64,000 nt of DNA from Chitinophagaceae bacterium. Its GTDB lineage: Bacteria > Bacteroidota > Bacteroidia > Chitinophagales > Chitinophagaceae. Of this stretch, positions 1 through 64,000 are shown piece after piece. Numbering within the stretch: the stretch's first letter is position 1; every line of letters starts with the position of its first letter. A program made the position numbers and the translations under genes. Below the pieces are notes generated by a model. The model was not told the DNA's origin, searched no databases, and saw nothing but the letters and a program-made list of their open reading frames with translations. The stretch covers positions 1-64,000 of the forward strand of contig JACCYQ010000123.1 in NCBI GenBank assembly GCA_013696395.1, written 5' to 3'.

Positions 1-559
1 AACAAAGTCCGTTTGATCGGCATCTTTTCATTTCAACCAACTCCGCATCAAGAGCTTGCAGTACGTTACGTGGAGCATCGTATATATTGTTTGCCCTGCC
101 CAGGTAACAGCTATCATGAAATGTAATCTTTTTGCCTTTAAAATTACCTTCATTCTTTAACCTGATTTTACCTTCATCAATTAATTGTTGTAAAAAAGTA
201 GAATGATGTATCACTTCATACTCACCACCTAATTCAGGGTATTCATTTTTGATAATATTAATACAATGTGGGCATGCGGTAACGATTTTTTTTATTCCAT
301 AATTATTCAATAGCTGAATATTCTGATAAGCCATCATCTGGAACATAAACTCATTACCGGCACGGCGTACCGGATCACCGGTACACATTTCCTCCTTTCC
401 AAGAATAGCATAATTAATTCCTATTTTCTCAAGTATGGTAACAAAGGCTTTAGTAATTTTTTGTGCACGCTGGTCAAAACTTCCGGCGCAGCCAACCCAA
501 AATAAAATTTCTGGTGATTGACCATTGGCAAATAAATCTGCAACTGTAGGTATGTTCAT
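1..559 (-). CDS. (Fe-S)-binding protein with cysteine-rich CCG domain (LutA/GlpC/heterodisulfide-reductase-like), 3'-truncated at window edge
   Basis: Reverse-strand translation from ATG at 559: MNIPTVADLFANGQSPEILFWVGCAGSFDQRAQKITKAF...GKEEMCTGDPVRRAGNEFMFQ...VTACPHCINIIKNEYPELGGEYEVIHHSTFLQQLI; typical CCG/CPHC cysteine motifs. Not in ORF track because it runs off the edge. Confidence 0.85.
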   Translation of the reverse strand, partial: MNIPTVADLFANGQSPEILFWVGCAGSFDQRAQKITKAFVTILEKIGINYAILGKEEMCTGDPVRRAGNEFMFQMMAYQNIQLLNNYGIKKIVTACPHCINIIKNEYPELGGEYEVIHHSTFLQQLIDEGKIRLKNEGNFKGKKITFHDSCYLGRANNIYDAPRNVLQALDAELVEMKRCRSNGLC

Positions 560-781
560 ATAATAACCTGTAAGTAAAACTTATAAATATTGAATGCAAT
601 AATAACGAATAACGGCATAAACCCAATGTACACTCATAAGAAAACAGTTTGGAAAGAAGTAAAAAATTTAAAATTTAAAAGTTAAAGTCAAAAATGATAT
701 GGTGTAATAATCCTGACTGGTTAAAATGAATGAATTAGGTTTTTGCATTTACCTTTTTCATTTTGTATTTCTAATGAGCAT

Positions 782-837
782 TTTGCCTCATTGTCAAATT
801 GCCTGATTGCGTAATTGTCTAATTGCCTCATTCCTGT
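782..837. repeat. degenerate 8-bp-period intergenic array, consensus ATTGNNNN
   Basis: attgtcaa/attgcctg/attgcgta/attgtcta/attgcctc/attcctgt in perfect 8-nt phase from 790 to 837; abuts TATTTTTG at 838. Confidence 0.8.
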
Positions 838-845
838 TATTTTTG
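838..845 (+). promoter_or_regulatory. Bacteroidota -7 box TATTTTTG upstream of ATP-grasp gene
   Basis: Matches TAnnTTTG; ATG at 857. Confidence 0.55.
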
Positions 846-856
846 CCGGATTAGCT

Positions 857-1900
857 ATGGTTAAAGCAAATTTATTAGACAGGATAACTGATTGGGAGAA
901 ATGGCCATTTAAAATTTTATATTTTCCAATAAGTTTTGTTTGGGCTTGGTATTGTATAAAAGCCAGGTCTGTATGGTTTTTCAGTCCTTCCAATCCTACT
1001 TTAACTTTTGGTGGTTTTGAAGGAGAAAGTAAGCGGGAAATGTACGATCAATTACCGCCAGGTACTTTTCCATTAACCATTTATATATCACCTGACCTGC
1101 CTTTTGAAGAAATTGAAATAAAGCTTTCAGAAAATGAGTTTACATATCCTTTTATTGTAAAACCAGATGTGGGAATGAAAGGAATTCTATTTCGCAAAAT
1201 TGATGCCCGTGAACAATTGAGAAAATATCATGAGCGCATGCCGGTGGAGTACATTATTCAGAGCCTGATTGATTTACCTATAGAATTGAGTGTTTTTTAC
1301 TACCGGCATCCTGCGCAAGAAAAAGGAGTAATCAGTGGAATGATCCAGAAAGAATTACTGGAAGTTACCGGAGATGGAAAAAGCACTTTATGGGAATTAA
1401 TTTTACAGCATCCAAGAGCTTCCCGCCGGTTGGAAGAAATGAAGCACCGGCATGAACACCGGCTTGACCGGGTGCTTGAATTTGGTAAACACTTTTATCT
1501 TTCTTATGCAGGTAACCATAACCGTGGTGCCCGTTTCATAAACCTGACTACAGAAATAGACGATAGATTGTTGACCATTTTTGATAAACTGAGTCATTTC
1601 AGCAAAAGTTTTTTCTATGGGCGGTACGATATTAAGTGCTCCTCCTTAGAAGCGTTGAAACAAGGCCATAGTTATTCGATAATTGAATTTAATGGATGTG
1701 GTGCTGAACCAAATCATATTTATGATAATAACCAAACTTTGTTTCAGGCTTATGCTGAAATTTTAAAGCATTGGAAAATTTTATACCAGATCAGCAAATA
1801 CAACCATAAAAATGGAACTACTTACTGGCCATTTATAAAAGGGTATCGTTTTTTGAATCAGGCAAGAGCCCATTTTAAGCTGCTTGAAAAATTTGACTGA
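857..1900 (+). CDS. ATP-grasp domain protein (D-alanine-D-alanine ligase-like)
   Basis: ORF 815..1900; downstream ATG 857 (MVKANLLDR) preferred because the -7 box at 838-845 lies inside the longer ORF. Motifs FIVKPDVGMKG, IIEFNGCGAEPNHIYD. Confidence 0.7.
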   Translation: MVKANLLDRITDWEKWPFKILYFPISFVWAWYCIKARSVWFFSPSNPTLTFGGFEGESKREMYDQLPPGTFPLTIYISPDLPFEEIEIKLSENEFTYPFIVKPDVGMKGILFRKIDAREQLRKYHERMPVEYIIQSLIDLPIELSVFYYRHPAQEKGVISGMIQKELLEVTGDGKSTLWELILQHPRASRRLEEMKHRHEHRLDRVLEFGKHFYLSYAGNHNRGARFINLTTEIDDRLLTIFDKLSHFSKSFFYGRYDIKCSSLEALKQGHSYSIIEFNGCGAEPNHIYDNNQTLFQAYAEILKHWKILYQISKYNHKNGTTYWPFIKGYRFLNQARAHFKLLEKFD

Positions 1901-1999
1901 CCTTATAAATTAAGGATGTTTTCTCCTTTTTTAAGCAACCAAATGTGGGTGAGATTCGTTATTTGTAAAAGTTTGGAACCGTATCAATTTTTAATGAGT

Positions 2000-2536
2000 A
2001 TGAAAAAAATAATCAGTGCATTTGTCTTCATCTTTATTTCCAGTTTTATTTCGGCCCAATCTTTAAAACCGTTTGATGATGGTTCTGCAGTGAAGTTTAT
2101 CATTAAAAACTTTGGGATCAATACAGCTGGCAGTTTTAAAGGTCTTTCAGGCACCATACTTTATGATACTATAAACCCGATTGCCAGTGAATTTGATGTA
2201 ACTGTAACAGCCGCAACGATTGATACGGATATTACTGCCCGTGATAATCACCTCAGAAAAGAAGAATATTTTGTTGTTGAAAAATTTCCTGATATACATT
2301 TCAAGTCAACCAAAGTAACACTAACCAATTCAACAGATCATCTTTATATGTTTGGAATTCTCACTATTAAAGGCATCAATAAGGAAATTAAGTTTCCGTT
2401 TACAGTTAAGTCTTTAAATAATGGCTATTTATTTCAAGGTGTATTTACAGTAAACAGGAGAGATTTTAATTTGGGTGGGAGAAGTATTTCACTAGCTGAT
2501 GAAGTTAAGGTAGATCTATCCATATTTGCCCGTTGA
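2000..2536 (+). CDS. YceI family periplasmic protein
   Basis: ORF 1916..2536; internal start MKKIISAFVFIFISSFISAQS signal peptide; YceI-like core FIIKNFGINTAGSFKGLSGTI, DNHLRKEEYFVVEKFPDIHFKST, LTIKGINKEIKFPFTV. Confidence 0.88.
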   Translation: MKKIISAFVFIFISSFISAQSLKPFDDGSAVKFIIKNFGINTAGSFKGLSGTILYDTINPIASEFDVTVTAATIDTDITARDNHLRKEEYFVVEKFPDIHFKSTKVTLTNSTDHLYMFGILTIKGINKEIKFPFTVKSLNNGYLFQGVFTVNRRDFNLGGRSISLADEVKVDLSIFAR

Positions 2537-2571
2537 AGTGATGATTATGTTGATAATTTAATACGCCATCT

Positions 2572-2579
2572 TATTTTTG
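2572..2579 (+). promoter_or_regulatory. -7 box TATTTTTG, 4 nt before start codon (leaderless candidate)
   Basis: TAnnTTTG match, TTG at 2550-2552 with 19-nt spacer, ATG at 2584. Confidence 0.6.
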
Positions 2580-2583
2580 CCGG

Positions 2584-3279
2584 ATGCATCCATTGGTAAA
2601 AGTTTTCATCACCGGAATGATCGTAAGTTTTCTGGGTTCCCTACCACTTGGCACCTTAAACATTGCCGCGATGCAAATCTCTATTTCAAATGGGTATAAG
2701 CAGGCACTTTTATTTTCATTGGGTTCTTTATTGGTAGAAGTAATTTATGTAAGAATTTCACTTGTAGCAATAGATTGGGTGCGCCGACAGGAAAAATTGT
2801 TGCGCATACTGGAGTGGGTGACACTGGCCATTCTTATTGCATTAGCAGTTTCCAGTTTTTATGCTGCTCTTAGTACCACGCAGAATGATAATATAATTCT
2901 TAGCAGTACACTGCCTCGTTTTTGGTTAGGTGTTATTATGTGTGCTGTGAATCCCGTTCAGATACCCTTTTGGTTTGGTTGGAGTGCCATACTCTTCACA
3001 AAAAAAATTCTTTTACCGCGGCAAGATCATTATTATCTGTACATCTCTGGGATCGGAATTGGAACTTTCATAGGAAACTGTATTTTTATTTTTGGTGGGC
3101 TGTTATTGGTAGAAAACCTGAATGCTAATCAACATGTGCTCAATTATATAATAGGTTTTATATTTGGAATAACCGCTTTAATACAAATATGGCGTATGAA
3201 AAAAAATAAATCCATAGGAAGCCAATTAGATGAACCGGAAAAAATAACGGGCGGTTTAGAAGAAAGTTTGCCGGAATAA
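2584..3279 (+). CDS. LysE/RhtB family translocator
   Basis: Multi-TM protein, FLGSLPLGTLNIAAMQISISNGYKQALLFSLGSLLVEVIYV typical of LysE-type exporters. Confidence 0.7.
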   Translation: MHPLVKVFITGMIVSFLGSLPLGTLNIAAMQISISNGYKQALLFSLGSLLVEVIYVRISLVAIDWVRRQEKLLRILEWVTLAILIALAVSSFYAALSTTQNDNIILSSTLPRFWLGVIMCAVNPVQIPFWFGWSAILFTKKILLPRQDHYYLYISGIGIGTFIGNCIFIFGGLLLVENLNANQHVLNYIIGFIFGITALIQIWRMKKNKSIGSQLDEPEKITGGLEESLPE

Positions 3280-3288
3280 AAGTTCAGA

Positions 3289-3801
3289 TCAATTCATATA
3301 CCGTTGTTGAATGATATGCAGGTGGTGAGCCAGATGACCTATAGCAATAAAACCCCAACCTAAAACATAATTTGATGAATTATTTGCAATACCAGAACTT
3401 TTTAATTGTTCATCATTAAACGATGAATATAATAATTCGGTTGATTTTCTAACAGCGATTAATTCATTTACCATTTGCATCCATTTTTTTTCATTAGCAA
3501 ATGATGCACTCACATAATCCTTTTCATCAAATCCTGGAATAGGGTAAGGATCTTTCCGGGCGAAACAAAGTGCGCGGTAACTAAATATTCTTTCTGCATC
3601 GATCATATGTTGAAGTATTTCTTTGACTGTCCATTTTCCCGGTGCATAGCGATACAAGTGTTTTTGTTCCGGAATAACCAATAAAAATTCTTTTATAACA
3701 GGTTCCTGCATGCGAAAAGCTGAAAAAAGATCATCTTCCTTAACAAGGTTAATATAGCCATGGTAAAAGGATGGGACTTGAGTTAGATCGGGTCTGGTCA
3801 T
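3289..3801 (-). CDS. DinB family protein
   Basis: ORF 3289..3843; likely start MTRPDL at 3801. YAPGKWTVKEILQHMIDAERIFSYRAL and HLAHHLHIIQQRY metal-ligand helices. Confidence 0.82.
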   Translation of the reverse strand: MTRPDLTQVPSFYHGYINLVKEDDLFSAFRMQEPVIKEFLLVIPEQKHLYRYAPGKWTVKEILQHMIDAERIFSYRALCFARKDPYPIPGFDEKDYVSASFANEKKWMQMVNELIAVRKSTELLYSSFNDEQLKSSGIANNSSNYVLGWGFIAIGHLAHHLHIIQQRYMN

Positions 3802-3849
3802 TTTAATATTTATAATAAATGAACATCTAAAATATACATTCAAAAAGAA

Positions 3850-3886
3850 AAAGCCCCATGCATTTTTTGCAGGAGGCTTTCTTTTA
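3850..3886 (-). terminator. Rho-independent terminator hairpin (bidirectional appearance)
   Basis: AAAGCCCCATGCA-tttt-TGCAGGAGGCTTTCTTTT imperfect hairpin between the DinB start and the subtilase 3' end. Confidence 0.6.
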
Positions 3887-3898
3887 TTTGTGAAGGTA

Positions 3899-5596
3899 TT
3901 AATTTTTCTTTTGAGGGCTAACAGTACTTTTGGTTTTTACAGTAGTGGTTTTTCTTTCTCCCTTTAAGGTTGATGCCAGTTTTATTGCTTCATAAGCGTT
4001 AACTATACCGCCATTCTTACTGATCTCACTGAAATCAACCAAATCTTCAGTACCCGGTTTATTAATTTTTTCACCTGGGTTTCCAGCAGTTTTTTCAATT
4101 ACATATTTAACCTGTTTGGCGCTTAATTCAGGATAATAGGAAAGAATGAATGCAGCCACACCTGCTACAACTGGAGATGCCATACTGGTTCCCTGGGCAT
4201 TACCATAGGTATTACCACCCGGTATTGTTGAATAAATTTTTACTCCTGGGGCAAAAACATCTACTTCAGTTTTGCCATAGTTTGAAAAACTGGCTGTAAA
4301 ACTACCTTCAGCTGCATCACTGCTAGCACCAACCGTTATCCAGTTAGGAGCGCGGTAGCCATCAGATTCAAATGCTGGTTGTGGATAATTCTGCACTTCA
4401 TCAATATTTGATGCATCATTACCAGCTGCGTGTACCAGAAGAACATCATGTTCTTCTGCATATTTCACAGCTTCATCCACCCATTTTTTTTCCGGGCTAA
4501 AACCTTTTCCAAAACTCATATTAATTATCTGCGCACCATTATCAACAGCATAACGAATTCCAAGTGCAATATCTTTATCATGCTCATCTCCATCAGGAAC
4601 GGCACGGATAGTCATAATCTTTACATTATCCGCTACACCGTTCATTCCCTTTTTATTATTTCTAACTGCCCCGATAATTCCAGATACATGTGTTCCGTGA
4701 AATGGCGTGTTGGCCATAACATCATTATTACCATAGAAACGGTCATTAAAATCTGAATAATTATCTTTTACAATTTCTCCCCGATAATCACGTGGGGCTT
4801 TTTCTGCTGCTTCAAGTTTTCTTTCCTGGCCAGAAACATATTCGTCAATTTCAGAGAGTATTTCTGCATTCTTCCTATCCAGGTCAATACCTAATCCATG
4901 ATACAGCGTTAACACCTTTCTTTTTGCTTTGGTTCCCTCTTCATTAACAGGTGAAAAAGCTTCAACATCGCTCCCCAGGTAAGTCGCTTTTCCTAAAAGC
5001 TTTTGCATTACACTGTCACCATTTAAGGCTTCTTTGTATGCATTCTTGATTAACATGAAGTTCAGTTGCTCTTTTGGATCACCCGATACCTGCTCTGCAG
5101 CCCGTAGCCACATTTTATAAAGTTTTTTATCTTCTGCGGAAAGTATAGATGGATCCTCTACCTGGATAAATTTATTTTTGAATTTGTGATATACGCGGGC
5201 CATTTCATAACTATCCACTTTAACGTTTGTTCCATCTTTACCACCGATGAAGTTCCATCCATATACATCATCTACATACCCGTTTTTATCATCATCAATA
5301 CCATTGCCTGGAATTTCTCCCGGGTTTCGCCATAAAACTGGCTTCAAGTCTTCATGCGTTGTATCAATGCCGGAATCTATTACAGCCACGATAATAGTTT
5401 TACCTCTGGTATTTTTAGATTTAACGAATTCATATGCCTGCTCAATGCTAATGCCATGAAATCCATCTTTTTTACTATCTTTTAAATGCCATCCTCTAGG
5501 CAATTCATCTTTTACTGTCATTTGTGCATTAGCGGTAAAATGCAGCATGCTAAAACCTGCCAGAATTAAAAAGGACTTGTTAATTGTTTTAATCAT
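3899..5596 (-). CDS. secreted S8 family (subtilisin-like) serine peptidase
   Basis: Signal peptide; catalytic motifs AVIDSGIDTTHEDL, FHGTHVSGI, GTSMASPVVAG. Confidence 0.95.
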   Translation of the reverse strand: MIKTINKSFLILAGFSMLHFTANAQMTVKDELPRGWHLKDSKKDGFHGISIEQAYEFVKSKNTRGKTIIVAVIDSGIDTTHEDLKPVLWRNPGEIPGNGIDDDKNGYVDDVYGWNFIGGKDGTNVKVDSYEMARVYHKFKNKFIQVEDPSILSAEDKKLYKMWLRAAEQVSGDPKEQLNFMLIKNAYKEALNGDSVMQKLLGKATYLGSDVEAFSPVNEEGTKAKRKVLTLYHGLGIDLDRKNAEILSEIDEYVSGQERKLEAAEKAPRDYRGEIVKDNYSDFNDRFYGNNDVMANTPFHGTHVSGIIGAVRNNKKGMNGVADNVKIMTIRAVPDGDEHDKDIALGIRYAVDNGAQIINMSFGKGFSPEKKWVDEAVKYAEEHDVLLVHAAGNDASNIDEVQNYPQPAFESDGYRAPNWITVGASSDAAEGSFTASFSNYGKTEVDVFAPGVKIYSTIPGGNTYGNAQGTSMASPVVAGVAAFILSYYPELSAKQVKYVIEKTAGNPGEKINKPGTEDLVDFSEISKNGGIVNAYEAIKLASTLKGERKTTTVKTKSTVSPQKKN

Positions 5597-5702
5597 TTCT
5601 TGGTGTTTAATATTTAATGTAGGGGTAGTGAAATATGGGGCCTCATTCTTACAAATAACTTAATAAATAATCATTCCTAAAAACCACTCATCCATATAAA
5701 AC

Positions 5703-5724
5703 AGTCCCGGAACATTCCAGGACT
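5703..5724 (-). terminator. terminator hairpin
   Basis: AGTCCcGGAAcatTTCCaGGACT, T-run on both sides; downstream of OmpA-like gene. Confidence 0.6.
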
Positions 5725-5754
5725 ATTTTTTTTATTGACGTATGTAGTGCAGGA

Positions 5755-7251
5755 TTAGTTGCTCAACTTTAAATGAACTCTACGGTTTTGATTTCTTTCT
5801 ACCGAAGTCTTTCCATCATTTAACGGTTTGGATGATCCATATCCTATAGCTGTTAATCTTTCCGGATCTATGTATTTAGATGTAAGGTATACTTTGACTG
5901 CATTTGCCCGCTGTTCTGACAGTTTTTGGTTTGATAATTTGTTTCCATCTGCACTAGTATGACCTTCAATAGTAAGCTTTAAAGTTTTATCCTGGTTTAA
6001 TATTGCTATTACCTCATCCAGAACCTTATAAGAAGCAGACGTCAGTTCAGCTTTATTAACCGTAAATTGTATCTGCCTGGCTGCTTTATCAACTTTCTCT
6101 GTTATTTCTTTAGCAACCGGAGGGCAACCATAATTCTCTTTAACACCAGCTACCTGCGGACAATTATCTTCTTCGTCATTTATTCCATCCTTATCACTAT
6201 CAGGAATCGGGCATCCTTTATATTTTGCTAACCCTGCGATTTCAGGACATTGATCTTCCTCATCATTTATGCCATCATTATCCGTATCTGGTATGGGGCA
6301 GCCATCGTATTTTGCCAATCCTGGTGTATCCGGGCACTTATCTTTTTCATCATTGATACCATCTTTATCTGTATCAGGAACAGGGCAACCGAGATATTTT
6401 TTAGTACCAGCTTCACCAGGGCAATTGTCATCTTTATCAGCTATTCCATCTCCATCCCGATCCGGACAGCCATTCGTAATAGAATTTCCTGGTTCATCCG
6501 GGCACGCATCATCTGTATCCGGAATACCATCTTTGTCCCTGTCTTTCGGTGCCGGAGGTAAAGGCTTTTGCCCAAGGAAAATACCTAAAGTGGCCCCAAT
6601 AACCCGGTGTCGAAAACTGCCGTCATGATCTGGGGAACGATAAAAATCGTTTAAGCCCTGGCTGGCATTTGCGGTTAGCATGACACGGCCAAATTCAAGG
6701 CCGGCCAAAGCGCCAATACCATAATTGATAACCGCATATTTGCCTTCTGCATTGCCAACAGGAAGATCTTCATTCTTATCTTCTATAAAATCTCCATTTT
6801 TATAAAATGTTTCGGTGGTTTCTTTTCCATTGTAAAAAGCGCTTAAATAGGGGCCGGCTCCAATGATGAATTTCGTTTTTGCACTTAACGGAAATTTTAC
6901 CACCAGGTTCAATGGGAGATCAACATAATTAATTAACTGGTTATAAGTAAGAGATTGAACAGGAGAGGAACTTGTATCGTTATTGAAATATTTTCTGCCT
7001 TTATTTTGAAAGATAATTCCCGGTTGAAATGAAAACCGGTCAGAACCGTTAAGGGGCAGATCTGCTATAATTCCAAAATGCCCACCCGTTCGGTTTGAAT
7101 AACCCTTTTTGAATTCATCAAAACCTGGAACATCATTCTTTTCAATGACTGTAGAAGTGTGGATGCCCCCAACCAGCGCAATACGTGCCTGGGAAAAACC
7201 GGCATAACTTAATAAAAAGGAGATAAGGAGAAAAAACAGGCACTTTTTCAT
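5755..7251 (-). CDS. outer-membrane beta-barrel protein with thrombospondin type 3 repeats and C-terminal OmpA domain
   Basis: Signal peptide, porin-like N-term, repeated DxDxDGIxDxxDxCP units, OmpA motif LTIEGHTSADGNKLSNQKLSEQRANAVKVYL. Confidence 0.92.
   Translation of the reverse strand: MKKCLFFLLISFLLSYAGFSQARIALVGGIHTSTVIEKNDVPGFDEFKKGYSNRTGGHFGIIADLPLNGSDRFSFQPGIIFQNKGRKYFNNDTSSSPVQSLTYNQLINYVDLPLNLVVKFPLSAKTKFIIGAGPYLSAFYNGKETTETFYKNGDFIEDKNEDLPVGNAEGKYAVINYGIGALAGLEFGRVMLTANASQGLNDFYRSPDHDGSFRHRVIGATLGIFLGQKPLPPAPKDRDKDGIPDTDDACPDEPGNSITNGCPDRDGDGIADKDDNCPGEAGTKKYLGCPVPDTDKDGINDEKDKCPDTPGLAKYDGCPIPDTDNDGINDEEDQCPEIAGLAKYKGCPIPDSDKDGINDEEDNCPQVAGVKENYGCPPVAKEITEKVDKAARQIQFTVNKAELTSASYKVLDEVIAILNQDKTLKLTIEGHTSADGNKLSNQKLSEQRANAVKVYLTSKYIDPERLTAIGYGSSKPLNDGKTSVERNQNRRVHLKLSN
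6130..6540 (-). repeat. internal TSP3 coding repeats
   Basis: Repeated PDTDxDGINDExDxCPxxAGLAKYxGCPIPD units in protein and DNA. Confidence 0.85.
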
Positions 7252-7347
7252 GGATGCAGTTGGTTTTTAAAGGATTGATCTTATAAAGCGTAAAAATTGG
7301 TTTTTTATTTTACATAATCAAATGAAACTGAGCTTTAAAACAAAAAA

Positions 7348-7370
7348 ACAGCCCCCAAATGGGGAGCTGT
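7348..7370 (-). terminator. Rho-independent terminator
   Basis: Minus strand ACAGCTCCCCATTTGGGGGCTGTTTTTTTG. Confidence 0.85.
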
Positions 7371-7401
7371 TTATAGTTTAGTACGAATAAAAAACTAATA
7401 A

Positions 7402-8814
7402 TTATTGATAACCCAGGGTTAAATCCACTCTTCTGTTTCTTGTAGAAGTACCTGTGGCAATAGGCTGCGATGAACCAAAGCCTTGTGTTGTAATACGTGT
7501 TTCAGCTATTCCTTTTTCAACCAGGTATGCCTTAACCACATCTGCACGGGCTTGAGTATTCTCCATATTCATATCTTCATCTCCACCTGAAACTGTATGA
7601 GCATTAACAGTTAAGCGGATGTCCGGATTTTCATTCATAATACCGACCACTTCGTCCAATGCTCTTTGAGAAGCTGCTGTAAGTGTAGTGCCTGTATTAT
7701 TTGTAAATGTAACCCTGCGGGCTGAACCGGTAACCCTTTCGCCCAGTTTAGGACTTACCTCAGGACAACCATTATTAGCTGCTGTTCCTGCCAGGCTTGG
7801 ACACCGGTCTTCTTCGTCATTTATTCCATCGTTATCGGTATCCGGGATCGGGCAACCATCATAACGTGCTAAACCGGCTACTGATGGACATTTATCCTCT
7901 TCATCATTTACACCATCACCATCAGAATCCGGAATCGGGCAGCCTTCATATTTCGCTAATCCGGGAACATCAGGACATTTATCCATTTCATCATTCACAC
8001 CATCACCATCAGAATCTGGAATCGGGCATCCATTGTATTTAGCTGTACCCGCCTGGTCTGGACACTGATCGTCTTTATCAGCAATACCATCTCCATCTCT
8101 ATCTGGGCATCCTTTGGTGAGGGCTGTACCTGGTTCATCAGGGCATTCATCTTCTTTATCAATAACCCCATCTTTATCTCTATCTCTTGGAGCTCCTCTG
8201 TTCAGGAAAAAGCCAATGGTACCGCCAAAAACGCGATGCCTGTAATCGCCCATATAACCAGTGGAACGATAAAAATCATTTAATCCCTGTGAATAATTAG
8301 CAGTTATGAAAACGCGTCCAAATTCAAATCCGGCCAAAGCGTTAAAACCATAATCAAATCCTTTGTATTGTCCTGGGCCATCGCCTTTGTCAAGATCATC
8401 GTTTTCAACTCCACCCATAACCTCCTTGCCTGAAATCATAGCCGAAACGTAGGGACCTGCGCCTAAAAGAAATTTTGTATTTCCAGTTCCCAGAGGAGCT
8501 TTAAATACAAAATTCAATGGAAGTTCCAGGTAATTTACCTTTTGCTCTTCAGGGGCAAATGTGTTTACGGCATCTGTCGTCCAACCTTTATGTACAAATT
8601 GTAAAGAGGGTTGCAGGGAAAATCTTTCAGAAAAAGGTACATCCAATAATAAACCCGCATGCAGTCCGGTGCGGCCATCAAAATTATCTTTTGGAAATGG
8701 GTCTTCTGTATTAACTCTTGAAGAATGTACCCCGCCAAGAATTGCTACTCTTGTCTGGGCTTCTGAATAAATAATAGTACTGAGTAGCACAAGTGTTAAT
8801 GCTAGTCTTTTCAT
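7402..8814 (-). CDS. outer-membrane beta-barrel/TSP3/OmpA domain protein (paralogue of 5755..7251)
   Basis: Same architecture and motifs; C-term LTVNAHTVSGGDEDMNMENTQARADVVKAYLVEKGI. Confidence 0.92.
   Translation of the reverse strand: MKRLALTLVLLSTIIYSEAQTRVAILGGVHSSRVNTEDPFPKDNFDGRTGLHAGLLLDVPFSERFSLQPSLQFVHKGWTTDAVNTFAPEEQKVNYLELPLNFVFKAPLGTGNTKFLLGAGPYVSAMISGKEVMGGVENDDLDKGDGPGQYKGFDYGFNALAGFEFGRVFITANYSQGLNDFYRSTGYMGDYRHRVFGGTIGFFLNRGAPRDRDKDGVIDKEDECPDEPGTALTKGCPDRDGDGIADKDDQCPDQAGTAKYNGCPIPDSDGDGVNDEMDKCPDVPGLAKYEGCPIPDSDGDGVNDEEDKCPSVAGLARYDGCPIPDTDNDGINDEEDRCPSLAGTAANNGCPEVSPKLGERVTGSARRVTFTNNTGTTLTAASQRALDEVVGIMNENPDIRLTVNAHTVSGGDEDMNMENTQARADVVKAYLVEKGIAETRITTQGFGSSQPIATGTSTRNRRVDLTLGYQ
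7770..8180 (-). repeat. internal TSP3 coding repeats
   Basis: Repeated CPIPDSDGDGVNDExDKCPxxxGLAxYxG units. Confidence 0.85.
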
Positions 8815-8869
8815 GTTACCAATTTTAAGTTATCTAATAAAATGTCTCGTCAATTACTTTAACATTTTT

Positions 8870-10393
8870 TCAGATATCAAATTTTATGCCTTGTGCTAAT
8901 GGAAGGGTAGCCCCATAATTTATAGTATTAGTCTGACGGCGCATATATGCCTTCCAGGCGTCGGAACCACTCTCTCTTCCCCCTCCGGTTTCTTTTTCGC
9001 CTCCAAAGGCGCCTCCGATTTCCGCTCCAGAAGTTCCGATGTTTACATTGGCAATTCCACAATCACTCCCAGAATGGGAAAGAAATTTCTCGGCTTCCCG
9101 CAGATTTAATGTCATAATAGCAGAAGATAAACCCTGGGGAACATCATTTTGAATGGCTATTGCCTCATCCATTGTTTTATATTTCATAATGTAAAGGATG
9201 GGAGCAAAGGTTTCTTTATGCACTATGGGATCGTTCTTATTTACTTCGGCTATGGCTGGCCTCACATAACATCCGGTTTCAAATCCGTTCCCTTTCATTA
9301 CTTCACCCGGTACTGCAAACTTTCCACCTTGTTTAATACATTCTTCAATTGCCTGTTGATACATTTTTACGGCATCCTTGTCAATTAAAGGTCCTACATG
9401 TATATCTTGATCTAACGGGTTGCCGATTATTAATTGTTTGTAAGCAGATACCAATTTATTTTTTACAGTTTCATAAACATCTTCGTGAATTATCAAACGC
9501 CGGGTTGATGTACAACGCTGGCCAGCAGTACCAACAGCCCCAAACACACAACCCAGTATGGACATTTCCAGATCCGCCTCTTTTGTTATAATAATAGCAT
9601 TATTCCCGCCCAGTTCTAATAATGATCTCCCTAACCGTGCACCAACAGCTGCGCCAACGGCTTTTCCCATACGTGTTGAGCCAGTAGCGGAAACTAAAGG
9701 AATGCGTGGATCGTTTGCTATCCATTCACCAACCTCACGCCCACCAATGATAATACACGATACACCTTCAGGCACATTGTTCCTTTTTAGAACATCAGCA
9801 ATAATATTCTGACAGGCAATGGCACAAAGGGGTGTTTTTTCTGAAGGTTTCCAAACGGCCACATTTCCACAAACCCAGGCTATCATGGCATTCCAGCTCC
9901 AGACGGCAACGGGAAAATTAAAAGCAGATATAATGGCTGTAATTCCAAGGGGATGCCATTGTTCGTACATCCGGTGACCCGGCCTTTCACTATGCATGGT
10001 TAATCCATGTAACTGGCGGGATAGTCCAACGGCAAAATCACATATGTCAATCATTTCCTGTACTTCACCATAGCCTTCCTGTAAACTTTTTCCCATTTCA
10101 TAAGAAACCAGTTTACCCAATGCCTCTTTGTTTTTTCTAAGCGCTTCACCAACCTGGCGCACAATTTCACCGCGGGCTGGTGCCGGTATATTTCTCCATT
10201 CCAAAAACGCGGATTTAGCCATGTTAATTACTTTATCATAGTTTTCTTTATTGCAGGTGCTCACGGTACCGATCAATTTTCCATCAACAGGGGAAAAAGA
10301 TTCTATCATGGAAGAGTCATCTTCAATCCATGTTAATCCCGTGCTAACTCCTTTATTTTTATCCTGTATGCCTAACGATTTTAGAAAGTCCAT
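8870..10393 (-). CDS. aldehyde dehydrogenase, ALDH7/AmaB-like
   Basis: WNAMIAWVCGNVAVWKPSEKTPL, LELGGNNAIII, GTAGQRCTSTRRLIIHE, GGGRESGSDAWKAYMRR typical of ALDH7. Confidence 0.9.
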   Translation of the reverse strand: MDFLKSLGIQDKNKGVSTGLTWIEDDSSMIESFSPVDGKLIGTVSTCNKENYDKVINMAKSAFLEWRNIPAPARGEIVRQVGEALRKNKEALGKLVSYEMGKSLQEGYGEVQEMIDICDFAVGLSRQLHGLTMHSERPGHRMYEQWHPLGITAIISAFNFPVAVWSWNAMIAWVCGNVAVWKPSEKTPLCAIACQNIIADVLKRNNVPEGVSCIIIGGREVGEWIANDPRIPLVSATGSTRMGKAVGAAVGARLGRSLLELGGNNAIIITKEADLEMSILGCVFGAVGTAGQRCTSTRRLIIHEDVYETVKNKLVSAYKQLIIGNPLDQDIHVGPLIDKDAVKMYQQAIEECIKQGGKFAVPGEVMKGNGFETGCYVRPAIAEVNKNDPIVHKETFAPILYIMKYKTMDEAIAIQNDVPQGLSSAIMTLNLREAEKFLSHSGSDCGIANVNIGTSGAEIGGAFGGEKETGGGRESGSDAWKAYMRRQTNTINYGATLPLAQGIKFDI

Positions 10394-10412
10394 TTCAATT
10401 TTTTTTCAAGTG

Positions 10413-10420
10413 CAAAAATA
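10413..10420 (-). promoter_or_regulatory. -7 box TATTTTTG upstream of aldehyde dehydrogenase
   Basis: Plus strand CAAAAATA, 19 nt upstream of the ATG at 10393. Confidence 0.5.
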
Positions 10421-10435
10421 GGTATAGAATAAGAA

Positions 10436-10460
10436 AACCAGGCTCTGTAAAACCTGGCTT
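10436..10460 (-). terminator. terminator hairpin after panB
   Basis: Minus strand AAGCCAGGttttacagagCCTGGTTTTCTT. Confidence 0.6.
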
Positions 10461-10483
10461 ACGCAAAAGTATAAACTAACGCT

Positions 10484-11299
10484 TTAATAAGCTTCACTGT
10501 CATTTGGAAAATCATTTGATTTGATATCGGTAATATATCGGTGAACCGCTATTGTTGCCTGTTCCCCGATATTGAGGTATTGCCTGAGAAATCTTGGTTT
10601 AAAAGTTGTATTTATTCCCAACATATCATGCATTACCAAAACCTGTCCATCACAATATTTTCCAGCCCCAATACCGATAGTTGGAATAATTAAACTTTCA
10701 GAAACTTCTTTGGCTAATAACGCAGGAATTTTTTCCAACACGAGTCCAAAGCACCCAGCCTGTTGTAACAATAAGGCATCATTTTTTAATTTTTCAGCTT
10801 CAGCTTCTTCTTTGGCCCTGACGGTATAAGTGCCAAATTTATAAATGGATTGAGGTGTCAACCCCAGATGACCCATAACCGGAATGCCAGCAGAAATTAT
10901 TCGATTTATAGATTCCAGAACTTCTTCTCCTCCTTCCAGTTTCAATGAATGTGCACCAGTTTCTTTCATAATGCGGATGGCAGATGCGAGTGCTTCTTTT
11001 GAATTGGATTGATAAGAACCAAATGGGAGATCCACAACAACCAGGCATCTTTCAACGCCCCTGATAACTGAAGATGCGTGATAGATCATTTGGTCGAGTG
11101 TTATCGGTAAGGTAGTTTCATGGCCAGCCATTACATTAGAAGCTGAATCACCAACAAGGATAACATCAATACCCGCCGCATCAAAAATGCCAGCAAAAGA
11201 ATAATCGTAAGCTGTGATCATAGAGATCTTCTCACTATTGCTTTTCATTTTTTGAAGGGTGTTGGTAGTAATTCGTTTTACTTCTTTATTTACTGACAT
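10484..11299 (-). CDS. panB: 3-methyl-2-oxobutanoate hydroxymethyltransferase
   Basis: [92 protein letters not shown]. Confidence 0.97.
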
Positions 11300-12206
11300 A
11301 TATGGGTTTTGAAGGTTGGCCAGGCTGTTTGGTTATCTCATTATATAAGGATTGAATGAGGCCATCTGCCAAACCAATTTTGGGAACATAAATTTCATCA
11401 GCATCGGCCCAACGCATTACGTTTACAAAGATCAGAAGGGCAGGGACTAAAACATCCGCACGATCTTCCCGCAAACGATACATGGAAATTCTTTGTTCCA
11501 GGGAAATACTGCTGAATTCTTTATAATAATCTCTCAATAATTGGAGCGATAACGGTTTGCCTTCTTTTCGTTTTGATAAAGAGAATACTTTATTGATATT
11601 TCCCCCTGAACCAATAGCAGTTACATGATGATAGCCCGTAGTATTTTTTTTTATAAAATCTTTCATTTCATCCCATTCCTTTTCTGAAACCTGGTTTTTG
11701 AGTAAACGGATGGTTCCGATATTGAATGATTCTTTAAATATTAATTTACCATCGCTGAAATAAGTTAGTTCCGTACTGCCACCTCCCACGTCAACATAAA
11801 GATAACTATCCTCATCATTCATATTTTCAGCAATATGATTGTCATAAATGAAGGAGGCTTCATCATTCCCGGATATAACGGTTATGGTTATGCCGGTTTC
11901 GGCTTCAATGCGTTCAATGATCTCTTTTGCATTTGTGGCATCCCGCATAGCTGATGTTGCGCAGGCTTTGAAGTCTTTCACTTCATAAACATCCAGCAGA
12001 AATTTATATGCTTTGATGGTCTTGATGAACATTTCAATCTTTTCTTCCGAAATCGATCCTGTTTCAAAAACATCAAATCCTAATCGTAGCGGCACCCGGA
12101 CCAGGCTTAATTTATTAAATTCAGGTTTGTCGGGATTACTTATTCTTACTTCAGAAATCAATAACCGGGCGGCATTACTACCTATATCAATGGCTGCTAA
12201 TCTCAC
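11286..12206 (-). CDS. Ppx/GppA-type exopolyphosphatase
   Basis: [44 protein letters not shown]; overlaps ppk and panB. Confidence 0.92.
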
Positions 12207-14289
12207 TTTCTATCATTGTTTTTTTGTAGAGATAATGGTAGGTTTCAATTTGTGAACGAACCCTGTCTTGCTGGTAAGAGGTTACATATTCATTGGTTAA
12301 TTCATTATTAAGCACCCGTGCTTTTACATTATCATTCAGCTGGATATTCAAAATGGCCTTTAGTTCATCTTTTAAGTCTTCTTCCAGTATCGGTATAGTT
12401 GCTTCAACGCGGTGGTCCAGGTTACGCACCATCCAATCGGCTGAAGATATAAAAACTTTCTCCTTACCATCATTATGAAAGATCCATACCCTGGCATGCT
12501 CCAGGTATTCATCTACGATGCTGATGGCAGTTACTGGTCTTTTGAATTTTTTGCTTTCCGTAAACATGCAGAAGATTCCGCGGATAATTAATTTTAATTC
12601 GACACCTGCACGGGCAGCTTCTGTAAGTTTCATGATTAATTGTTCATCAGAAAGTGAATTCATTTTCAATGTAATGGCTGCCCGTTTTTTATTGAGAGCC
12701 AATTTAATTTCATTATTTATCAACTTGATGATTTCTTTCCTGGAATATTCGGGACTGGGTATAAGGGTTTTACATTCTTTTAAAAACTCCATCCCTCCTT
12801 TATGATTTTCCAAATAGTTAAACACCCGGTTTACATCAGCCATTATATTACGATGTGAGGTAAGCAGGCAATGATCTGCATATATTTTTGCAGTTTTTTC
12901 ATTCATATTGCCGGTACTTACAAATCCATAATGCGTTGTGTGCTCATTGATTCTTTTTTTAATCAGGCATATCTTCGCATGTACTTTCATGTTAGGAGGA
13001 CCAATGATAACTTTAACACCTTCATCTTCCAACCTGTCCTTCCAGGCCAGGTTGGCTTCTTCATCAAAGCGTGCCCTTAATTCCAAAATCACAATTACCA
13101 GCTTCCCGTTTCTAACGGCATTGATCAGGGCATTCATCACTTTTGATTGACTGGCCAGCCGGTAACAGGTAATTTTTATAGTGGTAACATCCGGGTCAAT
13201 CGCAGATTCTCTTAAAAGGTCGATAACCGGGTTAAAAGAGTGATAGGGAAAATGAAGCATTATATCCTTCTGCAACACCACATCCGTTACCCTCAATCCA
13301 TCGGTAAACATTGGATGATCAAAAGGTTTCCGGCGTTCATTCTGATGCCTGAAAATATGATCCGGAAAATCCATGAAATGCCTGAAATTGTGAATTCTTC
13401 CACCAGGAATCAGATTGTCTCTTCGGGTAAGATTCATCCGGCGAATCAGGTATTCTAACAAACCTGCATCTATTTCCCGATCGTACACCATCCGAACCGG
13501 TTTCCCTTTCCGCCTGTTCTTTAAACTTTTTTGCAATTTTTGAATAACTGAAGTAGAAATATCTGTGTCCATATCCAGTTCAGCATCCCGTGTCACTTTA
13601 ATTATGTGTGATTTATATTGATCGTAACCAAAAAAAGAAAATATCTGTGGAAGATTATAACGAATCACATCTTCTACCAAAATAATATGGTGCGTACCGG
13701 GTGGCGATGGTAACAATATAAAACGCCCGGTAACCCGTGTAGGCACTTCTATTAAAGCATATTTTCGTTTTAATGCACTATCCTTTTTCCACATTACCAC
13801 ACCCAGAAAAATTGATTTATCGCGGAGTAATGGAAATGTTGGAATACTTTCAACCATTAAGGGAATAATGTTAGGACTTACTTCTTCATCATAAAAATCC
13901 GTTACAAATTCTTTTTGTTCATCATTCAGTTGATCTTCTGTAACCAGGAATACATTTTCCTGTTCCATTTCTAAAACTATATTTTCCCAAATGCGGGTAA
14001 ATTCTGCCATCTGGTTTAATACAGTAGTCTGAATATCTTCCAGAATTTTTTCAGGGTCATCCTCCAGGTGCATATTGGCTTTACTACCAAGTTGGGTCAT
14101 TCGTTTTAATGCAGCCACACGAACCCTGAAAAATTCGTCCATGTTGTTGGAATGTATTCCTAAAAAACGAATGCGTTCATAAAGGGGTTCGGTAAGGTCC
14201 GCTGCTTCTTGTAAAACCCTTGCATTAAATGACAACCAGCTGATATCTCTTACTATTGTTTTTTGTTTATGCGTTGCCATATTTTTCAT
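12187..14289 (-). CDS. ppk1: polyphosphate kinase 1
   Basis: RDISWLSFNARVLQEAADLTEPLYERIRFLGIHSNNMDEFFRVRV, VKVHAKICLIKKR, STGNMNEKTAKIYADHCLLT, DHRVEATIPI. Confidence 0.97.
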   Translation of the reverse strand: MKNMATHKQKTIVRDISWLSFNARVLQEAADLTEPLYERIRFLGIHSNNMDEFFRVRVAALKRMTQLGSKANMHLEDDPEKILEDIQTTVLNQMAEFTRIWENIVLEMEQENVFLVTEDQLNDEQKEFVTDFYDEEVSPNIIPLMVESIPTFPLLRDKSIFLGVVMWKKDSALKRKYALIEVPTRVTGRFILLPSPPGTHHIILVEDVIRYNLPQIFSFFGYDQYKSHIIKVTRDAELDMDTDISTSVIQKLQKSLKNRRKGKPVRMVYDREIDAGLLEYLIRRMNLTRRDNLIPGGRIHNFRHFMDFPDHIFRHQNERRKPFDHPMFTDGLRVTDVVLQKDIMLHFPYHSFNPVIDLLRESAIDPDVTTIKITCYRLASQSKVMNALINAVRNGKLVIVILELRARFDEEANLAWKDRLEDEGVKVIIGPPNMKVHAKICLIKKRINEHTTHYGFVSTGNMNEKTAKIYADHCLLTSHRNIMADVNRVFNYLENHKGGMEFLKECKTLIPSPEYSRKEIIKLINNEIKLALNKKRAAITLKMNSLSDEQLIMKLTEAARAGVELKLIIRGIFCMFTESKKFKRPVTAISIVDEYLEHARVWIFHNDGKEKVFISSADWMVRNLDHRVEATIPILEEDLKDELKAILNIQLNDNVKARVLNNELTNEYVTSYQQDRVRSQIETYHYLYKKTMIESEISSH

Positions 14290-14341
14290 ATCTCAATTAA
14301 GGTAAAGAATCTTTTTTCTAATTAAATAAAAAAGCATGCCT

Positions 14342-14830
14342 TTAAGTTTTTGATTGCCGGAGGATGCTGGTAGTAGAGAAGCCTTTAAGTATTGGATTAA
14401 TGATTACACGTCCACCTGCAGCTATGACTTCACCTGCTCCGGCAATTTCGTCTACCCGGTAATCACCTCCTTTAACCATAACATCAGGTAAAATAGCTTT
14501 TATTAATTCCAGTGGTGTATCTTCTTCAAAAATAACTACGGCATCCACCATTACCAGGGAAGCTAAAACAATTGCTCTTGAATCCTGTGAATTAACCGGG
14601 CGTCCCGGGCCTTTTAATCTTTCAACAGATTCATCACTGTTTAAGCCGACAATTAAGAAATCGGCTTCGGAGGCTGCTTTACTTAATGAAAATATATGTC
14701 CCTGGTGAATTATATCGAAACAACCATTTGTAAAGGCTATTGATTTACCAAAATATTTCCATTGCAATACCAGTTTTTGCAAAGCTGGCAAAGTGTAAAC
14801 CTTTCGTTGAATTAAATCGGGTGCATTCAT
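14342..14830 (-). CDS. RfaE2/HldE-C-like nucleotidyltransferase (ADP-heptose synthesis adenylyltransferase family)
   Basis: FTNGCFDIIHQGHIFSLSKA, LIVGLNSDESVERLKGPGRPVN, VKGGDYRVDEIAGA. Confidence 0.88.
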   Translation of the reverse strand: MNAPDLIQRKVYTLPALQKLVLQWKYFGKSIAFTNGCFDIIHQGHIFSLSKAASEADFLIVGLNSDESVERLKGPGRPVNSQDSRAIVLASLVMVDAVVIFEEDTPLELIKAILPDVMVKGGDYRVDEIAGAGEVIAAGGRVIINPILKGFSTTSILRQSKT

Positions 14831-15831
14831 TTTTTTCTGTTTTTGTTATATGAAGCGATCAATGCAAGGCAAATTACACCTACTACCAGGATAATGACCG
14901 TTTGTGCTGACCATAATAACCAACCCAGTGCTTTGCCGGTGCTCGGACTAATTTGGTAAAGTCCCATTAATTTCTCTATCAGCCATGGGTATGCGCCTAT
15001 TCCCCCTGGAGTAATGATCATACCTACGCTGCCGATAGCCAATGTGGCCAGTCCTGCTCCTATGCCCAAATGATCGGTGTCTTTTAATGCATACAACCCG
15101 GCAGTTGAACTTAACAAGTACATGGTCCAGATAAAAATAGTATGCAGAAGGAAAGCCAACTTATTTTTAATAAAACGGAAACTGTTTAAGCCCAGCCAAA
15201 TTCCGTAGATAATATTTTTGATTTTAAAAATAAAATCAAGATGACCAAACCTCTTTAACAAAAATGAGATAACAGCGATTATCGCTATTAAAGAGATTAA
15301 AAATGCAGAGATTTTAAGAATTGAAACCTGGCCTGTTTGATCGCTGAAGAACGATTGAAAAAGGGAATACGTGTACTCTCCAATTACATCGCCTTCCAAT
15401 AACAATGCGAATACAAATACAATGGCAAGGCATAAAGCATCGAAAGCTCTTTCAACCACAATGGTTCCTATTAATTTATCGGCCCTTACATTTTCATACC
15501 GGGATAGTAATGTGCATTTTACCACTTCACCCAAACGCGGAACACCTGCGTTAACCAGGTAGCCAATCATTACAGCCGAAAATGTATTGAAAGTGGAAGG
15601 TTTGTATCCGAGGGGTTCCATCAATATTTTCCAGCGTAAAGCCCGGCTGAGATGACTTAAAATCAACAATAAAATAACTGGTAAAAAGATCCAGTGCCTT
15701 GCATTGGTCACAGAAAGTTTGATGCTATTCCATTGTTCCTGGTTAACATCCTTTATGGTAAGCCATACAAATAATACACCCAGTAAAAAGAAAAAAGTAT
15801 ACTGGAATATGGTAATGATCTTTTTTTTCAT
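14827..15831 (-). CDS. lysylphosphatidylglycerol synthase TM-region / flippase-like membrane protein
   Basis: Multi-TM; HLSRALRWKILMEPLGYKPSTFNTFSAVMIGYLVNAGVPRLGEVVKCTLLSRYE..TIVVERAFD typical of the AglD/LPG-synthase TM family. Confidence 0.85.
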   Translation of the reverse strand: MKKKIITIFQYTFFFLLGVLFVWLTIKDVNQEQWNSIKLSVTNARHWIFLPVILLLILSHLSRALRWKILMEPLGYKPSTFNTFSAVMIGYLVNAGVPRLGEVVKCTLLSRYENVRADKLIGTIVVERAFDALCLAIVFVFALLLEGDVIGEYTYSLFQSFFSDQTGQVSILKISAFLISLIAIIAVISFLLKRFGHLDFIFKIKNIIYGIWLGLNSFRFIKNKLAFLLHTIFIWTMYLLSSTAGLYALKDTDHLGIGAGLATLAIGSVGMIITPGGIGAYPWLIEKLMGLYQISPSTGKALGWLLWSAQTVIILVVGVICLALIASYNKNRKK

Positions 15832-15909
15832 TCAGGAAAGAAAGCCGGTTGAAGAAATCTCCATAATTTAAAGCCAATAATTCAAACAAAAAACTTCAAT
15901 GATTGAAAC

Positions 15910-16254
15910 TTATATCTTATTGCCTTCTTTTGGAAAAACAATCCAGGGTTTAAAATCTTTCGCTTTTTCAAAATCCATCAAAGCATAGGAAATGATGACG
16001 ATCACATCACCTGTCATACCCCGTCGGGCTGCGGGCCCGTTCAGGCAACAGATACCGGAACCTCTTTTCCCGGTAATAACATATGTTTCGAGTCTTTCAC
16101 CATTATTAACATTAACTACCTGTACCTTTTCGTTCTCAATAATATTGGCTGCATCCATCATTTCTTCATCAAGTGTTAAACTGCCTACATAATGCAAATT
16201 TGCTTCTGTAACTATGGCACGATGGATCTTAGATTTAAGGATCTGTATTTGCAT
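15910..16254 (-). CDS. panD: aspartate 1-decarboxylase
   Basis: ORF 15910..16374; start at 16254 gives [41 protein letters not shown] processing motif [32 protein letters not shown]. Confidence 0.95.
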
Positions 16255-16261
16255 AAGCGGG

Positions 16262-16269
16262 CAAAGGTA
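16262..16269 (-). promoter_or_regulatory. -7 box TACCTTTG, 7 nt before panD start
   Basis: Plus CAAAGGTA in the 37-nt panC-panD spacer. Confidence 0.5.
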
Positions 16270-16291
16270 AATCTTATGAAGTATTTGAAAA

Positions 16292-17149
16292 TCAATCAGT
16301 GCTAAGGAGCATATTATCAATAAGTCTGACCTCATTAAAAGTTGCGGCAGCAAGAGCCACCAATATGCGCCCATCCCTGAAGTCTTTTAAAATTTCCAGG
16401 TCACCAGCATCGGCAACAGATAAATAATCGATGTCAAATCCTTTTGCATCCAATATGCTCCTTGCCTCGTTAAATACTGTTTTCATTGAACCTGGTTTTA
16501 AATTATTTTTTATGTGAGTAAGGGCTATATATAATCCATCAGCATTCTTTCGCACTTCCTTATTTATCCGCCTGTTTCGGCTACTCATAGCGAGGCCGTC
16601 GGGTTCACGTAATGTAGGACAGATATGTACTTTTGTTTTATCCTCCAATCCTAATTGATTGATTAATTGCGTAATGATCTTACACTGCTGATAATCTTTT
16701 TGACCGAGGTATAAATGGTCAGGCATAACAATCTTCAATAATCTTTCCATCACCTGGCATACCCCCTGGAAATGTCCTGGCCGATAAGCCCCTTCCAGAA
16801 TAGTACCCAGGTATCCCAGTTCAAAATGGGTGTTATATGATATTCCATCCGGATAAATTTCTTCTATTGGTGGCAAAAAAAGAACCTGGCAACCTGCCTT
16901 TTCCAGCAACAAAATATCCTGGTTCAAAGTGACAGGATATTGCCTGAAATCCTTCTCATCATTAAATTGGGTTGGATTTATAAAAATGCTGCTTATCACA
17001 ATATCATCTCTTTGAAGGGAATGATTGATAAGTGAAATATGGCCCTCGTGAAGGGCTCCCATGGTTGGAATAAAGCCGGTAATAAGGCCTTTATTCTTTT
17101 GATCAGACAGGTAAAGACTAAGCGTTGAGGCCGATTTAATAAGGATCAT
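16292..17149 (-). CDS. panC: pantothenate synthetase
   Basis: [61 protein letters not shown]. Confidence 0.97.
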
Positions 17150-17250
17150 AATGAAGCAGTATTCGTTTGGGATGAGGCAACAAGGTGCGAAATAAGGATA
17201 AATTGGTTACCTTCGCAAACCTAAAAATAAGGCTCACCAAATTTTCATAC

Positions 17251-18066
17251 ATGTCTGCAAAGAAAAGAATTTTATTTATTGCGAATGAAATGTCTCCTTA
17301 CCTGGAGTTGACTGAGTTTTCAGAAATAGTTAATAAACTGGCTATCCGGTCTAATGACACTGGTTTTGAAGTTAGATGTATTATGCCACGTTTTGGAACC
17401 ATAAATGAAAGAAGACACCGTTTGCATGAGGTTGTCAGACTTTCAGGAATTAATGTTTCTGTAGATAATGAGGACCTGCCTTTGCAAATTAAAGTAGCGT
17501 CCTTGCCCAATGCAAGGTTGCAGGTTTATTTTTTGGATAATGAAGACCTATTTAAAAGAAAATATATTCTGCACGATGAAAATGATAAATGGTTCGAAGA
17601 TAATGGACTGCGTACCATTTTTTTCTGTAAAGGCGCTTTGGAAACCGTTAAGAAATTTGGATGGCCACCTGATGTTATACATTGCAGCGGCTGGATGACA
17701 GGATTAATACCGGCATATCTTAAAACAGTTTATAAAAAAGAACCTGTTTTCTCTCACAGCAAAATTATTTATACCATCGGGCAAAATACTTTTAAAGAAA
17801 AGCTGGGAAGTGATTTTATTAAAAAGGCACTCATCCATGCTTCTATAAAAGAAAAAGATCTGGAGGCATACAAAGAAGGTACAAATACTGCTGTTATGAA
17901 AGGTGCGGCTACTTATGCTGATGCCATAACTTTTGGTGCCGAGAAAATTGAAAAAAGTTTAAACGACGCATTTTCTAAAGTAAGAGGAAAAAAGACATTA
18001 CCATTTAATGCAGAATCAGATTTAACAGACTATTTACAGTTGTATAGCGACCTTGCGGAGAAGTAA
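17251..18066 (+). CDS. glycogen/starch synthase N-terminal (GT5-like) domain protein, about 271 aa
   Basis: ORF 17185..18066; start 17251 gives MSAKKRILFIANEMSPYLELTEFSEIVNKLAIRSNDTGFEVRCIMPRFGTINERRHRLHEV, VIHCSGWMTGLIPAYLK. Confidence 0.8.
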   Translation: MSAKKRILFIANEMSPYLELTEFSEIVNKLAIRSNDTGFEVRCIMPRFGTINERRHRLHEVVRLSGINVSVDNEDLPLQIKVASLPNARLQVYFLDNEDLFKRKYILHDENDKWFEDNGLRTIFFCKGALETVKKFGWPPDVIHCSGWMTGLIPAYLKTVYKKEPVFSHSKIIYTIGQNTFKEKLGSDFIKKALIHASIKEKDLEAYKEGTNTAVMKGAATYADAITFGAEKIEKSLNDAFSKVRGKKTLPFNAESDLTDYLQLYSDLAEK

Positions 18067-18093
18067 AATTGAACTCGTTTGTTCAATTTTTTT
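18066..18093 (+). terminator. terminator hairpin
   Basis: AAATTGAACtcgtttGTTCAATTTTTTT directly after the stop. Confidence 0.7.
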
Positions 18094-18139
18094 ATTTGAA
18101 CCCATCAATTTATTACCTATCATTCTTTAATAAATATTA

Positions 18140-19573
18140 GTGAAGAACAAATTATTTGTCCTCCAGGCCGGATTTATCATTTTTAGCTCTTTCATCCTTA
18201 TCTCTTCTTGCTCCAAGATCAACGATGCTACAACATTAGGTGGTGACCTGATTCCTGTTGTGGACAACATTTCAACTTTTGATACTACCCTGGAAGTGCA
18301 GACCTTAAATGGTATTTTTTCTATACTGGAGGATTCTGCCCGTTCAAGTGTATCCCTTATTAATTATGTTGGTGAAATTACCAATGATCCTATTTTTGGC
18401 AAATCCAACGCGACGATATTCGCAGGGTTTTCCCCCAATTTCCCTTTTCGTTTTAAAGCTTCAAAGGATAACGTATCTATTGACTCTGTTGTACTGGTTT
18501 TAAATTACCGTTATACATATGGTGATACAACTTTACCGCATACCGTAAATGTGTATGAAATTGACCCCTTTAGTGAGTTTCGTAGTGATACATCGTACCT
18601 TATCAGAGAAAGGCCTTTTGCAACACAGGGAAGTTTGGTTGGAAGCCGTACGGGTGTTTTGCCCAGTGAGCTAAATGATTCTGTATTTGTTTTTAATGAA
18701 GCAGCTGCCAACCAGCTGCGCGTAAAACTTGATAATGCTTTTGGTACCCGGTTATTGCAATTAGATACATTAAAATATAACACGGATTCCGCATTCCGTA
18801 CAGCATTTAAAGGGTTTGAAATTACAGCTACCGGTGGTAATTCCTTGTTAGGCATAAGTCTTACTGATACTAATACCAAATTAGCTGTTTATTACCATTA
18901 TAATAAAAATGGCAGTGATACATCCGTTGTTGATTATTTCAGACCCAACTCTCAAACTGCCGCAGCTAATCATGTACAAAGGGATTATGCGGGATCTCAA
19001 TTAGAGAATTACCAGGGCGGAACTACACCAGATGATCTTGTTTTTCTGCAAAACACACCGGGTACATTTGCCCATATTGAAATACCTGGATTGGCTCAGT
19101 TGAATAATCGGGTAATACACCGTGCAGAATTGATTATTGAGCAGATTTTTGATCCATCAGATATAATTTTTACCAGGCCCGCCGCTATTTATCTTGATGC
19201 GTTTGATGGCACCAATGATAGGTTTAAAACAATTCCTTACGATGTAATGTACGATGGACAATCCGGCCAAATCAATGGTGCGGTAATTGGATTTAACGGG
19301 AAAAGTGAATTTGATAACAGCGGTAATCCCATCCAGGTATGGCGGCTCAATATAAGTCGCTATGTACAGCATGTTGTAAATGATGTGGATTCTGTTTATA
19401 AATTAAGATTGTCTACTCCATATTTACTGTATAATTACACTAATATCATGGGTGTTGAAAGAGAAGTTCCGTTGCTGATAAATCAAACCTATGCAATAGG
19501 ACGTATTAGGGTTGGAGGTGGTAATCATCCTACACAAAAAATGCGGTTGAGGATCGTCTATTCTAAAATTTAG
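18140..19573 (+). CDS. DUF4270-like lipoprotein
   Basis: GTG start; lipobox FILISSCSKIND; GGDLIP motif, long beta-rich Bacteroidota-type protein downstream of the GT5-like gene. Confidence 0.8.
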   Translation: MKNKLFVLQAGFIIFSSFILISSCSKINDATTLGGDLIPVVDNISTFDTTLEVQTLNGIFSILEDSARSSVSLINYVGEITNDPIFGKSNATIFAGFSPNFPFRFKASKDNVSIDSVVLVLNYRYTYGDTTLPHTVNVYEIDPFSEFRSDTSYLIRERPFATQGSLVGSRTGVLPSELNDSVFVFNEAAANQLRVKLDNAFGTRLLQLDTLKYNTDSAFRTAFKGFEITATGGNSLLGISLTDTNTKLAVYYHYNKNGSDTSVVDYFRPNSQTAAANHVQRDYAGSQLENYQGGTTPDDLVFLQNTPGTFAHIEIPGLAQLNNRVIHRAELIIEQIFDPSDIIFTRPAAIYLDAFDGTNDRFKTIPYDVMYDGQSGQINGAVIGFNGKSEFDNSGNPIQVWRLNISRYVQHVVNDVDSVYKLRLSTPYLLYNYTNIMGVEREVPLLINQTYAIGRIRVGGGNHPTQKMRLRIVYSKI

Positions 19574-19609
19574 TATTATTTCCGCTGTAATTTGAATGTG
19601 CAAGAGGAT

Positions 19610-19617
19610 TATCTTTG
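19610..19617 (+). promoter_or_regulatory. -7 box TATCTTTG upstream of metK
   Basis: TAnnTTTG; about 70-nt predicted leader. Confidence 0.55.
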
Positions 19618-19689
19618 CCCCCGTTTTAACAACCCTAATAGGTCAGGGGAAGTTCCCCATAATATTTTCATAACCAAAAATCAATATTA

Positions 19690-20946
19690 ATGTCTTACCT
19701 GTTTACCTCTGAAAGTGTTTCTGAAGGACATCCTGATAAAATTGCTGATCAAATTTCTGATGCGCTTATTGATAATTTTTTAGCTTTCGATCCACAATCT
19801 AAAGTAGCCTGCGAAACTTTGGTGACAACCGGCCAGGTTGTGCTAGCCGGCGAGGTAAAATCTAAAGCATATCTCGATGTACAGGAAATAGCCCGTAGCG
19901 TAATTCATAAAATAGGTTATACAAAAAGCGAGTACATGTTTGAGTCGCACAGTTGTGGCGTGTTATCTGCTATTCATGAGCAATCATCTGACATTAACCA
20001 GGGCGTGGATAAATCAAACAGAGAAGAGCAGGGTGCAGGTGACCAGGGAATGATGTTTGGTTATGCAACAAATGAAACGGATGATTTTATGCCTTTGGCA
20101 TTGGACCTTGCCCATAAGTTATTACAGGAGCTGGCAGAATTACGCCGCGAAAATAAAAAGATCACTTACCTGCGCCCGGATGCAAAAAGCCAGGTAACGC
20201 TTGAATATGATGATAATAACAAACCGGTAAGAATAGACGCTATTGTTATTTCAACGCAACATGATGACTGGGGTGAAAAAGATGAGAAGATGCTGGCAAA
20301 GATCAAGGATGATATGTTAAACATCCTGATTCCACGTATCATGAAAAAATATAAGAAATACGCCAAACTGTTCAATAATAATATAAAATACCACATCAAT
20401 CCTACAGGGAAATTTGTAATCGGTGGTCCTCATGGTGATACCGGCTTGACTGGTCGTAAGATTATTGTTGATACCTATGGTGGCAAAGGTGCTCATGGTG
20501 GTGGAGCTTTTAGTGGAAAAGATCCAAGTAAAGTTGATCGTTCCGCCGCATACGCTACACGTCATATTGCCAAGAATCTGGTAGCTGCCGGTGTTTGTGA
20601 TGAAGTTTTAGTGCAGGTATCCTACGCTATTGGTGTTGCTCAACCTACCAGTATTAATGTTAATACCTATGGTACATCGCGGTTGGGAATGACAGATGGT
20701 GAAATTGCTAAAGTAGTGGAAGGATTATTTGATATGCGTCCTTACTTTATTGAACAAAGATTAAAATTACGTAACCCGATCTATAGCGAAACTGCGGCAT
20801 ACGGTCATATGGGTCGCAAACCAGAAATTGTTGAAAAAACATTTGTTTCACCTGACGGTAAAACAGTAAAAAAGAAAGTAGAATTATTTACCTGGGAAAA
20901 ATTGGATTATGTTCCTAAAGTGAAAAAGGCTTTTGGATTGAAATAA
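19690..20946 (+). CDS. metK: S-adenosylmethionine synthetase
   Basis: [85 protein letters not shown]. Confidence 0.98.
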
Positions 20947-20970
20947 AAATTACTGATTTTAAAAGCGCTA

Positions 20971-21000
20971 AACTCTGTAGGAAATCTTACAGAGTTTTTT
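20971..21000 (+). terminator. Rho-independent terminator after metK
   Basis: AACTCTGTAggaaatcTTACAGAGTTTTTT. Confidence 0.85.
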
Positions 21001-21028
21001 ATTTAGTAACTAAACTTATTTTTGAAAA

Positions 21029-21817
21029 GTGAAAAATTTCAGACAGCCATCCAGGCAATCAAGACCGAAGAAAAACACGATGGTTCCGGGTCTTCATCCT
21101 GTAATTGAAGCATTAAAAACAGGTAAACAGCTTGACAGAATTTACTTGCAAAACAACGCTCGTGGTACAGCGGTGGATGAAATTGTCAAATTGGCCAATA
21201 TGCATCGTGTGCCAATAAACTACGTACCAATACCCAAACTGGATAGTTTTAATATCCAAAATCATGAAGGATGTATTGGATTGTTATCAAAGGTGAAATA
21301 TTATGAATTGCAGGAAGTGATTTCTTTTCTGATTGAAAAAGGTGAATCACCATTATTTTTAATGTTGGATAGTATTACTGACGTGCGAAATATTGGAGGT
21401 ATTGCAAGAACAGCTTACAGTACAGGTGTTCATGCATTGATTATTCCTGATAAAGGAGTAGGGGCTTTGAATGAAGATGCAATTCTTACATCTGCAGGGG
21501 CATTAGAAAAAATCACTGTGTGCCGTGTAAACAGTTTAATGAAAGCGATAGATGAATTACACCTGAATGGTTTTACCGTTTTTGCAAGTGAGATGAAAGC
21601 GGAAAAAACTTTGCATGAATGTGATTTTACAGGTCCATCTGTAATTATTATGGGTAGTGAAGAAAAAGGAATTTATCCTGCTTTATTGAAGATTAGTGAC
21701 CAGGCATTTAAAATTCCCATGGCCAATGATTTTGAATCACTGAATGTATCCGTGGCTACCGGTGTAATTCTATACGAAGCCATGCATCAAAGATTAGCGA
21801 ATGCGGGTAAACGTTGA
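21029..21817 (+). CDS. rlmB: 23S rRNA (guanosine-2'-O-)-methyltransferase RlmB-type SpoU/TrmH enzyme
   Basis: GLHPVIEALKTGKQLDRIYLQ, LDSITDVRNIGGIARTAYSTGVHALIIP, IIMGSEEKGIYPALLKISDQAFKIPMANDFESLNVSVATGVILYE. Confidence 0.92.
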   Translation: MKNFRQPSRQSRPKKNTMVPGLHPVIEALKTGKQLDRIYLQNNARGTAVDEIVKLANMHRVPINYVPIPKLDSFNIQNHEGCIGLLSKVKYYELQEVISFLIEKGESPLFLMLDSITDVRNIGGIARTAYSTGVHALIIPDKGVGALNEDAILTSAGALEKITVCRVNSLMKAIDELHLNGFTVFASEMKAEKTLHECDFTGPSVIIMGSEEKGIYPALLKISDQAFKIPMANDFESLNVSVATGVILYEAMHQRLANAGKR

Positions 21818-22399
21818 TTTTTCTTTATAAACGATTGAAGCATATTTTTCAAAATCTATAAATGCTTTTTGTAATTCCGGCGTTTCACTTATAACCAGGT
21901 AATCATCTGAAATATCTAAAGATTGAAGATCGGTGATTTGCAGTTTTATTTTTCCATTCTTTACAAGTTCTCTTATTGCAGCTATATCCGGGGAGTATAA
22001 TTCAACTGCATCATTATTAATGATATTCAATTTATAAAAGAAATGGCGGGGTACATTATAATTGATCATGTCCTTATTTTGTTGCCCGCTTTTTTTCAGG
22101 TTGAACCAGCAATCCATATAATTCAGTCCATTCAATTGAATTAAGCGTACCAAAAAATATGCCGTGTCTTTATTATTATCATCAGAAATAATTGCACAAT
22201 TATAAAATTTATCAGTTGGATCGTCACCCAGAGTTATCAGGTAAATTTCATCAGACGAATCATTACTTTCCCATTGACCAACCAATGCAGGGTTGTAATA
22301 AATCTCTGAAGCATTTTTTGTTAGGGGATGAAGACTCCCGGGAACAGTACAGGAGGCAAGGGTTAAAGCAAAAATGATGAGGAGTGATACTGATTTCAT
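21794..22399 (-). CDS. hypothetical lipoprotein
   Basis: MKSVSLLIIFALTLASCTVPGS lipobox; no recognised family. Confidence 0.6.
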   Translation of the reverse strand: MKSVSLLIIFALTLASCTVPGSLHPLTKNASEIYYNPALVGQWESNDSSDEIYLITLGDDPTDKFYNCAIISDDNNKDTAYFLVRLIQLNGLNYMDCWFNLKKSGQQNKDMINYNVPRHFFYKLNIINNDAVELYSPDIAAIRELVKNGKIKLQITDLQSLDISDDYLVISETPELQKAFIDFEKYASIVYKEKSTFTRIR

Positions 22400-22526
22400 G
22401 GCGTTTATTTTAACTTTCAGAGATAGTTCATTTAAGTTAATACCAGGAAATGGAATTAGTAACCTTTATGCGTTTTTTAATTGAAAAGGGTACGGATTAA
22501 AATAATATTTTATGATTCATTAATAA

Positions 22527-22961
22527 TTACCTTTTTGAAAATGTAACTACACTGCTGCGATTACCCGAAAATGTTTGTTTTAATTTTAGTGTGATGGTAT
22601 TTAATTCCTCAATTGCGTAGCTATCTCCTTCAATAACCAATGTGGTTTCATTATTGGTTAATTGCCAGTTTGCTATATCTGTTTGTGGGTCTGCCGGATC
22701 ACATTTAATAGCGCCTTCATTTACTTCAAGTTCACCGTTTGGTTTGAATATATAATAGTTGTCTGTAAAGCAATCCAGAAAATTAATGAAATCATTTGTT
22801 TCATAGGTGCCATCTCCATCATCATCTGAAACAACGGCGGATAATTTCCAGGAACCTGTGGTCAGAAAATCTTTGTTTGATGCAATTACATCTTTATCCT
22901 TTTTACAGCCAATGACAAAGACAAACATCATTGTGGCGAAGAAAAAAATTATCTTTTTCAT
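22527..22961 (-). CDS. lipocalin-like hypothetical lipoprotein
   Basis: MKKIIFFFATMMFVFVIGCKKDKD lipobox, TGSWKLSAV...NWQLTNNETTLVI pattern. Confidence 0.65.
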   Translation of the reverse strand: MKKIIFFFATMMFVFVIGCKKDKDVIASNKDFLTTGSWKLSAVVSDDDGDGTYETNDFINFLDCFTDNYYIFKPNGELEVNEGAIKCDPADPQTDIANWQLTNNETTLVIEGDSYAIEELNTITLKLKQTFSGNRSSVVTFSKR

Positions 22962-22989
22962 GTGTTGATTTTTAAATTTAAAATTGATT

Positions 22990-23020
22990 AAAAAAGTTCG
23001 GAGCAGAATTACCCCGAACT
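22990..23020 (-). terminator. Rho-independent terminator after TonB receptor
   Basis: Minus strand AGTTCGGGGTAATTCTGCTCCGAACTTTTTT. Confidence 0.8.
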
Positions 23021-23074
23021 GTAAGGTCGTTTTCTGAATTTTCTTGTTTAATGGTTATAGTTAATGATCGGCCC

Positions 23075-25840
23075 CTATAAAATATTGAATCCAAAACTTG
23101 CATAATACAATCCACCGATTTCAGGATTCCCAAATCCATTTTTATAGTAACTGTTCAAAAGGTTGGTTGCTCCAATTTTGATCATGGATTTAATTTTTGG
23201 GAATTTATAATTGACCTGTCCATCTATCGTATGAAAAGCTGGAATAGCACCATTGGCGAGTTCGCCATCCCAGGTAAATGCATCCTGCCAGCGCCAAACT
23301 AAATTAAACCCGATCCTTTTGCTTTTTCCCAAACCAGTATTAGAGAATCCGGCATTTGCCCGATACTTCGGTGTATTAAAATAGGATTGAAATCCCTGTG
23401 GAACATCAGTCAGTTCATCTGAATAGCCATTGAAGAAAACTTTAAAATTTGACGGTAACGCATATTCTATCCCCAATCCATATCCATGCGTTTTCACATT
23501 GGTATTGCTGTTCAAGACTGTAGAAAAAACTTTGTTAAGTTCCACCACATAAACAGCATTACGACCCAGGAAATTTTCATACTTACCAGTATAGGCGTAT
23601 ACATCAATCAATAGTTTATCTGCAATGGCGCCTTTGTAACCAATTTCAAATGAACGCATATTTTCTGGTTTCAATTCATCATAAACAAAAGGCTGCATAG
23701 TGCCTAAATCAATGATGGTATTTGATTTTGCATTCATCGTATCCATGATCCAGGGTAAGCCACCCAATAAAGTATATTCACCCACATTCAGGTTAATATA
23801 TTTTTGCTGAGTTGTAGCAAAACGATAGGCCGTTTGGTAGGAAATGCGGATGTTATTATTTTTTGCCACTTTAATCAATGCAGTGGCTCTTGGTGTAAAC
23901 TGACCTTTGAAGTCTTCATTCTTATCGTACCTGCCTGATGCGGATAATGTCAAAACATCATTCAACAATTTTTTTGTTACCTGGGCATAAGCTCCAACTT
24001 CATTAAATGTAATAGGATTGCCTGGCTTGTCAATGAATAGCGTTCCTTCAGAATTCAAAATGTACTTTTTGATATTTGCTCCTACAATTACATCTGCTAC
24101 TTTTACCAGGTGCGATAAATTATATTGACCTTCGGTCATCCATAACTGTGATTTTTCTACAAACAAGCCACCTTTAGGTATGGGCACTTTTCTTACAGCA
24201 TCAAATATCTGGTTGAATTCAGCAGTACCCGGAACTGGACGTCCCTGGTCAGCAAATGCCCTGGCACCAACATGAAATTGTTGTGCATTATTTAATATTG
24301 CATTTTGCGCAGCAGTCATTGCTTGTTGCTGCGATTGCCCTGCATTTAAAGCATCCATAAATTCTTTCTGAAATACAGCTGCCGCCTGCGTTAAAAAGGC
24401 TTGTGTGTATTGTGGGTACCAGCTTCCAGCGATATTATTGGGATCAAAACTTCTTTTCCACGCCTCATTCAAAAAAATGGGCGTAAGTGTTGCACTGTAG
24501 GCCTCACCAGCATTTTCCTGGGTTGTAAAACTTCTGATAAACCAATTAGGATGTTTGAGTTCAACCTTGTACTGTCCCAATTTTATATCTTTTAAAACAT
24601 ACCTGTTATTACCTGTATAAACTGAATTACCAGTTGCCCAATAACCTGCCAAAATGCCCTCTAGCTTATCAGTAAATTTATAATGAAAGGCTCCGGATAG
24701 TTTCATGTTTTTTGTTTCAGGATCTATGATGTCTTTTTCATGAAATCCTGTACGGGAAATGTTCTGCGGATCAGATAAGAATGGAGATATTATGGGTCCT
24801 AATTGAGGATTAGCATTCCCCGCGCCTTGTAAAAAAGGCCTGATATCCACTGAAATTTCATCACCATAAACATTCACACCATCATAATTCGGATCCGATT
24901 GCCTTGTTCCTGGTACAACTTTACCTATGGTTCCTGTCCGCTGGTAATTACTGCTGTCATGAGCCAGCCAATCAGTTGCCTTTATATATTGGCCACCAAT
25001 TTTAAATGCAAATTTATTTTTGAAAGATTCAGCCCATCGGAATGAATAATCATAAAATGGCGTTGCTTTGTCTCTTTGGCTTTTATCTACATTCATTACA
25101 CCTTGTTTTACCTGCACACTAAATCCAGGATATGTAAAAGGGCTTTTGCTGTTGATCAGCACAGTGCCATTCATTCCGCCCGGACCATACAGTGCAGAAG
25201 ATGCACCGGACAAAATTTCCATATTATCAACATCCAATTCTGTTAGTCCCATAAAATTTCCAACAAAGAAATTCAAACCCGGGGCCTGGTTATCCATTCC
25301 GTCAACCAATTGATTTACACGACTGCTTCCGCTACCGTTAAAACCGCGGGTGCTGATCGTTTTGAATGTCAGGCTGGAGGTAGTGAGGTCAACTCCCTTG
25401 AGATTTGCGGCCATATCGTAATAGGAACTGGCAGGTGCATTAACAATTTGACGGGCACCGATTCTTTCAACGGTTACCGGTACATCAATCAATCTTGTTG
25501 CAATCCGGTTACCACCTATAACAATTTCTTCAATCGGTAATATCGCAGGGTTAAGTGAAATATTAATGTCTGAAGTAGATTGAATGTCTACTTCCTTTGT
25601 TTCAAATCCTGATGACGAAAAAACCAGGGTTAATGGTAAATTCCTATTTGTTTTTAATTTAAAAAAGCCCTTATCATCCGTCATAGTTGCCTCAGTAGTG
25701 CCTTTAATGGTTACCGTTACACCTACCAGAACTTCAGTTGCATCCAGGCGCAAAACCTTTCCGGTTAAGGAATGTTGTTGTGCAAACAGGCTGGTATTTA
25801 TAATTAATACCATCATCAACATTTTAATTATGTTTTTCAT
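23075..25840 (-). CDS. TonB-dependent receptor with N-terminal carboxypeptidase-regulatory-like domain
   Basis: Signal peptide; GKVLRLDATEVLVGVTVTIKGT...; plug QLVDGMDNQAPGLNF; NMEILSGASSALYGPGGMNGTVLINSKSP; C-terminal beta barrel. Confidence 0.93.
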   Translation of the reverse strand: MKNIIKMLMMVLIINTSLFAQQHSLTGKVLRLDATEVLVGVTVTIKGTTEATMTDDKGFFKLKTNRNLPLTLVFSSSGFETKEVDIQSTSDINISLNPAILPIEEIVIGGNRIATRLIDVPVTVERIGARQIVNAPASSYYDMAANLKGVDLTTSSLTFKTISTRGFNGSGSSRVNQLVDGMDNQAPGLNFFVGNFMGLTELDVDNMEILSGASSALYGPGGMNGTVLINSKSPFTYPGFSVQVKQGVMNVDKSQRDKATPFYDYSFRWAESFKNKFAFKIGGQYIKATDWLAHDSSNYQRTGTIGKVVPGTRQSDPNYDGVNVYGDEISVDIRPFLQGAGNANPQLGPIISPFLSDPQNISRTGFHEKDIIDPETKNMKLSGAFHYKFTDKLEGILAGYWATGNSVYTGNNRYVLKDIKLGQYKVELKHPNWFIRSFTTQENAGEAYSATLTPIFLNEAWKRSFDPNNIAGSWYPQYTQAFLTQAAAVFQKEFMDALNAGQSQQQAMTAAQNAILNNAQQFHVGARAFADQGRPVPGTAEFNQIFDAVRKVPIPKGGLFVEKSQLWMTEGQYNLSHLVKVADVIVGANIKKYILNSEGTLFIDKPGNPITFNEVGAYAQVTKKLLNDVLTLSASGRYDKNEDFKGQFTPRATALIKVAKNNNIRISYQTAYRFATTQQKYINLNVGEYTLLGGLPWIMDTMNAKSNTIIDLGTMQPFVYDELKPENMRSFEIGYKGAIADKLLIDVYAYTGKYENFLGRNAVYVVELNKVFSTVLNSNTNVKTHGYGLGIEYALPSNFKVFFNGYSDELTDVPQGFQSYFNTPKYRANAGFSNTGLGKSKRIGFNLVWRWQDAFTWDGELANGAIPAFHTIDGQVNYKFPKIKSMIKIGATNLLNSYYKNGFGNPEIGGLYYASFGFNIL

Positions 25841-25860
25841 AAATTTTTGTTTTGATATAT

Positions 25861-25915
25861 ACCTACTCTGTTTAAGGTTTTCGGTAATCCCTCCGTTTTC
25901 AGGGAACTGCCATAA
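25861..25915 (-). promoter_or_regulatory. candidate structured 5' leader of TonB receptor gene
   Basis: Minus TCCCTgaaaacggAGGGA stem-loop with an alternative CGG/CCG pairing; speculative. Confidence 0.25.
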
Positions 25916-25936
25916 AAGTGTATTTCATATAATGGA

Positions 25937-26506
25937 TTAGTGTTTTGAAGGGGTGTAGATCTTTTCAAGAGTTTGCATGCGCATGGCATCGAAGTTTTCT
26001 TTCTTTCCGTTGATGGTAAATTTCTTTTTGATTAATGCACCTGTAATGCCGCCCACTGCTGCACCGGCACCGGCGAGCAGGATACCACCACCTATTGCTT
26101 TTTCTCCGGCCGTATAAGTGAATAAACCACTCAATCCCAAAAAATCTTCTTCTGGAGGAGTAACAGGATCATCACCGGAAGCAATCCCGATAATTACACC
26201 AATTAGGAACCCACCAACCGCTCCGTATATTACGCCTCTGGCTGCGCTACCTTTTCTTTGAATGGTGATGGATGAGATGTCAGGATATTGGATCAATTTT
26301 CCTTTTCCAGTTTCTCCAAAATGTGTTGGTGCAGATGCAAGAGATACAGAACTATCCGCAATATTATGCAGGTAGCCCTTGTGGCTTTGAGAGTAAGAAT
26401 CATAAACCGTTACTTTATAAGTTTTCTTTTTGGGGAGAACATTTTCCTGGGAAAAAATAAAATTTTGAAAGGGTAGAATCATGCTAAAGAGTATGAGCCA
26501 TTTCAT
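25937..26506 (-). CDS. hypothetical protein with glycine-zipper-like segment
   Basis: Signal peptide; GVIYGAVGGFLIGVIIGIASG and GGGILLAGAGAAVGGITGALIKKK. Confidence 0.65.
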   Translation of the reverse strand: MKWLILFSMILPFQNFIFSQENVLPKKKTYKVTVYDSYSQSHKGYLHNIADSSVSLASAPTHFGETGKGKLIQYPDISSITIQRKGSAARGVIYGAVGGFLIGVIIGIASGDDPVTPPEEDFLGLSGLFTYTAGEKAIGGGILLAGAGAAVGGITGALIKKKFTINGKKENFDAMRMQTLEKIYTPSKH

Positions 26507-26749
26507 GGTTGATGAGTTTTGGGTGAAAGAAAATCAATTCTGCTGCTAATCTATTTTTACCATGGAGTGCATCCTAATTGATTTTAGCACCTGGCTATTC
26601 TCATTTAGTATATTTTATCAGTTAGATTATACCCACTTAGTGGTATTTTGAATTTTTTGCAAAAAATGCGGTTGTAAAATTGCCATTTGCAGATTTTACT
26701 AAAAAATGGTTTTAAAATGGCGACAATATTTCGGGTAAATTCAGAAACT

Positions 26750-26757
26750 TAACTTTG
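26750..26757 (+). promoter_or_regulatory. -7 box TAACTTTG, 4 nt before start codon (leaderless candidate)
   Basis: TAACTTTG then gggg then ATG at 26762. Confidence 0.6.
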
Positions 26758-26761
26758 GGGG

Positions 26762-27622
26762 ATGCAGCAGAAAGGAATTAAACTCGTTGAATGCCCACGC
26801 GATGCTATGCAGGGCTGGGAGAAATTTATCCCAACTGATAAAAAGATTGAATACCTGAATGCACTGTTAAAGGTTGGGTTTGATACGCTGGATTTTGGCA
26901 GTTTTGTATCGCCGAAAGCAATACCGCAGATGGCCGATACCAAATTAGTTATTTCAAAACTGCATATCGAAGAAGGAAGTACTAAGTTGCTGGCCATCGT
27001 TGCAAATGTTCGTGGCGCTGAAGATGCTGTTTTGTTTGATGAAATTACATACCTGGGGTTTCCGTTTTCAGTTTCTGAAACCTTTCAGCAACGAAATACT
27101 TCATCAGGTATACTGGAATCTTTAAACAGAGTTGAGGCTATCCAGGAAATTTGTAATAAAAATGGTAAAAAGCTGGTGGTTTATATTTCCATGGGTTTTG
27201 GTAATCCATATGGGGATGAATATTCGGAGGAGATCGTTTTTCAATGGATGGAACGTTTGCAGGAATTTAATATTGAAATATTTTCTATTGCTGATACGGT
27301 TGGTTTAGCCACTCCGCAACAAGTGGGTTCTGTAGCAAAACACCTTGTACAATCATTGCCAGCAAAAGAAATTGGTGTGCATCTTCATTCTACACCCGAA
27401 AACTGGAAAGCTAAACTAGAAGCTGCCCTGGATGCCGGATGTAATCGGTTTGATGGGGCATTAAAAGGGATTGGAGGTTGTCCCATGGCTGGAAATGCTT
27501 TGGTCGGAAATATGGATACGGGCCTGATGATAAATTATTTTCAATCAAAAGGATTATTACAGGATCTTAATATGGATGCACTGGGTGAAGCTAAAATTTT
27601 AGCGGATGAAATATTTATTTAA
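26762..27622 (+). CDS. hydroxymethylglutaryl-CoA lyase-like protein
   Basis: KLVECPRDAMQGWEKFIPTDKKIEYLNALLKVGFDTLDFGSFVSPKAIPQMADT; DTVGLATPQQV; HLHSTPENWKAKLEAALDAGCNRFDGALKGIGGCPMAG. Confidence 0.9.
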   Translation: MQQKGIKLVECPRDAMQGWEKFIPTDKKIEYLNALLKVGFDTLDFGSFVSPKAIPQMADTKLVISKLHIEEGSTKLLAIVANVRGAEDAVLFDEITYLGFPFSVSETFQQRNTSSGILESLNRVEAIQEICNKNGKKLVVYISMGFGNPYGDEYSEEIVFQWMERLQEFNIEIFSIADTVGLATPQQVGSVAKHLVQSLPAKEIGVHLHSTPENWKAKLEAALDAGCNRFDGALKGIGGCPMAGNALVGNMDTGLMINYFQSKGLLQDLNMDALGEAKILADEIFI

Positions 27623-27628
27623 TAATGA

Positions 27629-28639
27629 ATGGTTATGAATCTGATGCTTGAAATGCCTGTAAAAAAATTACCTGTTCCTATTTCTTATGAACAGCATTTG
27701 ATGCTTATTGGTTCCTGTTTTACAGAAAATATTGGTAATAGATTGAGCGAATTAAAATTTAATGTTTTACAGAATCCAAATGGAATTATTTATGATCCCA
27801 TCAGTATATGTCAAAACCTGATATCTTATATCCAGCAAAAAAAATATACAGAGCATGATGTTTTTGAAAGAAATGGTTTGTGGCAAAGCTGGCAACACCA
27901 TACAAGATTTTCCGGACCAAATAAGCACAATGTAATTGAAAGTATAAACGAACACCAACAGGCAGCCCATGTTTTTCTGCAAAAAGCTGATTGGCTGATA
28001 TTAACTTTTGGAACTGCTTTTTCGTATCAGTTAATGGATGACAAAACCGGGGAAACATTCCAATCCGTAGCTAATTGTCATAAAGCACCATCTACATGGT
28101 TTCAGAAAAATTTATTATCTATTACCGAAATGGTTACTGCCATGGATAATTGCATGCATCAATTATTTCATTTCAATCCAAAATTAAAGATACTCTTCAC
28201 CGTTAGTCCAGTCCGTCATATTAAAGACGGCATTGTTGAAAACAATCAAAGCAAAGCCCGTTTAATTGAAACAATTCACCACATGGTCAATAAATTTGAC
28301 AAGCTGTTTTATTTTCCGGCTTATGAACTGGTAATTGATGTATTAAGAGATTACAGGTTTTATGATGAAGACCTGGTACATCCTAATCGCCAGGCTACGC
28401 AATTTGTGTTTGATCACTTTGTAAAATCTTGCATGGACGATAATTCCATTGATTTATTAAAGCAGGTTGAGGCAATTGTCAATGCCCGAAACCATCGGCC
28501 ATTTCAACCGGGTACCATTATTCATCAAGAATTTCTTGATTCTTTTTTTGATAAAACCAATAAATTACAAAACAGACATCCTTATTTAAACCTGCAACAG
28601 GAGTTGGATTATTTTTCAACCAATTCTGAAATTCTATAA
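27629..28639 (+). CDS. GSCFA domain-containing protein
   Basis: MLIGSCFTENIGNRLSELKFNVLQNPNGIIYDPISI, LTFGTAFSY, FTVSPVRHIKDG, VHPNRQATQFVFDHF. Confidence 0.93.
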   Translation: MVMNLMLEMPVKKLPVPISYEQHLMLIGSCFTENIGNRLSELKFNVLQNPNGIIYDPISICQNLISYIQQKKYTEHDVFERNGLWQSWQHHTRFSGPNKHNVIESINEHQQAAHVFLQKADWLILTFGTAFSYQLMDDKTGETFQSVANCHKAPSTWFQKNLLSITEMVTAMDNCMHQLFHFNPKLKILFTVSPVRHIKDGIVENNQSKARLIETIHHMVNKFDKLFYFPAYELVIDVLRDYRFYDEDLVHPNRQATQFVFDHFVKSCMDDNSIDLLKQVEAIVNARNHRPFQPGTIIHQEFLDSFFDKTNKLQNRHPYLNLQQELDYFSTNSEIL

Positions 28640-29664
28640 GCTGTTTTGCTGTAATAAGTTTCTCCGGGTCTTAATATAGTATCTGGAAAATGTGGAATGT
28701 TAATGGCGTTGGGATGAATATGTGTTTCCAGGCATAAGCCGGAATAATCACCATATTGTTCTCCGCGTTTACCCATAACCGGTGGAATACCCTGGCCAGC
28801 ATAGAAATGAACAATGGGTTCACTTGTTAAAACTTCCAATAACAAATGGGAGTTGGGTGAATAAACCTGCGCCGCCAATGACAGATTTTCATCCTCCTGA
28901 CTATCGATTAAATAACTATGATCTATGCCGTTCGAATGATCCATTTTTTTGCTGATAGGAGATTGCCTGCTAAAGTCAAAAGCTGAATTCTCTACTTCTA
29001 TCAAATTTCCAGTTGATACCCGGTCTTTATCCTGCTCCAGTATTTGCGAGGAATTTATCATCAGTTCATGATCCAGGATATTGCCAACTCCATTATTCAG
29101 ATTAAAATAGCTGTGATGGGTGAGATTGATGACAGTGGACTGGTCCGTTGTGGCCGTGTATGTGTAGCTTAATTCGTTTAAATCATTTAATTCAAATCTT
29201 AAATTAACAAGTGCATTCCCGGGGAAACCTTCTTCACCATCTTTACTCAGGTACTGAAATTCTATAAAATGACGTTCTTCATCAAAAGAAATCATTTCCC
29301 ATATTTTCCGGTCAAAACCCTTCCAGCCGCCATGCAGTTGAAAATTTTTATTATTCATTGACACATCATAACGCACACTATCAATCGTAAAACTTGCACC
29401 CCCGATCCTGTTGGCGTATCTGCCTATAGCTGCTCCGAAGTATGGGTATTTTTTAAGGTAATTTTCATCTATGTAATCTTTCATTGAATCGAACCCTAAT
29501 ACAATATCAATGATCTCCTCCTTAGAAGTTTGAAATTTAATGGCATTGATTATACAACCATAATTGCTGATCAGTACTTCAGTGTTTTTGTTGTTCCTGA
29601 GAGAGAATAAGTAAATCTCATCTCCTTCAGAAGTTTTGCAGCAAAATGTTCCTTTTTGACCCAT
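28609..29664 (-). CDS. aldose 1-epimerase (galactose mutarotase)
   Basis: VLISNYGCIINAIKF, GAAIGRYANRIGGASFTID, LHGGWKGFDRKIWE, INLTHHSYFNLN, GLCLETHIHPNAINIPHFPDTILRPGETYYSKTAYR. Confidence 0.95.
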   Translation of the reverse strand: MGQKGTFCCKTSEGDEIYLFSLRNNKNTEVLISNYGCIINAIKFQTSKEEIIDIVLGFDSMKDYIDENYLKKYPYFGAAIGRYANRIGGASFTIDSVRYDVSMNNKNFQLHGGWKGFDRKIWEMISFDEERHFIEFQYLSKDGEEGFPGNALVNLRFELNDLNELSYTYTATTDQSTVINLTHHSYFNLNNGVGNILDHELMINSSQILEQDKDRVSTGNLIEVENSAFDFSRQSPISKKMDHSNGIDHSYLIDSQEDENLSLAAQVYSPNSHLLLEVLTSEPIVHFYAGQGIPPVMGKRGEQYGDYSGLCLETHIHPNAINIPHFPDTILRPGETYYSKTAYRISELVEK

Positions 29665-29724
29665 AAATTATTCTATTAATTTTCTTATTATAGAAAATAG
29701 TTTACTGTGGAAGAAAGCATTGAA

Positions 29725-30333
29725 TTAATGAATTCTATCACCACGTACTTCCAAATTTGCTATTACCTCCTTTTCAAACAGAAGCCATTCCTCCCAACGT
29801 TGCCGCACTTTTTCTTTAGGTAAATAGTTTTCTGCAAGTTCAATGAAGAGTGTGTAATGACCGGCTTCACTTTCCATGAAACGGCGATAAAATTTTTTCA
29901 GGTAATCATCAGTCAAGCCTTCACTCAGTCTTTTAAACCTTTCACAACTGCGGGCTTCAATCAGGGCCATTATGAGCAATTGATCTAAAAATCGCTCATC
30001 TGGTGATCCTCCCTGTTTTTGAAATGTTTTTAGTTCATTTACATAAAAATCTTTCCGCTGTAAACCCAGTTTAAGATTTCTTTTATGCAATTCAGCCAAC
30101 ACCAGGCGAAAATGGCCCCATTCTTCAGTTACTATAGGTGCCAGTTCTTCCACCAGTTTTTGCTTGTCACTGTATCGCTGAATCAGCGAAATGCAGTAAG
30201 TGGCTGCTTTTTGTTCGCAATAAGCATGATCAGTAAGGATTTCCTGAAGCGAAATATTAGCCAGGTCTACCCAACGAGGATCCGTTGGTAGTTTGAGCCC
30301 GAGAATATTTTTTACATCTGTATTTTCTTCCAT
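29725..30333 (-). CDS. miaE: tRNA-(ms[2]io[6]A)-hydroxylase
   Basis: ORF to 30363; start at 30333 preferred. ILTDHAYCEQKAATYCISLIQRY, EEWGHFRLVLAEL, LIMALIEARSCERFKRL, FYRRFMESEAGHYTLFIELA diiron ligand pattern. Confidence 0.88.
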   Translation of the reverse strand: MEENTDVKNILGLKLPTDPRWVDLANISLQEILTDHAYCEQKAATYCISLIQRYSDKQKLVEELAPIVTEEWGHFRLVLAELHKRNLKLGLQRKDFYVNELKTFQKQGGSPDERFLDQLLIMALIEARSCERFKRLSEGLTDDYLKKFYRRFMESEAGHYTLFIELAENYLPKEKVRQRWEEWLLFEKEVIANLEVRGDRIH

Positions 30334-30346
30334 AAATATTTCGGAA

Positions 30347-30354
30347 CGAAGGTA
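30347..30354 (-). promoter_or_regulatory. -7-like box TACCTTCG upstream of miaE
   Basis: Plus CGAAGGTA 13 nt upstream of the ATG. Confidence 0.45.
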
Positions 30355-30500
30355 GGTATCCATCCTTCAAATTGAAGTGCAGTGCGCCTGAATGGTTACA
30401 AAAATGTCTTTAAATAAAAATATTACAGTAATTCGTGGTTGAAACTACCGTTTTTGGAAGCTTATTACCGTTTTATTTTGCCTGTTTTATCATATTACAT

Positions 30501-30508
30501 TACCTTTG
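30501..30508 (+). promoter_or_regulatory. -7 box TACCTTTG upstream of rpsO
   Basis: TAnnTTTG; rpsO ATG at 30558. Confidence 0.5.
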
Positions 30509-30557
30509 CCGCCTTATATAATGTAGTTAAAATTGGATGCCTTTAAAAAATTTCAAA

Positions 30558-30827
30558 ATGCCTTTAACAAAAGAAAAAAACGCCTCTATATTCTCCAACT
30601 TTGGGGGAAATGAAAAAAATACCGGTTCTATTGAAGGACAAGTAGCTTTAATGACTGAAAGAATCAGTCTTATCTCTTCTCACATGCAAAAGAACAAGAA
30701 AGATTTTGGTTCAAACCGAGGTCTTGTTCAGTTGGTTAGCAAGCGTAAACGTTTACTAACTTACCTTCAAAAAACAAATCTGACCGGATACCGCCAGTTG
30801 ATCGAAAAACTCGGACTTAGAAAATAA
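30558..30827 (+). CDS. rpsO: 30S ribosomal protein S15
   Basis: ORF 30537..30827; internal start MPLTKEKNASIFSNFGGNEKNTGSIEGQVALMTERISLISSHMQKNKKDFGSNRGLVQLVSKRKRLLTYLQKTN. Confidence 0.97.
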   Translation: MPLTKEKNASIFSNFGGNEKNTGSIEGQVALMTERISLISSHMQKNKKDFGSNRGLVQLVSKRKRLLTYLQKTNLTGYRQLIEKLGLRK

Positions 30828-30833
30828 ATTATA

Positions 30834-30870
30834 AAGCCCTCCGCACTCTTCTGGCAGGAGGGCTTCCTTT
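30834..30870 (+). terminator. Rho-independent terminator after rpsO
   Basis: AAGCCCTCCgcactcttctggcaGGAGGGCTTCCTTTTT. Confidence 0.85.
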
Positions 30871-30977
30871 TTACCCCAACTGCCACTGGTTGGGTTTTGT
30901 GTAAATAGTTATTTCAACATTTTACCCATTCCTGATCTTCCATTCACCTGGTAGCTTTTAAGAAAAAAACCACAAGT

Positions 30978-33134
30978 ATGTTAACACAACCCATAAGTAA
31001 AAAATTTGATTCAGCCGGTAAGGAGATATTTATTGAAACTGGCCGTTTAGCGCGGCAGGCTGATGGAGCAGTTACAGTCCGCCAGGGAAATTGTATCCTG
31101 CTTGCCACAGTTGTAGCTAATAAAGAACCAAGGGAAGGCCAAAGCTTTTTTCCCTTATCTGTTGATTACCAGGAAAAATTTGCTTCAGCAGGCAGAATTC
31201 CCGGATCTTTCTTTAAAAGAGAAGCCCGGTTAAATGACTATGAAATCCTGACAAGTCGGTTGATTGACAGGGCGCTTCGTCCACTTTTCCCCGAAGATTA
31301 TGTGTGTGATGTTCAGGTTCTTATATCGCTTGTTTCAAGTGATCCTGAGGTTATGCCAGATGCTTTAGCTTGTCTGGCAGCTTCTGCTGCATTTGCTGTT
31401 TCTGATATTCCTATCCAGGAAATTATTTCTGAAGTTAGAATTGCACGTATCAATGGCGAGTTTGTTGTTAATCCTTTGAGAAGCGAATTGGTTTTGGCTG
31501 ATATGGACTTTATAATTGCGGCTACGGAAAAAAATATTATGATGGTTGAAGGAGAAGCCCATGAGTGCAGCGAAGAAGATTTGATTAAGGCCATTGAGCT
31601 TGCCCATGAAGCAATCAAAGTCCAGGTGAAAGCACAGCAGGAACTTAGAGAAATGGCTGGAATAACAACTAAAAGAGATTATATAAAGCTTGTTCCTAAC
31701 GAAGAATTGGTTGCTAAAGTGGAAGCTTTTGCCAAAGATAAAATTTACGAAGCTGCAAAAGCAGGGTCATCGAAGCATATCCGCAGGGAAAAACTTCAGC
31801 AAATTGAAGAAGAATTGTTACAATATTTAAGGACTGAATACAATGTTCCTGAAAATGAAGTATTGGATTCAGATATACAAAAGCAAGCTAAAAATTATTA
31901 CAATGATTTGCAGTATCATGTAGTTCGGGGTATGATCCTGAATGATAAAGTTCGTTTGGATTCCCGTGGTCTTGAAGAGGTTCGGGCATTGGATATGGAA
32001 GTGGATATATTACCTTCCCCGCATGGATCAGCCTTATTTACACGTGGTGAAACCCAATCACTTACAACAGTTACCTTGGGAACGCCTTTAGATGAATTAT
32101 TGGTTGAAAGTGCAGCTACTTCATCCTATTCTAAATTCATTTTACACTATAATTTTCCACCTTTTTCAACCGGTGAAGTAAAACCAATGCGTGGTGTTGG
32201 CAGGAGAGAAGTAGGACATGGTAACCTGGCGATGAGATCATTAAAGCAAATGTTACCGAAAGAAGATTTTCCATACACTGTTCGGATAGTTAGTGATATT
32301 TTGGAATCAAATGGTTCATCCTCTATGGCTACTGTTTGTGCCGGTTCTTTAGCATTAATGGATGCTGGTGTTCCGATGCCAAAACATGTGGCGGGTGTTG
32401 CCATGGGTTTAATTTCAATTGATGGTGAATTTGGAATTCTTACAGATATATTAGGTGATGAAGATCACCTGGGTGATATGGATTTTAAAGTAACCGGAAC
32501 CCGTGATGGCATTTGTGGTGTACAAATGGATATTAAAGTTGATGGCTTAAGTATGGATGTAATGCGGAAAGCATTATCGCAAGCACATGAAGCACGATTG
32601 CATATTTTAGATGCCATGTATAAATGCCTCCCTGCTGCTAATACCGAAGTAAAACCCCATGCCCCACGGATGGTTAAAATTACCATTGATCGTGAATTTA
32701 TCGGCGCAGTAATCGGACCACAAGGTAAAGTAATACAGGAAATTCAAAGAGAAACTGGAACGACTATTAATATTGAAGAAAAGAACGAGAAAGGAGAGAT
32801 TGGTATTTTTGGAACCAAAAAAGAGGGTGTTGATAAAGCATTTGCCTGGATCAGGGGTATTGTTGCCATACCAACTGTAGGTGATGTATATGAAGCCACT
32901 GTTAAATCCATCATGCCTTATGGAGCTTTCGTTGAATTTATGCCGGGTAAGCAAGGCTTAATCCATATTTCTGAAGTAAGCTGGAAAAGGTTAGAAACAC
33001 TGGAGGGTGTTTTGAATGAAGGTGATGTGGTAAAAGTGAAACTGATGGGAACGGATCCAAAAACCGGTAAGTTTAAACTTTCCCGAAAAGTTTTAATGCC
33101 TAAACCAGAAGCGAAAGAAAACCAGGACAACTAA
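30978..33134 (+). CDS. pnp: polyribonucleotide nucleotidyltransferase
   Basis: RNase PH, KH and S1 domains; SFFKREARLNDYEILTSRLIDRALRPLFP, FSTGEVKPMRGVGRREVGHGNLAMRSL, GAVIGPQGKVIQEIQRETGTTINIEE; rpsO-pnp order. Confidence 0.98.
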   Translation: MLTQPISKKFDSAGKEIFIETGRLARQADGAVTVRQGNCILLATVVANKEPREGQSFFPLSVDYQEKFASAGRIPGSFFKREARLNDYEILTSRLIDRALRPLFPEDYVCDVQVLISLVSSDPEVMPDALACLAASAAFAVSDIPIQEIISEVRIARINGEFVVNPLRSELVLADMDFIIAATEKNIMMVEGEAHECSEEDLIKAIELAHEAIKVQVKAQQELREMAGITTKRDYIKLVPNEELVAKVEAFAKDKIYEAAKAGSSKHIRREKLQQIEEELLQYLRTEYNVPENEVLDSDIQKQAKNYYNDLQYHVVRGMILNDKVRLDSRGLEEVRALDMEVDILPSPHGSALFTRGETQSLTTVTLGTPLDELLVESAATSSYSKFILHYNFPPFSTGEVKPMRGVGRREVGHGNLAMRSLKQMLPKEDFPYTVRIVSDILESNGSSSMATVCAGSLALMDAGVPMPKHVAGVAMGLISIDGEFGILTDILGDEDHLGDMDFKVTGTRDGICGVQMDIKVDGLSMDVMRKALSQAHEARLHILDAMYKCLPAANTEVKPHAPRMVKITIDREFIGAVIGPQGKVIQEIQRETGTTINIEEKNEKGEIGIFGTKKEGVDKAFAWIRGIVAIPTVGDVYEATVKSIMPYGAFVEFMPGKQGLIHISEVSWKRLETLEGVLNEGDVVKVKLMGTDPKTGKFKLSRKVLMPKPEAKENQDN

Positions 33135-33139
33135 TATCA

Positions 33140-33163
33140 AACCCCGAGATGATCGGGGTTTTT
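33140..33163 (+). terminator. terminator after pnp
   Basis: AACCCCGAgatgaTCGGGGTTTTT. Confidence 0.8.
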
Positions 33164-33175
33164 ACATTTACCAAT

Positions 33176-34000
33176 ATGGATGAAGAATATGTAGAACTAT
33201 TAATACAATTTAATAATCCGGGTGATGCTGAATTAATAATTGCCTTTTTTGGTGAAGCGGGTTACATAGGGTTTGAAGAACGTGGTAATAAGGAATTGCT
33301 GGCGTTTATACATTCAAAGGATTTTGATGAAAGTTTTTTAAACGAAATTTCAGGAAAAATCAATTTTCAATACGCCAAATCTATTATACCTGAAACCAAT
33401 TGGAATAAGGATTGGGAATCAAATTTCCAACCGGTATTAGTGGACGATTATTGCGGAATCAGAGCTGATTTCCATGAGCCATTAATAAATGTAAAACATG
33501 AAATTATCATTACCCCAAAAATGAGTTTTGGTACAGGTCATCATGCCACTACTTATATGATGGTACAATGCCTGCAAGACTTAAATGTTAAATATAAAAA
33601 GGTATTTGATTTTGGAACGGGAACAGGTGTACTGGCCATTTTAGCAGAAAAGGAAGGGGCTTCAGAAGTATTGGCCATTGATCATGATGAATGGAGTGCT
33701 TTAAATGCAGCGGAAAACATTTTTCGAAATAATGCTAAACGAATTACGGTAGTACAAAGTGATAACCCGGATTATCATCAAAATTTTGATATTATATTGG
33801 CCAATATCAATAAACATATTATAATTGAATCACTACCTGCCTTAACCAAACAATTAAATCCATCAGGGTTCATTATTTGCAGTGGATTTATGAAACAGGA
33901 TATGGATGATATCAATACAACAGCAGCTAAGTGTAATTTGATTTCAAAACAAAAAAGGGTAAGAGAAAATTGGGTTTGTGTAATTTTACAGTTATCTTGA
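33176..34000 (+). CDS. prmA: ribosomal protein L11 methyltransferase
   Basis: ORF 33149..34000; start 33176 (after the pnp terminator). MSFGTGHHATTYMMVQCLQDL, VFDFGTGTGVLAILAEKEGASEVLAIDHDEWS, DIILANINKHII. Confidence 0.93.
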   Translation: MDEEYVELLIQFNNPGDAELIIAFFGEAGYIGFEERGNKELLAFIHSKDFDESFLNEISGKINFQYAKSIIPETNWNKDWESNFQPVLVDDYCGIRADFHEPLINVKHEIIITPKMSFGTGHHATTYMMVQCLQDLNVKYKKVFDFGTGTGVLAILAEKEGASEVLAIDHDEWSALNAAENIFRNNAKRITVVQSDNPDYHQNFDIILANINKHIIIESLPALTKQLNPSGFIICSGFMKQDMDDINTTAAKCNLISKQKRVRENWVCVILQLS

Positions 34001-34047
34001 CTGTTGGCAAATGTTAATATGGATCACTTAATCCCGTTAATTTGAAT

Positions 34048-34055
34048 TATTTTTG
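34048..34055 (+). promoter_or_regulatory. -7 box TATTTTTG upstream of plsY
   Basis: TAnnTTTG; ATG at 34080. Confidence 0.5.
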
Positions 34056-34079
34056 CCGTCCAACTTCAACAAAGATTCT

Positions 34080-34748
34080 ATGAATGAACTATTGGTTATC
34101 ATTTTAGCTTATCTGATTGGGAGTATTCCTACTTCCGTATGGGTGAGTAAAGGCTTCTTCCAAATAGATATTAGGGAATATGGAAGTGGAAATGCCGGTG
34201 CTACCAATACATACAGGATTTTAGGACCCAGGTGGGGAACTCTTGTTATGATGGTTGATATGCTAAAAGGAATTGCTGCTGTTAAACTGGTTTTTCTTCT
34301 TCCGCATTATATGGACAATTCTCTGCAATTAGTCAATCTTCAGATTGGATTAGGACTTGCTGCTGTGCTGGGGCATATATTCCCCGTGTGGGCTGAATTT
34401 CGCGGTGGTAAAGGAGTAGCTACATTATTTGGAATGGTATTAGGCATTCAACCCAATGTTGCACTATGTTGTGTAGGCGTTTTTCTTTTGGTTTTATTTT
34501 TAACAAGATACATTTCCCTCAGCTCTATATTAGCCAGTATCGCATTCCCGGTATTTATCCTGGTTATATTTAATGAACCTGAGCATCTGTACCGCATTTT
34601 TGCAATTGCAGTCGCACTAATGGTTCTACTTACTCATCAAAAAAACATTGGACGTTTATTTAAAGGCAGTGAAAGTAAAGTGCCTATCCTCAAACATCGT
34701 GACCGACGCAAGAAACGCCGTTTAGAAAGAGATGACCTTATAAATTAA
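34080..34748 (+). CDS. plsY: glycerol-3-phosphate acyltransferase PlsY
   Basis: ORF 34053..34748; start 34080. LIGSIPTSVWVSKGFFQIDIREYGSGNAGATNTYRILGPRWG, GHIFPVWAEFRGGKGVATLFG. Confidence 0.95.
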   Translation: MNELLVIILAYLIGSIPTSVWVSKGFFQIDIREYGSGNAGATNTYRILGPRWGTLVMMVDMLKGIAAVKLVFLLPHYMDNSLQLVNLQIGLGLAAVLGHIFPVWAEFRGGKGVATLFGMVLGIQPNVALCCVGVFLLVLFLTRYISLSSILASIAFPVFILVIFNEPEHLYRIFAIAVALMVLLTHQKNIGRLFKGSESKVPILKHRDRRKKRRLERDDLIN

Positions 34749-34815
34749 CAATTAGCAAGTCATATCTAAATTATTATTGGTACAATGATTGAATATCAGG
34801 TATTAAAAAAGTACC

Positions 34816-35622
34816 ATGAAAAAATTATTTGCAGCTTTAATAATATCTGCATTTGCCGCAGGTTGTTCTACCAACCCTGTTACCGGTCGCAGTCAGTTTA
34901 AATTAGTTCCTGAGCAGGAGCTCCAGGCAATGGCCGCCCAGGAATACCAGCAATTTTTATCCAGCAGCAAGGTTGTTTCCAGCAGTAATAACAGGGATGC
35001 TGAAATGGTGAAAAGGGTAGGAACAAGAGTTACCAATGCCGTTAAATCTTATTATGCCAGTCGTAACCTTAGTGATGCTTTAGCTGGTTTTACCTGGGAA
35101 TATAACCTGGTTAATGATCCTGCTGTGAATGCATGGGCAATGCCAGGCGGAAGAATTGTCGTTTACACAGGACTGTTAGGTGTTACCAAAAATGAAGCGG
35201 CTCTCGCTGCGGTAATTGGTCATGAAATTTCGCATGCTATTTTCAAGCATGGTAATGAAAGAATGAGCCAGGGTCTTGCACAGCAATTGGGTGGAACTGC
35301 ATTATCAATTGCATTGGCTAATAAACCTGCACAAACGCAAAACCTCTTTAATACGGCTTATGGAATTGGAACCAATGTTGGTGTGTTATTGCCATTTTCA
35401 CGCAAACAAGAATCAGAAGCAGACCGATATGGATTAATATGGATGGCTATGGCAGGATACAATCCACAGGAAGCTATTCCATTATGGGAAAGAATGGAAG
35501 CTGCAAGCAGTGGAAATAAGCCTCCAGAATTTTTAAGTACGCACCCATCAGAAAATACAAGAATGACAAATCTTAGAAAGTGGATGCCTGAAGCATTGAA
35601 ATATTACAAACCAATGAAATAA
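34816..35622 (+). CDS. M48 family metallopeptidase lipoprotein
   Basis: Lipobox FAAGCSTNPVTGRSQ; AAVIGHEISHAIFKHGNERMSQ; ESEADRYGLIWMAMAGYNP. Confidence 0.95.
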   Translation: MKKLFAALIISAFAAGCSTNPVTGRSQFKLVPEQELQAMAAQEYQQFLSSSKVVSSSNNRDAEMVKRVGTRVTNAVKSYYASRNLSDALAGFTWEYNLVNDPAVNAWAMPGGRIVVYTGLLGVTKNEAALAAVIGHEISHAIFKHGNERMSQGLAQQLGGTALSIALANKPAQTQNLFNTAYGIGTNVGVLLPFSRKQESEADRYGLIWMAMAGYNPQEAIPLWERMEAASSGNKPPEFLSTHPSENTRMTNLRKWMPEALKYYKPMK

Positions 35623-35640
35623 TCCGGATCAAATAATACT

Positions 35641-35676
35641 AAAATCCCGACGGATATTATGTTTGGCGGGATTTTT
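35641..35676 (+). terminator. terminator hairpin
   Basis: AAATCCCG...CGGGATTTTT. Confidence 0.7.
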
Positions 35677-35712
35677 AATTACAATCCATGCGGTAAGCTC
35701 CCCGATAATTTG

Positions 35713-35720
35713 TAACTTTG
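35713..35720 (+). promoter_or_regulatory. -7 box TAACTTTG
   Basis: 28 nt upstream of ATG 35749. Confidence 0.45.
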
Positions 35721-35748
35721 CACTTCATTGTGATACCTGATTCCGCAA

Positions 35749-36228
35749 ATGATGCAGATATGTGTGATTGCTAACCCTAAATTTATTGAAGGCATGATAC
35801 AAACGCTGGTTGAGAAATTGGAATTGAAAGACCAAAAAACATTACTAATTCAGGGTCTTCCATCTTCCATTGAAAAACAATTCAACAAACTCTCTTTCGC
35901 AAAAAGTATTACCCCACTACTTAAATCACGGAAAATTGAATTTGCCCTTGTATTTGCTATTAATGCAAAGCAGTTAAACGGCATTTTAAAAGATGTTATG
36001 CCTGCTCTGAAGCAGGATTCTAAATTTTGGATTGCATTTCCTAAGCCTGCATCTAAAATTGTAACAGATCTTAATCGTGACCGCAGTTTTGATCATTTGA
36101 CAGATGTTGGTTACGAAGAAGTTTGCCAGGTAGATCTTGATCATGTTTGGAATGCCTGTTGTTTTGAACTCCCAATGAAATCAATGGAGAAAGTAACACG
36201 TAAATCTGCTACTCTTCAGGAAGCATAA
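35749..36228 (+). CDS. hypothetical protein (DUF3052-like appearance)
   Basis: LKQDSKFWIAFPKPASKIVTDLNRD; family assignment tentative. Confidence 0.55.
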   Translation: MMQICVIANPKFIEGMIQTLVEKLELKDQKTLLIQGLPSSIEKQFNKLSFAKSITPLLKSRKIEFALVFAINAKQLNGILKDVMPALKQDSKFWIAFPKPASKIVTDLNRDRSFDHLTDVGYEEVCQVDLDHVWNACCFELPMKSMEKVTRKSATLQEA

Positions 36229-36249
36229 ATTGTATATGAATTTTTTAAA

Positions 36250-36280
36250 AACAGCCACTAACTCAGTGGCTGTTTTTTTT
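36250..36280. terminator. bidirectional terminator between 35749..36228 and dnaG
   Basis: AACAGCCACTaactcAGTGGCTGTTTTTTTT. Confidence 0.85.
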
Positions 36281-36290
36281 AGAAGGGTTA

Positions 36291-38318
36291 TTACTTGATG
36301 ATTACTGCACCTAGTCGTGCACTAAGCTCCATCTCTGCCTGTTTCAGATACAAATGTGTTTGATAAAGCGTTTCATGTTCATCACTTGTTTGATTTTTGT
36401 CCATATCATACTGGTTCTCTAATAACAAACGTTTCACTTTGCGAAGTTTTAAATAATTAATTGCAGATTGCACTTCCTCATTGGTTTTGTCCTCACCCAT
36501 CTTTAAAAAAGTAAACAGTTTTTTTTCATTTCCAGGCGATATGGATTTCATAAAAGCTTCATAGTTCTGCTCAAAAAGCGCTGTGTTATACCCGGTAGCC
36601 TGGCTAAACTCTTTTTGCCAATGTTCACTTTCCTCAAACGGGAAGTTCAAAAGTGAAACAGCCAGGGAACTTAATATGGGGTTAGAACTGTAAATAAAAA
36701 ATTGTTTTCTGTCCACTGGTTCATCCAATTCAAAATTCTTATAAACCTTCAATAATGTTTTTACCTGTTCATTATCAACCAACGTTTCATCAACTTCAGA
36801 AAAAATATAAGCTGCTATTGTTTGATCATCGTCCCAATTTTTACTTCCATGTTCTAACAATACCCGGGCAATTTCCCTTTCCTGTAATTCATCTTTAAAT
36901 AATAATGAAAAAGTATGATCATCGTAATTCGTGTCTTCAGCTTTGCGGGCATTTTCTTCCCTGGTATATTCATCAACCTGGGGATTTAATCTTTCCTGCT
37001 TAACAATTCTTTCCCTTATAAATTTATTAACCAGCGAGTGCATGCCTGCTTCATCAATATTGAGAATCTGGGCGCTTTGTTTAATGTAATCTTGCTGGCG
37101 AGTAAAATCTTCCGCTTTATTAATCTTTGAGATCGTTTCAGCCACCTGGTTTACCATAACGGCTTTCTTAGTGCTGTCATCACCTGCGTCAGTCAAGGCT
37201 GTTTCAAGCTGAAAGAGAATAAAATCTTTTTTATTGGCCGCAATAAAATTTTTGAAATGAGCGGCGCCAAATTTATTCAGATAGCTATCAGGATCTTCTT
37301 TATCTGGAATCAATACAAGTTTTACATTCAACCCCTCTTCCATAGCCATATCAAGGCCACGCAAAGCAGCTTTGATCCCAGCACTGTCACCATCATAAAT
37401 AATGGTAAGATTGTTTGAATATTTTTTAACCAGCCTTAATTGGTCTGCCGTCAATGATGTACCTCCGGATGCCACAACATTTTCGATTCCGGCCTGGTGC
37501 AGAGAAATTACGTCAGTATAGCCTTCAACCAATAAACATTCATCTTGCTTGTCTATAGCTTGTCTTGCAAAATAAGATCCATACAGAATTTTACTTTTTA
37601 TGTACAGCTCATTTTCGGGTGTATTAATATACTTCGGCGCTTTATCTGTATTTTTTAGAACCCTTGCACCAAAACCAATTATTTTACCACTTTGATTATG
37701 AATAGGAAAAATGATCCGGTTACGGTAATTATCCTGCAATTGGTCATATCGGTTTACAACCAATCCTGATTTTACTAATAATTCTGTATTGAACTGGTTA
37801 TTTATTGCTGTTTTTGCAAAAGCATCTTTTTGCTCCGGTGAATAACCCAACTGAAATTTCTCTATGATTTCTTCTCTGAACCCTCTTTCCTTCAAATAAC
37901 TTAATCCAACTTCGCGGCCTTCTTCACCTTCAAACAGTTCTTTGGTAAAGAATTTCTGGGCAAAATGATTGATTGCATACAAGCTTTCAGCTACCTGTTG
38001 CTGTTGTTTTATTTCAGGAGTTACATTTACTTCTTCAATCTCAACCTGGTATTTTATTCCCAACCATTTTAATGCTTCAACATAACTATATTTTTCATGC
38101 TCCATGATGAAACTGATGGAGTTACCGCTTTTACCACAACCAAAGCATTTATAAATTTCTTTGGCTGGCGAAACTATAAATGAAGGCGTTTTTTCATTGT
38201 GAAATGGGCAAAGACCCAGATAATTGGACCCGCGTTTTTTTAACTTCACAAAATCACCCACCACTTCTGTAATATTAATGCGGTTTAGAATTTGTTGTAT
38301 CGTATTTTGGGCAATCAT
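36291..38318 (-). CDS. dnaG: DNA primase
   Basis: YLGLCPFHNEKTPSFIVSPAKEIYKCFGCGKSGNSISFIMEHE, LVEGYTDVISLHQAGIENVVASGGTSLT, IIYDGDSAGIKAALRG. Confidence 0.97.
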   Translation of the reverse strand: MIAQNTIQQILNRINITEVVGDFVKLKKRGSNYLGLCPFHNEKTPSFIVSPAKEIYKCFGCGKSGNSISFIMEHEKYSYVEALKWLGIKYQVEIEEVNVTPEIKQQQQVAESLYAINHFAQKFFTKELFEGEEGREVGLSYLKERGFREEIIEKFQLGYSPEQKDAFAKTAINNQFNTELLVKSGLVVNRYDQLQDNYRNRIIFPIHNQSGKIIGFGARVLKNTDKAPKYINTPENELYIKSKILYGSYFARQAIDKQDECLLVEGYTDVISLHQAGIENVVASGGTSLTADQLRLVKKYSNNLTIIYDGDSAGIKAALRGLDMAMEEGLNVKLVLIPDKEDPDSYLNKFGAAHFKNFIAANKKDFILFQLETALTDAGDDSTKKAVMVNQVAETISKINKAEDFTRQQDYIKQSAQILNIDEAGMHSLVNKFIRERIVKQERLNPQVDEYTREENARKAEDTNYDDHTFSLLFKDELQEREIARVLLEHGSKNWDDDQTIAAYIFSEVDETLVDNEQVKTLLKVYKNFELDEPVDRKQFFIYSSNPILSSLAVSLLNFPFEESEHWQKEFSQATGYNTALFEQNYEAFMKSISPGNEKKLFTFLKMGEDKTNEEVQSAINYLKLRKVKRLLLENQYDMDKNQTSDEHETLYQTHLYLKQAEMELSARLGAVIIK

Positions 38319-38325
38319 GTTGTTG

Positions 38326-38333
38326 CAAATATA
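38326..38333 (-). promoter_or_regulatory. -7 box TATATTTG, 7 nt before dnaG start
   Basis: Plus CAAATATA. Confidence 0.55.
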
Positions 38334-38499
38334 ATAACTGGCAGGTCAGTATAATTTAATGGTGAAATAATCAGATCCAATACTTATCAACATGATTTTA
38401 GGTGTGAGTAAAATCATTCGTTAGCATGAAAAAAGTGTTTCCATTTTTGGGAAAAGAGTTTTAAATTTATTGCACTGATCCGGCTCTGGTAACCCCTTC

Positions 38500-38507
38500 T
38501 ATATTCG
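38500..38507 (+). promoter_or_regulatory. -7-like box TATATTCG
   Basis: Upstream of ATG 38540. Confidence 0.4.
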
Positions 38508-38539
38508 CTCCATTTATTCACATTAAAAATTGTCATCCC

Positions 38540-38923
38540 ATGGTTCACTCAGACATCTCACAGATTTCCCATGAGTGCAATACCTGGAGAGATTCCCTTC
38601 GCCAACACAGGCAGGAAATCACCAATCTCAAATCAGAACTCCAGGAAATTGCCGCTAATCTGCATTCTAAAAGTGCATTACTCCAGGTAGAACATTACCA
38701 CAACCAGTTTCACATTCAATTAATCAACATTCACGATCTCAAACAAGACATCAAATTGCATGATCGTAAAGTGCTGTTGGAAAGCAGCAGTGGTCAGCTA
38801 AATGATCAAACTTTAGCCGATCATGAATCATTGTTTGATCAGTTCCAGGTACTGGAACATACACTTCAGGATTTACGCTCTGATTTTAAAAATTTTAAGG
38901 AAAACAGCCCCATAACAGCCTGA
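38540..38923 (+). CDS. hypothetical coiled-coil protein
   Basis: 127 aa, heptad-like Glu/Gln/Leu-rich; followed closely by the EF-G-like gene. Confidence 0.55.
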   Translation: MVHSDISQISHECNTWRDSLRQHRQEITNLKSELQEIAANLHSKSALLQVEHYHNQFHIQLINIHDLKQDIKLHDRKVLLESSSGQLNDQTLADHESLFDQFQVLEHTLQDLRSDFKNFKENSPITA

Positions 38924-39026
38924 CCACAAAAAAGGACGCTTATTGAATTTCAGGCCGGTTTACCGGCAGGATATCCGTATCTCACCAATAGACAGCTCAA
39001 TTCCTCATCTTTTAAAATTGATTGTT

Positions 39027-41162
39027 ATGCCAGAGTTTGATACATCACACGTAAAAAATATTGTCTTGCTGGGACATTCCGGTTCCGGTAAGACAACATT
39101 AACGGAGGCCATGTTATATGAAGCTGGTCTCATAAACCGCCGGGGAAGTATTGATGAAAAAAATACCACCAGCGATTATAATGAACTTGAACAGGAAAGA
39201 GGTAATACTATTTTTTCAAAACTCTTACACACTAAGTGGCGTGGTTATAAAATCAACATCATTGACACGCCAGGTTACAATGACTTTGTTGGTGAAGTAA
39301 TTTCTGCACTTCGTGTGGCCGATACCGGCGTTATGCTTCTAAATGCAGTTATGGGAGTAGAGGTAGGAACGGATATAATCTGGGACTATACCGAAAAATT
39401 TAAAACTCCAATGATCTTTGCCGTAAATAAGCTGGATGACGATGATGCTGATTTTGATAAAACCGTTCAGGAGGCCCGGAATCATTTTGGGGGTAATGTT
39501 ACTATAATTCAATATCCCCGTCAACAAGGCTCTGGCTTTCATGAAATCATTGATGTTTTAAGAATGATCATGTATAAGTTTAAGGACTCAGGCGGTAAAC
39601 CTGAGAAATTGCCGATTCCGGATGATGAAAAAGAAAAAGCTGAAAATCTTCATAAAGAATTAATTGAAGCAGTTGCCAGTAATGATGAAGCATTGATGGA
39701 AAAATATTTCGATAAAGGTGAACTTGAAGAAGATGAAATAAAAGATGGATTAAAGAAAGCGATGATTAATCATGATCTCTTTCCTGTGTTTTGTTTATCA
39801 GGTGCCCGTAATATGGGCAGTGGAAGGTTAATGGGATTTATTGACAATATTTGTCCCAGTGCTAATGAAATGGCACCCCAAACTACAATGAACGGGCAAA
39901 AATTACCATGCGATGAAAATGGACCGGCATGCCTGTTTATTTACAAAACGACTTCAGAGCCACATGTAGGAGAATTATCTTTTTTCAAAGTATTCTCTGG
40001 AACCATTAAATCAGGAATGGAGTTGGTTAACGAAACCACAGGTTCGGCTGAGAAAATAAACCAGCTCTTTTTGGTGGAAGGGAATAAGCGGGTAAATACA
40101 AATGAACTGGTGGCCGGAGATATTGGGGCTACTTTAAAGTTGAAAAATACGCATGTTAATAATACCCTTCATGTAAAAGGAAAAAATATTGAATTGCAAC
40201 CTATTGAATTTCCTTCGCCTAATATGACAGTGGCTATTGAGAATGTTAACAAAGGAGAGGAAGAAAAACTCTCTGAAGCGCTGCACGCTCTTAGGGAAGA
40301 AGATCCCACCATGATCGTTGAATTTTCACCAGAGCTTAAACAAACCCTGATCCATTGCCAGGGTGATATGCACCTGGCGGTAGCTAAATGGAAAATAGAA
40401 CATCATCATAAATTGGATGTAAAGTTCAGCAAGCCAAAAATTCCTTACCGGGAAACCATTCGTAAGATGGCTGAATCAAGTTATCGTCACAAAAAACAAT
40501 CCGGGGGTGCTGGACAATTTGGTGAAGTTTACATGCGTATTGAACCCTGGTATGAGGGAATGCCTGACCCTAAAGGTCTGAATGTAAGAGGGCGGGATGA
40601 ATATCCATTGGACTGGGGTGGCAAATTGGTTTATTTTAATTGCATAGTTGGAGGTGCAATCGATACACGCTTTCTTCCCAGCATTTTAAAAGGTGTTATG
40701 GAGAAAATGCAGGAAGGTCCGTTAACGGGATCTTATGTAAGGGATGTTCGGGTTTGTGTTTACGATGGTAAGATGCACCCGGTTGATTCTAATGATATAT
40801 CTTTTAAGATTGCAGGTTTACAGGCTTTCCGCCAGGCATTTAAAGAAGCAGATCCTCAGATACTTGAACCAGTATACCAGGTAGAGGTGCTTTGCCCTGA
40901 AGATCTGACGGGCCCGGTTATGGGTGATCTGCAAAGCAGGCGTGCATTAGTTGAGGGAATCAGCACCGAAAATAATTTTCAAAAAATTACAGCCAAAGTG
41001 CCATTAGCAGAAATGCATGATTATGCTTCATCTATTCGCTCTATTACGCAAGGCAGGGCTAAGTTTAATATGAAATTTCATGAGTACGTTCCGGTACCCT
41101 ATGACTTGCAAAAGAAATTAAGTGAGGATTATCATAGTAACCTTAAAGAAGAAGTGGCATGA
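39027..41162 (+). CDS. elongation factor G paralogue (EF-G2-like translational GTPase)
   Basis: ORF 38943..41162; start 39027 MPEFDTSHVKNIVLLGHSGSGKTTLTEAMLYEAG; NIIDTPGYNDFVGEV; FAVNKLDDDDADF; EF-G domains II-V. Confidence 0.9.
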   Translation: MPEFDTSHVKNIVLLGHSGSGKTTLTEAMLYEAGLINRRGSIDEKNTTSDYNELEQERGNTIFSKLLHTKWRGYKINIIDTPGYNDFVGEVISALRVADTGVMLLNAVMGVEVGTDIIWDYTEKFKTPMIFAVNKLDDDDADFDKTVQEARNHFGGNVTIIQYPRQQGSGFHEIIDVLRMIMYKFKDSGGKPEKLPIPDDEKEKAENLHKELIEAVASNDEALMEKYFDKGELEEDEIKDGLKKAMINHDLFPVFCLSGARNMGSGRLMGFIDNICPSANEMAPQTTMNGQKLPCDENGPACLFIYKTTSEPHVGELSFFKVFSGTIKSGMELVNETTGSAEKINQLFLVEGNKRVNTNELVAGDIGATLKLKNTHVNNTLHVKGKNIELQPIEFPSPNMTVAIENVNKGEEEKLSEALHALREEDPTMIVEFSPELKQTLIHCQGDMHLAVAKWKIEHHHKLDVKFSKPKIPYRETIRKMAESSYRHKKQSGGAGQFGEVYMRIEPWYEGMPDPKGLNVRGRDEYPLDWGGKLVYFNCIVGGAIDTRFLPSILKGVMEKMQEGPLTGSYVRDVRVCVYDGKMHPVDSNDISFKIAGLQAFRQAFKEADPQILEPVYQVEVLCPEDLTGPVMGDLQSRRALVEGISTENNFQKITAKVPLAEMHDYASSIRSITQGRAKFNMKFHEYVPVPYDLQKKLSEDYHSNLKEEVA

Positions 41163-41181
41163 TCACAAAATCCATTTTTAT

Positions 41182-41210
41182 AGAGCCTTAAATGAGGCTC
41201 TTTTTTTTTA
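41182..41210 (+). terminator. Rho-independent terminator after EF-G paralogue
   Basis: AGAGCCTtaaatgAGGCTCTTTTTTTT. Confidence 0.88.
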
Positions 41211-41323
41211 AATTTCATTCCATTTTTAGGTTGTATTTAAGCTAATAACAGAGTTATATATATTATCAACTGGCATAATTTTTTTGGAGGATAAAAGGGA
41301 TTCTAATATTTAACTATCCGATT

Positions 41324-41902
41324 ATGACTCATAATATTGTTGAAACCATTCAAAAAAATTTAGGATATCCGCCTTTAAAAAAAGTAGACCCTAATATACA
41401 GGAAGTAAAAGAAGTGGCTGCTTCACCGCACATAATGTCCGAGTCATTTGGTCAGGCAGCAATTCCTGCTACTTTAGTAGGACTGTTTGTGTTTGTGCAT
41501 ACTAAAGAAGGAGAGGCGAATGTTAGAAATAATTCACAATCCAGTTGGATAGATGCATTTTTTGACAAACATTCGGAAGATGTTGTGGAACGTGTTGCAA
41601 ACTATGCAGGCACTGATCCCGGACTAACCCGCAATGAAATGGAAAAAATTGCAGCCGAAGCTGTAAGGATTTCAAATGAAAAAAAGGAAGATGGTGAAAT
41701 GAAATTATTTTTTGTGAATCAGCGCAATTCAATCCTTTCTTATTTACCGGCCACATTGCAAATAGGCGATCTAATGGATAATGATGCGCTTGATGACAGA
41801 ACCAATAAAATGCATGGACCCATGTCAGACCACATGCATTGGCTGGAAAAATTTTTTTCCAGTTCAGGTGAAGCTCCCCCCAATACAAAAACATGGGATT
41901 GA
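41324..41902 (+). CDS. hypothetical protein
   Basis: 192-aa ORF with its own spacer and coherent composition; no recognised domain. Confidence 0.6.
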   Translation: MTHNIVETIQKNLGYPPLKKVDPNIQEVKEVAASPHIMSESFGQAAIPATLVGLFVFVHTKEGEANVRNNSQSSWIDAFFDKHSEDVVERVANYAGTDPGLTRNEMEKIAAEAVRISNEKKEDGEMKLFFVNQRNSILSYLPATLQIGDLMDNDALDDRTNKMHGPMSDHMHWLEKFFSSSGEAPPNTKTWD

Positions 41903-41984
41903 TTTTGAACTACCGTCTAAAATAATCTATTCCTGAATGCTATTATTTAAAGCTTATTGAATAAGACAGTTTTGGGTTCGGTGG

Positions 41985-42002
41985 TATGATTTTTAAATCA
42001 TA
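41985..42002. promoter_or_regulatory. perfect palindrome TATGATTT-tt-AAATCATA, possible operator
   Basis: 8-bp arms, 16 nt upstream of ATG 42019. Confidence 0.35.
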
Positions 42003-42018
42003 ATATAAAAATACTATT

Positions 42019-42240
42019 ATGAAGTATTCTGATCAGCCATTTATCAAACGTGAAATGAATACCGAAAAAAATGCGGATAGTAAAAAAGGTAAAATCAGGG
42101 AAGGGCAGGAGGATAGTTCAATTTCAAACAAGGAAAATATAAAAGATAATCCTTATCCAGGAACATCAAAGGAGGATAAACAATTCGATAGTCAGGAAGA
42201 GTTCATTACACCTCCGGTCACTCACCCACCTGAAAAATAA
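42019..42240 (+). CDS. small, polar, probably disordered hypothetical protein
   Basis: 73 aa rich in K/E/D/S/N. Confidence 0.45.
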   Translation: MKYSDQPFIKREMNTEKNADSKKGKIREGQEDSSISNKENIKDNPYPGTSKEDKQFDSQEEFITPPVTHPPEK

Positions 42241-42382
42241 GCTGCCATTACAAGGTTGTTTAGTAATTTATTGAGTCTAGGTCTAAGTAAAAACAATTAG
42301 ATAGTGAATTTTTTATATAATAATTGCCATCTTATTCGTTTATATGGGGTAAATTTCATTCTACAAAAACCCAGTATCCCTA

Positions 42383-42640
42383 ATGGACCACTTAATTATC
42401 AACAACCAAAAATTCCTTGCGGAACAGTTTTGCCTGGGTGATATTCAGGTAAACAAACTAAGTTACAACGCGGTATTAATTATTAAAAGATGGAAATTAA
42501 TCAGGAAGATTCCTGCACCAGTAGTTGCAGATATCGTTCATGCCCATACTGAAAGAATGATCACTAAATCATTTTTTACATATGCGCCTAATAGTTTGTT
42601 CCTTATTAATGAAGGATTAAATATAAACCGCCTTAATTAA
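42383..42640 (+). CDS. small hypothetical protein
   Basis: 85-aa ORF followed by a strong terminator. Confidence 0.45.
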   Translation: MDHLIINNQKFLAEQFCLGDIQVNKLSYNAVLIIKRWKLIRKIPAPVVADIVHAHTERMITKSFFTYAPNSLFLINEGLNINRLN

Positions 42641-42656
42641 AACTGTGTAAAACATT

Positions 42657-42690
42657 AAAAAGCAGAGCCCAGTGTTCTGCTTTTTTTATT
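42657..42690. terminator. terminator hairpin (convergent genes)
   Basis: AAAAGCAGAgcccagtgtTCTGCTTTTTTT. Confidence 0.8.
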
Positions 42691-42712
42691 TTCAAGATTA
42701 TCCCGCAATACT

Positions 42713-43369
42713 TTAACCCTTCAATTTTTTTAAATACTTTCCAACCGAAATACCAATAATGCGGTGTTTTATTTGGGGACCTCCATCGGCATTATTCATA
42801 CTACCTAATCCATGAGCATAATGGGCAAAGAACATATACCGGCTGCGTGTTTCATAACCAAATTGTACATTCAGTGATGCGGTGATCCTGCCATAATCAC
42901 CAAAACTGAATTTCATGGGCTGATCAACAATTGTTTCATCAGCCAAAGTAAAAGTTTCCTGGCCTGAAAAAACAAAATCAAAAGCAGGACCTGCTTTAAC
43001 AAAAAATCCACCTGGTTCTTTTTTAAAATCGTATTGAAGAAAACCACCTACCTCGATAGTATGTATGGTGGTATTATTATTTTTAGCAAGTGTACTGGGA
43101 GGATAAGATCCGTTCTTCAATGTAACATCGTAACCCTTTAAACTATAATAAACATTAGGTGAAAAAAACAAATGATTATCAAAAGGAACTTTGAGTAAAA
43201 CGCCAGCCTGGTAACCAAATTTATAAGTTGTTTCCTGTTTCTCACCTTCAACCGTATAATGAGCCGAGGTAATCTGCGGGCCGGCAAAAACGCCTAATTC
43301 CGGGGGGCCTTGTGAAAAGCCTTTAATAGAAAGGCCGGCGATCAGACCGGCGAACACTAAAATCTTCAT
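42713..43369 (-). CDS. outer-membrane beta-barrel (PorT/porin-like) protein
   Basis: ORF to 43393; start MKILVFAGLIAGLSIKGFSQG at 43369; alternating beta strands, HAYGLG-like C-term. Confidence 0.8.
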   Translation of the reverse strand: MKILVFAGLIAGLSIKGFSQGPPELGVFAGPQITSAHYTVEGEKQETTYKFGYQAGVLLKVPFDNHLFFSPNVYYSLKGYDVTLKNGSYPPSTLAKNNNTTIHTIEVGGFLQYDFKKEPGGFFVKAGPAFDFVFSGQETFTLADETIVDQPMKFSFGDYGRITASLNVQFGYETRSRYMFFAHYAHGLGSMNNADGGPQIKHRIIGISVGKYLKKLKG

Positions 43370-43502
43370 TTTGATAATTTGTAATTCTACCAAGTAGAAT
43401 AGCGATAAAAGTAAGCTAATAAATTGTGGATTTCCAACAATTTAATAATTTAAACCAGAGGATAAGTTGCCATATTCTACCTTTTTTTATTTTTTTTGCA
43501 GG

Positions 43503-44447
43503 ATGAAATATTTATCTTCTTATTTTTTCTTCTTGTTGCTTTTGGTCACGTTTAATGGTACTGGGCTCTTAGCACAGGACAAAACCATTAAATATCTTCA
43601 GGATGAAGCATCCCGCACTATTAAAAAAGATGTCAATGATACCTTGCCGGATTATTGGAAACGAGGAGGAATTGCTAACCTGGTTATTGCACAGGGTTCA
43701 TTGAGTAATTGGGCGGCAGGTGGGGACGAATTTTCTATTTCGATAAATTCTTTCCTGAATTTATTTTCATTTTACAAGAAAGATCGAAATAGCTGGGATA
43801 ACACTTTTGATTTCAACTTTGGTTATGTAAATACAACCTCATTGGGTAGCCGAAAAAATGATGATCGCATTGATTTATTATCAAAATATGGTTATGCGCT
43901 CAATAACAAGTTGAATCTTAGCGGACTCATTAATTTTCGGTCACAATTTTTCAAGGGGTATACTTATGATGATAATCAAAAATTCTTTGCTTCCGCATTT
44001 CTTTCCCCGGCATATATATTGGTTGCACCCGGGTTAGATTATAAACCCCGTGAAAATTTGTCAATATTCCTTTCACCCGCAACCAGTCGCTGGGTTATAG
44101 TAAAGGACGATATGCTTGCTGCAAGAGGATTATATGGAGTTGATAGCGGTAAGCATGTAAACTATGAAATCGGTGCTTTTGCTTCCATTAATTACCAGAC
44201 GGATCTTACGTCAATAATCAATTATAAAGTCAGGCTGGATTTATTTTCTAATTACCGGCAAAACCCTAAAAATGTTGATATGTTTATGACGAATAATTTT
44301 TCTGTGAAGGTTGGTAAATTTATTACTGCTAACTATAATCTGGATCTTATTTATGACGATGATGTTAAGTTGTTTGGAGAAAATAATACATCCCCCGGAT
44401 TGCAGGTCAAATCGCTTGCTGGCATCGGATTCCAGGCAAAGTTTTAA
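43503..44447 (+). CDS. DUF3078 domain-containing protein
   Basis: ORF 43467..44447; start 43503 with signal peptide; WKRGGIANLVIAQGSLSNWAAGGDEFSISINSFLNLF typical of DUF3078. Confidence 0.88.
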   Translation: MKYLSSYFFFLLLLVTFNGTGLLAQDKTIKYLQDEASRTIKKDVNDTLPDYWKRGGIANLVIAQGSLSNWAAGGDEFSISINSFLNLFSFYKKDRNSWDNTFDFNFGYVNTTSLGSRKNDDRIDLLSKYGYALNNKLNLSGLINFRSQFFKGYTYDDNQKFFASAFLSPAYILVAPGLDYKPRENLSIFLSPATSRWVIVKDDMLAARGLYGVDSGKHVNYEIGAFASINYQTDLTSIINYKVRLDLFSNYRQNPKNVDMFMTNNFSVKVGKFITANYNLDLIYDDDVKLFGENNTSPGLQVKSLAGIGFQAKF

Positions 44448-44518
44448 AAACACATAACTAAAACATTAGGCGCTGTACACTAAAGTTGGGAACATCGTAT
44501 GAAGATGTAAGATCTTTT

Positions 44519-46237
44519 TTAATAAGCCTCCGCCGAATCATCACCACGGTTATCTGCTATGGCCTCAAGCCTTTTATCCGCGAGTATCTTGATAACATCC
44601 GTACGGCCAATAGTGCCACTTTTCCGGATGGTATAACCCATATTTACCAGGCTGTCAAGTATATGAGGGGGAAAGTTATCTTCAACCTGTAAAACGTCAG
44701 GTAACCATTGATGATGAAACTTGGGTAGATTAACAGCGTCAGCAGTACTTAATCCAAAATCTACAATGTTAACTATTGTTTGAAAAATCGAGGTTGGAAT
44801 GGTTGTTCCACCTGGTGTGCCTGCTACCAGGAATGGGTAACCGTTTTTTAATAAAATAGTTGGCGTCATCGAACTCAGCATTCTTTTACCGGGAATAATT
44901 GAATTGGCTTCTCCACCAACAGCTCCAAACATGTTAGGCACGCCTGGTTTAATACTGAAATCATCCATTTCATTGTTTAAAAAAAATCCAGCATTTCCTA
45001 CAACTATTCTGTTTCCGAATGAACCATTCAATGTGGTTGTAACAGCAACGGCATTTCCCTCCTTGTCCATTACACTCAGGTGAGTGGTTTCTTCACTTTC
45101 CCCCCGTATTACACCAGGTTGTATTACTTTGCTGTTGCCGGCTTTTGCCGGATCAAAATCTTTCATCCTGTCCTTTAAATAATCCTCATTCACTATTTTT
45201 TTAACCGGCACATTGTAATAATCCGCATCACCCATATATTCGGCACGGTCGGCAAATGCCCTTCGTTCAACTTCTGTCATCAATTGAACCGCCTTCAGGG
45301 AATTGAAACCATAACTGGCAAGAGGTTTATCTTCCACCATTTTAAGCATCTGGTTTAATAAAACACCGCCGCTGCTAGGCATTGGCATAGAAATTACCTG
45401 GTAACCCCGGTAATCAAAAACATGCGGCTCCCTGTTCTTAGCCTGGTAATTTTTCAAATCATTCTTGTTAATGATCCCATTCCCTTTTTTCATTTCAGCC
45501 ACGATTAATCCGGCAGTTTCACCTTCATAAAATCCTTTTTGTCCATGATCTCTGATGCGCTTCATTGTATTTGCCAGATCTTTTTGAATTAGGGTATCTC
45601 CCTTGTTCCATCCTGTCTTTTTTACAAACACTGGGAGAACGGAATTGTATTTCTCCAAATCGCTTTGTATGCCATTTAAATTCCTGGCTTCCCTTTCCGT
45701 TAAAACAAATCCATATTCAGCTAAAGCAATGGCTGGTTCAATAAGTTTGTCCATGGATAAATTCGCATAGGGTAAACTGGCAAATAATCCGGCAACTGTT
45801 CCTGGTACCCCGGATGACAATTGGCTGTATTGGCTAAACTGTGTTTGAGCTTCGCCTGCTTCATCCAGGTACATATCCCGGTGCGCATTTTCCGGAGCCT
45901 TTTCCCGGTAATCAATACTGATTGACTGGCCATTTTTCAGGTGTGCAACCAGGAAGCCACCTCCACCTAAATTACCGGCATTAGGAAAAACAACGGCTAA
46001 TGCTAGTTGAGTGGCTATTGCTGCGTCAATGGCATTACCGCCATTCTTTAATACTTGTATTCCCACTTTACTGGCCAGGGGATGTGCGGATACAACCGCA
46101 CCGTTATAACCGGATGCTTCTTTTTGAACTTTAAAACTATAGGGGTCTATCCCTTCGGAGCCGGGTGTTCCAGCTGTAAAAGTCTTGCAGGAAATGATTA
46201 CCAGGCAAACCGCGAAGAACCAGTAGAATTTTTTCAT
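44519..46237 (-). CDS. ggt: gamma-glutamyltransferase
   Basis: GGNAIDAAIATQLALAVVFPNAGNLGGGGFLV, TTHLSVMDKEGNAVAVTTTLNGSFGNRIVV, catalytic Thr context. Confidence 0.96.
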   Translation of the reverse strand: MKKFYWFFAVCLVIISCKTFTAGTPGSEGIDPYSFKVQKEASGYNGAVVSAHPLASKVGIQVLKNGGNAIDAAIATQLALAVVFPNAGNLGGGGFLVAHLKNGQSISIDYREKAPENAHRDMYLDEAGEAQTQFSQYSQLSSGVPGTVAGLFASLPYANLSMDKLIEPAIALAEYGFVLTEREARNLNGIQSDLEKYNSVLPVFVKKTGWNKGDTLIQKDLANTMKRIRDHGQKGFYEGETAGLIVAEMKKGNGIINKNDLKNYQAKNREPHVFDYRGYQVISMPMPSSGGVLLNQMLKMVEDKPLASYGFNSLKAVQLMTEVERRAFADRAEYMGDADYYNVPVKKIVNEDYLKDRMKDFDPAKAGNSKVIQPGVIRGESEETTHLSVMDKEGNAVAVTTTLNGSFGNRIVVGNAGFFLNNEMDDFSIKPGVPNMFGAVGGEANSIIPGKRMLSSMTPTILLKNGYPFLVAGTPGGTTIPTSIFQTIVNIVDFGLSTADAVNLPKFHHQWLPDVLQVEDNFPPHILDSLVNMGYTIRKSGTIGRTDVIKILADKRLEAIADNRGDDSAEAY

Positions 46238-46463
46238 TTGAATGTATTACGTGCCAAGTTTATCAGAAACTTGTAATATAAAGAAAAACAGAATGGATAA
46301 TATTGTTTTATGAAACTGTTTTAACCATTACTAAAATTCAATTTTAAAGATTCTTTGGAATTTAATTATCCGGTTTCAGCAAACCTTGCAACAGAAAATA
46401 AAAAACTAACATAATTTAATGATTTTAGTGTTCATTAGATTATGGCAACCAGTATAGTTCTTT

Positions 46464-46471
46464 TATATTCG
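46464..46471 (+). promoter_or_regulatory. -7-like box TATATTCG
   Basis: 16 nt upstream of ATG 46488. Confidence 0.4.
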
Positions 46472-46487
46472 TCCCTTAATAATAAAC

Positions 46488-48968
46488 ATGCCATTTAGAC
46501 TGGTTATTCTTTTCCTTTTTATTTTATCTGCGGTCAGTAGTTATTCTCAACCTGATGCACCATATTCCTCTTCAGAAATTTTTAGTGCTCTCAGAAAATT
46601 AAATGTTTTAGGATCTGTCCTTTATGTTGCCGCCCATCCCGACGATGAGAATACCCGTTTGCTGGCGTATTTATCCAAAGAAAAAATGTATCGGACAGGT
46701 TACCTGTCACTAACCCGTGGTGATGGTGGTCAAAACCTGGTTGGGGATGAACAAGGAATTGAACTTGGTTTAATAAGAACCCAGGAACTTTTGGCGGCCC
46801 GTAGAATAGATGGAGCTGAGCAATTTTTCACCCGTGCTTTCGATTTCGGGTATTCAAAAAACCCTGAAGAAACTTTACATAAATGGGGACGGGATAATAT
46901 TCTATCCGATATGGTTTGGGTGATCCGCAAATTTCAACCAGATGTGATCATCACCCGTTTTCCAGAAACCGGTGAGGGCGGCCATGGACATCACACGGCA
47001 TCAGCAATTTTGGCAAAGGAAGCATTTAAAGCAGCCGCTGATCCCAAAAGGTTTTCTTCGCAATTGAAATGGGTTAATACATGGCAACCTTCCCGTTTGC
47101 TTTGGAATACATATCGTTTTGGAAATACAAATACAATTAGCGAAGACCAGTTTAAGATTGATGTTGGTGATTTTAATCCTTTACTGGGAAAAAGCTATGG
47201 AGAAATTTCAGCCGAAAGCCGTAGCCAGCATAAAAGCCAGGGATTTGGAGTGCCTGCAGGCAGGGGAGAAGCGTTTGAATATTTTTCGGTTACCCTTGGT
47301 AGTGAACCTGAAAAAGAATTGTTTGATGATATAAATACCGGCTGGGATCAAATTGAGGGAGGTGGACAAATTTCAAAAATTATTGATTCACTGGTTGAGA
47401 ATTACGACTTGGTATATCCCAACAAATCTGTAAAAGGTTTAACCCGATTATATACCCTGATGAAAAGCCTGCCAGAAGGGTATTGGAAAGAACAAAAGAT
47501 GAAAGAGGTTAAAGAACTGATCGTTACCTGCAGTGGATTATGGATGGACGCTTATACGGACCGGCCTGTCGCTGTGCAAACGGATTCATTACGATTTAAC
47601 CTGGTATTAAATGACCGTGCAGGAGTTGATGCCAAAATTCAGAAATATTTTATTGAGAATTTCGATACGGTATTAAACTATACTTTGCAAAAAAATAAGA
47701 ACCTGATTCTTTCCCACAAATTATATGTTCCTCCTGAAAAAAAGATCACTCAACCCTTCTGGTTGCAAATGGATAAAGCCGAAGGATATTATAATATTAC
47801 CGACCAGGAATTGATCGGAAGACCCGATGCTATACCTGCATATACCGTGCATGTACAGTTGCAAATTGAAGGTGCAGATTTTTTTTGGCCGCTTCCCATC
47901 CGGTACAGGTATACGGATCCCGTTGATGGTGAATTGTACGAGCCCCTCGTGGTTATACCGCCAGTTACCGTTTTAACTGATGAGAAAATAAAAATCACCA
48001 GTAATACAAACCAATTCAGTGGGCTGTTAAAAATGAATGCCCATACTAAAAATGTACACGTAACGATTACTGATGCAGGAATAAGATTTCCTGGTAATCC
48101 TCATCAACAATTTACTCCTGCGGAAATTTCTTTTCGGGATGATCTTCAATCCCGGGAAATTGCATACGTGGTTAATGCCAAAAAGGATAATGAATATTTT
48201 TTTATGGCCGAATACGGGCGAACTAAGGAAAAAGTTGGATTGAAGGAATGGAAGAAGATTAGTTATGATCATATTCCGCCCATAAATTATTTCTCTGACG
48301 CTAAAATCATCAATCGCAATCTGGATCTCCACCTTGCAGGTAAGCATATCGGTTATATCCCGGGTGCCGGTGACAAAGTTTCTGAATCCCTGGTCCAGAT
48401 GGGTTATGAAGTAACTATTTTAAACGAAAAGGAATTGGCGCTGAATGATCTTCGAAAATTTGATGCTATAATTACCGGAATCAGGGCTTACAATACAAAT
48501 GAATGGTTAAACCAATATTACAATCGATTAATGAAATATATTGAAGATGGTGGGAACCTGATTGTCCAATATAATACGAGCAGCAATCTGGGGCCCGTTA
48601 AAGCCCGCATTGGACCCTATCCATTTAATATTTCACGAGAAAGAATCACTGATGAAACTTCAACCATTGATTTTTTGAAACCTATGCACCGGGCCTTGAA
48701 TTTTCCGAATAAGATCACCCAAAAAGATTTTGAGGGCTGGATACAGGAAAGAAGTATTTACCATGCCGGAGATCTGGATAAAAATTACGAAACTATAATT
48801 GCCATGAATGATCCGGGCGAGACAAGCCAAAACGGTAGCCTGGTAATTGCCAGGTATGGGAAAGGGAATTTTGTTTATACCGGTTTGGTTTTTTTCCGCC
48901 AACTTCCCGCAGGGGTTCCCGGTGCATACCGTTTACTGGCTAATTTAATTGCATTAAGTAAGGAATAA
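46488..48968 (+). CDS. PIG-L family deacetylase with C-terminal extension
   Basis: LYVAAHPDDENTRLLAYLSKEKMYRTGYLSLTRGDGGQNLVGDEQGIELGLIRTQELLAARRIDGA; GGHGHHTASAILA. Confidence 0.93.
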   Translation: MPFRLVILFLFILSAVSSYSQPDAPYSSSEIFSALRKLNVLGSVLYVAAHPDDENTRLLAYLSKEKMYRTGYLSLTRGDGGQNLVGDEQGIELGLIRTQELLAARRIDGAEQFFTRAFDFGYSKNPEETLHKWGRDNILSDMVWVIRKFQPDVIITRFPETGEGGHGHHTASAILAKEAFKAAADPKRFSSQLKWVNTWQPSRLLWNTYRFGNTNTISEDQFKIDVGDFNPLLGKSYGEISAESRSQHKSQGFGVPAGRGEAFEYFSVTLGSEPEKELFDDINTGWDQIEGGGQISKIIDSLVENYDLVYPNKSVKGLTRLYTLMKSLPEGYWKEQKMKEVKELIVTCSGLWMDAYTDRPVAVQTDSLRFNLVLNDRAGVDAKIQKYFIENFDTVLNYTLQKNKNLILSHKLYVPPEKKITQPFWLQMDKAEGYYNITDQELIGRPDAIPAYTVHVQLQIEGADFFWPLPIRYRYTDPVDGELYEPLVVIPPVTVLTDEKIKITSNTNQFSGLLKMNAHTKNVHVTITDAGIRFPGNPHQQFTPAEISFRDDLQSREIAYVVNAKKDNEYFFMAEYGRTKEKVGLKEWKKISYDHIPPINYFSDAKIINRNLDLHLAGKHIGYIPGAGDKVSESLVQMGYEVTILNEKELALNDLRKFDAIITGIRAYNTNEWLNQYYNRLMKYIEDGGNLIVQYNTSSNLGPVKARIGPYPFNISRERITDETSTIDFLKPMHRALNFPNKITQKDFEGWIQERSIYHAGDLDKNYETIIAMNDPGETSQNGSLVIARYGKGNFVYTGLVFFRQLPAGVPGAYRLLANLIALSKE

Positions 48969-48977
48969 AGAACATTT

Positions 48978-49145
48978 ATGAACACATCCAAACCAGACCG
49001 GAAGAGAGCGAACTTTGCATTTATCGCCATTGTTATTGCAGGATATCTTTTAGGTTTTTTAATTAAGAGAGTGCCTATCGGCCTGATCATTGGATTGGTG
49101 TTGGGGATATTTGCATCCATGATGATCAGACGCAGGCAGAAATAA
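48978..49145 (+). CDS. small membrane protein (55 aa), not in ORF track
   Basis: MNTSKPDRKRANFAFIAIVIAGYLLGFLIKRVPIGLIIGLVLGIFASMMIRRRQK; two hydrophobic segments; sits 9 nt after the PIG-L stop. Confidence 0.65.
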   Translation: MNTSKPDRKRANFAFIAIVIAGYLLGFLIKRVPIGLIIGLVLGIFASMMIRRRQK

Positions 49146-49160
49146 TTTTAAATAGTCACT

Positions 49161-49286
49161 ATGGAAAAGAATGAAGATGAAAAAGTACCTCTTTTCAAAA
49201 CCTGGAATCAATGGTATTTTTTCCTGGTCGCTTTTCTTATTTTGTTGATCGTGCTTTTCTACCTATTCACTAAAAAGTTTGCATGA
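49161..49286 (+). CDS. small single-TM protein (41 aa), not in ORF track, overlaps symporter start (ATGA)
   Basis: MEKNEDEKVPLFKTWNQWYFFLVAFLILLIVLFYLFTKKFA; stop overlaps SSS ATG at 49283. Confidence 0.7.
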   Translation: MEKNEDEKVPLFKTWNQWYFFLVAFLILLIVLFYLFTKKFA

Positions 49287-51007
49287 ATCAGATAGACTGG
49301 ATAGTCCTGGTGCTTACATTGACCGGTATAATAAGTTATGGATTATATAAAAGAAAAACTTCGCATAACCTAGATGGTTATTTCAGATCTGATCGTACAC
49401 TGCCATGGGGCATCGTGCTATTAAGCATCATGGGTACCCAAGCCAGCGCCATTACTTTTATCTCAGCTCCCGGGCAGGCTTATACTGACGGGATGCGATT
49501 TGTACAGTATTATTTTGGATTACCGTTAGCCATGATCGTGATCTGTATAGCATTTGTTCCCATCTTTAAACGGTTGAATGTTTATACGGCGTACGAATAC
49601 CTTGAAAACCGTTTTAACGGAAAAACGCGTTCACTCACTGCATTTCTTTTTTTGTTGCAAAGGGGATTAAGTACCGGTATCAGCGTATTCGCCCCTTCCA
49701 TTATCCTTTCTTCTTTATTTAACTGGAATATTTACTGGACTAATATTTTTATGGGTGGCTTACTGATTATTTATACCATGAGCGGGGGGGCCAAAGCAGT
49801 TGCACATACTCAAAAGTTACAACTGATCATCATTTTTACCGGCATGTTCCTGTCTGCATTTATGGTGGTGAATATGCTGCCTGAAAATATTGGCTTCTTG
49901 GATGCTTTGCATGTTAGTGGTGAATTGGGTAAGCTGAATGTGATTACCACCGGGATTACGGAAAAGGGTTTTAACTGGAGCGACAGCTATAATATTTTTA
50001 GTGGAATAATCGGGGGATTCTTCCTGGCGCTTTCTTATTTCGGAACTGATCAGTCCCAGGTGGGACGGTATCTTACTGCCAGGTCACTAAAAGAAAGCCG
50101 CATGGGATTATTAATGAATGGCCTGGTTAAAATCCCCATGCAATTTGCCATTTTACTGATAGGTGCATTGGTGTTTACTTTTTACCAGTTTAAATCAGCG
50201 CCGGTATTTTTTAATCAACGGCAATTGGATAAACTTGAAAATTCAATTTATAAAGATTCATTACACCAGGTCCAGGTACAGTATGACCAACTCAGTGGTT
50301 TGAAGCAGCAGGTTGTACAGGCATATTCAAAAGCCATTCAGGATGATGATACCGCTGCAGAATCCATTCATGCAGCCGGTTTGCATGCATTGCAAAAATC
50401 ATCAGATAGTTTGCGTAGCATGGTAAAAAAATGGATCAGCTCTCCCGAAATTGGAGGCGATGGAAATGATACCAATTATATTTTTTTACGTTTCGTTGTT
50501 GATTACCTGCCTCAGGGTTTAGTGGGTTTACTGATCGCCATTATATTCCTGGCATCATGGGGAAGCATTGCAGCGGCACTGAATTCCCTGGCTTCCAGCA
50601 GTATGATTGATTTTCACAAGCGGTTTACAAAAGATGCTGATACACCCGAAAAAGAATATCGTTTGTCAAAGTGGTACACTTTAGGTTGGGGTATTTTTTG
50701 TATTGTAGTAGCAATGTTTACTTATAATGTAGGCAACAGCCTTATTGAAGCGGTCAATATTTTAGGCTCATTATTTTATGGGGTTATTTTAGGTGTTTTC
50801 TTAGTAGCGTTTTTTCTGAAGAAAATTGTGAATGGAAATATTGTTTTCATTGCTGCTTTGCTGGCTGAATGTTTGGTGCTTACTGTTTTTGCGCTTACAA
50901 AATCGGAAATACTTGAAATTGGTTTTCTATGGCTTAACCCGATCGGTGCGTTTGGGGTAATTGGTTTCAGTTTGTTATTACATTCAATAACGAAAGCCAG
51001 GATATGA
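49283..51007 (+). CDS. sodium:solute symporter family protein
   Basis: WGIVLLSIMGTQASAITFISAPGQAYTDGMRFVQYYFGLPLAMIVI; FGTDQSQVGRYLTARSLKESRMGLLMNGLVKIPMQF; SSS fold. Confidence 0.93.
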   Translation: MNQIDWIVLVLTLTGIISYGLYKRKTSHNLDGYFRSDRTLPWGIVLLSIMGTQASAITFISAPGQAYTDGMRFVQYYFGLPLAMIVICIAFVPIFKRLNVYTAYEYLENRFNGKTRSLTAFLFLLQRGLSTGISVFAPSIILSSLFNWNIYWTNIFMGGLLIIYTMSGGAKAVAHTQKLQLIIIFTGMFLSAFMVVNMLPENIGFLDALHVSGELGKLNVITTGITEKGFNWSDSYNIFSGIIGGFFLALSYFGTDQSQVGRYLTARSLKESRMGLLMNGLVKIPMQFAILLIGALVFTFYQFKSAPVFFNQRQLDKLENSIYKDSLHQVQVQYDQLSGLKQQVVQAYSKAIQDDDTAAESIHAAGLHALQKSSDSLRSMVKKWISSPEIGGDGNDTNYIFLRFVVDYLPQGLVGLLIAIIFLASWGSIAAALNSLASSSMIDFHKRFTKDADTPEKEYRLSKWYTLGWGIFCIVVAMFTYNVGNSLIEAVNILGSLFYGVILGVFLVAFFLKKIVNGNIVFIAALLAECLVLTVFALTKSEILEIGFLWLNPIGAFGVIGFSLLLHSITKARI

Positions 51008-51079
51008 TTTTTCGTTGATATTGAAATATTCGAATAAAACCACCATTAATTTTAAGGGAAAAATTAAAATATTTAGCTT

Positions 51080-52570
51080 TTATTCCACCTTGGTGATCTT
51101 CAAAATATTTGTAGGCAAATGTAAATGGATAGGAGTGCTTCCTGTATTAACAACCGTATCGCCAGGTTTTAAAAATCCTCTTTCTCTCAATATATTTATC
51201 TGGTCGAAAAATATATCATCCAGGCTGTTTTCCTCTTCATAATGAAAGGCTCTTACTCCCCAGCTCAAACTCAATTGATTTACCAGGGTTCGCTCTTTAG
51301 TAAAAATATATAAGGGCGATTTAGGGCGGTAACTGCTTAACATAAAACCCGTATAACCACTTTGTGTCATGCCAACCAAGGCTTCTGCAGAGGAGTCTTT
51401 GGCCAGTTTACAGGCATTATAGCAAATGGCATCGCTTAAAAAGGAAGGGGAGTGGGGTTGTGGTACCAGTTCGTCTGAGAGATCATATTTATAATCTGTT
51501 CTTTCCACCTCCATAATTATTTTCCGCATGGTTTGCACAACCAGAGCAGGATGATTTCCGGTTGCTGTTTCGCCACTGAGCATAACGGCATCGGCTCCTT
51601 CCAGAACAGCATTGGCAACGTCTGTTATTTCACTGCGGTTTGGTTTAATACGGTCAATCATGCTTTCCATCATTTGCGTTGCAACGATAACAGGTTTGGC
51701 ACGATGCAGGCATTTACGAATGATCTGTTTTTGAATGAGCGGAACTTTTTCGATAGGTAATTCAACTCCCAGGTCTCCGCGGGCAATCATGATACCATCC
51801 GATTCTACAATAATATCGCGGATATTCTGTAATGCTTCCGGCTTCTCAATCTTGGCAATGATTTTTGTTTTACTTTTTCTTTCGTTTAACCTGTTTCGCA
51901 AAATTTCCAGGTCCTTTACACTGCGCACAAATGATAGTGCCACCCAATCCAGTTGCTGGTCAATGATAAATTCAAGGTCCACAAAATCTTTTTCGGTTAA
52001 TGCTGGCAGTGAGATCTTGGTATCCGGCAAATTCACCCCTTTATTGGAGGACAAAAAACCACCCATGGTCACTTCCACCTTAACATCATGGTTGTCCAGT
52101 ACCTCTATCACTCTAACCTCCAATTTGCCATCATCTATCATAATCAGGTTGCCTGGTTTTACATCTGCATGCAAATTGTGGTACGACATGTAAACCCTTT
52201 CCTTATTACCTATTACCTTGGTATTGGTGAAGGTGAGGATATCGCCTGTTTCCACTTTCATAATATCATTCTCAATGACACCAACTCTTAACTTAGGACC
52301 TTGTAAATCACCCAGGATTGCAATATTGTAAGGTTCGTATACATTTATTTTACGGATGTGCTTTATAATCTCCGCTTTATTTTCATGCGATCCATGGGAA
52401 AAATTTAACCTGAATACATTGACGCCCATTTTAACCAGTTCCAGTAATTGTTCATAACTGTCACAAGCAGGGCCAACTGTTGCAACGATCTTTGTACGGT
52501 GAGAACTGTGTTCAAGCCCCGCCAGTTTATTCATTGATTTATGATAGTATTTGTCTATGTTTTTTGGCAT
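51080..52570 (-). CDS. pyk: pyruvate kinase
   Basis: TKIVATVGPACDSYEQLLELVKMGVNVFRLNFSHG, MIARGDLGVELPIEKVPLIQKQIIRKC, VIVATQMMESMI, AVMLSGETATGNHP. Confidence 0.98.
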   Translation of the reverse strand: MPKNIDKYYHKSMNKLAGLEHSSHRTKIVATVGPACDSYEQLLELVKMGVNVFRLNFSHGSHENKAEIIKHIRKINVYEPYNIAILGDLQGPKLRVGVIENDIMKVETGDILTFTNTKVIGNKERVYMSYHNLHADVKPGNLIMIDDGKLEVRVIEVLDNHDVKVEVTMGGFLSSNKGVNLPDTKISLPALTEKDFVDLEFIIDQQLDWVALSFVRSVKDLEILRNRLNERKSKTKIIAKIEKPEALQNIRDIIVESDGIMIARGDLGVELPIEKVPLIQKQIIRKCLHRAKPVIVATQMMESMIDRIKPNRSEITDVANAVLEGADAVMLSGETATGNHPALVVQTMRKIIMEVERTDYKYDLSDELVPQPHSPSFLSDAICYNACKLAKDSSAEALVGMTQSGYTGFMLSSYRPKSPLYIFTKERTLVNQLSLSWGVRAFHYEEENSLDDIFFDQINILRERGFLKPGDTVVNTGSTPIHLHLPTNILKITKVE

Positions 52571-52656
52571 ATAAGCGTTTATTTAGGCTGGTTGTTTTTG
52601 TTGATGTGACGGATGATTAACTTTAACGCGTAACTGGTTTTCTGGATATAGAATTT

Positions 52657-53640
52657 TTAAGAAGCCAGGATCTTAACGATCTTCATCCATTCATCGCTGA
52701 TCTTACTTTTTGTTTTAACCGCATTTTCAAGGGGTATATAATGCATTTTATTATTCAGGATGCCGACAAAAACATTATGTCGTCCTTCACGCAGGCATTC
52801 TACTGCATGGTAGCCCATACGGCTTGCAATCAACCGGTCCAGGCAGGAGGGAGCACCTCCGCGTTGGATATGACCAAGAATGCATACCCTGATTTCTGAA
52901 TTGGGTAATTCATCCTGTATGATCTTTTGCACTTCATTTGCTCCACCAAATCCATCACCTTCCGCAACTACAATCAGGTTAACCAATTTTTTTCTTCTTT
53001 CTTTTTCCTGTAAGGAGAGCACAAGGTCTTTTATGTCTGTTTTTCTTTCTGGTATCAGGATATTCTCAGCTCCTGTGGCAATTCCGCTGTGCAAAGCAAT
53101 ATATCCGGCATCACGTCCCATCACTTCGATAATAAACACGCGGTCATGTGCATCCATGGTATCCCTGATCTTATCAATTGCCTCTACCGCAGTATTTACA
53201 GCTGTATCAAAACCAATCGTAAAATCCGTACCATGAATATCTTTATCAATAGTACCCGCTAATCCGATGCAGGGAATATCAAACTCCTGGCTGAATTTAA
53301 CGGCACCCCTGAAAGACCCGTCACCACCAATAACAACCAGGCCATTGATGCCTCTTTTCTTTAAATTTTTATAAGCTTTTTTGCGGCCTTCATATTCATA
53401 GAAATCTTTACACCGGGCTGTCTTTAAAATGGTGCCGCCACGCTGAATGATATTAGCTACTGAACGGGTTTCCATTTTTGCTATATCGTCTTCAATCAAA
53501 CCCTGGTATCCACGCATAATGCCATACATTTCAAGGCCATGATAGATGCCTGTGCGCACAACAGCCCGGATGGCAGCATTCATGCCTGGAGAATCTCCTC
53601 CTGAAGTAAGCACGCCGATTTTGGTTACTTTTTTTACCAT
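52657..53640 (-). CDS. pfkA: 6-phosphofructokinase
   Basis: KIGVLTSGGDSPGMNAAIRAVVR, LVVIGGDGSFRGA, GLAGTIDKDIHGTDFTIGFDTAVNTAVEAIDKIRDT, VMGRDAGYIALHSGIA. Confidence 0.98.
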   Translation of the reverse strand: MVKKVTKIGVLTSGGDSPGMNAAIRAVVRTGIYHGLEMYGIMRGYQGLIEDDIAKMETRSVANIIQRGGTILKTARCKDFYEYEGRKKAYKNLKKRGINGLVVIGGDGSFRGAVKFSQEFDIPCIGLAGTIDKDIHGTDFTIGFDTAVNTAVEAIDKIRDTMDAHDRVFIIEVMGRDAGYIALHSGIATGAENILIPERKTDIKDLVLSLQEKERRKKLVNLIVVAEGDGFGGANEVQKIIQDELPNSEIRVCILGHIQRGGAPSCLDRLIASRMGYHAVECLREGRHNVFVGILNNKMHYIPLENAVKTKSKISDEWMKIVKILAS

Positions 53641-53724
53641 TAATAATTATCTAGGTCCTTCTATGAAAATCTGGTTCAAGTTAAATTACTAATTAGGAAA
53701 ATAGCTTATTTTGCTAAAAGCGGA

Positions 53725-53732
53725 CAAAAATA
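53725..53732 (-). promoter_or_regulatory. -7 box TATTTTTG upstream of pfkA
   Basis: Plus CAAAAATA, 84 nt before the ATG. Confidence 0.4.
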
Positions 53733-53749
53733 AGGTATTGTTTATTAAC

Positions 53750-53764
53750 GTGTATACCATACAC
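53750..53764. promoter_or_regulatory. palindrome GTGTAT-acc-ATACAC in divergent pfkA / S9 peptidase spacer
   Basis: Perfect 6-bp arms. Confidence 0.3.
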
Positions 53765-53791
53765 ACAATCGTTAGTCTTTAATTATTTATT

Positions 53792-55939
53792 ATGAAAAAA
53801 ATCATTGGTTTCTTTTTCTTGCTCTCAACATTATTTGTTGATGCGCAAATAAAATACCCGGATAGTAAAAAAATGGATGCCATAGATGATTATCATGGAA
53901 CCATGGTATCTGATCCGTATCGCTGGCTGGAAGATGATAATAGTGATGAAACGAAGAAATGGGTAAACAGTCAGAATGAAGTAACAGAACAATACCTGTC
54001 AACAATTCCCTACCGGATGGAAATAAAGAAGCGGTTTGAAGAACTTTGGGATTTTAAAAAATATACCGCCCCATATAAACATGGTGCGTATTATTATTTT
54101 GCCAAAAATGATGGTCTGCAAAACCAGTACGTTTATTACCGGTTGAAGAATTTAAAAGATGAGCCTGAATTATTTTTCGATCCCAATAAATTATCTGAGG
54201 ATGGAACGGCTGCTTTAAGTGTAATGAATTTTTCTAAAAATGCCAGGTACATGGCCTATTCCATTTCCCAATCCGGCAGCGACTGGCAAACTGGTTTTAT
54301 CATGGATGTAGCGACCAAAGAAAAACTGGATGATCAGTTGGATTGGTTAAAATTTACCGGTTTTAGCTGGAAGGGTGATGAAGGATTTTATTACAGTCGT
54401 TACCCGGAACCCAAAGAGCAGGATAAGCTAAAAGGCGTGAATGCAGCGCAGCAGGTTTATTATCATAAAGTTGGTACACCGCAATCCGAAGACCAATTGA
54501 TTTATGAGGATCCTGAACATCCGCAGCGTTTTGGTGGGGCCAGGCTGACAGATGATGGCCGTTTTCTCATCATTTCCACTTCCGAAGGTACCAGTGGCAG
54601 AGAGATCTGGTATAAAGACATGCAGGATGCAACCCAAAAAGATTTTCGGTTACTGATACCCGGGTTTAAAACAGAACCCTCTGTTATTGATAACAAAGGC
54701 GGGATGTTGCTGGTGTTAACAAATGATGGCGCACCAAATTTTAAAGTGGTAGCTATTGACCCAAAGAATCCTGGGAAAGAAAACTGGAAAACATTGATCC
54801 AAGAAAAAAAAGACGCATTACAAGGAGTTTCCACGGCAGGTGGATATTTGTTTGCAGGTTACCTCAAGGATGCTTCCACCCGTACTTATCAGTATGACTA
54901 TGATGGCAAATTGATCAGGGAAGTAAAATTACCAGGCATCGGCAGTGCCAGCGGATTTGGAAGTCGCAAAACGGAAGATGAACTTTTTTACACTTACTCA
55001 TCTTTTGCATATCCTGCCAGTATTTTTCATTATGATATGAAGACGGGAAAAAGCACCTTATTCAGAAAGAGTGAAGCAAAATTTGACCCCACCCAGTTTG
55101 AAACCAAACAGGTTTTTTATACCAGTAAAGATGGAACAAAGGTTCCCATGTTTATATCATACAAAAAAGGTTTAAAACTTGATGGAGAAAATCCGGTTAT
55201 GCTTTACAGTTATGGTGGATTTAATATTCCCATGACCCCCGGTTTCAATTTGCAGAATGCCTTTTTCATGGAGCAGGGTGGCATATATGCGCAACCCAGT
55301 TTAAGGGGAGGAAGCGAATATGGCGAAGAATGGCATAAGGGTGGTATGCTGGAAAATAAACAGAATGTATTTGATGATTTTATCGCCGCGGCAGAATACC
55401 TGGTAAAGGAAAAATACACCAGCAAAGATAAAATTGCAATTCGCGGTGGAAGTAATGGTGGATTATTAGTGGGTGCAGCCATGACGCAGCGGCCCGATCT
55501 TTTTAAAGTGGCTATTCCACAGGTTGGCGTATTGGATATGTTACGGTATCACCAATTCACCATCGGGTATGCCTGGGCCACTGAATATGGAAGAAGTGAT
55601 AATCCAAAAGATTTTGAGTACCTCTATAAATATTCACCTTTGCATAACCTGAGAAAAAATGTGCGTTATCCTGCTACATTAATAACTACTGCAGATCATG
55701 ATGACCGGGTGGTACCTGCGCACTCATTTAAATTTGCCGCCGCCCTGCAAGAGGTGAATAATGGAACAAGTCCAACCCTTATAAGGATTGAAAGTAAGGC
55801 CGGGCATGGCGCAGGAAAGCCAACCAGCAAACAAATTGAAGAAGCAACGGATATCTGGAGCTTCACTATGTTTAACCTGAATATGCCTTTCAAATACAAA
55901 GACAAAGTGATTCACCCCAATACTAAGAAGGCCTTTTAG
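53792..55939 (+). CDS. prolyl oligopeptidase (S9A family)
   Basis: DPYRWLEDDNSDETKKWVNSQNEVTEQYL; GGSNGGLLVGAAMTQRPDLFKVAIPQVGVLDMLRYHQFTIGYAWATEYG; DHDDRVVPAHSFKFAA. Confidence 0.96.
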   Translation: MKKIIGFFFLLSTLFVDAQIKYPDSKKMDAIDDYHGTMVSDPYRWLEDDNSDETKKWVNSQNEVTEQYLSTIPYRMEIKKRFEELWDFKKYTAPYKHGAYYYFAKNDGLQNQYVYYRLKNLKDEPELFFDPNKLSEDGTAALSVMNFSKNARYMAYSISQSGSDWQTGFIMDVATKEKLDDQLDWLKFTGFSWKGDEGFYYSRYPEPKEQDKLKGVNAAQQVYYHKVGTPQSEDQLIYEDPEHPQRFGGARLTDDGRFLIISTSEGTSGREIWYKDMQDATQKDFRLLIPGFKTEPSVIDNKGGMLLVLTNDGAPNFKVVAIDPKNPGKENWKTLIQEKKDALQGVSTAGGYLFAGYLKDASTRTYQYDYDGKLIREVKLPGIGSASGFGSRKTEDELFYTYSSFAYPASIFHYDMKTGKSTLFRKSEAKFDPTQFETKQVFYTSKDGTKVPMFISYKKGLKLDGENPVMLYSYGGFNIPMTPGFNLQNAFFMEQGGIYAQPSLRGGSEYGEEWHKGGMLENKQNVFDDFIAAAEYLVKEKYTSKDKIAIRGGSNGGLLVGAAMTQRPDLFKVAIPQVGVLDMLRYHQFTIGYAWATEYGRSDNPKDFEYLYKYSPLHNLRKNVRYPATLITTADHDDRVVPAHSFKFAAALQEVNNGTSPTLIRIESKAGHGAGKPTSKQIEEATDIWSFTMFNLNMPFKYKDKVIHPNTKKAF

Positions 55940-55940
55940 T

Positions 55941-56130
55941 TGATTGGTTGATTAATTGTTAAATCTGGAATTAGGAATTAGGAATTGGGAATTAGTTGGA
56001 TTGATTAGTGGATATACTAAGCCCTAAACTCTAAATCCTAAACATCAAAACTTTTAGAATAGTTGATTGGTTGATTAGTTGGTTGGGTTGACACGATTTC
56101 TAAACGCTAAACACAAAACATCTGAACACT
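55941..56130. repeat. intergenic block of degenerate 8-bp and 7-bp period repeats
   Basis: tgattggt/tgattaat; (ggaatta)n; taaactct/aaatccta/aacatcaa; ttgattgg/ttgattag/ttggttgg; taaacgct/aaacacaa/aacatctg. Confidence 0.75.
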
Positions 56131-56135
56131 CTTTT

Positions 56136-56143
56136 TATATTCG
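56136..56143 (+). promoter_or_regulatory. -7-like box TATATTCG, 4 nt before start codon (leaderless candidate)
   Basis: ATG at 56148. Confidence 0.5.
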
Positions 56144-56147
56144 TTTC

Positions 56148-57044
56148 ATGAAAGTTCTTGTCACTGGTGCTAATGGATTTATCGGAAATTATGTATGTGA
56201 GCAATTAGTAAAAGCGGGTTTAACGGTGATGGCTACCGGAAAAGGTGATTGTCGCCTTCTCCTCAAAAGCAACCCTTTATTCTCATACCGGTCCATGGAT
56301 TTTACAAATCCCTTTGAAGTGGATTTAGTATTTGAAGATTTCAAACCTGGTTGCGTGGTGCATGCCGGCGCCAACGGTCGCCCGGATGTTTGCGAACAGA
56401 ACCAGATGCAGGCATATATTAATAATGTAGAAGGCACTGTAACCTTACTGACCAATGCCGCAGCCCATCAAAGTTTTTTTCTTTTTATATCAACCGATTT
56501 TGTTTTTGATGGTAATGCCGGACCCTATGCAGAAGACGATCCAACGAACCCGGTAAATTATTATGGAAGAACCAAACTGGAAGCGGAAGAGGCCGTTCGG
56601 GATTATGAGCACGACTGGGCTATTGTGAGAACAGTGCTTGTATTTGGAAAACCACAGACCGGCAGGGAAAACATTCTAACCCTGGTACAAAAATCATTGC
56701 TCGCCGGCCAGGAAATAAAAATTTTTGATGATCAGTATCGTACCCCGACTTATGTAGAAGACCTGGCCGCTGCTATTGTTTCCATCATTCAAAAAAAAGC
56801 CACCGGTACATGGCATATTTCAGGCAATGAAATGGTAACACCTTACCAACTATCGGTAATGGCAGCCCGCTACCTGAACCTTGATGAATCATTGATTTGT
56901 AAAATTTATTCAGGTGATCTTGCCGAAGCGGCAAAACGACCGCACCGAACCGGTTTCATTATTGAAAAAGCGGTTAAGCATCTGGGTTATAAACCTTTGA
57001 CCCTGGAGGAGGGACTGAAAAAAACATTTTCTGGAGTTGTCTGA
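56148..57044 (+). CDS. SDR family sugar-nucleotide reductase (RmlD-like)
   Basis: ORF 56079..57044; start 56148 MKVLVTGANGFIGNYVCEQL; FISTDFVFDGNAGPYAEDDPTNPVNYYGRTKLEAEEAV. Confidence 0.9.
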   Translation: MKVLVTGANGFIGNYVCEQLVKAGLTVMATGKGDCRLLLKSNPLFSYRSMDFTNPFEVDLVFEDFKPGCVVHAGANGRPDVCEQNQMQAYINNVEGTVTLLTNAAAHQSFFLFISTDFVFDGNAGPYAEDDPTNPVNYYGRTKLEAEEAVRDYEHDWAIVRTVLVFGKPQTGRENILTLVQKSLLAGQEIKIFDDQYRTPTYVEDLAAAIVSIIQKKATGTWHISGNEMVTPYQLSVMAARYLNLDESLICKIYSGDLAEAAKRPHRTGFIIEKAVKHLGYKPLTLEEGLKKTFSGVV

Positions 57045-57074
57045 AATAAATTATGGAACCAGCCTTGCTTTTCA

Positions 57075-58022
57075 TCAACTCATCATCAACGAATTCACGC
57101 TTCGCTGCAGAATATTAAAGGCAATTTCCGCCATCAGGTTTTCTTTATCTAATGTTGGATTTACTTCCGTTACCTCAAAGCAGCAGATCTTCCGGTTTTG
57201 CATAAATTTACTGATCAGGTCTTCGGCTTCTCTTTCTCTCAGTCCATTACTAACCGGCGTCCCTGTTCCTTTGGAAATCACCGAATCCAGGCTGTCCACA
57301 TCAAAACTTACATAAATATCCGTGCAATCCGATAAGTATCGTAACACGGCACGCACCACGTTCTCCGCACCCTTGGTCCTTAATTCTTTGGTAGTGATCA
57401 CTTTCATACCATATTTATCAATCAGGTATTTTTCTTCTTTTTCAAAATCGCGAAGCGAAATAAATACCACGTCTTCGGGTAAAACCATGGGAGATGATTT
57501 TCCTGTTTTCTTTAAATAATCCCATTGTTTAGCAGTTTCGGCATCCAGTTCATGAACGGCGCATTCTTCATTATTCTCATTGATGGCAATGGCCAGTGGC
57601 ATGCCATGAATATTTCCTGAAGGAGTTGTGTATGGTGTATGCAGATCGGCATGCGCATCTATCCATATTACACCGAGTTTACTTTTTGGCCGGGCTAATT
57701 TAATTCCCGCAATGGTGGCGCCGCTGGTACTATGATCCCCGCTTAATACCACGGGGAAAAAATTATTTTTTAATGAATCGCTTACGGCCTTGCTTACCTT
57801 ATCATACATGGTAACAATGCCTTTAATTCTTTTGGCATATGGCGATTCAATGGGTTCGTGCAGCAGTTTATTATCGTGTGTAATTTTTTCGGAAGGGAAA
57901 TGAATAAAAAAATTACTCATGAAATCCAGTGCAGCTATTTTGATGGCTTCTATTCCCAGGCTGGCACCCCGGGTACCGGCACCAATTTCTGATGGCACTT
58001 CAATCAGCTTGATATTCTTCAT
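57075..58022 (-). CDS. rocF: arginase
   Basis: VVLSGDHSTSGATIAGI, GVIWIDAHADLHTPYTTPSGNIHGMPLA, YVSFDVDSLDSVISKGTGTPVSNGL. Confidence 0.92.
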   Translation of the reverse strand: MKNIKLIEVPSEIGAGTRGASLGIEAIKIAALDFMSNFFIHFPSEKITHDNKLLHEPIESPYAKRIKGIVTMYDKVSKAVSDSLKNNFFPVVLSGDHSTSGATIAGIKLARPKSKLGVIWIDAHADLHTPYTTPSGNIHGMPLAIAINENNEECAVHELDAETAKQWDYLKKTGKSSPMVLPEDVVFISLRDFEKEEKYLIDKYGMKVITTKELRTKGAENVVRAVLRYLSDCTDIYVSFDVDSLDSVISKGTGTPVSNGLREREAEDLISKFMQNRKICCFEVTEVNPTLDKENLMAEIAFNILQRSVNSLMMS

Positions 58023-58115
58023 ACATGTTTATTGTGTGAAACCGCACCAAAAAATCTCCGGTGTGCAGGAGAAATGACATTGAAAAAGGATGCAGCAATC
58101 GTTTTTAGGCAAAAA

Positions 58116-58123
58116 CAAATGTA
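58116..58123 (-). promoter_or_regulatory. -7 box TACATTTG upstream of arginase
   Basis: Plus CAAATGTA. Confidence 0.4.
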
Positions 58124-58150
58124 GTGATTTGGGGAAAAACGCACAAATGT

Positions 58151-58322
58151 TGATTGGTTGATTTGTTGATTGGTTGATAGATTGCCAAATTAAACCCTTA
58201 GATCTAAACACTGAACTTCTTAAAAAGGAATTGGGAATTGGGCTGAATAGTTGAAAAGTTGAAAGGTTGATTGGTTGACAAACTAACCACTAAAACTTAA
58301 ACTCTAAACACTAAACAAAAGA
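58151..58322. repeat. intergenic block of degenerate 8-bp-period repeats with short 7-bp segment
   Basis: tgattggt/tgatttgt/tgattggt/tgatagat/tgccaaat/taaaccct; ttgaaaag/ttgaaagg/ttgattgg/ttgacaaa/ctaaccac/taaaactt. Confidence 0.75.
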
Positions 58323-58356
58323 AAAATGGATTAGCAGAAATCCACTAATCCATTTT
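58323..58356 (-). terminator. perfect 12-bp inverted repeat, probable terminator of usp gene
   Basis: AAAATGGATTAG-cagaaatcca-CTAATCCATTTT. Confidence 0.6.
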
Positions 58357-58370
58357 AATTATGTACTTCA

Positions 58371-58418
58371 ATTTTCAAATTCTCAAATTCTCAAATTGTT
58401 TAATTGCGTAATTGTCAA
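58371..58418. repeat. 8-bp-period array, consensus ATTNNNNA, related to 782..837
   Basis: attttcaa/attctcaa/attctcaa/attgttta/attgcgta/attgtcaa, six units in perfect phase. Confidence 0.85.
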
Positions 58419-58420
58419 AT

Positions 58421-59206
58421 TTATTCAGGTGTTGCCAATATAGGTACTGTGCTTTGGTAAACAAGCGTTTTGGTATGACTTCTTGTATACAATGAAGACA
58501 AGAAAGAATGTTTACGGGGCACCGTTATCAACATATCAATATGTTTATCTTTTACAAATTGATCAATGGCCTCATGAAAATCATTTAAACCGATAAAATA
58601 AAATTCGGGTTGAAATTCCTCGAACATCTCGTACAGATCTTCCCTTTGGCTTCTGTACTCTTCCGTCAGGGAAACATAATGAAGGCTGTCTACATTAATA
58701 ATATGGAAGGCCGGGCGAAACATTGACAGTATGGATTTGATCGGTGTAATTGGTGTAGATACCTTTACTTTTTTAAAATCTGAAGTAAGGGCCACATTTT
58801 TAATACCTGTAAATTTCGCATGGGTAGGAATAATCAGTACAGGCACCAGGTCACTGTCAACCAGTTTCAGGGTATTACTGCCCATAAACATCTTGGCCAG
58901 GGCGTGTTTACCGGTAATTCCCATAATCACCAGATTGGCTTGTCGATGGCGGACAACTCTCTCAATTTCATCAATAATATCATCGCCTTCTACAGCCACA
59001 CATTCCACCCTTAAAATGGCTTTGCCGGTTATATCTTCTTTTAATTTTGCCAATGACTCATTAGCAGCGGCGGCATGTGAGGCCCTTTCATAAACATGAT
59101 ACAGGATAACATTCACATCATGCTCGCCCTGGAGCATTTGGGCCGCAAAATGAGCGGCATTGTTGGCAGTTTCTGAAAAATCGGTTGGAATAACAATGGT
59201 TCTCAT
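58421..59206 (-). CDS. universal stress protein (tandem Usp domains)
   Basis: MRTIVIPTDFSETANNAAHFAAQML; NLVIMGITGKHALAKMFMGSNTLKLVDSDLVPVLIIPTHAKF. Confidence 0.92.
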   Translation of the reverse strand: MRTIVIPTDFSETANNAAHFAAQMLQGEHDVNVILYHVYERASHAAAANESLAKLKEDITGKAILRVECVAVEGDDIIDEIERVVRHRQANLVIMGITGKHALAKMFMGSNTLKLVDSDLVPVLIIPTHAKFTGIKNVALTSDFKKVKVSTPITPIKSILSMFRPAFHIINVDSLHYVSLTEEYRSQREDLYEMFEEFQPEFYFIGLNDFHEAIDQFVKDKHIDMLITVPRKHSFLSSLYTRSHTKTLVYQSTVPILATPE

Positions 59207-59229
59207 GTATTATTTTATTTTATAACCGC

Positions 59230-59237
59230 CAAAAATA
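59230..59237 (-). promoter_or_regulatory. -7 box TATTTTTG upstream of usp gene
   Basis: Plus CAAAAATA, 23 nt before the ATG at 59206. Confidence 0.5.
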
Positions 59238-59262
59238 GGGTAAATGGGTGAAACTTGCCTAG

Positions 59263-59345
59263 TTGAATGGTTGATAAGTTGACAGTTTGGTTGGTAAGTA
59301 TAGAATTATTAGGAATCAGGGATTAGTAATCTGGAATTAGGCATT
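59263..59345. repeat. 8-bp-period then 7-bp-period degenerate repeats
   Basis: ttgaatgg/ttgataag/ttgacagt/ttggttgg; ggaatca/gggatta/gtaatct/ggaatta. Confidence 0.65.
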
Positions 59346-59359
59346 CACAGAAATCCTAA

Positions 59360-59440
59360 AATTGTTTCAATGTCACGCTAAGCCAACCGCCCTTCAGAAT
59401 TGCGGTGGTCGAAGCCGTCAATAAAAACCCCGAAACAATT
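59360..59440. repeat. REP-like element bounded by 9-bp inverted repeats
   Basis: AATTGTTTC (59360-59368) ... GAAACAATT (59432-59440); interior tgtcacgctaagc...gcggtggtcgaagccgtca resembles GTCA..CTGAGC..GTCGAAG palindromic repeats. Confidence 0.45.
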
Positions 59441-59444
59441 AACC

Positions 59445-59500
59445 TTAAACTTTTAAACCTTTAAACCTTTAAACTTTTTAAACAACCCGTAACCCGAAAC
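59445..59500. repeat. 8-bp-period TTAAACYT array followed by 7-bp AACCCGW units
   Basis: ttaaactt/ttaaacct/ttaaacct/ttaaactt; aacccgt/aacccga/aacctta. Confidence 0.75.
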
Positions 59501-59584
59501 CTTAAACTCGCCTCCTGTGATAAATTGGTGAATAACAAACCCCTCCATAATCCGTTCGCCTTCATTATTTAAGCGCTGAAAAGA

Positions 59585-59592
59585 TATATTTG
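59585..59592 (+). promoter_or_regulatory. -7 box TATATTTG upstream of smc
   Basis: TAnnTTTG; smc GTG start at 59615. Confidence 0.55.
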
Positions 59593-59614
59593 CAACGATT
59601 AAAATCTGAAGACC

Positions 59615-62600
59615 GTGCGTTTAAAATCATTAGAAATTAAGGGGTTCAAGAGTTTTGCCGATAAAACCATCGTCAATTTCGACGATAATATTACCGGCAT
59701 TGTGGGACCCAATGGTTGTGGAAAAAGTAATATCGTAGATAGCATCCGCTGGGTGATCGGTGAGCAGAAGATCAGCCAGTTGCGGTCCGAGAACCTGGAA
59801 AGCCTGGTCTTCAACGGCTCCAAAACCCGCAGCGCCAGTGGCCTGGCCGAGGTAAGCCTCACCTTTGAAAATACCCGTAACCTGCTGCCCACCGAGTTCA
59901 GCACCGTAACAATAACCCGTAAATTTTATAAAAACGGCGACAGCGAATACCGCCTTAACGATGTGCAGTGCCGGTTGAAAGATATTCATAACCTGTTCAT
60001 GGACACAGGCATCTCCACCGATAGTTATGCGATTATTGAACTGGGCATGGTAGATGACCTGATCAAAGACAAGGAAAACAGCCGCCGCCGCATGCTGGAA
60101 CAGGCAGCCGGTATCAGCATTTATAAAACAAGAAAGAAAGAAGCTAAATCAAAGCTCGACGCAACCGATCAGGACCTGGCGCGGATCGAGGATCTTTTAT
60201 TCGAGATCAATAACCAGCTCAAAACGCTGGAGAACCAGGCTAAAAAAGCGGAAAAGTATTTCGAGATCAAGAAAGATTATAAAGAGCTGAGCATTGAACT
60301 GGCCAAAGCCGCCCTTGAAGGTTTTAATGTGACTTTTAAGGCTTTGAATCTGCAGTATGAAACGGAACAGGATAAACGCATTAAGCTGGAAACAGAAATC
60401 GCCACCGAAGAAGCAGCATTGGAACAGGAGCGGGTTGACCTGGTGGAAAAAGAAAGAAGCTTGCAAACTATGCAGCATAGTTTTAATGAAATGCTGCAAA
60501 CTGTTCGCAGCAAAGAAAATGATAAGAATCTCGCGGCCCAGCGACTTGAATATTTAAAGGAAAGAGAGACCAGCCTCAACGAATTTTTACAAAAAGCCGG
60601 CGGTCAACTCCAGGGCATTGAAGAAAGTATCGCCTTCACCCAAAAACAACGGGGCGAAGAAAACGACTCACTGGAAGGGTTAAACGAAAAATTTTTACAA
60701 CTGCAATCCGAAGTGAATGCCAATCGTACCGTACTGGATGAAAAGCGTACAGCGCTTGATGATCTGCGTTCCGAATACCAGCGAATGCAACGCGAACAGT
60801 TTGACGCGGAGAAAAAAGTAGCGGTTGCAGATACTTCCATTCAGAACATGCAAAGAACCATTCAACAGGTTGAGCAGGACAGGGAGCAACGCGAAGCGCA
60901 AAGAGAAACACTCGCAACCCAATTACAGGCAGATGAAAAAGAACTGGGCGTTAATAAAATCACGCTGGATCAGTTGCAGCAACATCATGAAAATACCAAG
61001 GAACAAATTCTCCAAACACAATCTGTGCTGGAAGATTTAAGAAATGAACTGGCAGATGAAAACCGTACACTCGATTCAAAAAAGAATGAGCATGATCTCT
61101 TAAAGAGCCTGATCGATTCTATGGAAGGCTACCCGGATAGTGTAAAATTCCTGCATAAGAATACGGACTGGAGTCATGAATCTCCCATATTATCAGATAT
61201 TATTTATGTAAAAGAAGAATTCCGCACGGCTGTTGAAAATGTGCTGGAACCTTTTTTAAGTTATTACGTGGTGAATAATTTACAAGAAGGTTTGCAGGCC
61301 GTTCACCTCCTGGATGAAAATAAAAAAGGCAAAGCCAATTTCTTTTTACTGGATAAGATGGAAAAATGGAATGCAGAAGAAGTGCATCAACCCAATGGCA
61401 CCATTGCCGCCATCGATGTAGTGGAAGTAGATGCCAGGTACCGTCGCCTTGCGGAGTATTTATTGGGCAATGTATTTATTGCAGAAAGCGAAGAAGCATT
61501 AACCAACAGCAATGGTGCAGTGGTGCTTGAAAAGTCTGGTAAATACGTAAAAGGAAAATACACACTCACAGGTGGCAGTGTAGGTTTGTTCGAAGGAAAA
61601 AAGATCGGTCGTGCAAAAAACCTGGAAAAACTGGTTGAAGAAATTGTCAGCCAGGAAGCCATTGTTGACCGACTGAAAGCAGGTATCCAGGCCCGTCATA
61701 ATGAAGTGATCGCTTTTAATGAAGACCTGCGGGAAAATTCAATCCGCGAAACCGAGAAAGAAATTCAGCAGCTTACCAACCAGGTTTTTTCATTGCATAA
61801 TAAATTGGAAAACCTGCATGCCTTGCAAAGCCAGGGACAGAACAGGCTGGAGGAATTACAAAGCCAGTTGGAGCAAACCCATCTTTCGGTTGATGGTACC
61901 CGTAACCTCCTGTTGCAACTGAACGAAGAATTGCAGATGACTGCCAACCGGTTAAACCACGCCGACGAAACATTTAAAACGGAAGAAGCAAATTATAACG
62001 AAGTTAACCTGCAATACAATGAATTTAACCTGCAGGTTACCCGCCAGCAAAGCAAGGTCACTTCGCTGAATCAGGAACTGGAGTTCAAAAACAACCAGTT
62101 GTCCGACCTGCACCGGCAAATTGAAACCAACACCACTCAATTATCAGAAACAAGCGGCAATATCAGCGTATCGACCCAACAGCTCAAAGAAACCGAAGAA
62201 GCATTGGTGAACATGATGCGCGGAAAAACTGAAGCCGAACAAAAACTGAACGAAGCAGACCAGGCATATTATAACTTACGGAATCGGTTAAGCGAAAAAG
62301 AAAGCGAACTGCGTTTAAAGGTTAAAGAGAAGGACCAGGTAGAACATCTGATGGTCGAAATAAAGGATCGTCTGAACGAAGTGAAGCTGCAGTTAGCCGG
62401 TATGAAAGAGAGATTGAATGTGGAGTTCCGCATTCAACTGGAAGATATCCTGGACCAGCCACGCACCAGCGAGACACCCGCAGAAGAATTGCAGGAAAAA
62501 GCAGACCGCATGAAGAAACGGCTGGAGAATCTGGGCGAAGTGAATCCGACAGCCATCGAAGCTTATACTGAAATGAAGAAACGCTATGAATTCATCATGG

Positions 62601-63142
62601 AGCAAAAGAATGATCTGGTAACGGCGAGAGAAAGTTTGTTGCAGACCATTGCTGAAGTGGAGATCACCGCCAATCAGAAGTTCCTGGAAACTTTTAACCA
62701 GGTGCGGGAGAATTTCCAGAAAGTATTTAAAACGTTATTCACCGAAGATGACCAGTGCGACCTGGTGATGGAAAATCCGGACAACATTGCAGAGACTGGC
62801 ATTGATGTAATTGCCAAGCCAAAAGGCAAGCGTCCATCCTCGCTTACCCAATTAAGTGGTGGAGAAAGAACGCTTACCGCAACCGCTTTGTTATTCGCCA
62901 TTTACCTGATCAAACCGGCCCCGTTCTGTATACTCGATGAGGTGGATGCGCCGCTTGATGATGCCAACGTAGGCAAGTTCACCAACATGATCAGGCAGTT
63001 TAGCGAGAAATCGCAGTTTATCATTGTTACACATAATAAAATGACCATGAGCACCGTGGATGTTATTTATGGCGTAACCATGCAGGAGCCCGGCGTAAGT
63101 AAACTGGTAAGTGTTGACTTTCGCAGCATAACACAAAATTAA
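59615..63142 (+). CDS. smc: chromosome segregation protein SMC
   Basis: GTG start; MRLKSLEIKGFKSFADKTIVNFDDNITGIVGPNGCGKSNIVDSIRWVIGEQ; hinge region; LSGGERTLTATALLFAIYLIKPAPFCILDEVDAPLDDANV. Confidence 0.98.
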   Translation: MRLKSLEIKGFKSFADKTIVNFDDNITGIVGPNGCGKSNIVDSIRWVIGEQKISQLRSENLESLVFNGSKTRSASGLAEVSLTFENTRNLLPTEFSTVTITRKFYKNGDSEYRLNDVQCRLKDIHNLFMDTGISTDSYAIIELGMVDDLIKDKENSRRRMLEQAAGISIYKTRKKEAKSKLDATDQDLARIEDLLFEINNQLKTLENQAKKAEKYFEIKKDYKELSIELAKAALEGFNVTFKALNLQYETEQDKRIKLETEIATEEAALEQERVDLVEKERSLQTMQHSFNEMLQTVRSKENDKNLAAQRLEYLKERETSLNEFLQKAGGQLQGIEESIAFTQKQRGEENDSLEGLNEKFLQLQSEVNANRTVLDEKRTALDDLRSEYQRMQREQFDAEKKVAVADTSIQNMQRTIQQVEQDREQREAQRETLATQLQADEKELGVNKITLDQLQQHHENTKEQILQTQSVLEDLRNELADENRTLDSKKNEHDLLKSLIDSMEGYPDSVKFLHKNTDWSHESPILSDIIYVKEEFRTAVENVLEPFLSYYVVNNLQEGLQAVHLLDENKKGKANFFLLDKMEKWNAEEVHQPNGTIAAIDVVEVDARYRRLAEYLLGNVFIAESEEALTNSNGAVVLEKSGKYVKGKYTLTGGSVGLFEGKKIGRAKNLEKLVEEIVSQEAIVDRLKAGIQARHNEVIAFNEDLRENSIRETEKEIQQLTNQVFSLHNKLENLHALQSQGQNRLEELQSQLEQTHLSVDGTRNLLLQLNEELQMTANRLNHADETFKTEEANYNEVNLQYNEFNLQVTRQQSKVTSLNQELEFKNNQLSDLHRQIETNTTQLSETSGNISVSTQQLKETEEALVNMMRGKTEAEQKLNEADQAYYNLRNRLSEKESELRLKVKEKDQVEHLMVEIKDRLNEVKLQLAGMKERLNVEFRIQLEDILDQPRTSETPAEELQEKADRMKKRLENLGEVNPTAIEAYTEMKKRYEFIMEQKNDLVTARESLLQTIAEVEITANQKFLETFNQVRENFQKVFKTLFTEDDQCDLVMENPDNIAETGIDVIAKPKGKRPSSLTQLSGGERTLTATALLFAIYLIKPAPFCILDEVDAPLDDANVGKFTNMIRQFSEKSQFIIVTHNKMTMSTVDVIYGVTMQEPGVSKLVSVDFRSITQN

Positions 63143-63164
63143 AATTTTGCAGCACTAAACAACC

Positions 63165-63195
63165 AGCCCGGCAGATCTTGCCGGGCTTTTTATTT
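63165..63195 (+). terminator. Rho-independent terminator after smc
   Basis: AGCCCGGCAgatctTGCCGGGCTTTTTATTT. Confidence 0.88.
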
Positions 63196-63254
63196 AAAGG
63201 CAATTTTTTTTTATTTACCAGCAATATTGCTACTATCAACTTTTGTTGTGCCTG

Positions 63255-63412
63255 CCCCGACGAGTTCACCGATGTAATCGGTGGACGGAACTCGGGGTCA
63301 CTCACTTGTGCCGCATCAAATAATTCAACAAAAAAATGCGCACCCCGATTAATATCGGTGGTACGTCTTGTTCATCACGCAGCATTTGCGACCCTTCTGT
63401 GCCGTTGGTTGC
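63255..63412. repeat. structured intergenic region with hairpins, REP-like or degenerate mobile-element remnant
   Basis: CCCCG(ac)GAGTTC-ACCGAT-gta-ATCGGT-(ggacg)-GAACTCGGGG; CCGAT-taat-ATCGG; GTTGG-ttg-CCAAC. Confidence 0.55.
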
Positions 63413-63503
63413 CAACAAAGGGCAATGTGCAGGAAGAAGAAAAGTAAAAAATTATAGCTGTAACAATGTTAGTATTGATGTCGTCTAATGTAAAAAAGCT
63501 ATT

Positions 63504-64000
63504 ATGAATAAATGTAGTCTTGCCCTGTTGCTATTATTATCAATGGGTCTTTATGCCCAGCCAAAGGCCAACACGAAAACGGATGTGCTGCTTCTGGGGA
63601 CTTTCCATTTTGACAATCCGGGTCTGGATGTTGCCAAATTTGAAAGTGCGGATATAATGTCCACCAAGCGGCAACAGGAAGTATTGGAAGTAGTAAAATA
63701 TTTAAAAGCGTACAAACCTGAAATCGTCTTTATTGAAGCAACTCCTGAATCCCAAACTTATTATGATACGCTTGTTGCAGCCTATAAAAAGGGAGAATTT
63801 AATTTGAAGAAAAATGAGATCTACCAACTGGGCTTCCGGTTGGCAAAAGAACTGGACCTGCCCCGGCTGCATTGTGTTGATTACCGTGATGCTCAATTTC
63901 CTTTTGACAGCCTGGTTAAAGTAATGACCGCCGCCAAACAAACCGATTTGCTGGTGTACATGAAAACAACCATTGACAGTATAGAATCAGCCCATAACGA
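63504..64000 (+). CDS. DUF5694-like secreted protein, truncated at window edge
   Basis: MNKCSLALLLLLSMGLYAQPKANTKTDVLLLGTFHFDNPGLDVAKFESADIMSTKRQQEVLEVVKYLKAYKPEIVFIEATPE, open to the window end. Confidence 0.75.
   Translation, partial: MNKCSLALLLLLSMGLYAQPKANTKTDVLLLGTFHFDNPGLDVAKFESADIMSTKRQQEVLEVVKYLKAYKPEIVFIEATPESQTYYDTLVAAYKKGEFNLKKNEIYQLGFRLAKELDLPRLHCVDYRDAQFPFDSLVKVMTAAKQTDLLVYMKTTIDSIESAHN

Follow-up and report, generated by a model that had tools for sequence, protein, structure and literature searches.

The octamer array at the 3' end of a universal stress protein (usp) gene is one of a population of dispersed, mostly intergenic, degenerate tandem arrays of 7- or 8-nt units with a shared unit consensus. 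These arrays draw on a common unit pool, lie next to genes and turn their G-rich strand away from the coding sequence, and in a related genus they turn over rapidly. The array was found in a 64,000-nt stretch of DNA from a Chitinophagaceae bacterium (the window, i.e., the whole stretch analyzed). The genome of this bacterium (G000) is a draft of 3.43 Mb in 234 contigs with a completeness of 83.65%.

Direct reading of positions 58371-58418 gave the units as first written, and the 8-nt phase claimed for them was confirmed by autocorrelation and TRF, which placed the periodic stretch at 58370-58421 (6.5 copies, 79% matches). The features of this locus and of the first array of the window are as follows.

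58370-58421, plus strand: array of the finding, AATTTTCA AATTCTCA AATTCTCA AATTGTTT AATTGCGT AATTGTCA AATT; adjoins the stop codon of the minus-strand usp gene
58421-59206, minus strand: usp gene (Usp, PF00582, E 2.5e-23), identified by a domain match
58323-58356, minus strand: intrinsic-terminator-like hairpin (15 pairs, 4 of them G-C) with a T-rich tail, immediately past the array
783-832, plus strand: first array, TTGCCTCA TTGTCAAA TTGCCTGA TTGCGTAA TTGTCTAA TTGCCTCA; precedes a plus-strand gene whose ATG is at 857
663-686, plus strand: tandem heptamers (AAAATTT)n; left half of the spacer that also holds the 783-832 array

As the earlier note had stated, the array lies at the 3' end of usp; the stop codon touches it. 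Therefore, its minus strand (TTGACAAT..) runs away from usp, and reading along the usp strand one meets the stop codon, the array, and then the terminator-like hairpin. The array may be a passive 3'-UTR segment between the stop codon and the terminator. A TAnnTTTG-like box at 838-845 is located between the 783-832 array and the ATG at 857. The window's arrays have no match in Rfam. The only Rfam match in the window is the cis-regulatory RNA DUF805b (25860-25894, minus strand), with a score barely over the gathering score. Tandem repeats of a different kind, with a unit of 87 bp (a multiple of three), were observed at 6157-6390 and 7811-8033 in two adjacent minus-strand genes.

The 14-mer ATTGCGTAATTGTC, reported at 806-819 and 58403-58416 on one strand, is present there and nowhere else in the 3.43-Mb assembly, and its expected count is 0.015-0.045 (Markov orders 1-5). 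The ATTGTCAA units said to occur in both arrays are found at 790-797 and 58411-58418. Runs of ATTG octamers, like the 14-mer, exceed the frequency expected from a Markov model; the pattern ATTGN4ATTGN4ATTG has 33 matches in the assembly, where ~2.7 are expected from the frequency of ATTG, and the reversed pattern has none. In a scan of 0.79 Mb of the genome with periods of 4-30, only 7, 8, and their multiples were strongly recurrent. The same two periods stood out in a scan of 1.05 Mb (periods 4-20), and an order-4 Markov sequence had no strongly recurrent period. The pattern counts and period scans uphold the proposal of a dispersed repeat family, and the reversed-pattern control, the period scan, and the Markov expectations rule out chance AT-rich sequence.

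The genome contains several unit families (ATTGYCWM/AATTYTCA, GTTGATTG, TTTAAACC, CTAAACC, GGAATTA, and AAAGTTA), which often neighbor one another within a single spacer. The spacers on both sides of usp and a further one between 55939 and 56149 contain the following arrays.

58149-58178, plus strand: GTTGATTG octamer array, G-rich (spacer 58023-58420)
58227-58242, plus strand: GGAATTG heptamer repeat, G-rich (spacer 58023-58420)
58244-58278, plus strand: GTTGAAAA/GTTGATTG octamer array, G-rich (spacer 58023-58420)
58282-58317, plus strand: ACTAAAC heptamer array, C-rich (spacer 58023-58420)
59263-59286, plus strand: G-rich array of GTTGANNN octamers, left part of spacer 59207-59614 (upstream of usp)
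59441-59483, plus strand: C-rich array of TTTAAACC octamers, towards the right-hand end of spacer 59207-59614, ahead of an SMC gene
55967-55995, plus strand: GGAATTA heptamer array, G-rich, past the stop of a gene ending at 55939
56062-56091, plus strand: GTTGATTG octamer array in the same spacer as 55967-55995, followed by a CTAAAC-type stretch and an ATG at 56149

In 1.05 Mb of the genome (31% of the assembly, enriched for contigs with ATTG arrays), we counted 49 arrays of period 7 or 8, three of which lie within coding sequence. Elsewhere, two ATTGGTTG arrays of genome G047 (C10:5-72 and C14:8-83) are placed at the extreme ends of their contigs; therefore, arrays of this type may interrupt assemblies, and draft genomes may contain more of them than are counted.

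The shared 14-mer had been taken as a sign of homologous dispersal, in which the two window arrays would be duplicates of one ancestral array. They do have the 14-mer in common and turn the same strand to the neighboring gene. However, the order of their units, which had been proposed as the check for dispersal, differs between the 806 array and the 58370-58421 array, and BLAST detected no homology between them beyond the arrays. Moreover, 60 of 231 array pairs have a 14-mer in common, compared with 47 (95% range 31-65) after units were re-dealt from the pool. Units of different arrays differ by 2.52 mismatches on average, and non-adjacent units within an array by 2.53. The sharing of the 14-mer therefore reflects a common unit pool and not a copied segment. 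On the basis of the unit-pool test and BLAST, homologous dispersal was rejected for the window's two arrays, and descent from one ancestral array is extremely improbable. Adjacent units are closer to each other (2.08 mismatches, p 0.0004 versus shuffled order).

The statement that the position of the arrays relative to genes is not fixed proved to be wrong, because the arrays abut coding sequences with a genome-wide polarity. Both window arrays lie at the right end of their own spacer, against the gene, with the same strand towards it. The proportion of arrays within 15 nt of a gene edge is 48% in the window's genome and 53% in the related genus of G010, whereas random placement gives 28% and 27%, respectively. 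When arrays no more than 40 nt from an edge are counted, the strand richer in G than in C points outward at starts by 9:2 and at stops by 11:0 in the window's genome (total 20:2), and by 15:2 and 40:5 in the G010 genus (total 55:7); arrays of one genus are not independent, and start positions are approximate because the gene edges come from a simple ORF caller. The rule was first noticed in these two sets and was next examined in 118 public contigs that had been retrieved by motif, where ORFs of 150 aa or longer gave 36:4 at starts and 34:14 at stops (total 70:18, summed over three groups). Non-Bacteroidota contigs showed outward G at starts (11:2), whereas their stops were evenly divided (6:6). 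The G-rich strand is the coding strand downstream of ORFs and the non-coding strand upstream of them. Accordingly arranged pairs are found where one spacer carries several arrays: all seven spacers with at least two arrays in the window's genome are G-rich at the left and C-rich at the right, and in the G010 genus 21 spacers have this order and one the reverse.

The best predictor of the side is G minus C, with a standardized logit of 2.1; A-T reaches 0.9 and stop codons reach 0.6. This comparison counted the 38 contigs L181-L218 together with Bacteroidota, and the count based on ORFs of 150 aa or longer keeps them apart. Purine content and stop codons are thus weaker candidates for the carrier of the polarity, and purine skew fails at starts in the public contigs (15:18). 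In the window's genome, the purine skew is 0.00-0.02 at array-free edges and 0.14-0.15 in array-bearing spacers; array-free spacer edges have no skew or a weak one. A promoter box between a start-edge array and its gene was found in 5 of 37 cases, which is not above array-free edges (80 of 465). A terminator beyond stop-edge arrays is not a rule either (4 of 11 in the window's genome and 11 of 50 in the genus).

The symmetry of the polarity bears on the possibility that the arrays are candidate transcript borders, at which G-poor, C-containing, unstructured RNA would load Rho and halt untranslated transcription. For such borders, starts and stops would have to share one polarity, as is observed, and this polarity is best predicted by G minus C. 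Read from the sequence, ATTG-YC-WM would give one YC per 8 nt on RNA entering the gene by read-through or in antisense. The usp array between the stop codon and the terminator, and the 783-832 array upstream of a promoter-like box, are also in keeping with this reading. However, the C excess of ATTGTCAA is weak (one G and one C), and a full rut site is often longer than the arrays. Array-rich genomes are also sporadic even inside one genus (among 150 genomes of the order), unlike an essential device. We consider a role as Rho-dependent borders unlikely.

Alternatively, every unit may be a putative site for a protein or an RNA-binding protein, with the degenerate consensus selected at each position. 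The variable unit positions are identical across the arrays of the genome (ATT[GCT][CT]C[AT][AC]), and ATTGCCTC-like units also occur in other genera, as would be expected of binding sites. However, unrelated families (ATTGYCWM, GTTGATTG, TTTAAACC, CTAAACC, and GGAATTA) share the same type of position and the same polarity, and there is little probability that each unit is a selected site.

The turnover of the arrays was compared among three species of the related genus (G010, G041, and G042) along a 45-kb syntenic stretch. ACTGAATA arrays have 570, 615, and 197 matches in the three species, and in this genus many of them form inverted pairs 65-260 bp apart. Orthologous spacers contain different inverted-repeat families, nested repeats, or one family with a changed copy number (for example, G010 39219, G041 1535, and G042 24077). 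Turnover is therefore fast, because the three congeners carry other arrays or other copy numbers at orthologous spacers. The inverted-repeat families observed in the syntenic spacers (L229-L282) are ACGCAGATTTTCATGA, CACGCAGATGACGCTGATT, ACTGAATA, and TTCGACAAGCTCAGCGTGAC, often nested within each other. The arms of one spacer in the G010 genus are reverse-complementary over a mean of 15-16, versus 9 by chance (p 0.0005), and among the one-mismatch matches listed, 17 of 23 arm pairs have a rare unit variant in common (7.8 expected).

These arms suggest that the arrays may be parts of small, MITE-like inverted-repeat mobile cassettes that enter spacers, and that single arrays may be decayed cassettes. 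The matched arms with their common rare variants, and the differing, nested families at orthologous spacers of the three congeners, are consistent with this. A further case is found in the window's genome, where an 873-aa DEXH helicase-like ORF (L058 8540-11161, contig C36) contains ~40 extra residues in frame. The insertion at ~9110-9240 is composed of an AAAGTTA heptamer array, two palindromes of the GTCATCCTGAGCTTGTCGAAGGA/TCATCCTGAG/TCATCCTGAGCTTGTCGAAGGA type, and a CTAAACTCTAAACTC/CTAAACTC repeat. In most aligned relatives, this site spans just 0-24 nt, and G005 has a shorter, different inverted repeat in the same loop. This composite, in-frame stretch in coding sequence looks more like insertion than slippage, and the case favors insertion as the probable origin of at least some composite stretches. 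Against mobile cassettes in general, arm complementarity was not detected in 22 spacers of the window's genome (8.8 versus 9.9, p 0.87); with their arms unmatched, the arrays of these spacers do not have terminal inverted repeats of the MITE type. The cores of same-family G010 cassettes are dissimilar by eye. Furthermore, no transposase is linked to the arrays: the window's genome has four Y1_Tnp matches, and the inspected Y1_Tnp flanks contain no octamer arrays, some of them having other palindromes. REP sequences mobilized by RAYT are thus unsupported as a source of the arrays. In L285, L289, L283, and L284, palindromes of their own (GAATCCGAAGGATTC, TTTGGCTAAAGCC, and TTGCCCGTAGGGCAA) lie on the flanks of the Y1_Tnp genes, an arrangement that resembles ordinary REP-RAYT pairs. 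Mobile cassettes are a secondary and rather unlikely explanation of the population.

We tentatively prefer, at slightly less than even probability, to regard the arrays as slippage-prone, recombining spacer repeats that are excluded from genes, with a polarity under selection at gene borders. Replication slippage would create the arrays and change their length; the likeness of adjacent units fits this prediction. Slippage alone accounts neither for a unit pool common to the whole genome nor for inverted arms with the same rare unit variant. Recombination at short homologies, or templated copying, may also carry units from one array to another, which would result in one common pool. Insertion or growth within genes would be purged by selection. 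Selection at gene borders may likewise maintain the outward polarity, since arrays whose G-rich strand enters the gene are proposed to be less well tolerated.

Several known systems resemble the arrays in part. GGGAATC heptamer arrays in Xanthomonas and GGGGA(C/T)T arrays in Nostoc are intergenic and near ORFs, and they follow the same strand rule, with convergent inverted pairs in Xanthomonas and few in Nostoc (Rehm et al. 2015, PMC4692102). Their layout (gene-edge position and strand rule) is shared by the window's genome. However, the window's arrays are AT-rich, fall into several families of 7-mers and 8-mers within one genome, and come from a different phylum, and their arms are unmatched, in contrast to the inverted pairs of Xanthomonas and to the G010 genus (p 0.0005). 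By direct reading, the minus strand of 58371-58418 (TTGACAATTACGCAAT...) contains no GG, and the array, lacking G-runs of at least three, has no canonical G-quadruplex. TAACTGA heptamers occur in Beggiatoaceae, Cyanobacteria, and five Bacteroidetes; the sets are intergenic near start codons, some overlap gene ends, and other heptamers lie close by in Bacteroidetes (MacGregor 2015, PMC4679880). That system has one motif and one main orientation towards start codons, whereas many motifs, octamers, and both gene ends are involved here; the window units are ATTG- and AATTYTCA-type octamers and not tandem TAACTGA heptamers. The octamer ACTGAATA of the G010 genus equals TAACTGA plus one base, which is a resemblance only. 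REP/REPIN elements, mobilized by RAYT (Y1_Tnp), are also short, intergenic, and of high copy number, but the arrays are not tagged hairpins and are not beside Y1_Tnp genes. BrickBuilt, a minisatellite-MITE present in 19 copies in Porphyromonas gingivalis (PMC4596501), is likewise from Bacteroidota, with tandem units within an intergenic inverted-repeat element; it differs in its 23-nt units, its fixed leader and tail, and in being a single element. We found no description of such arrays in Chitinophagaceae in the open-access literature, and a search by sequence strings gave no match.

It is conceivable, although quite improbable, that gene-edge arrays with outward G are general to spacers in several phyla, whatever their unit sequence, length, or quadruplex potential, and that they would be the product of an undescribed process; this process would recognize gene borders or the broken ends of spacers and supply both sides with strand-specific short repeats.

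The polarity rule of the quadruplex-forming heptamers of Xanthomonas and Nostoc extends to AT-rich 7/8-mers of Bacteroidota without G-tracts; therefore, quadruplex formation is unnecessary for the polarity. The three-species comparison indicates that whole spacers gain new repeat families within a genus, and this replacement makes the origin and any function of the arrays testable.
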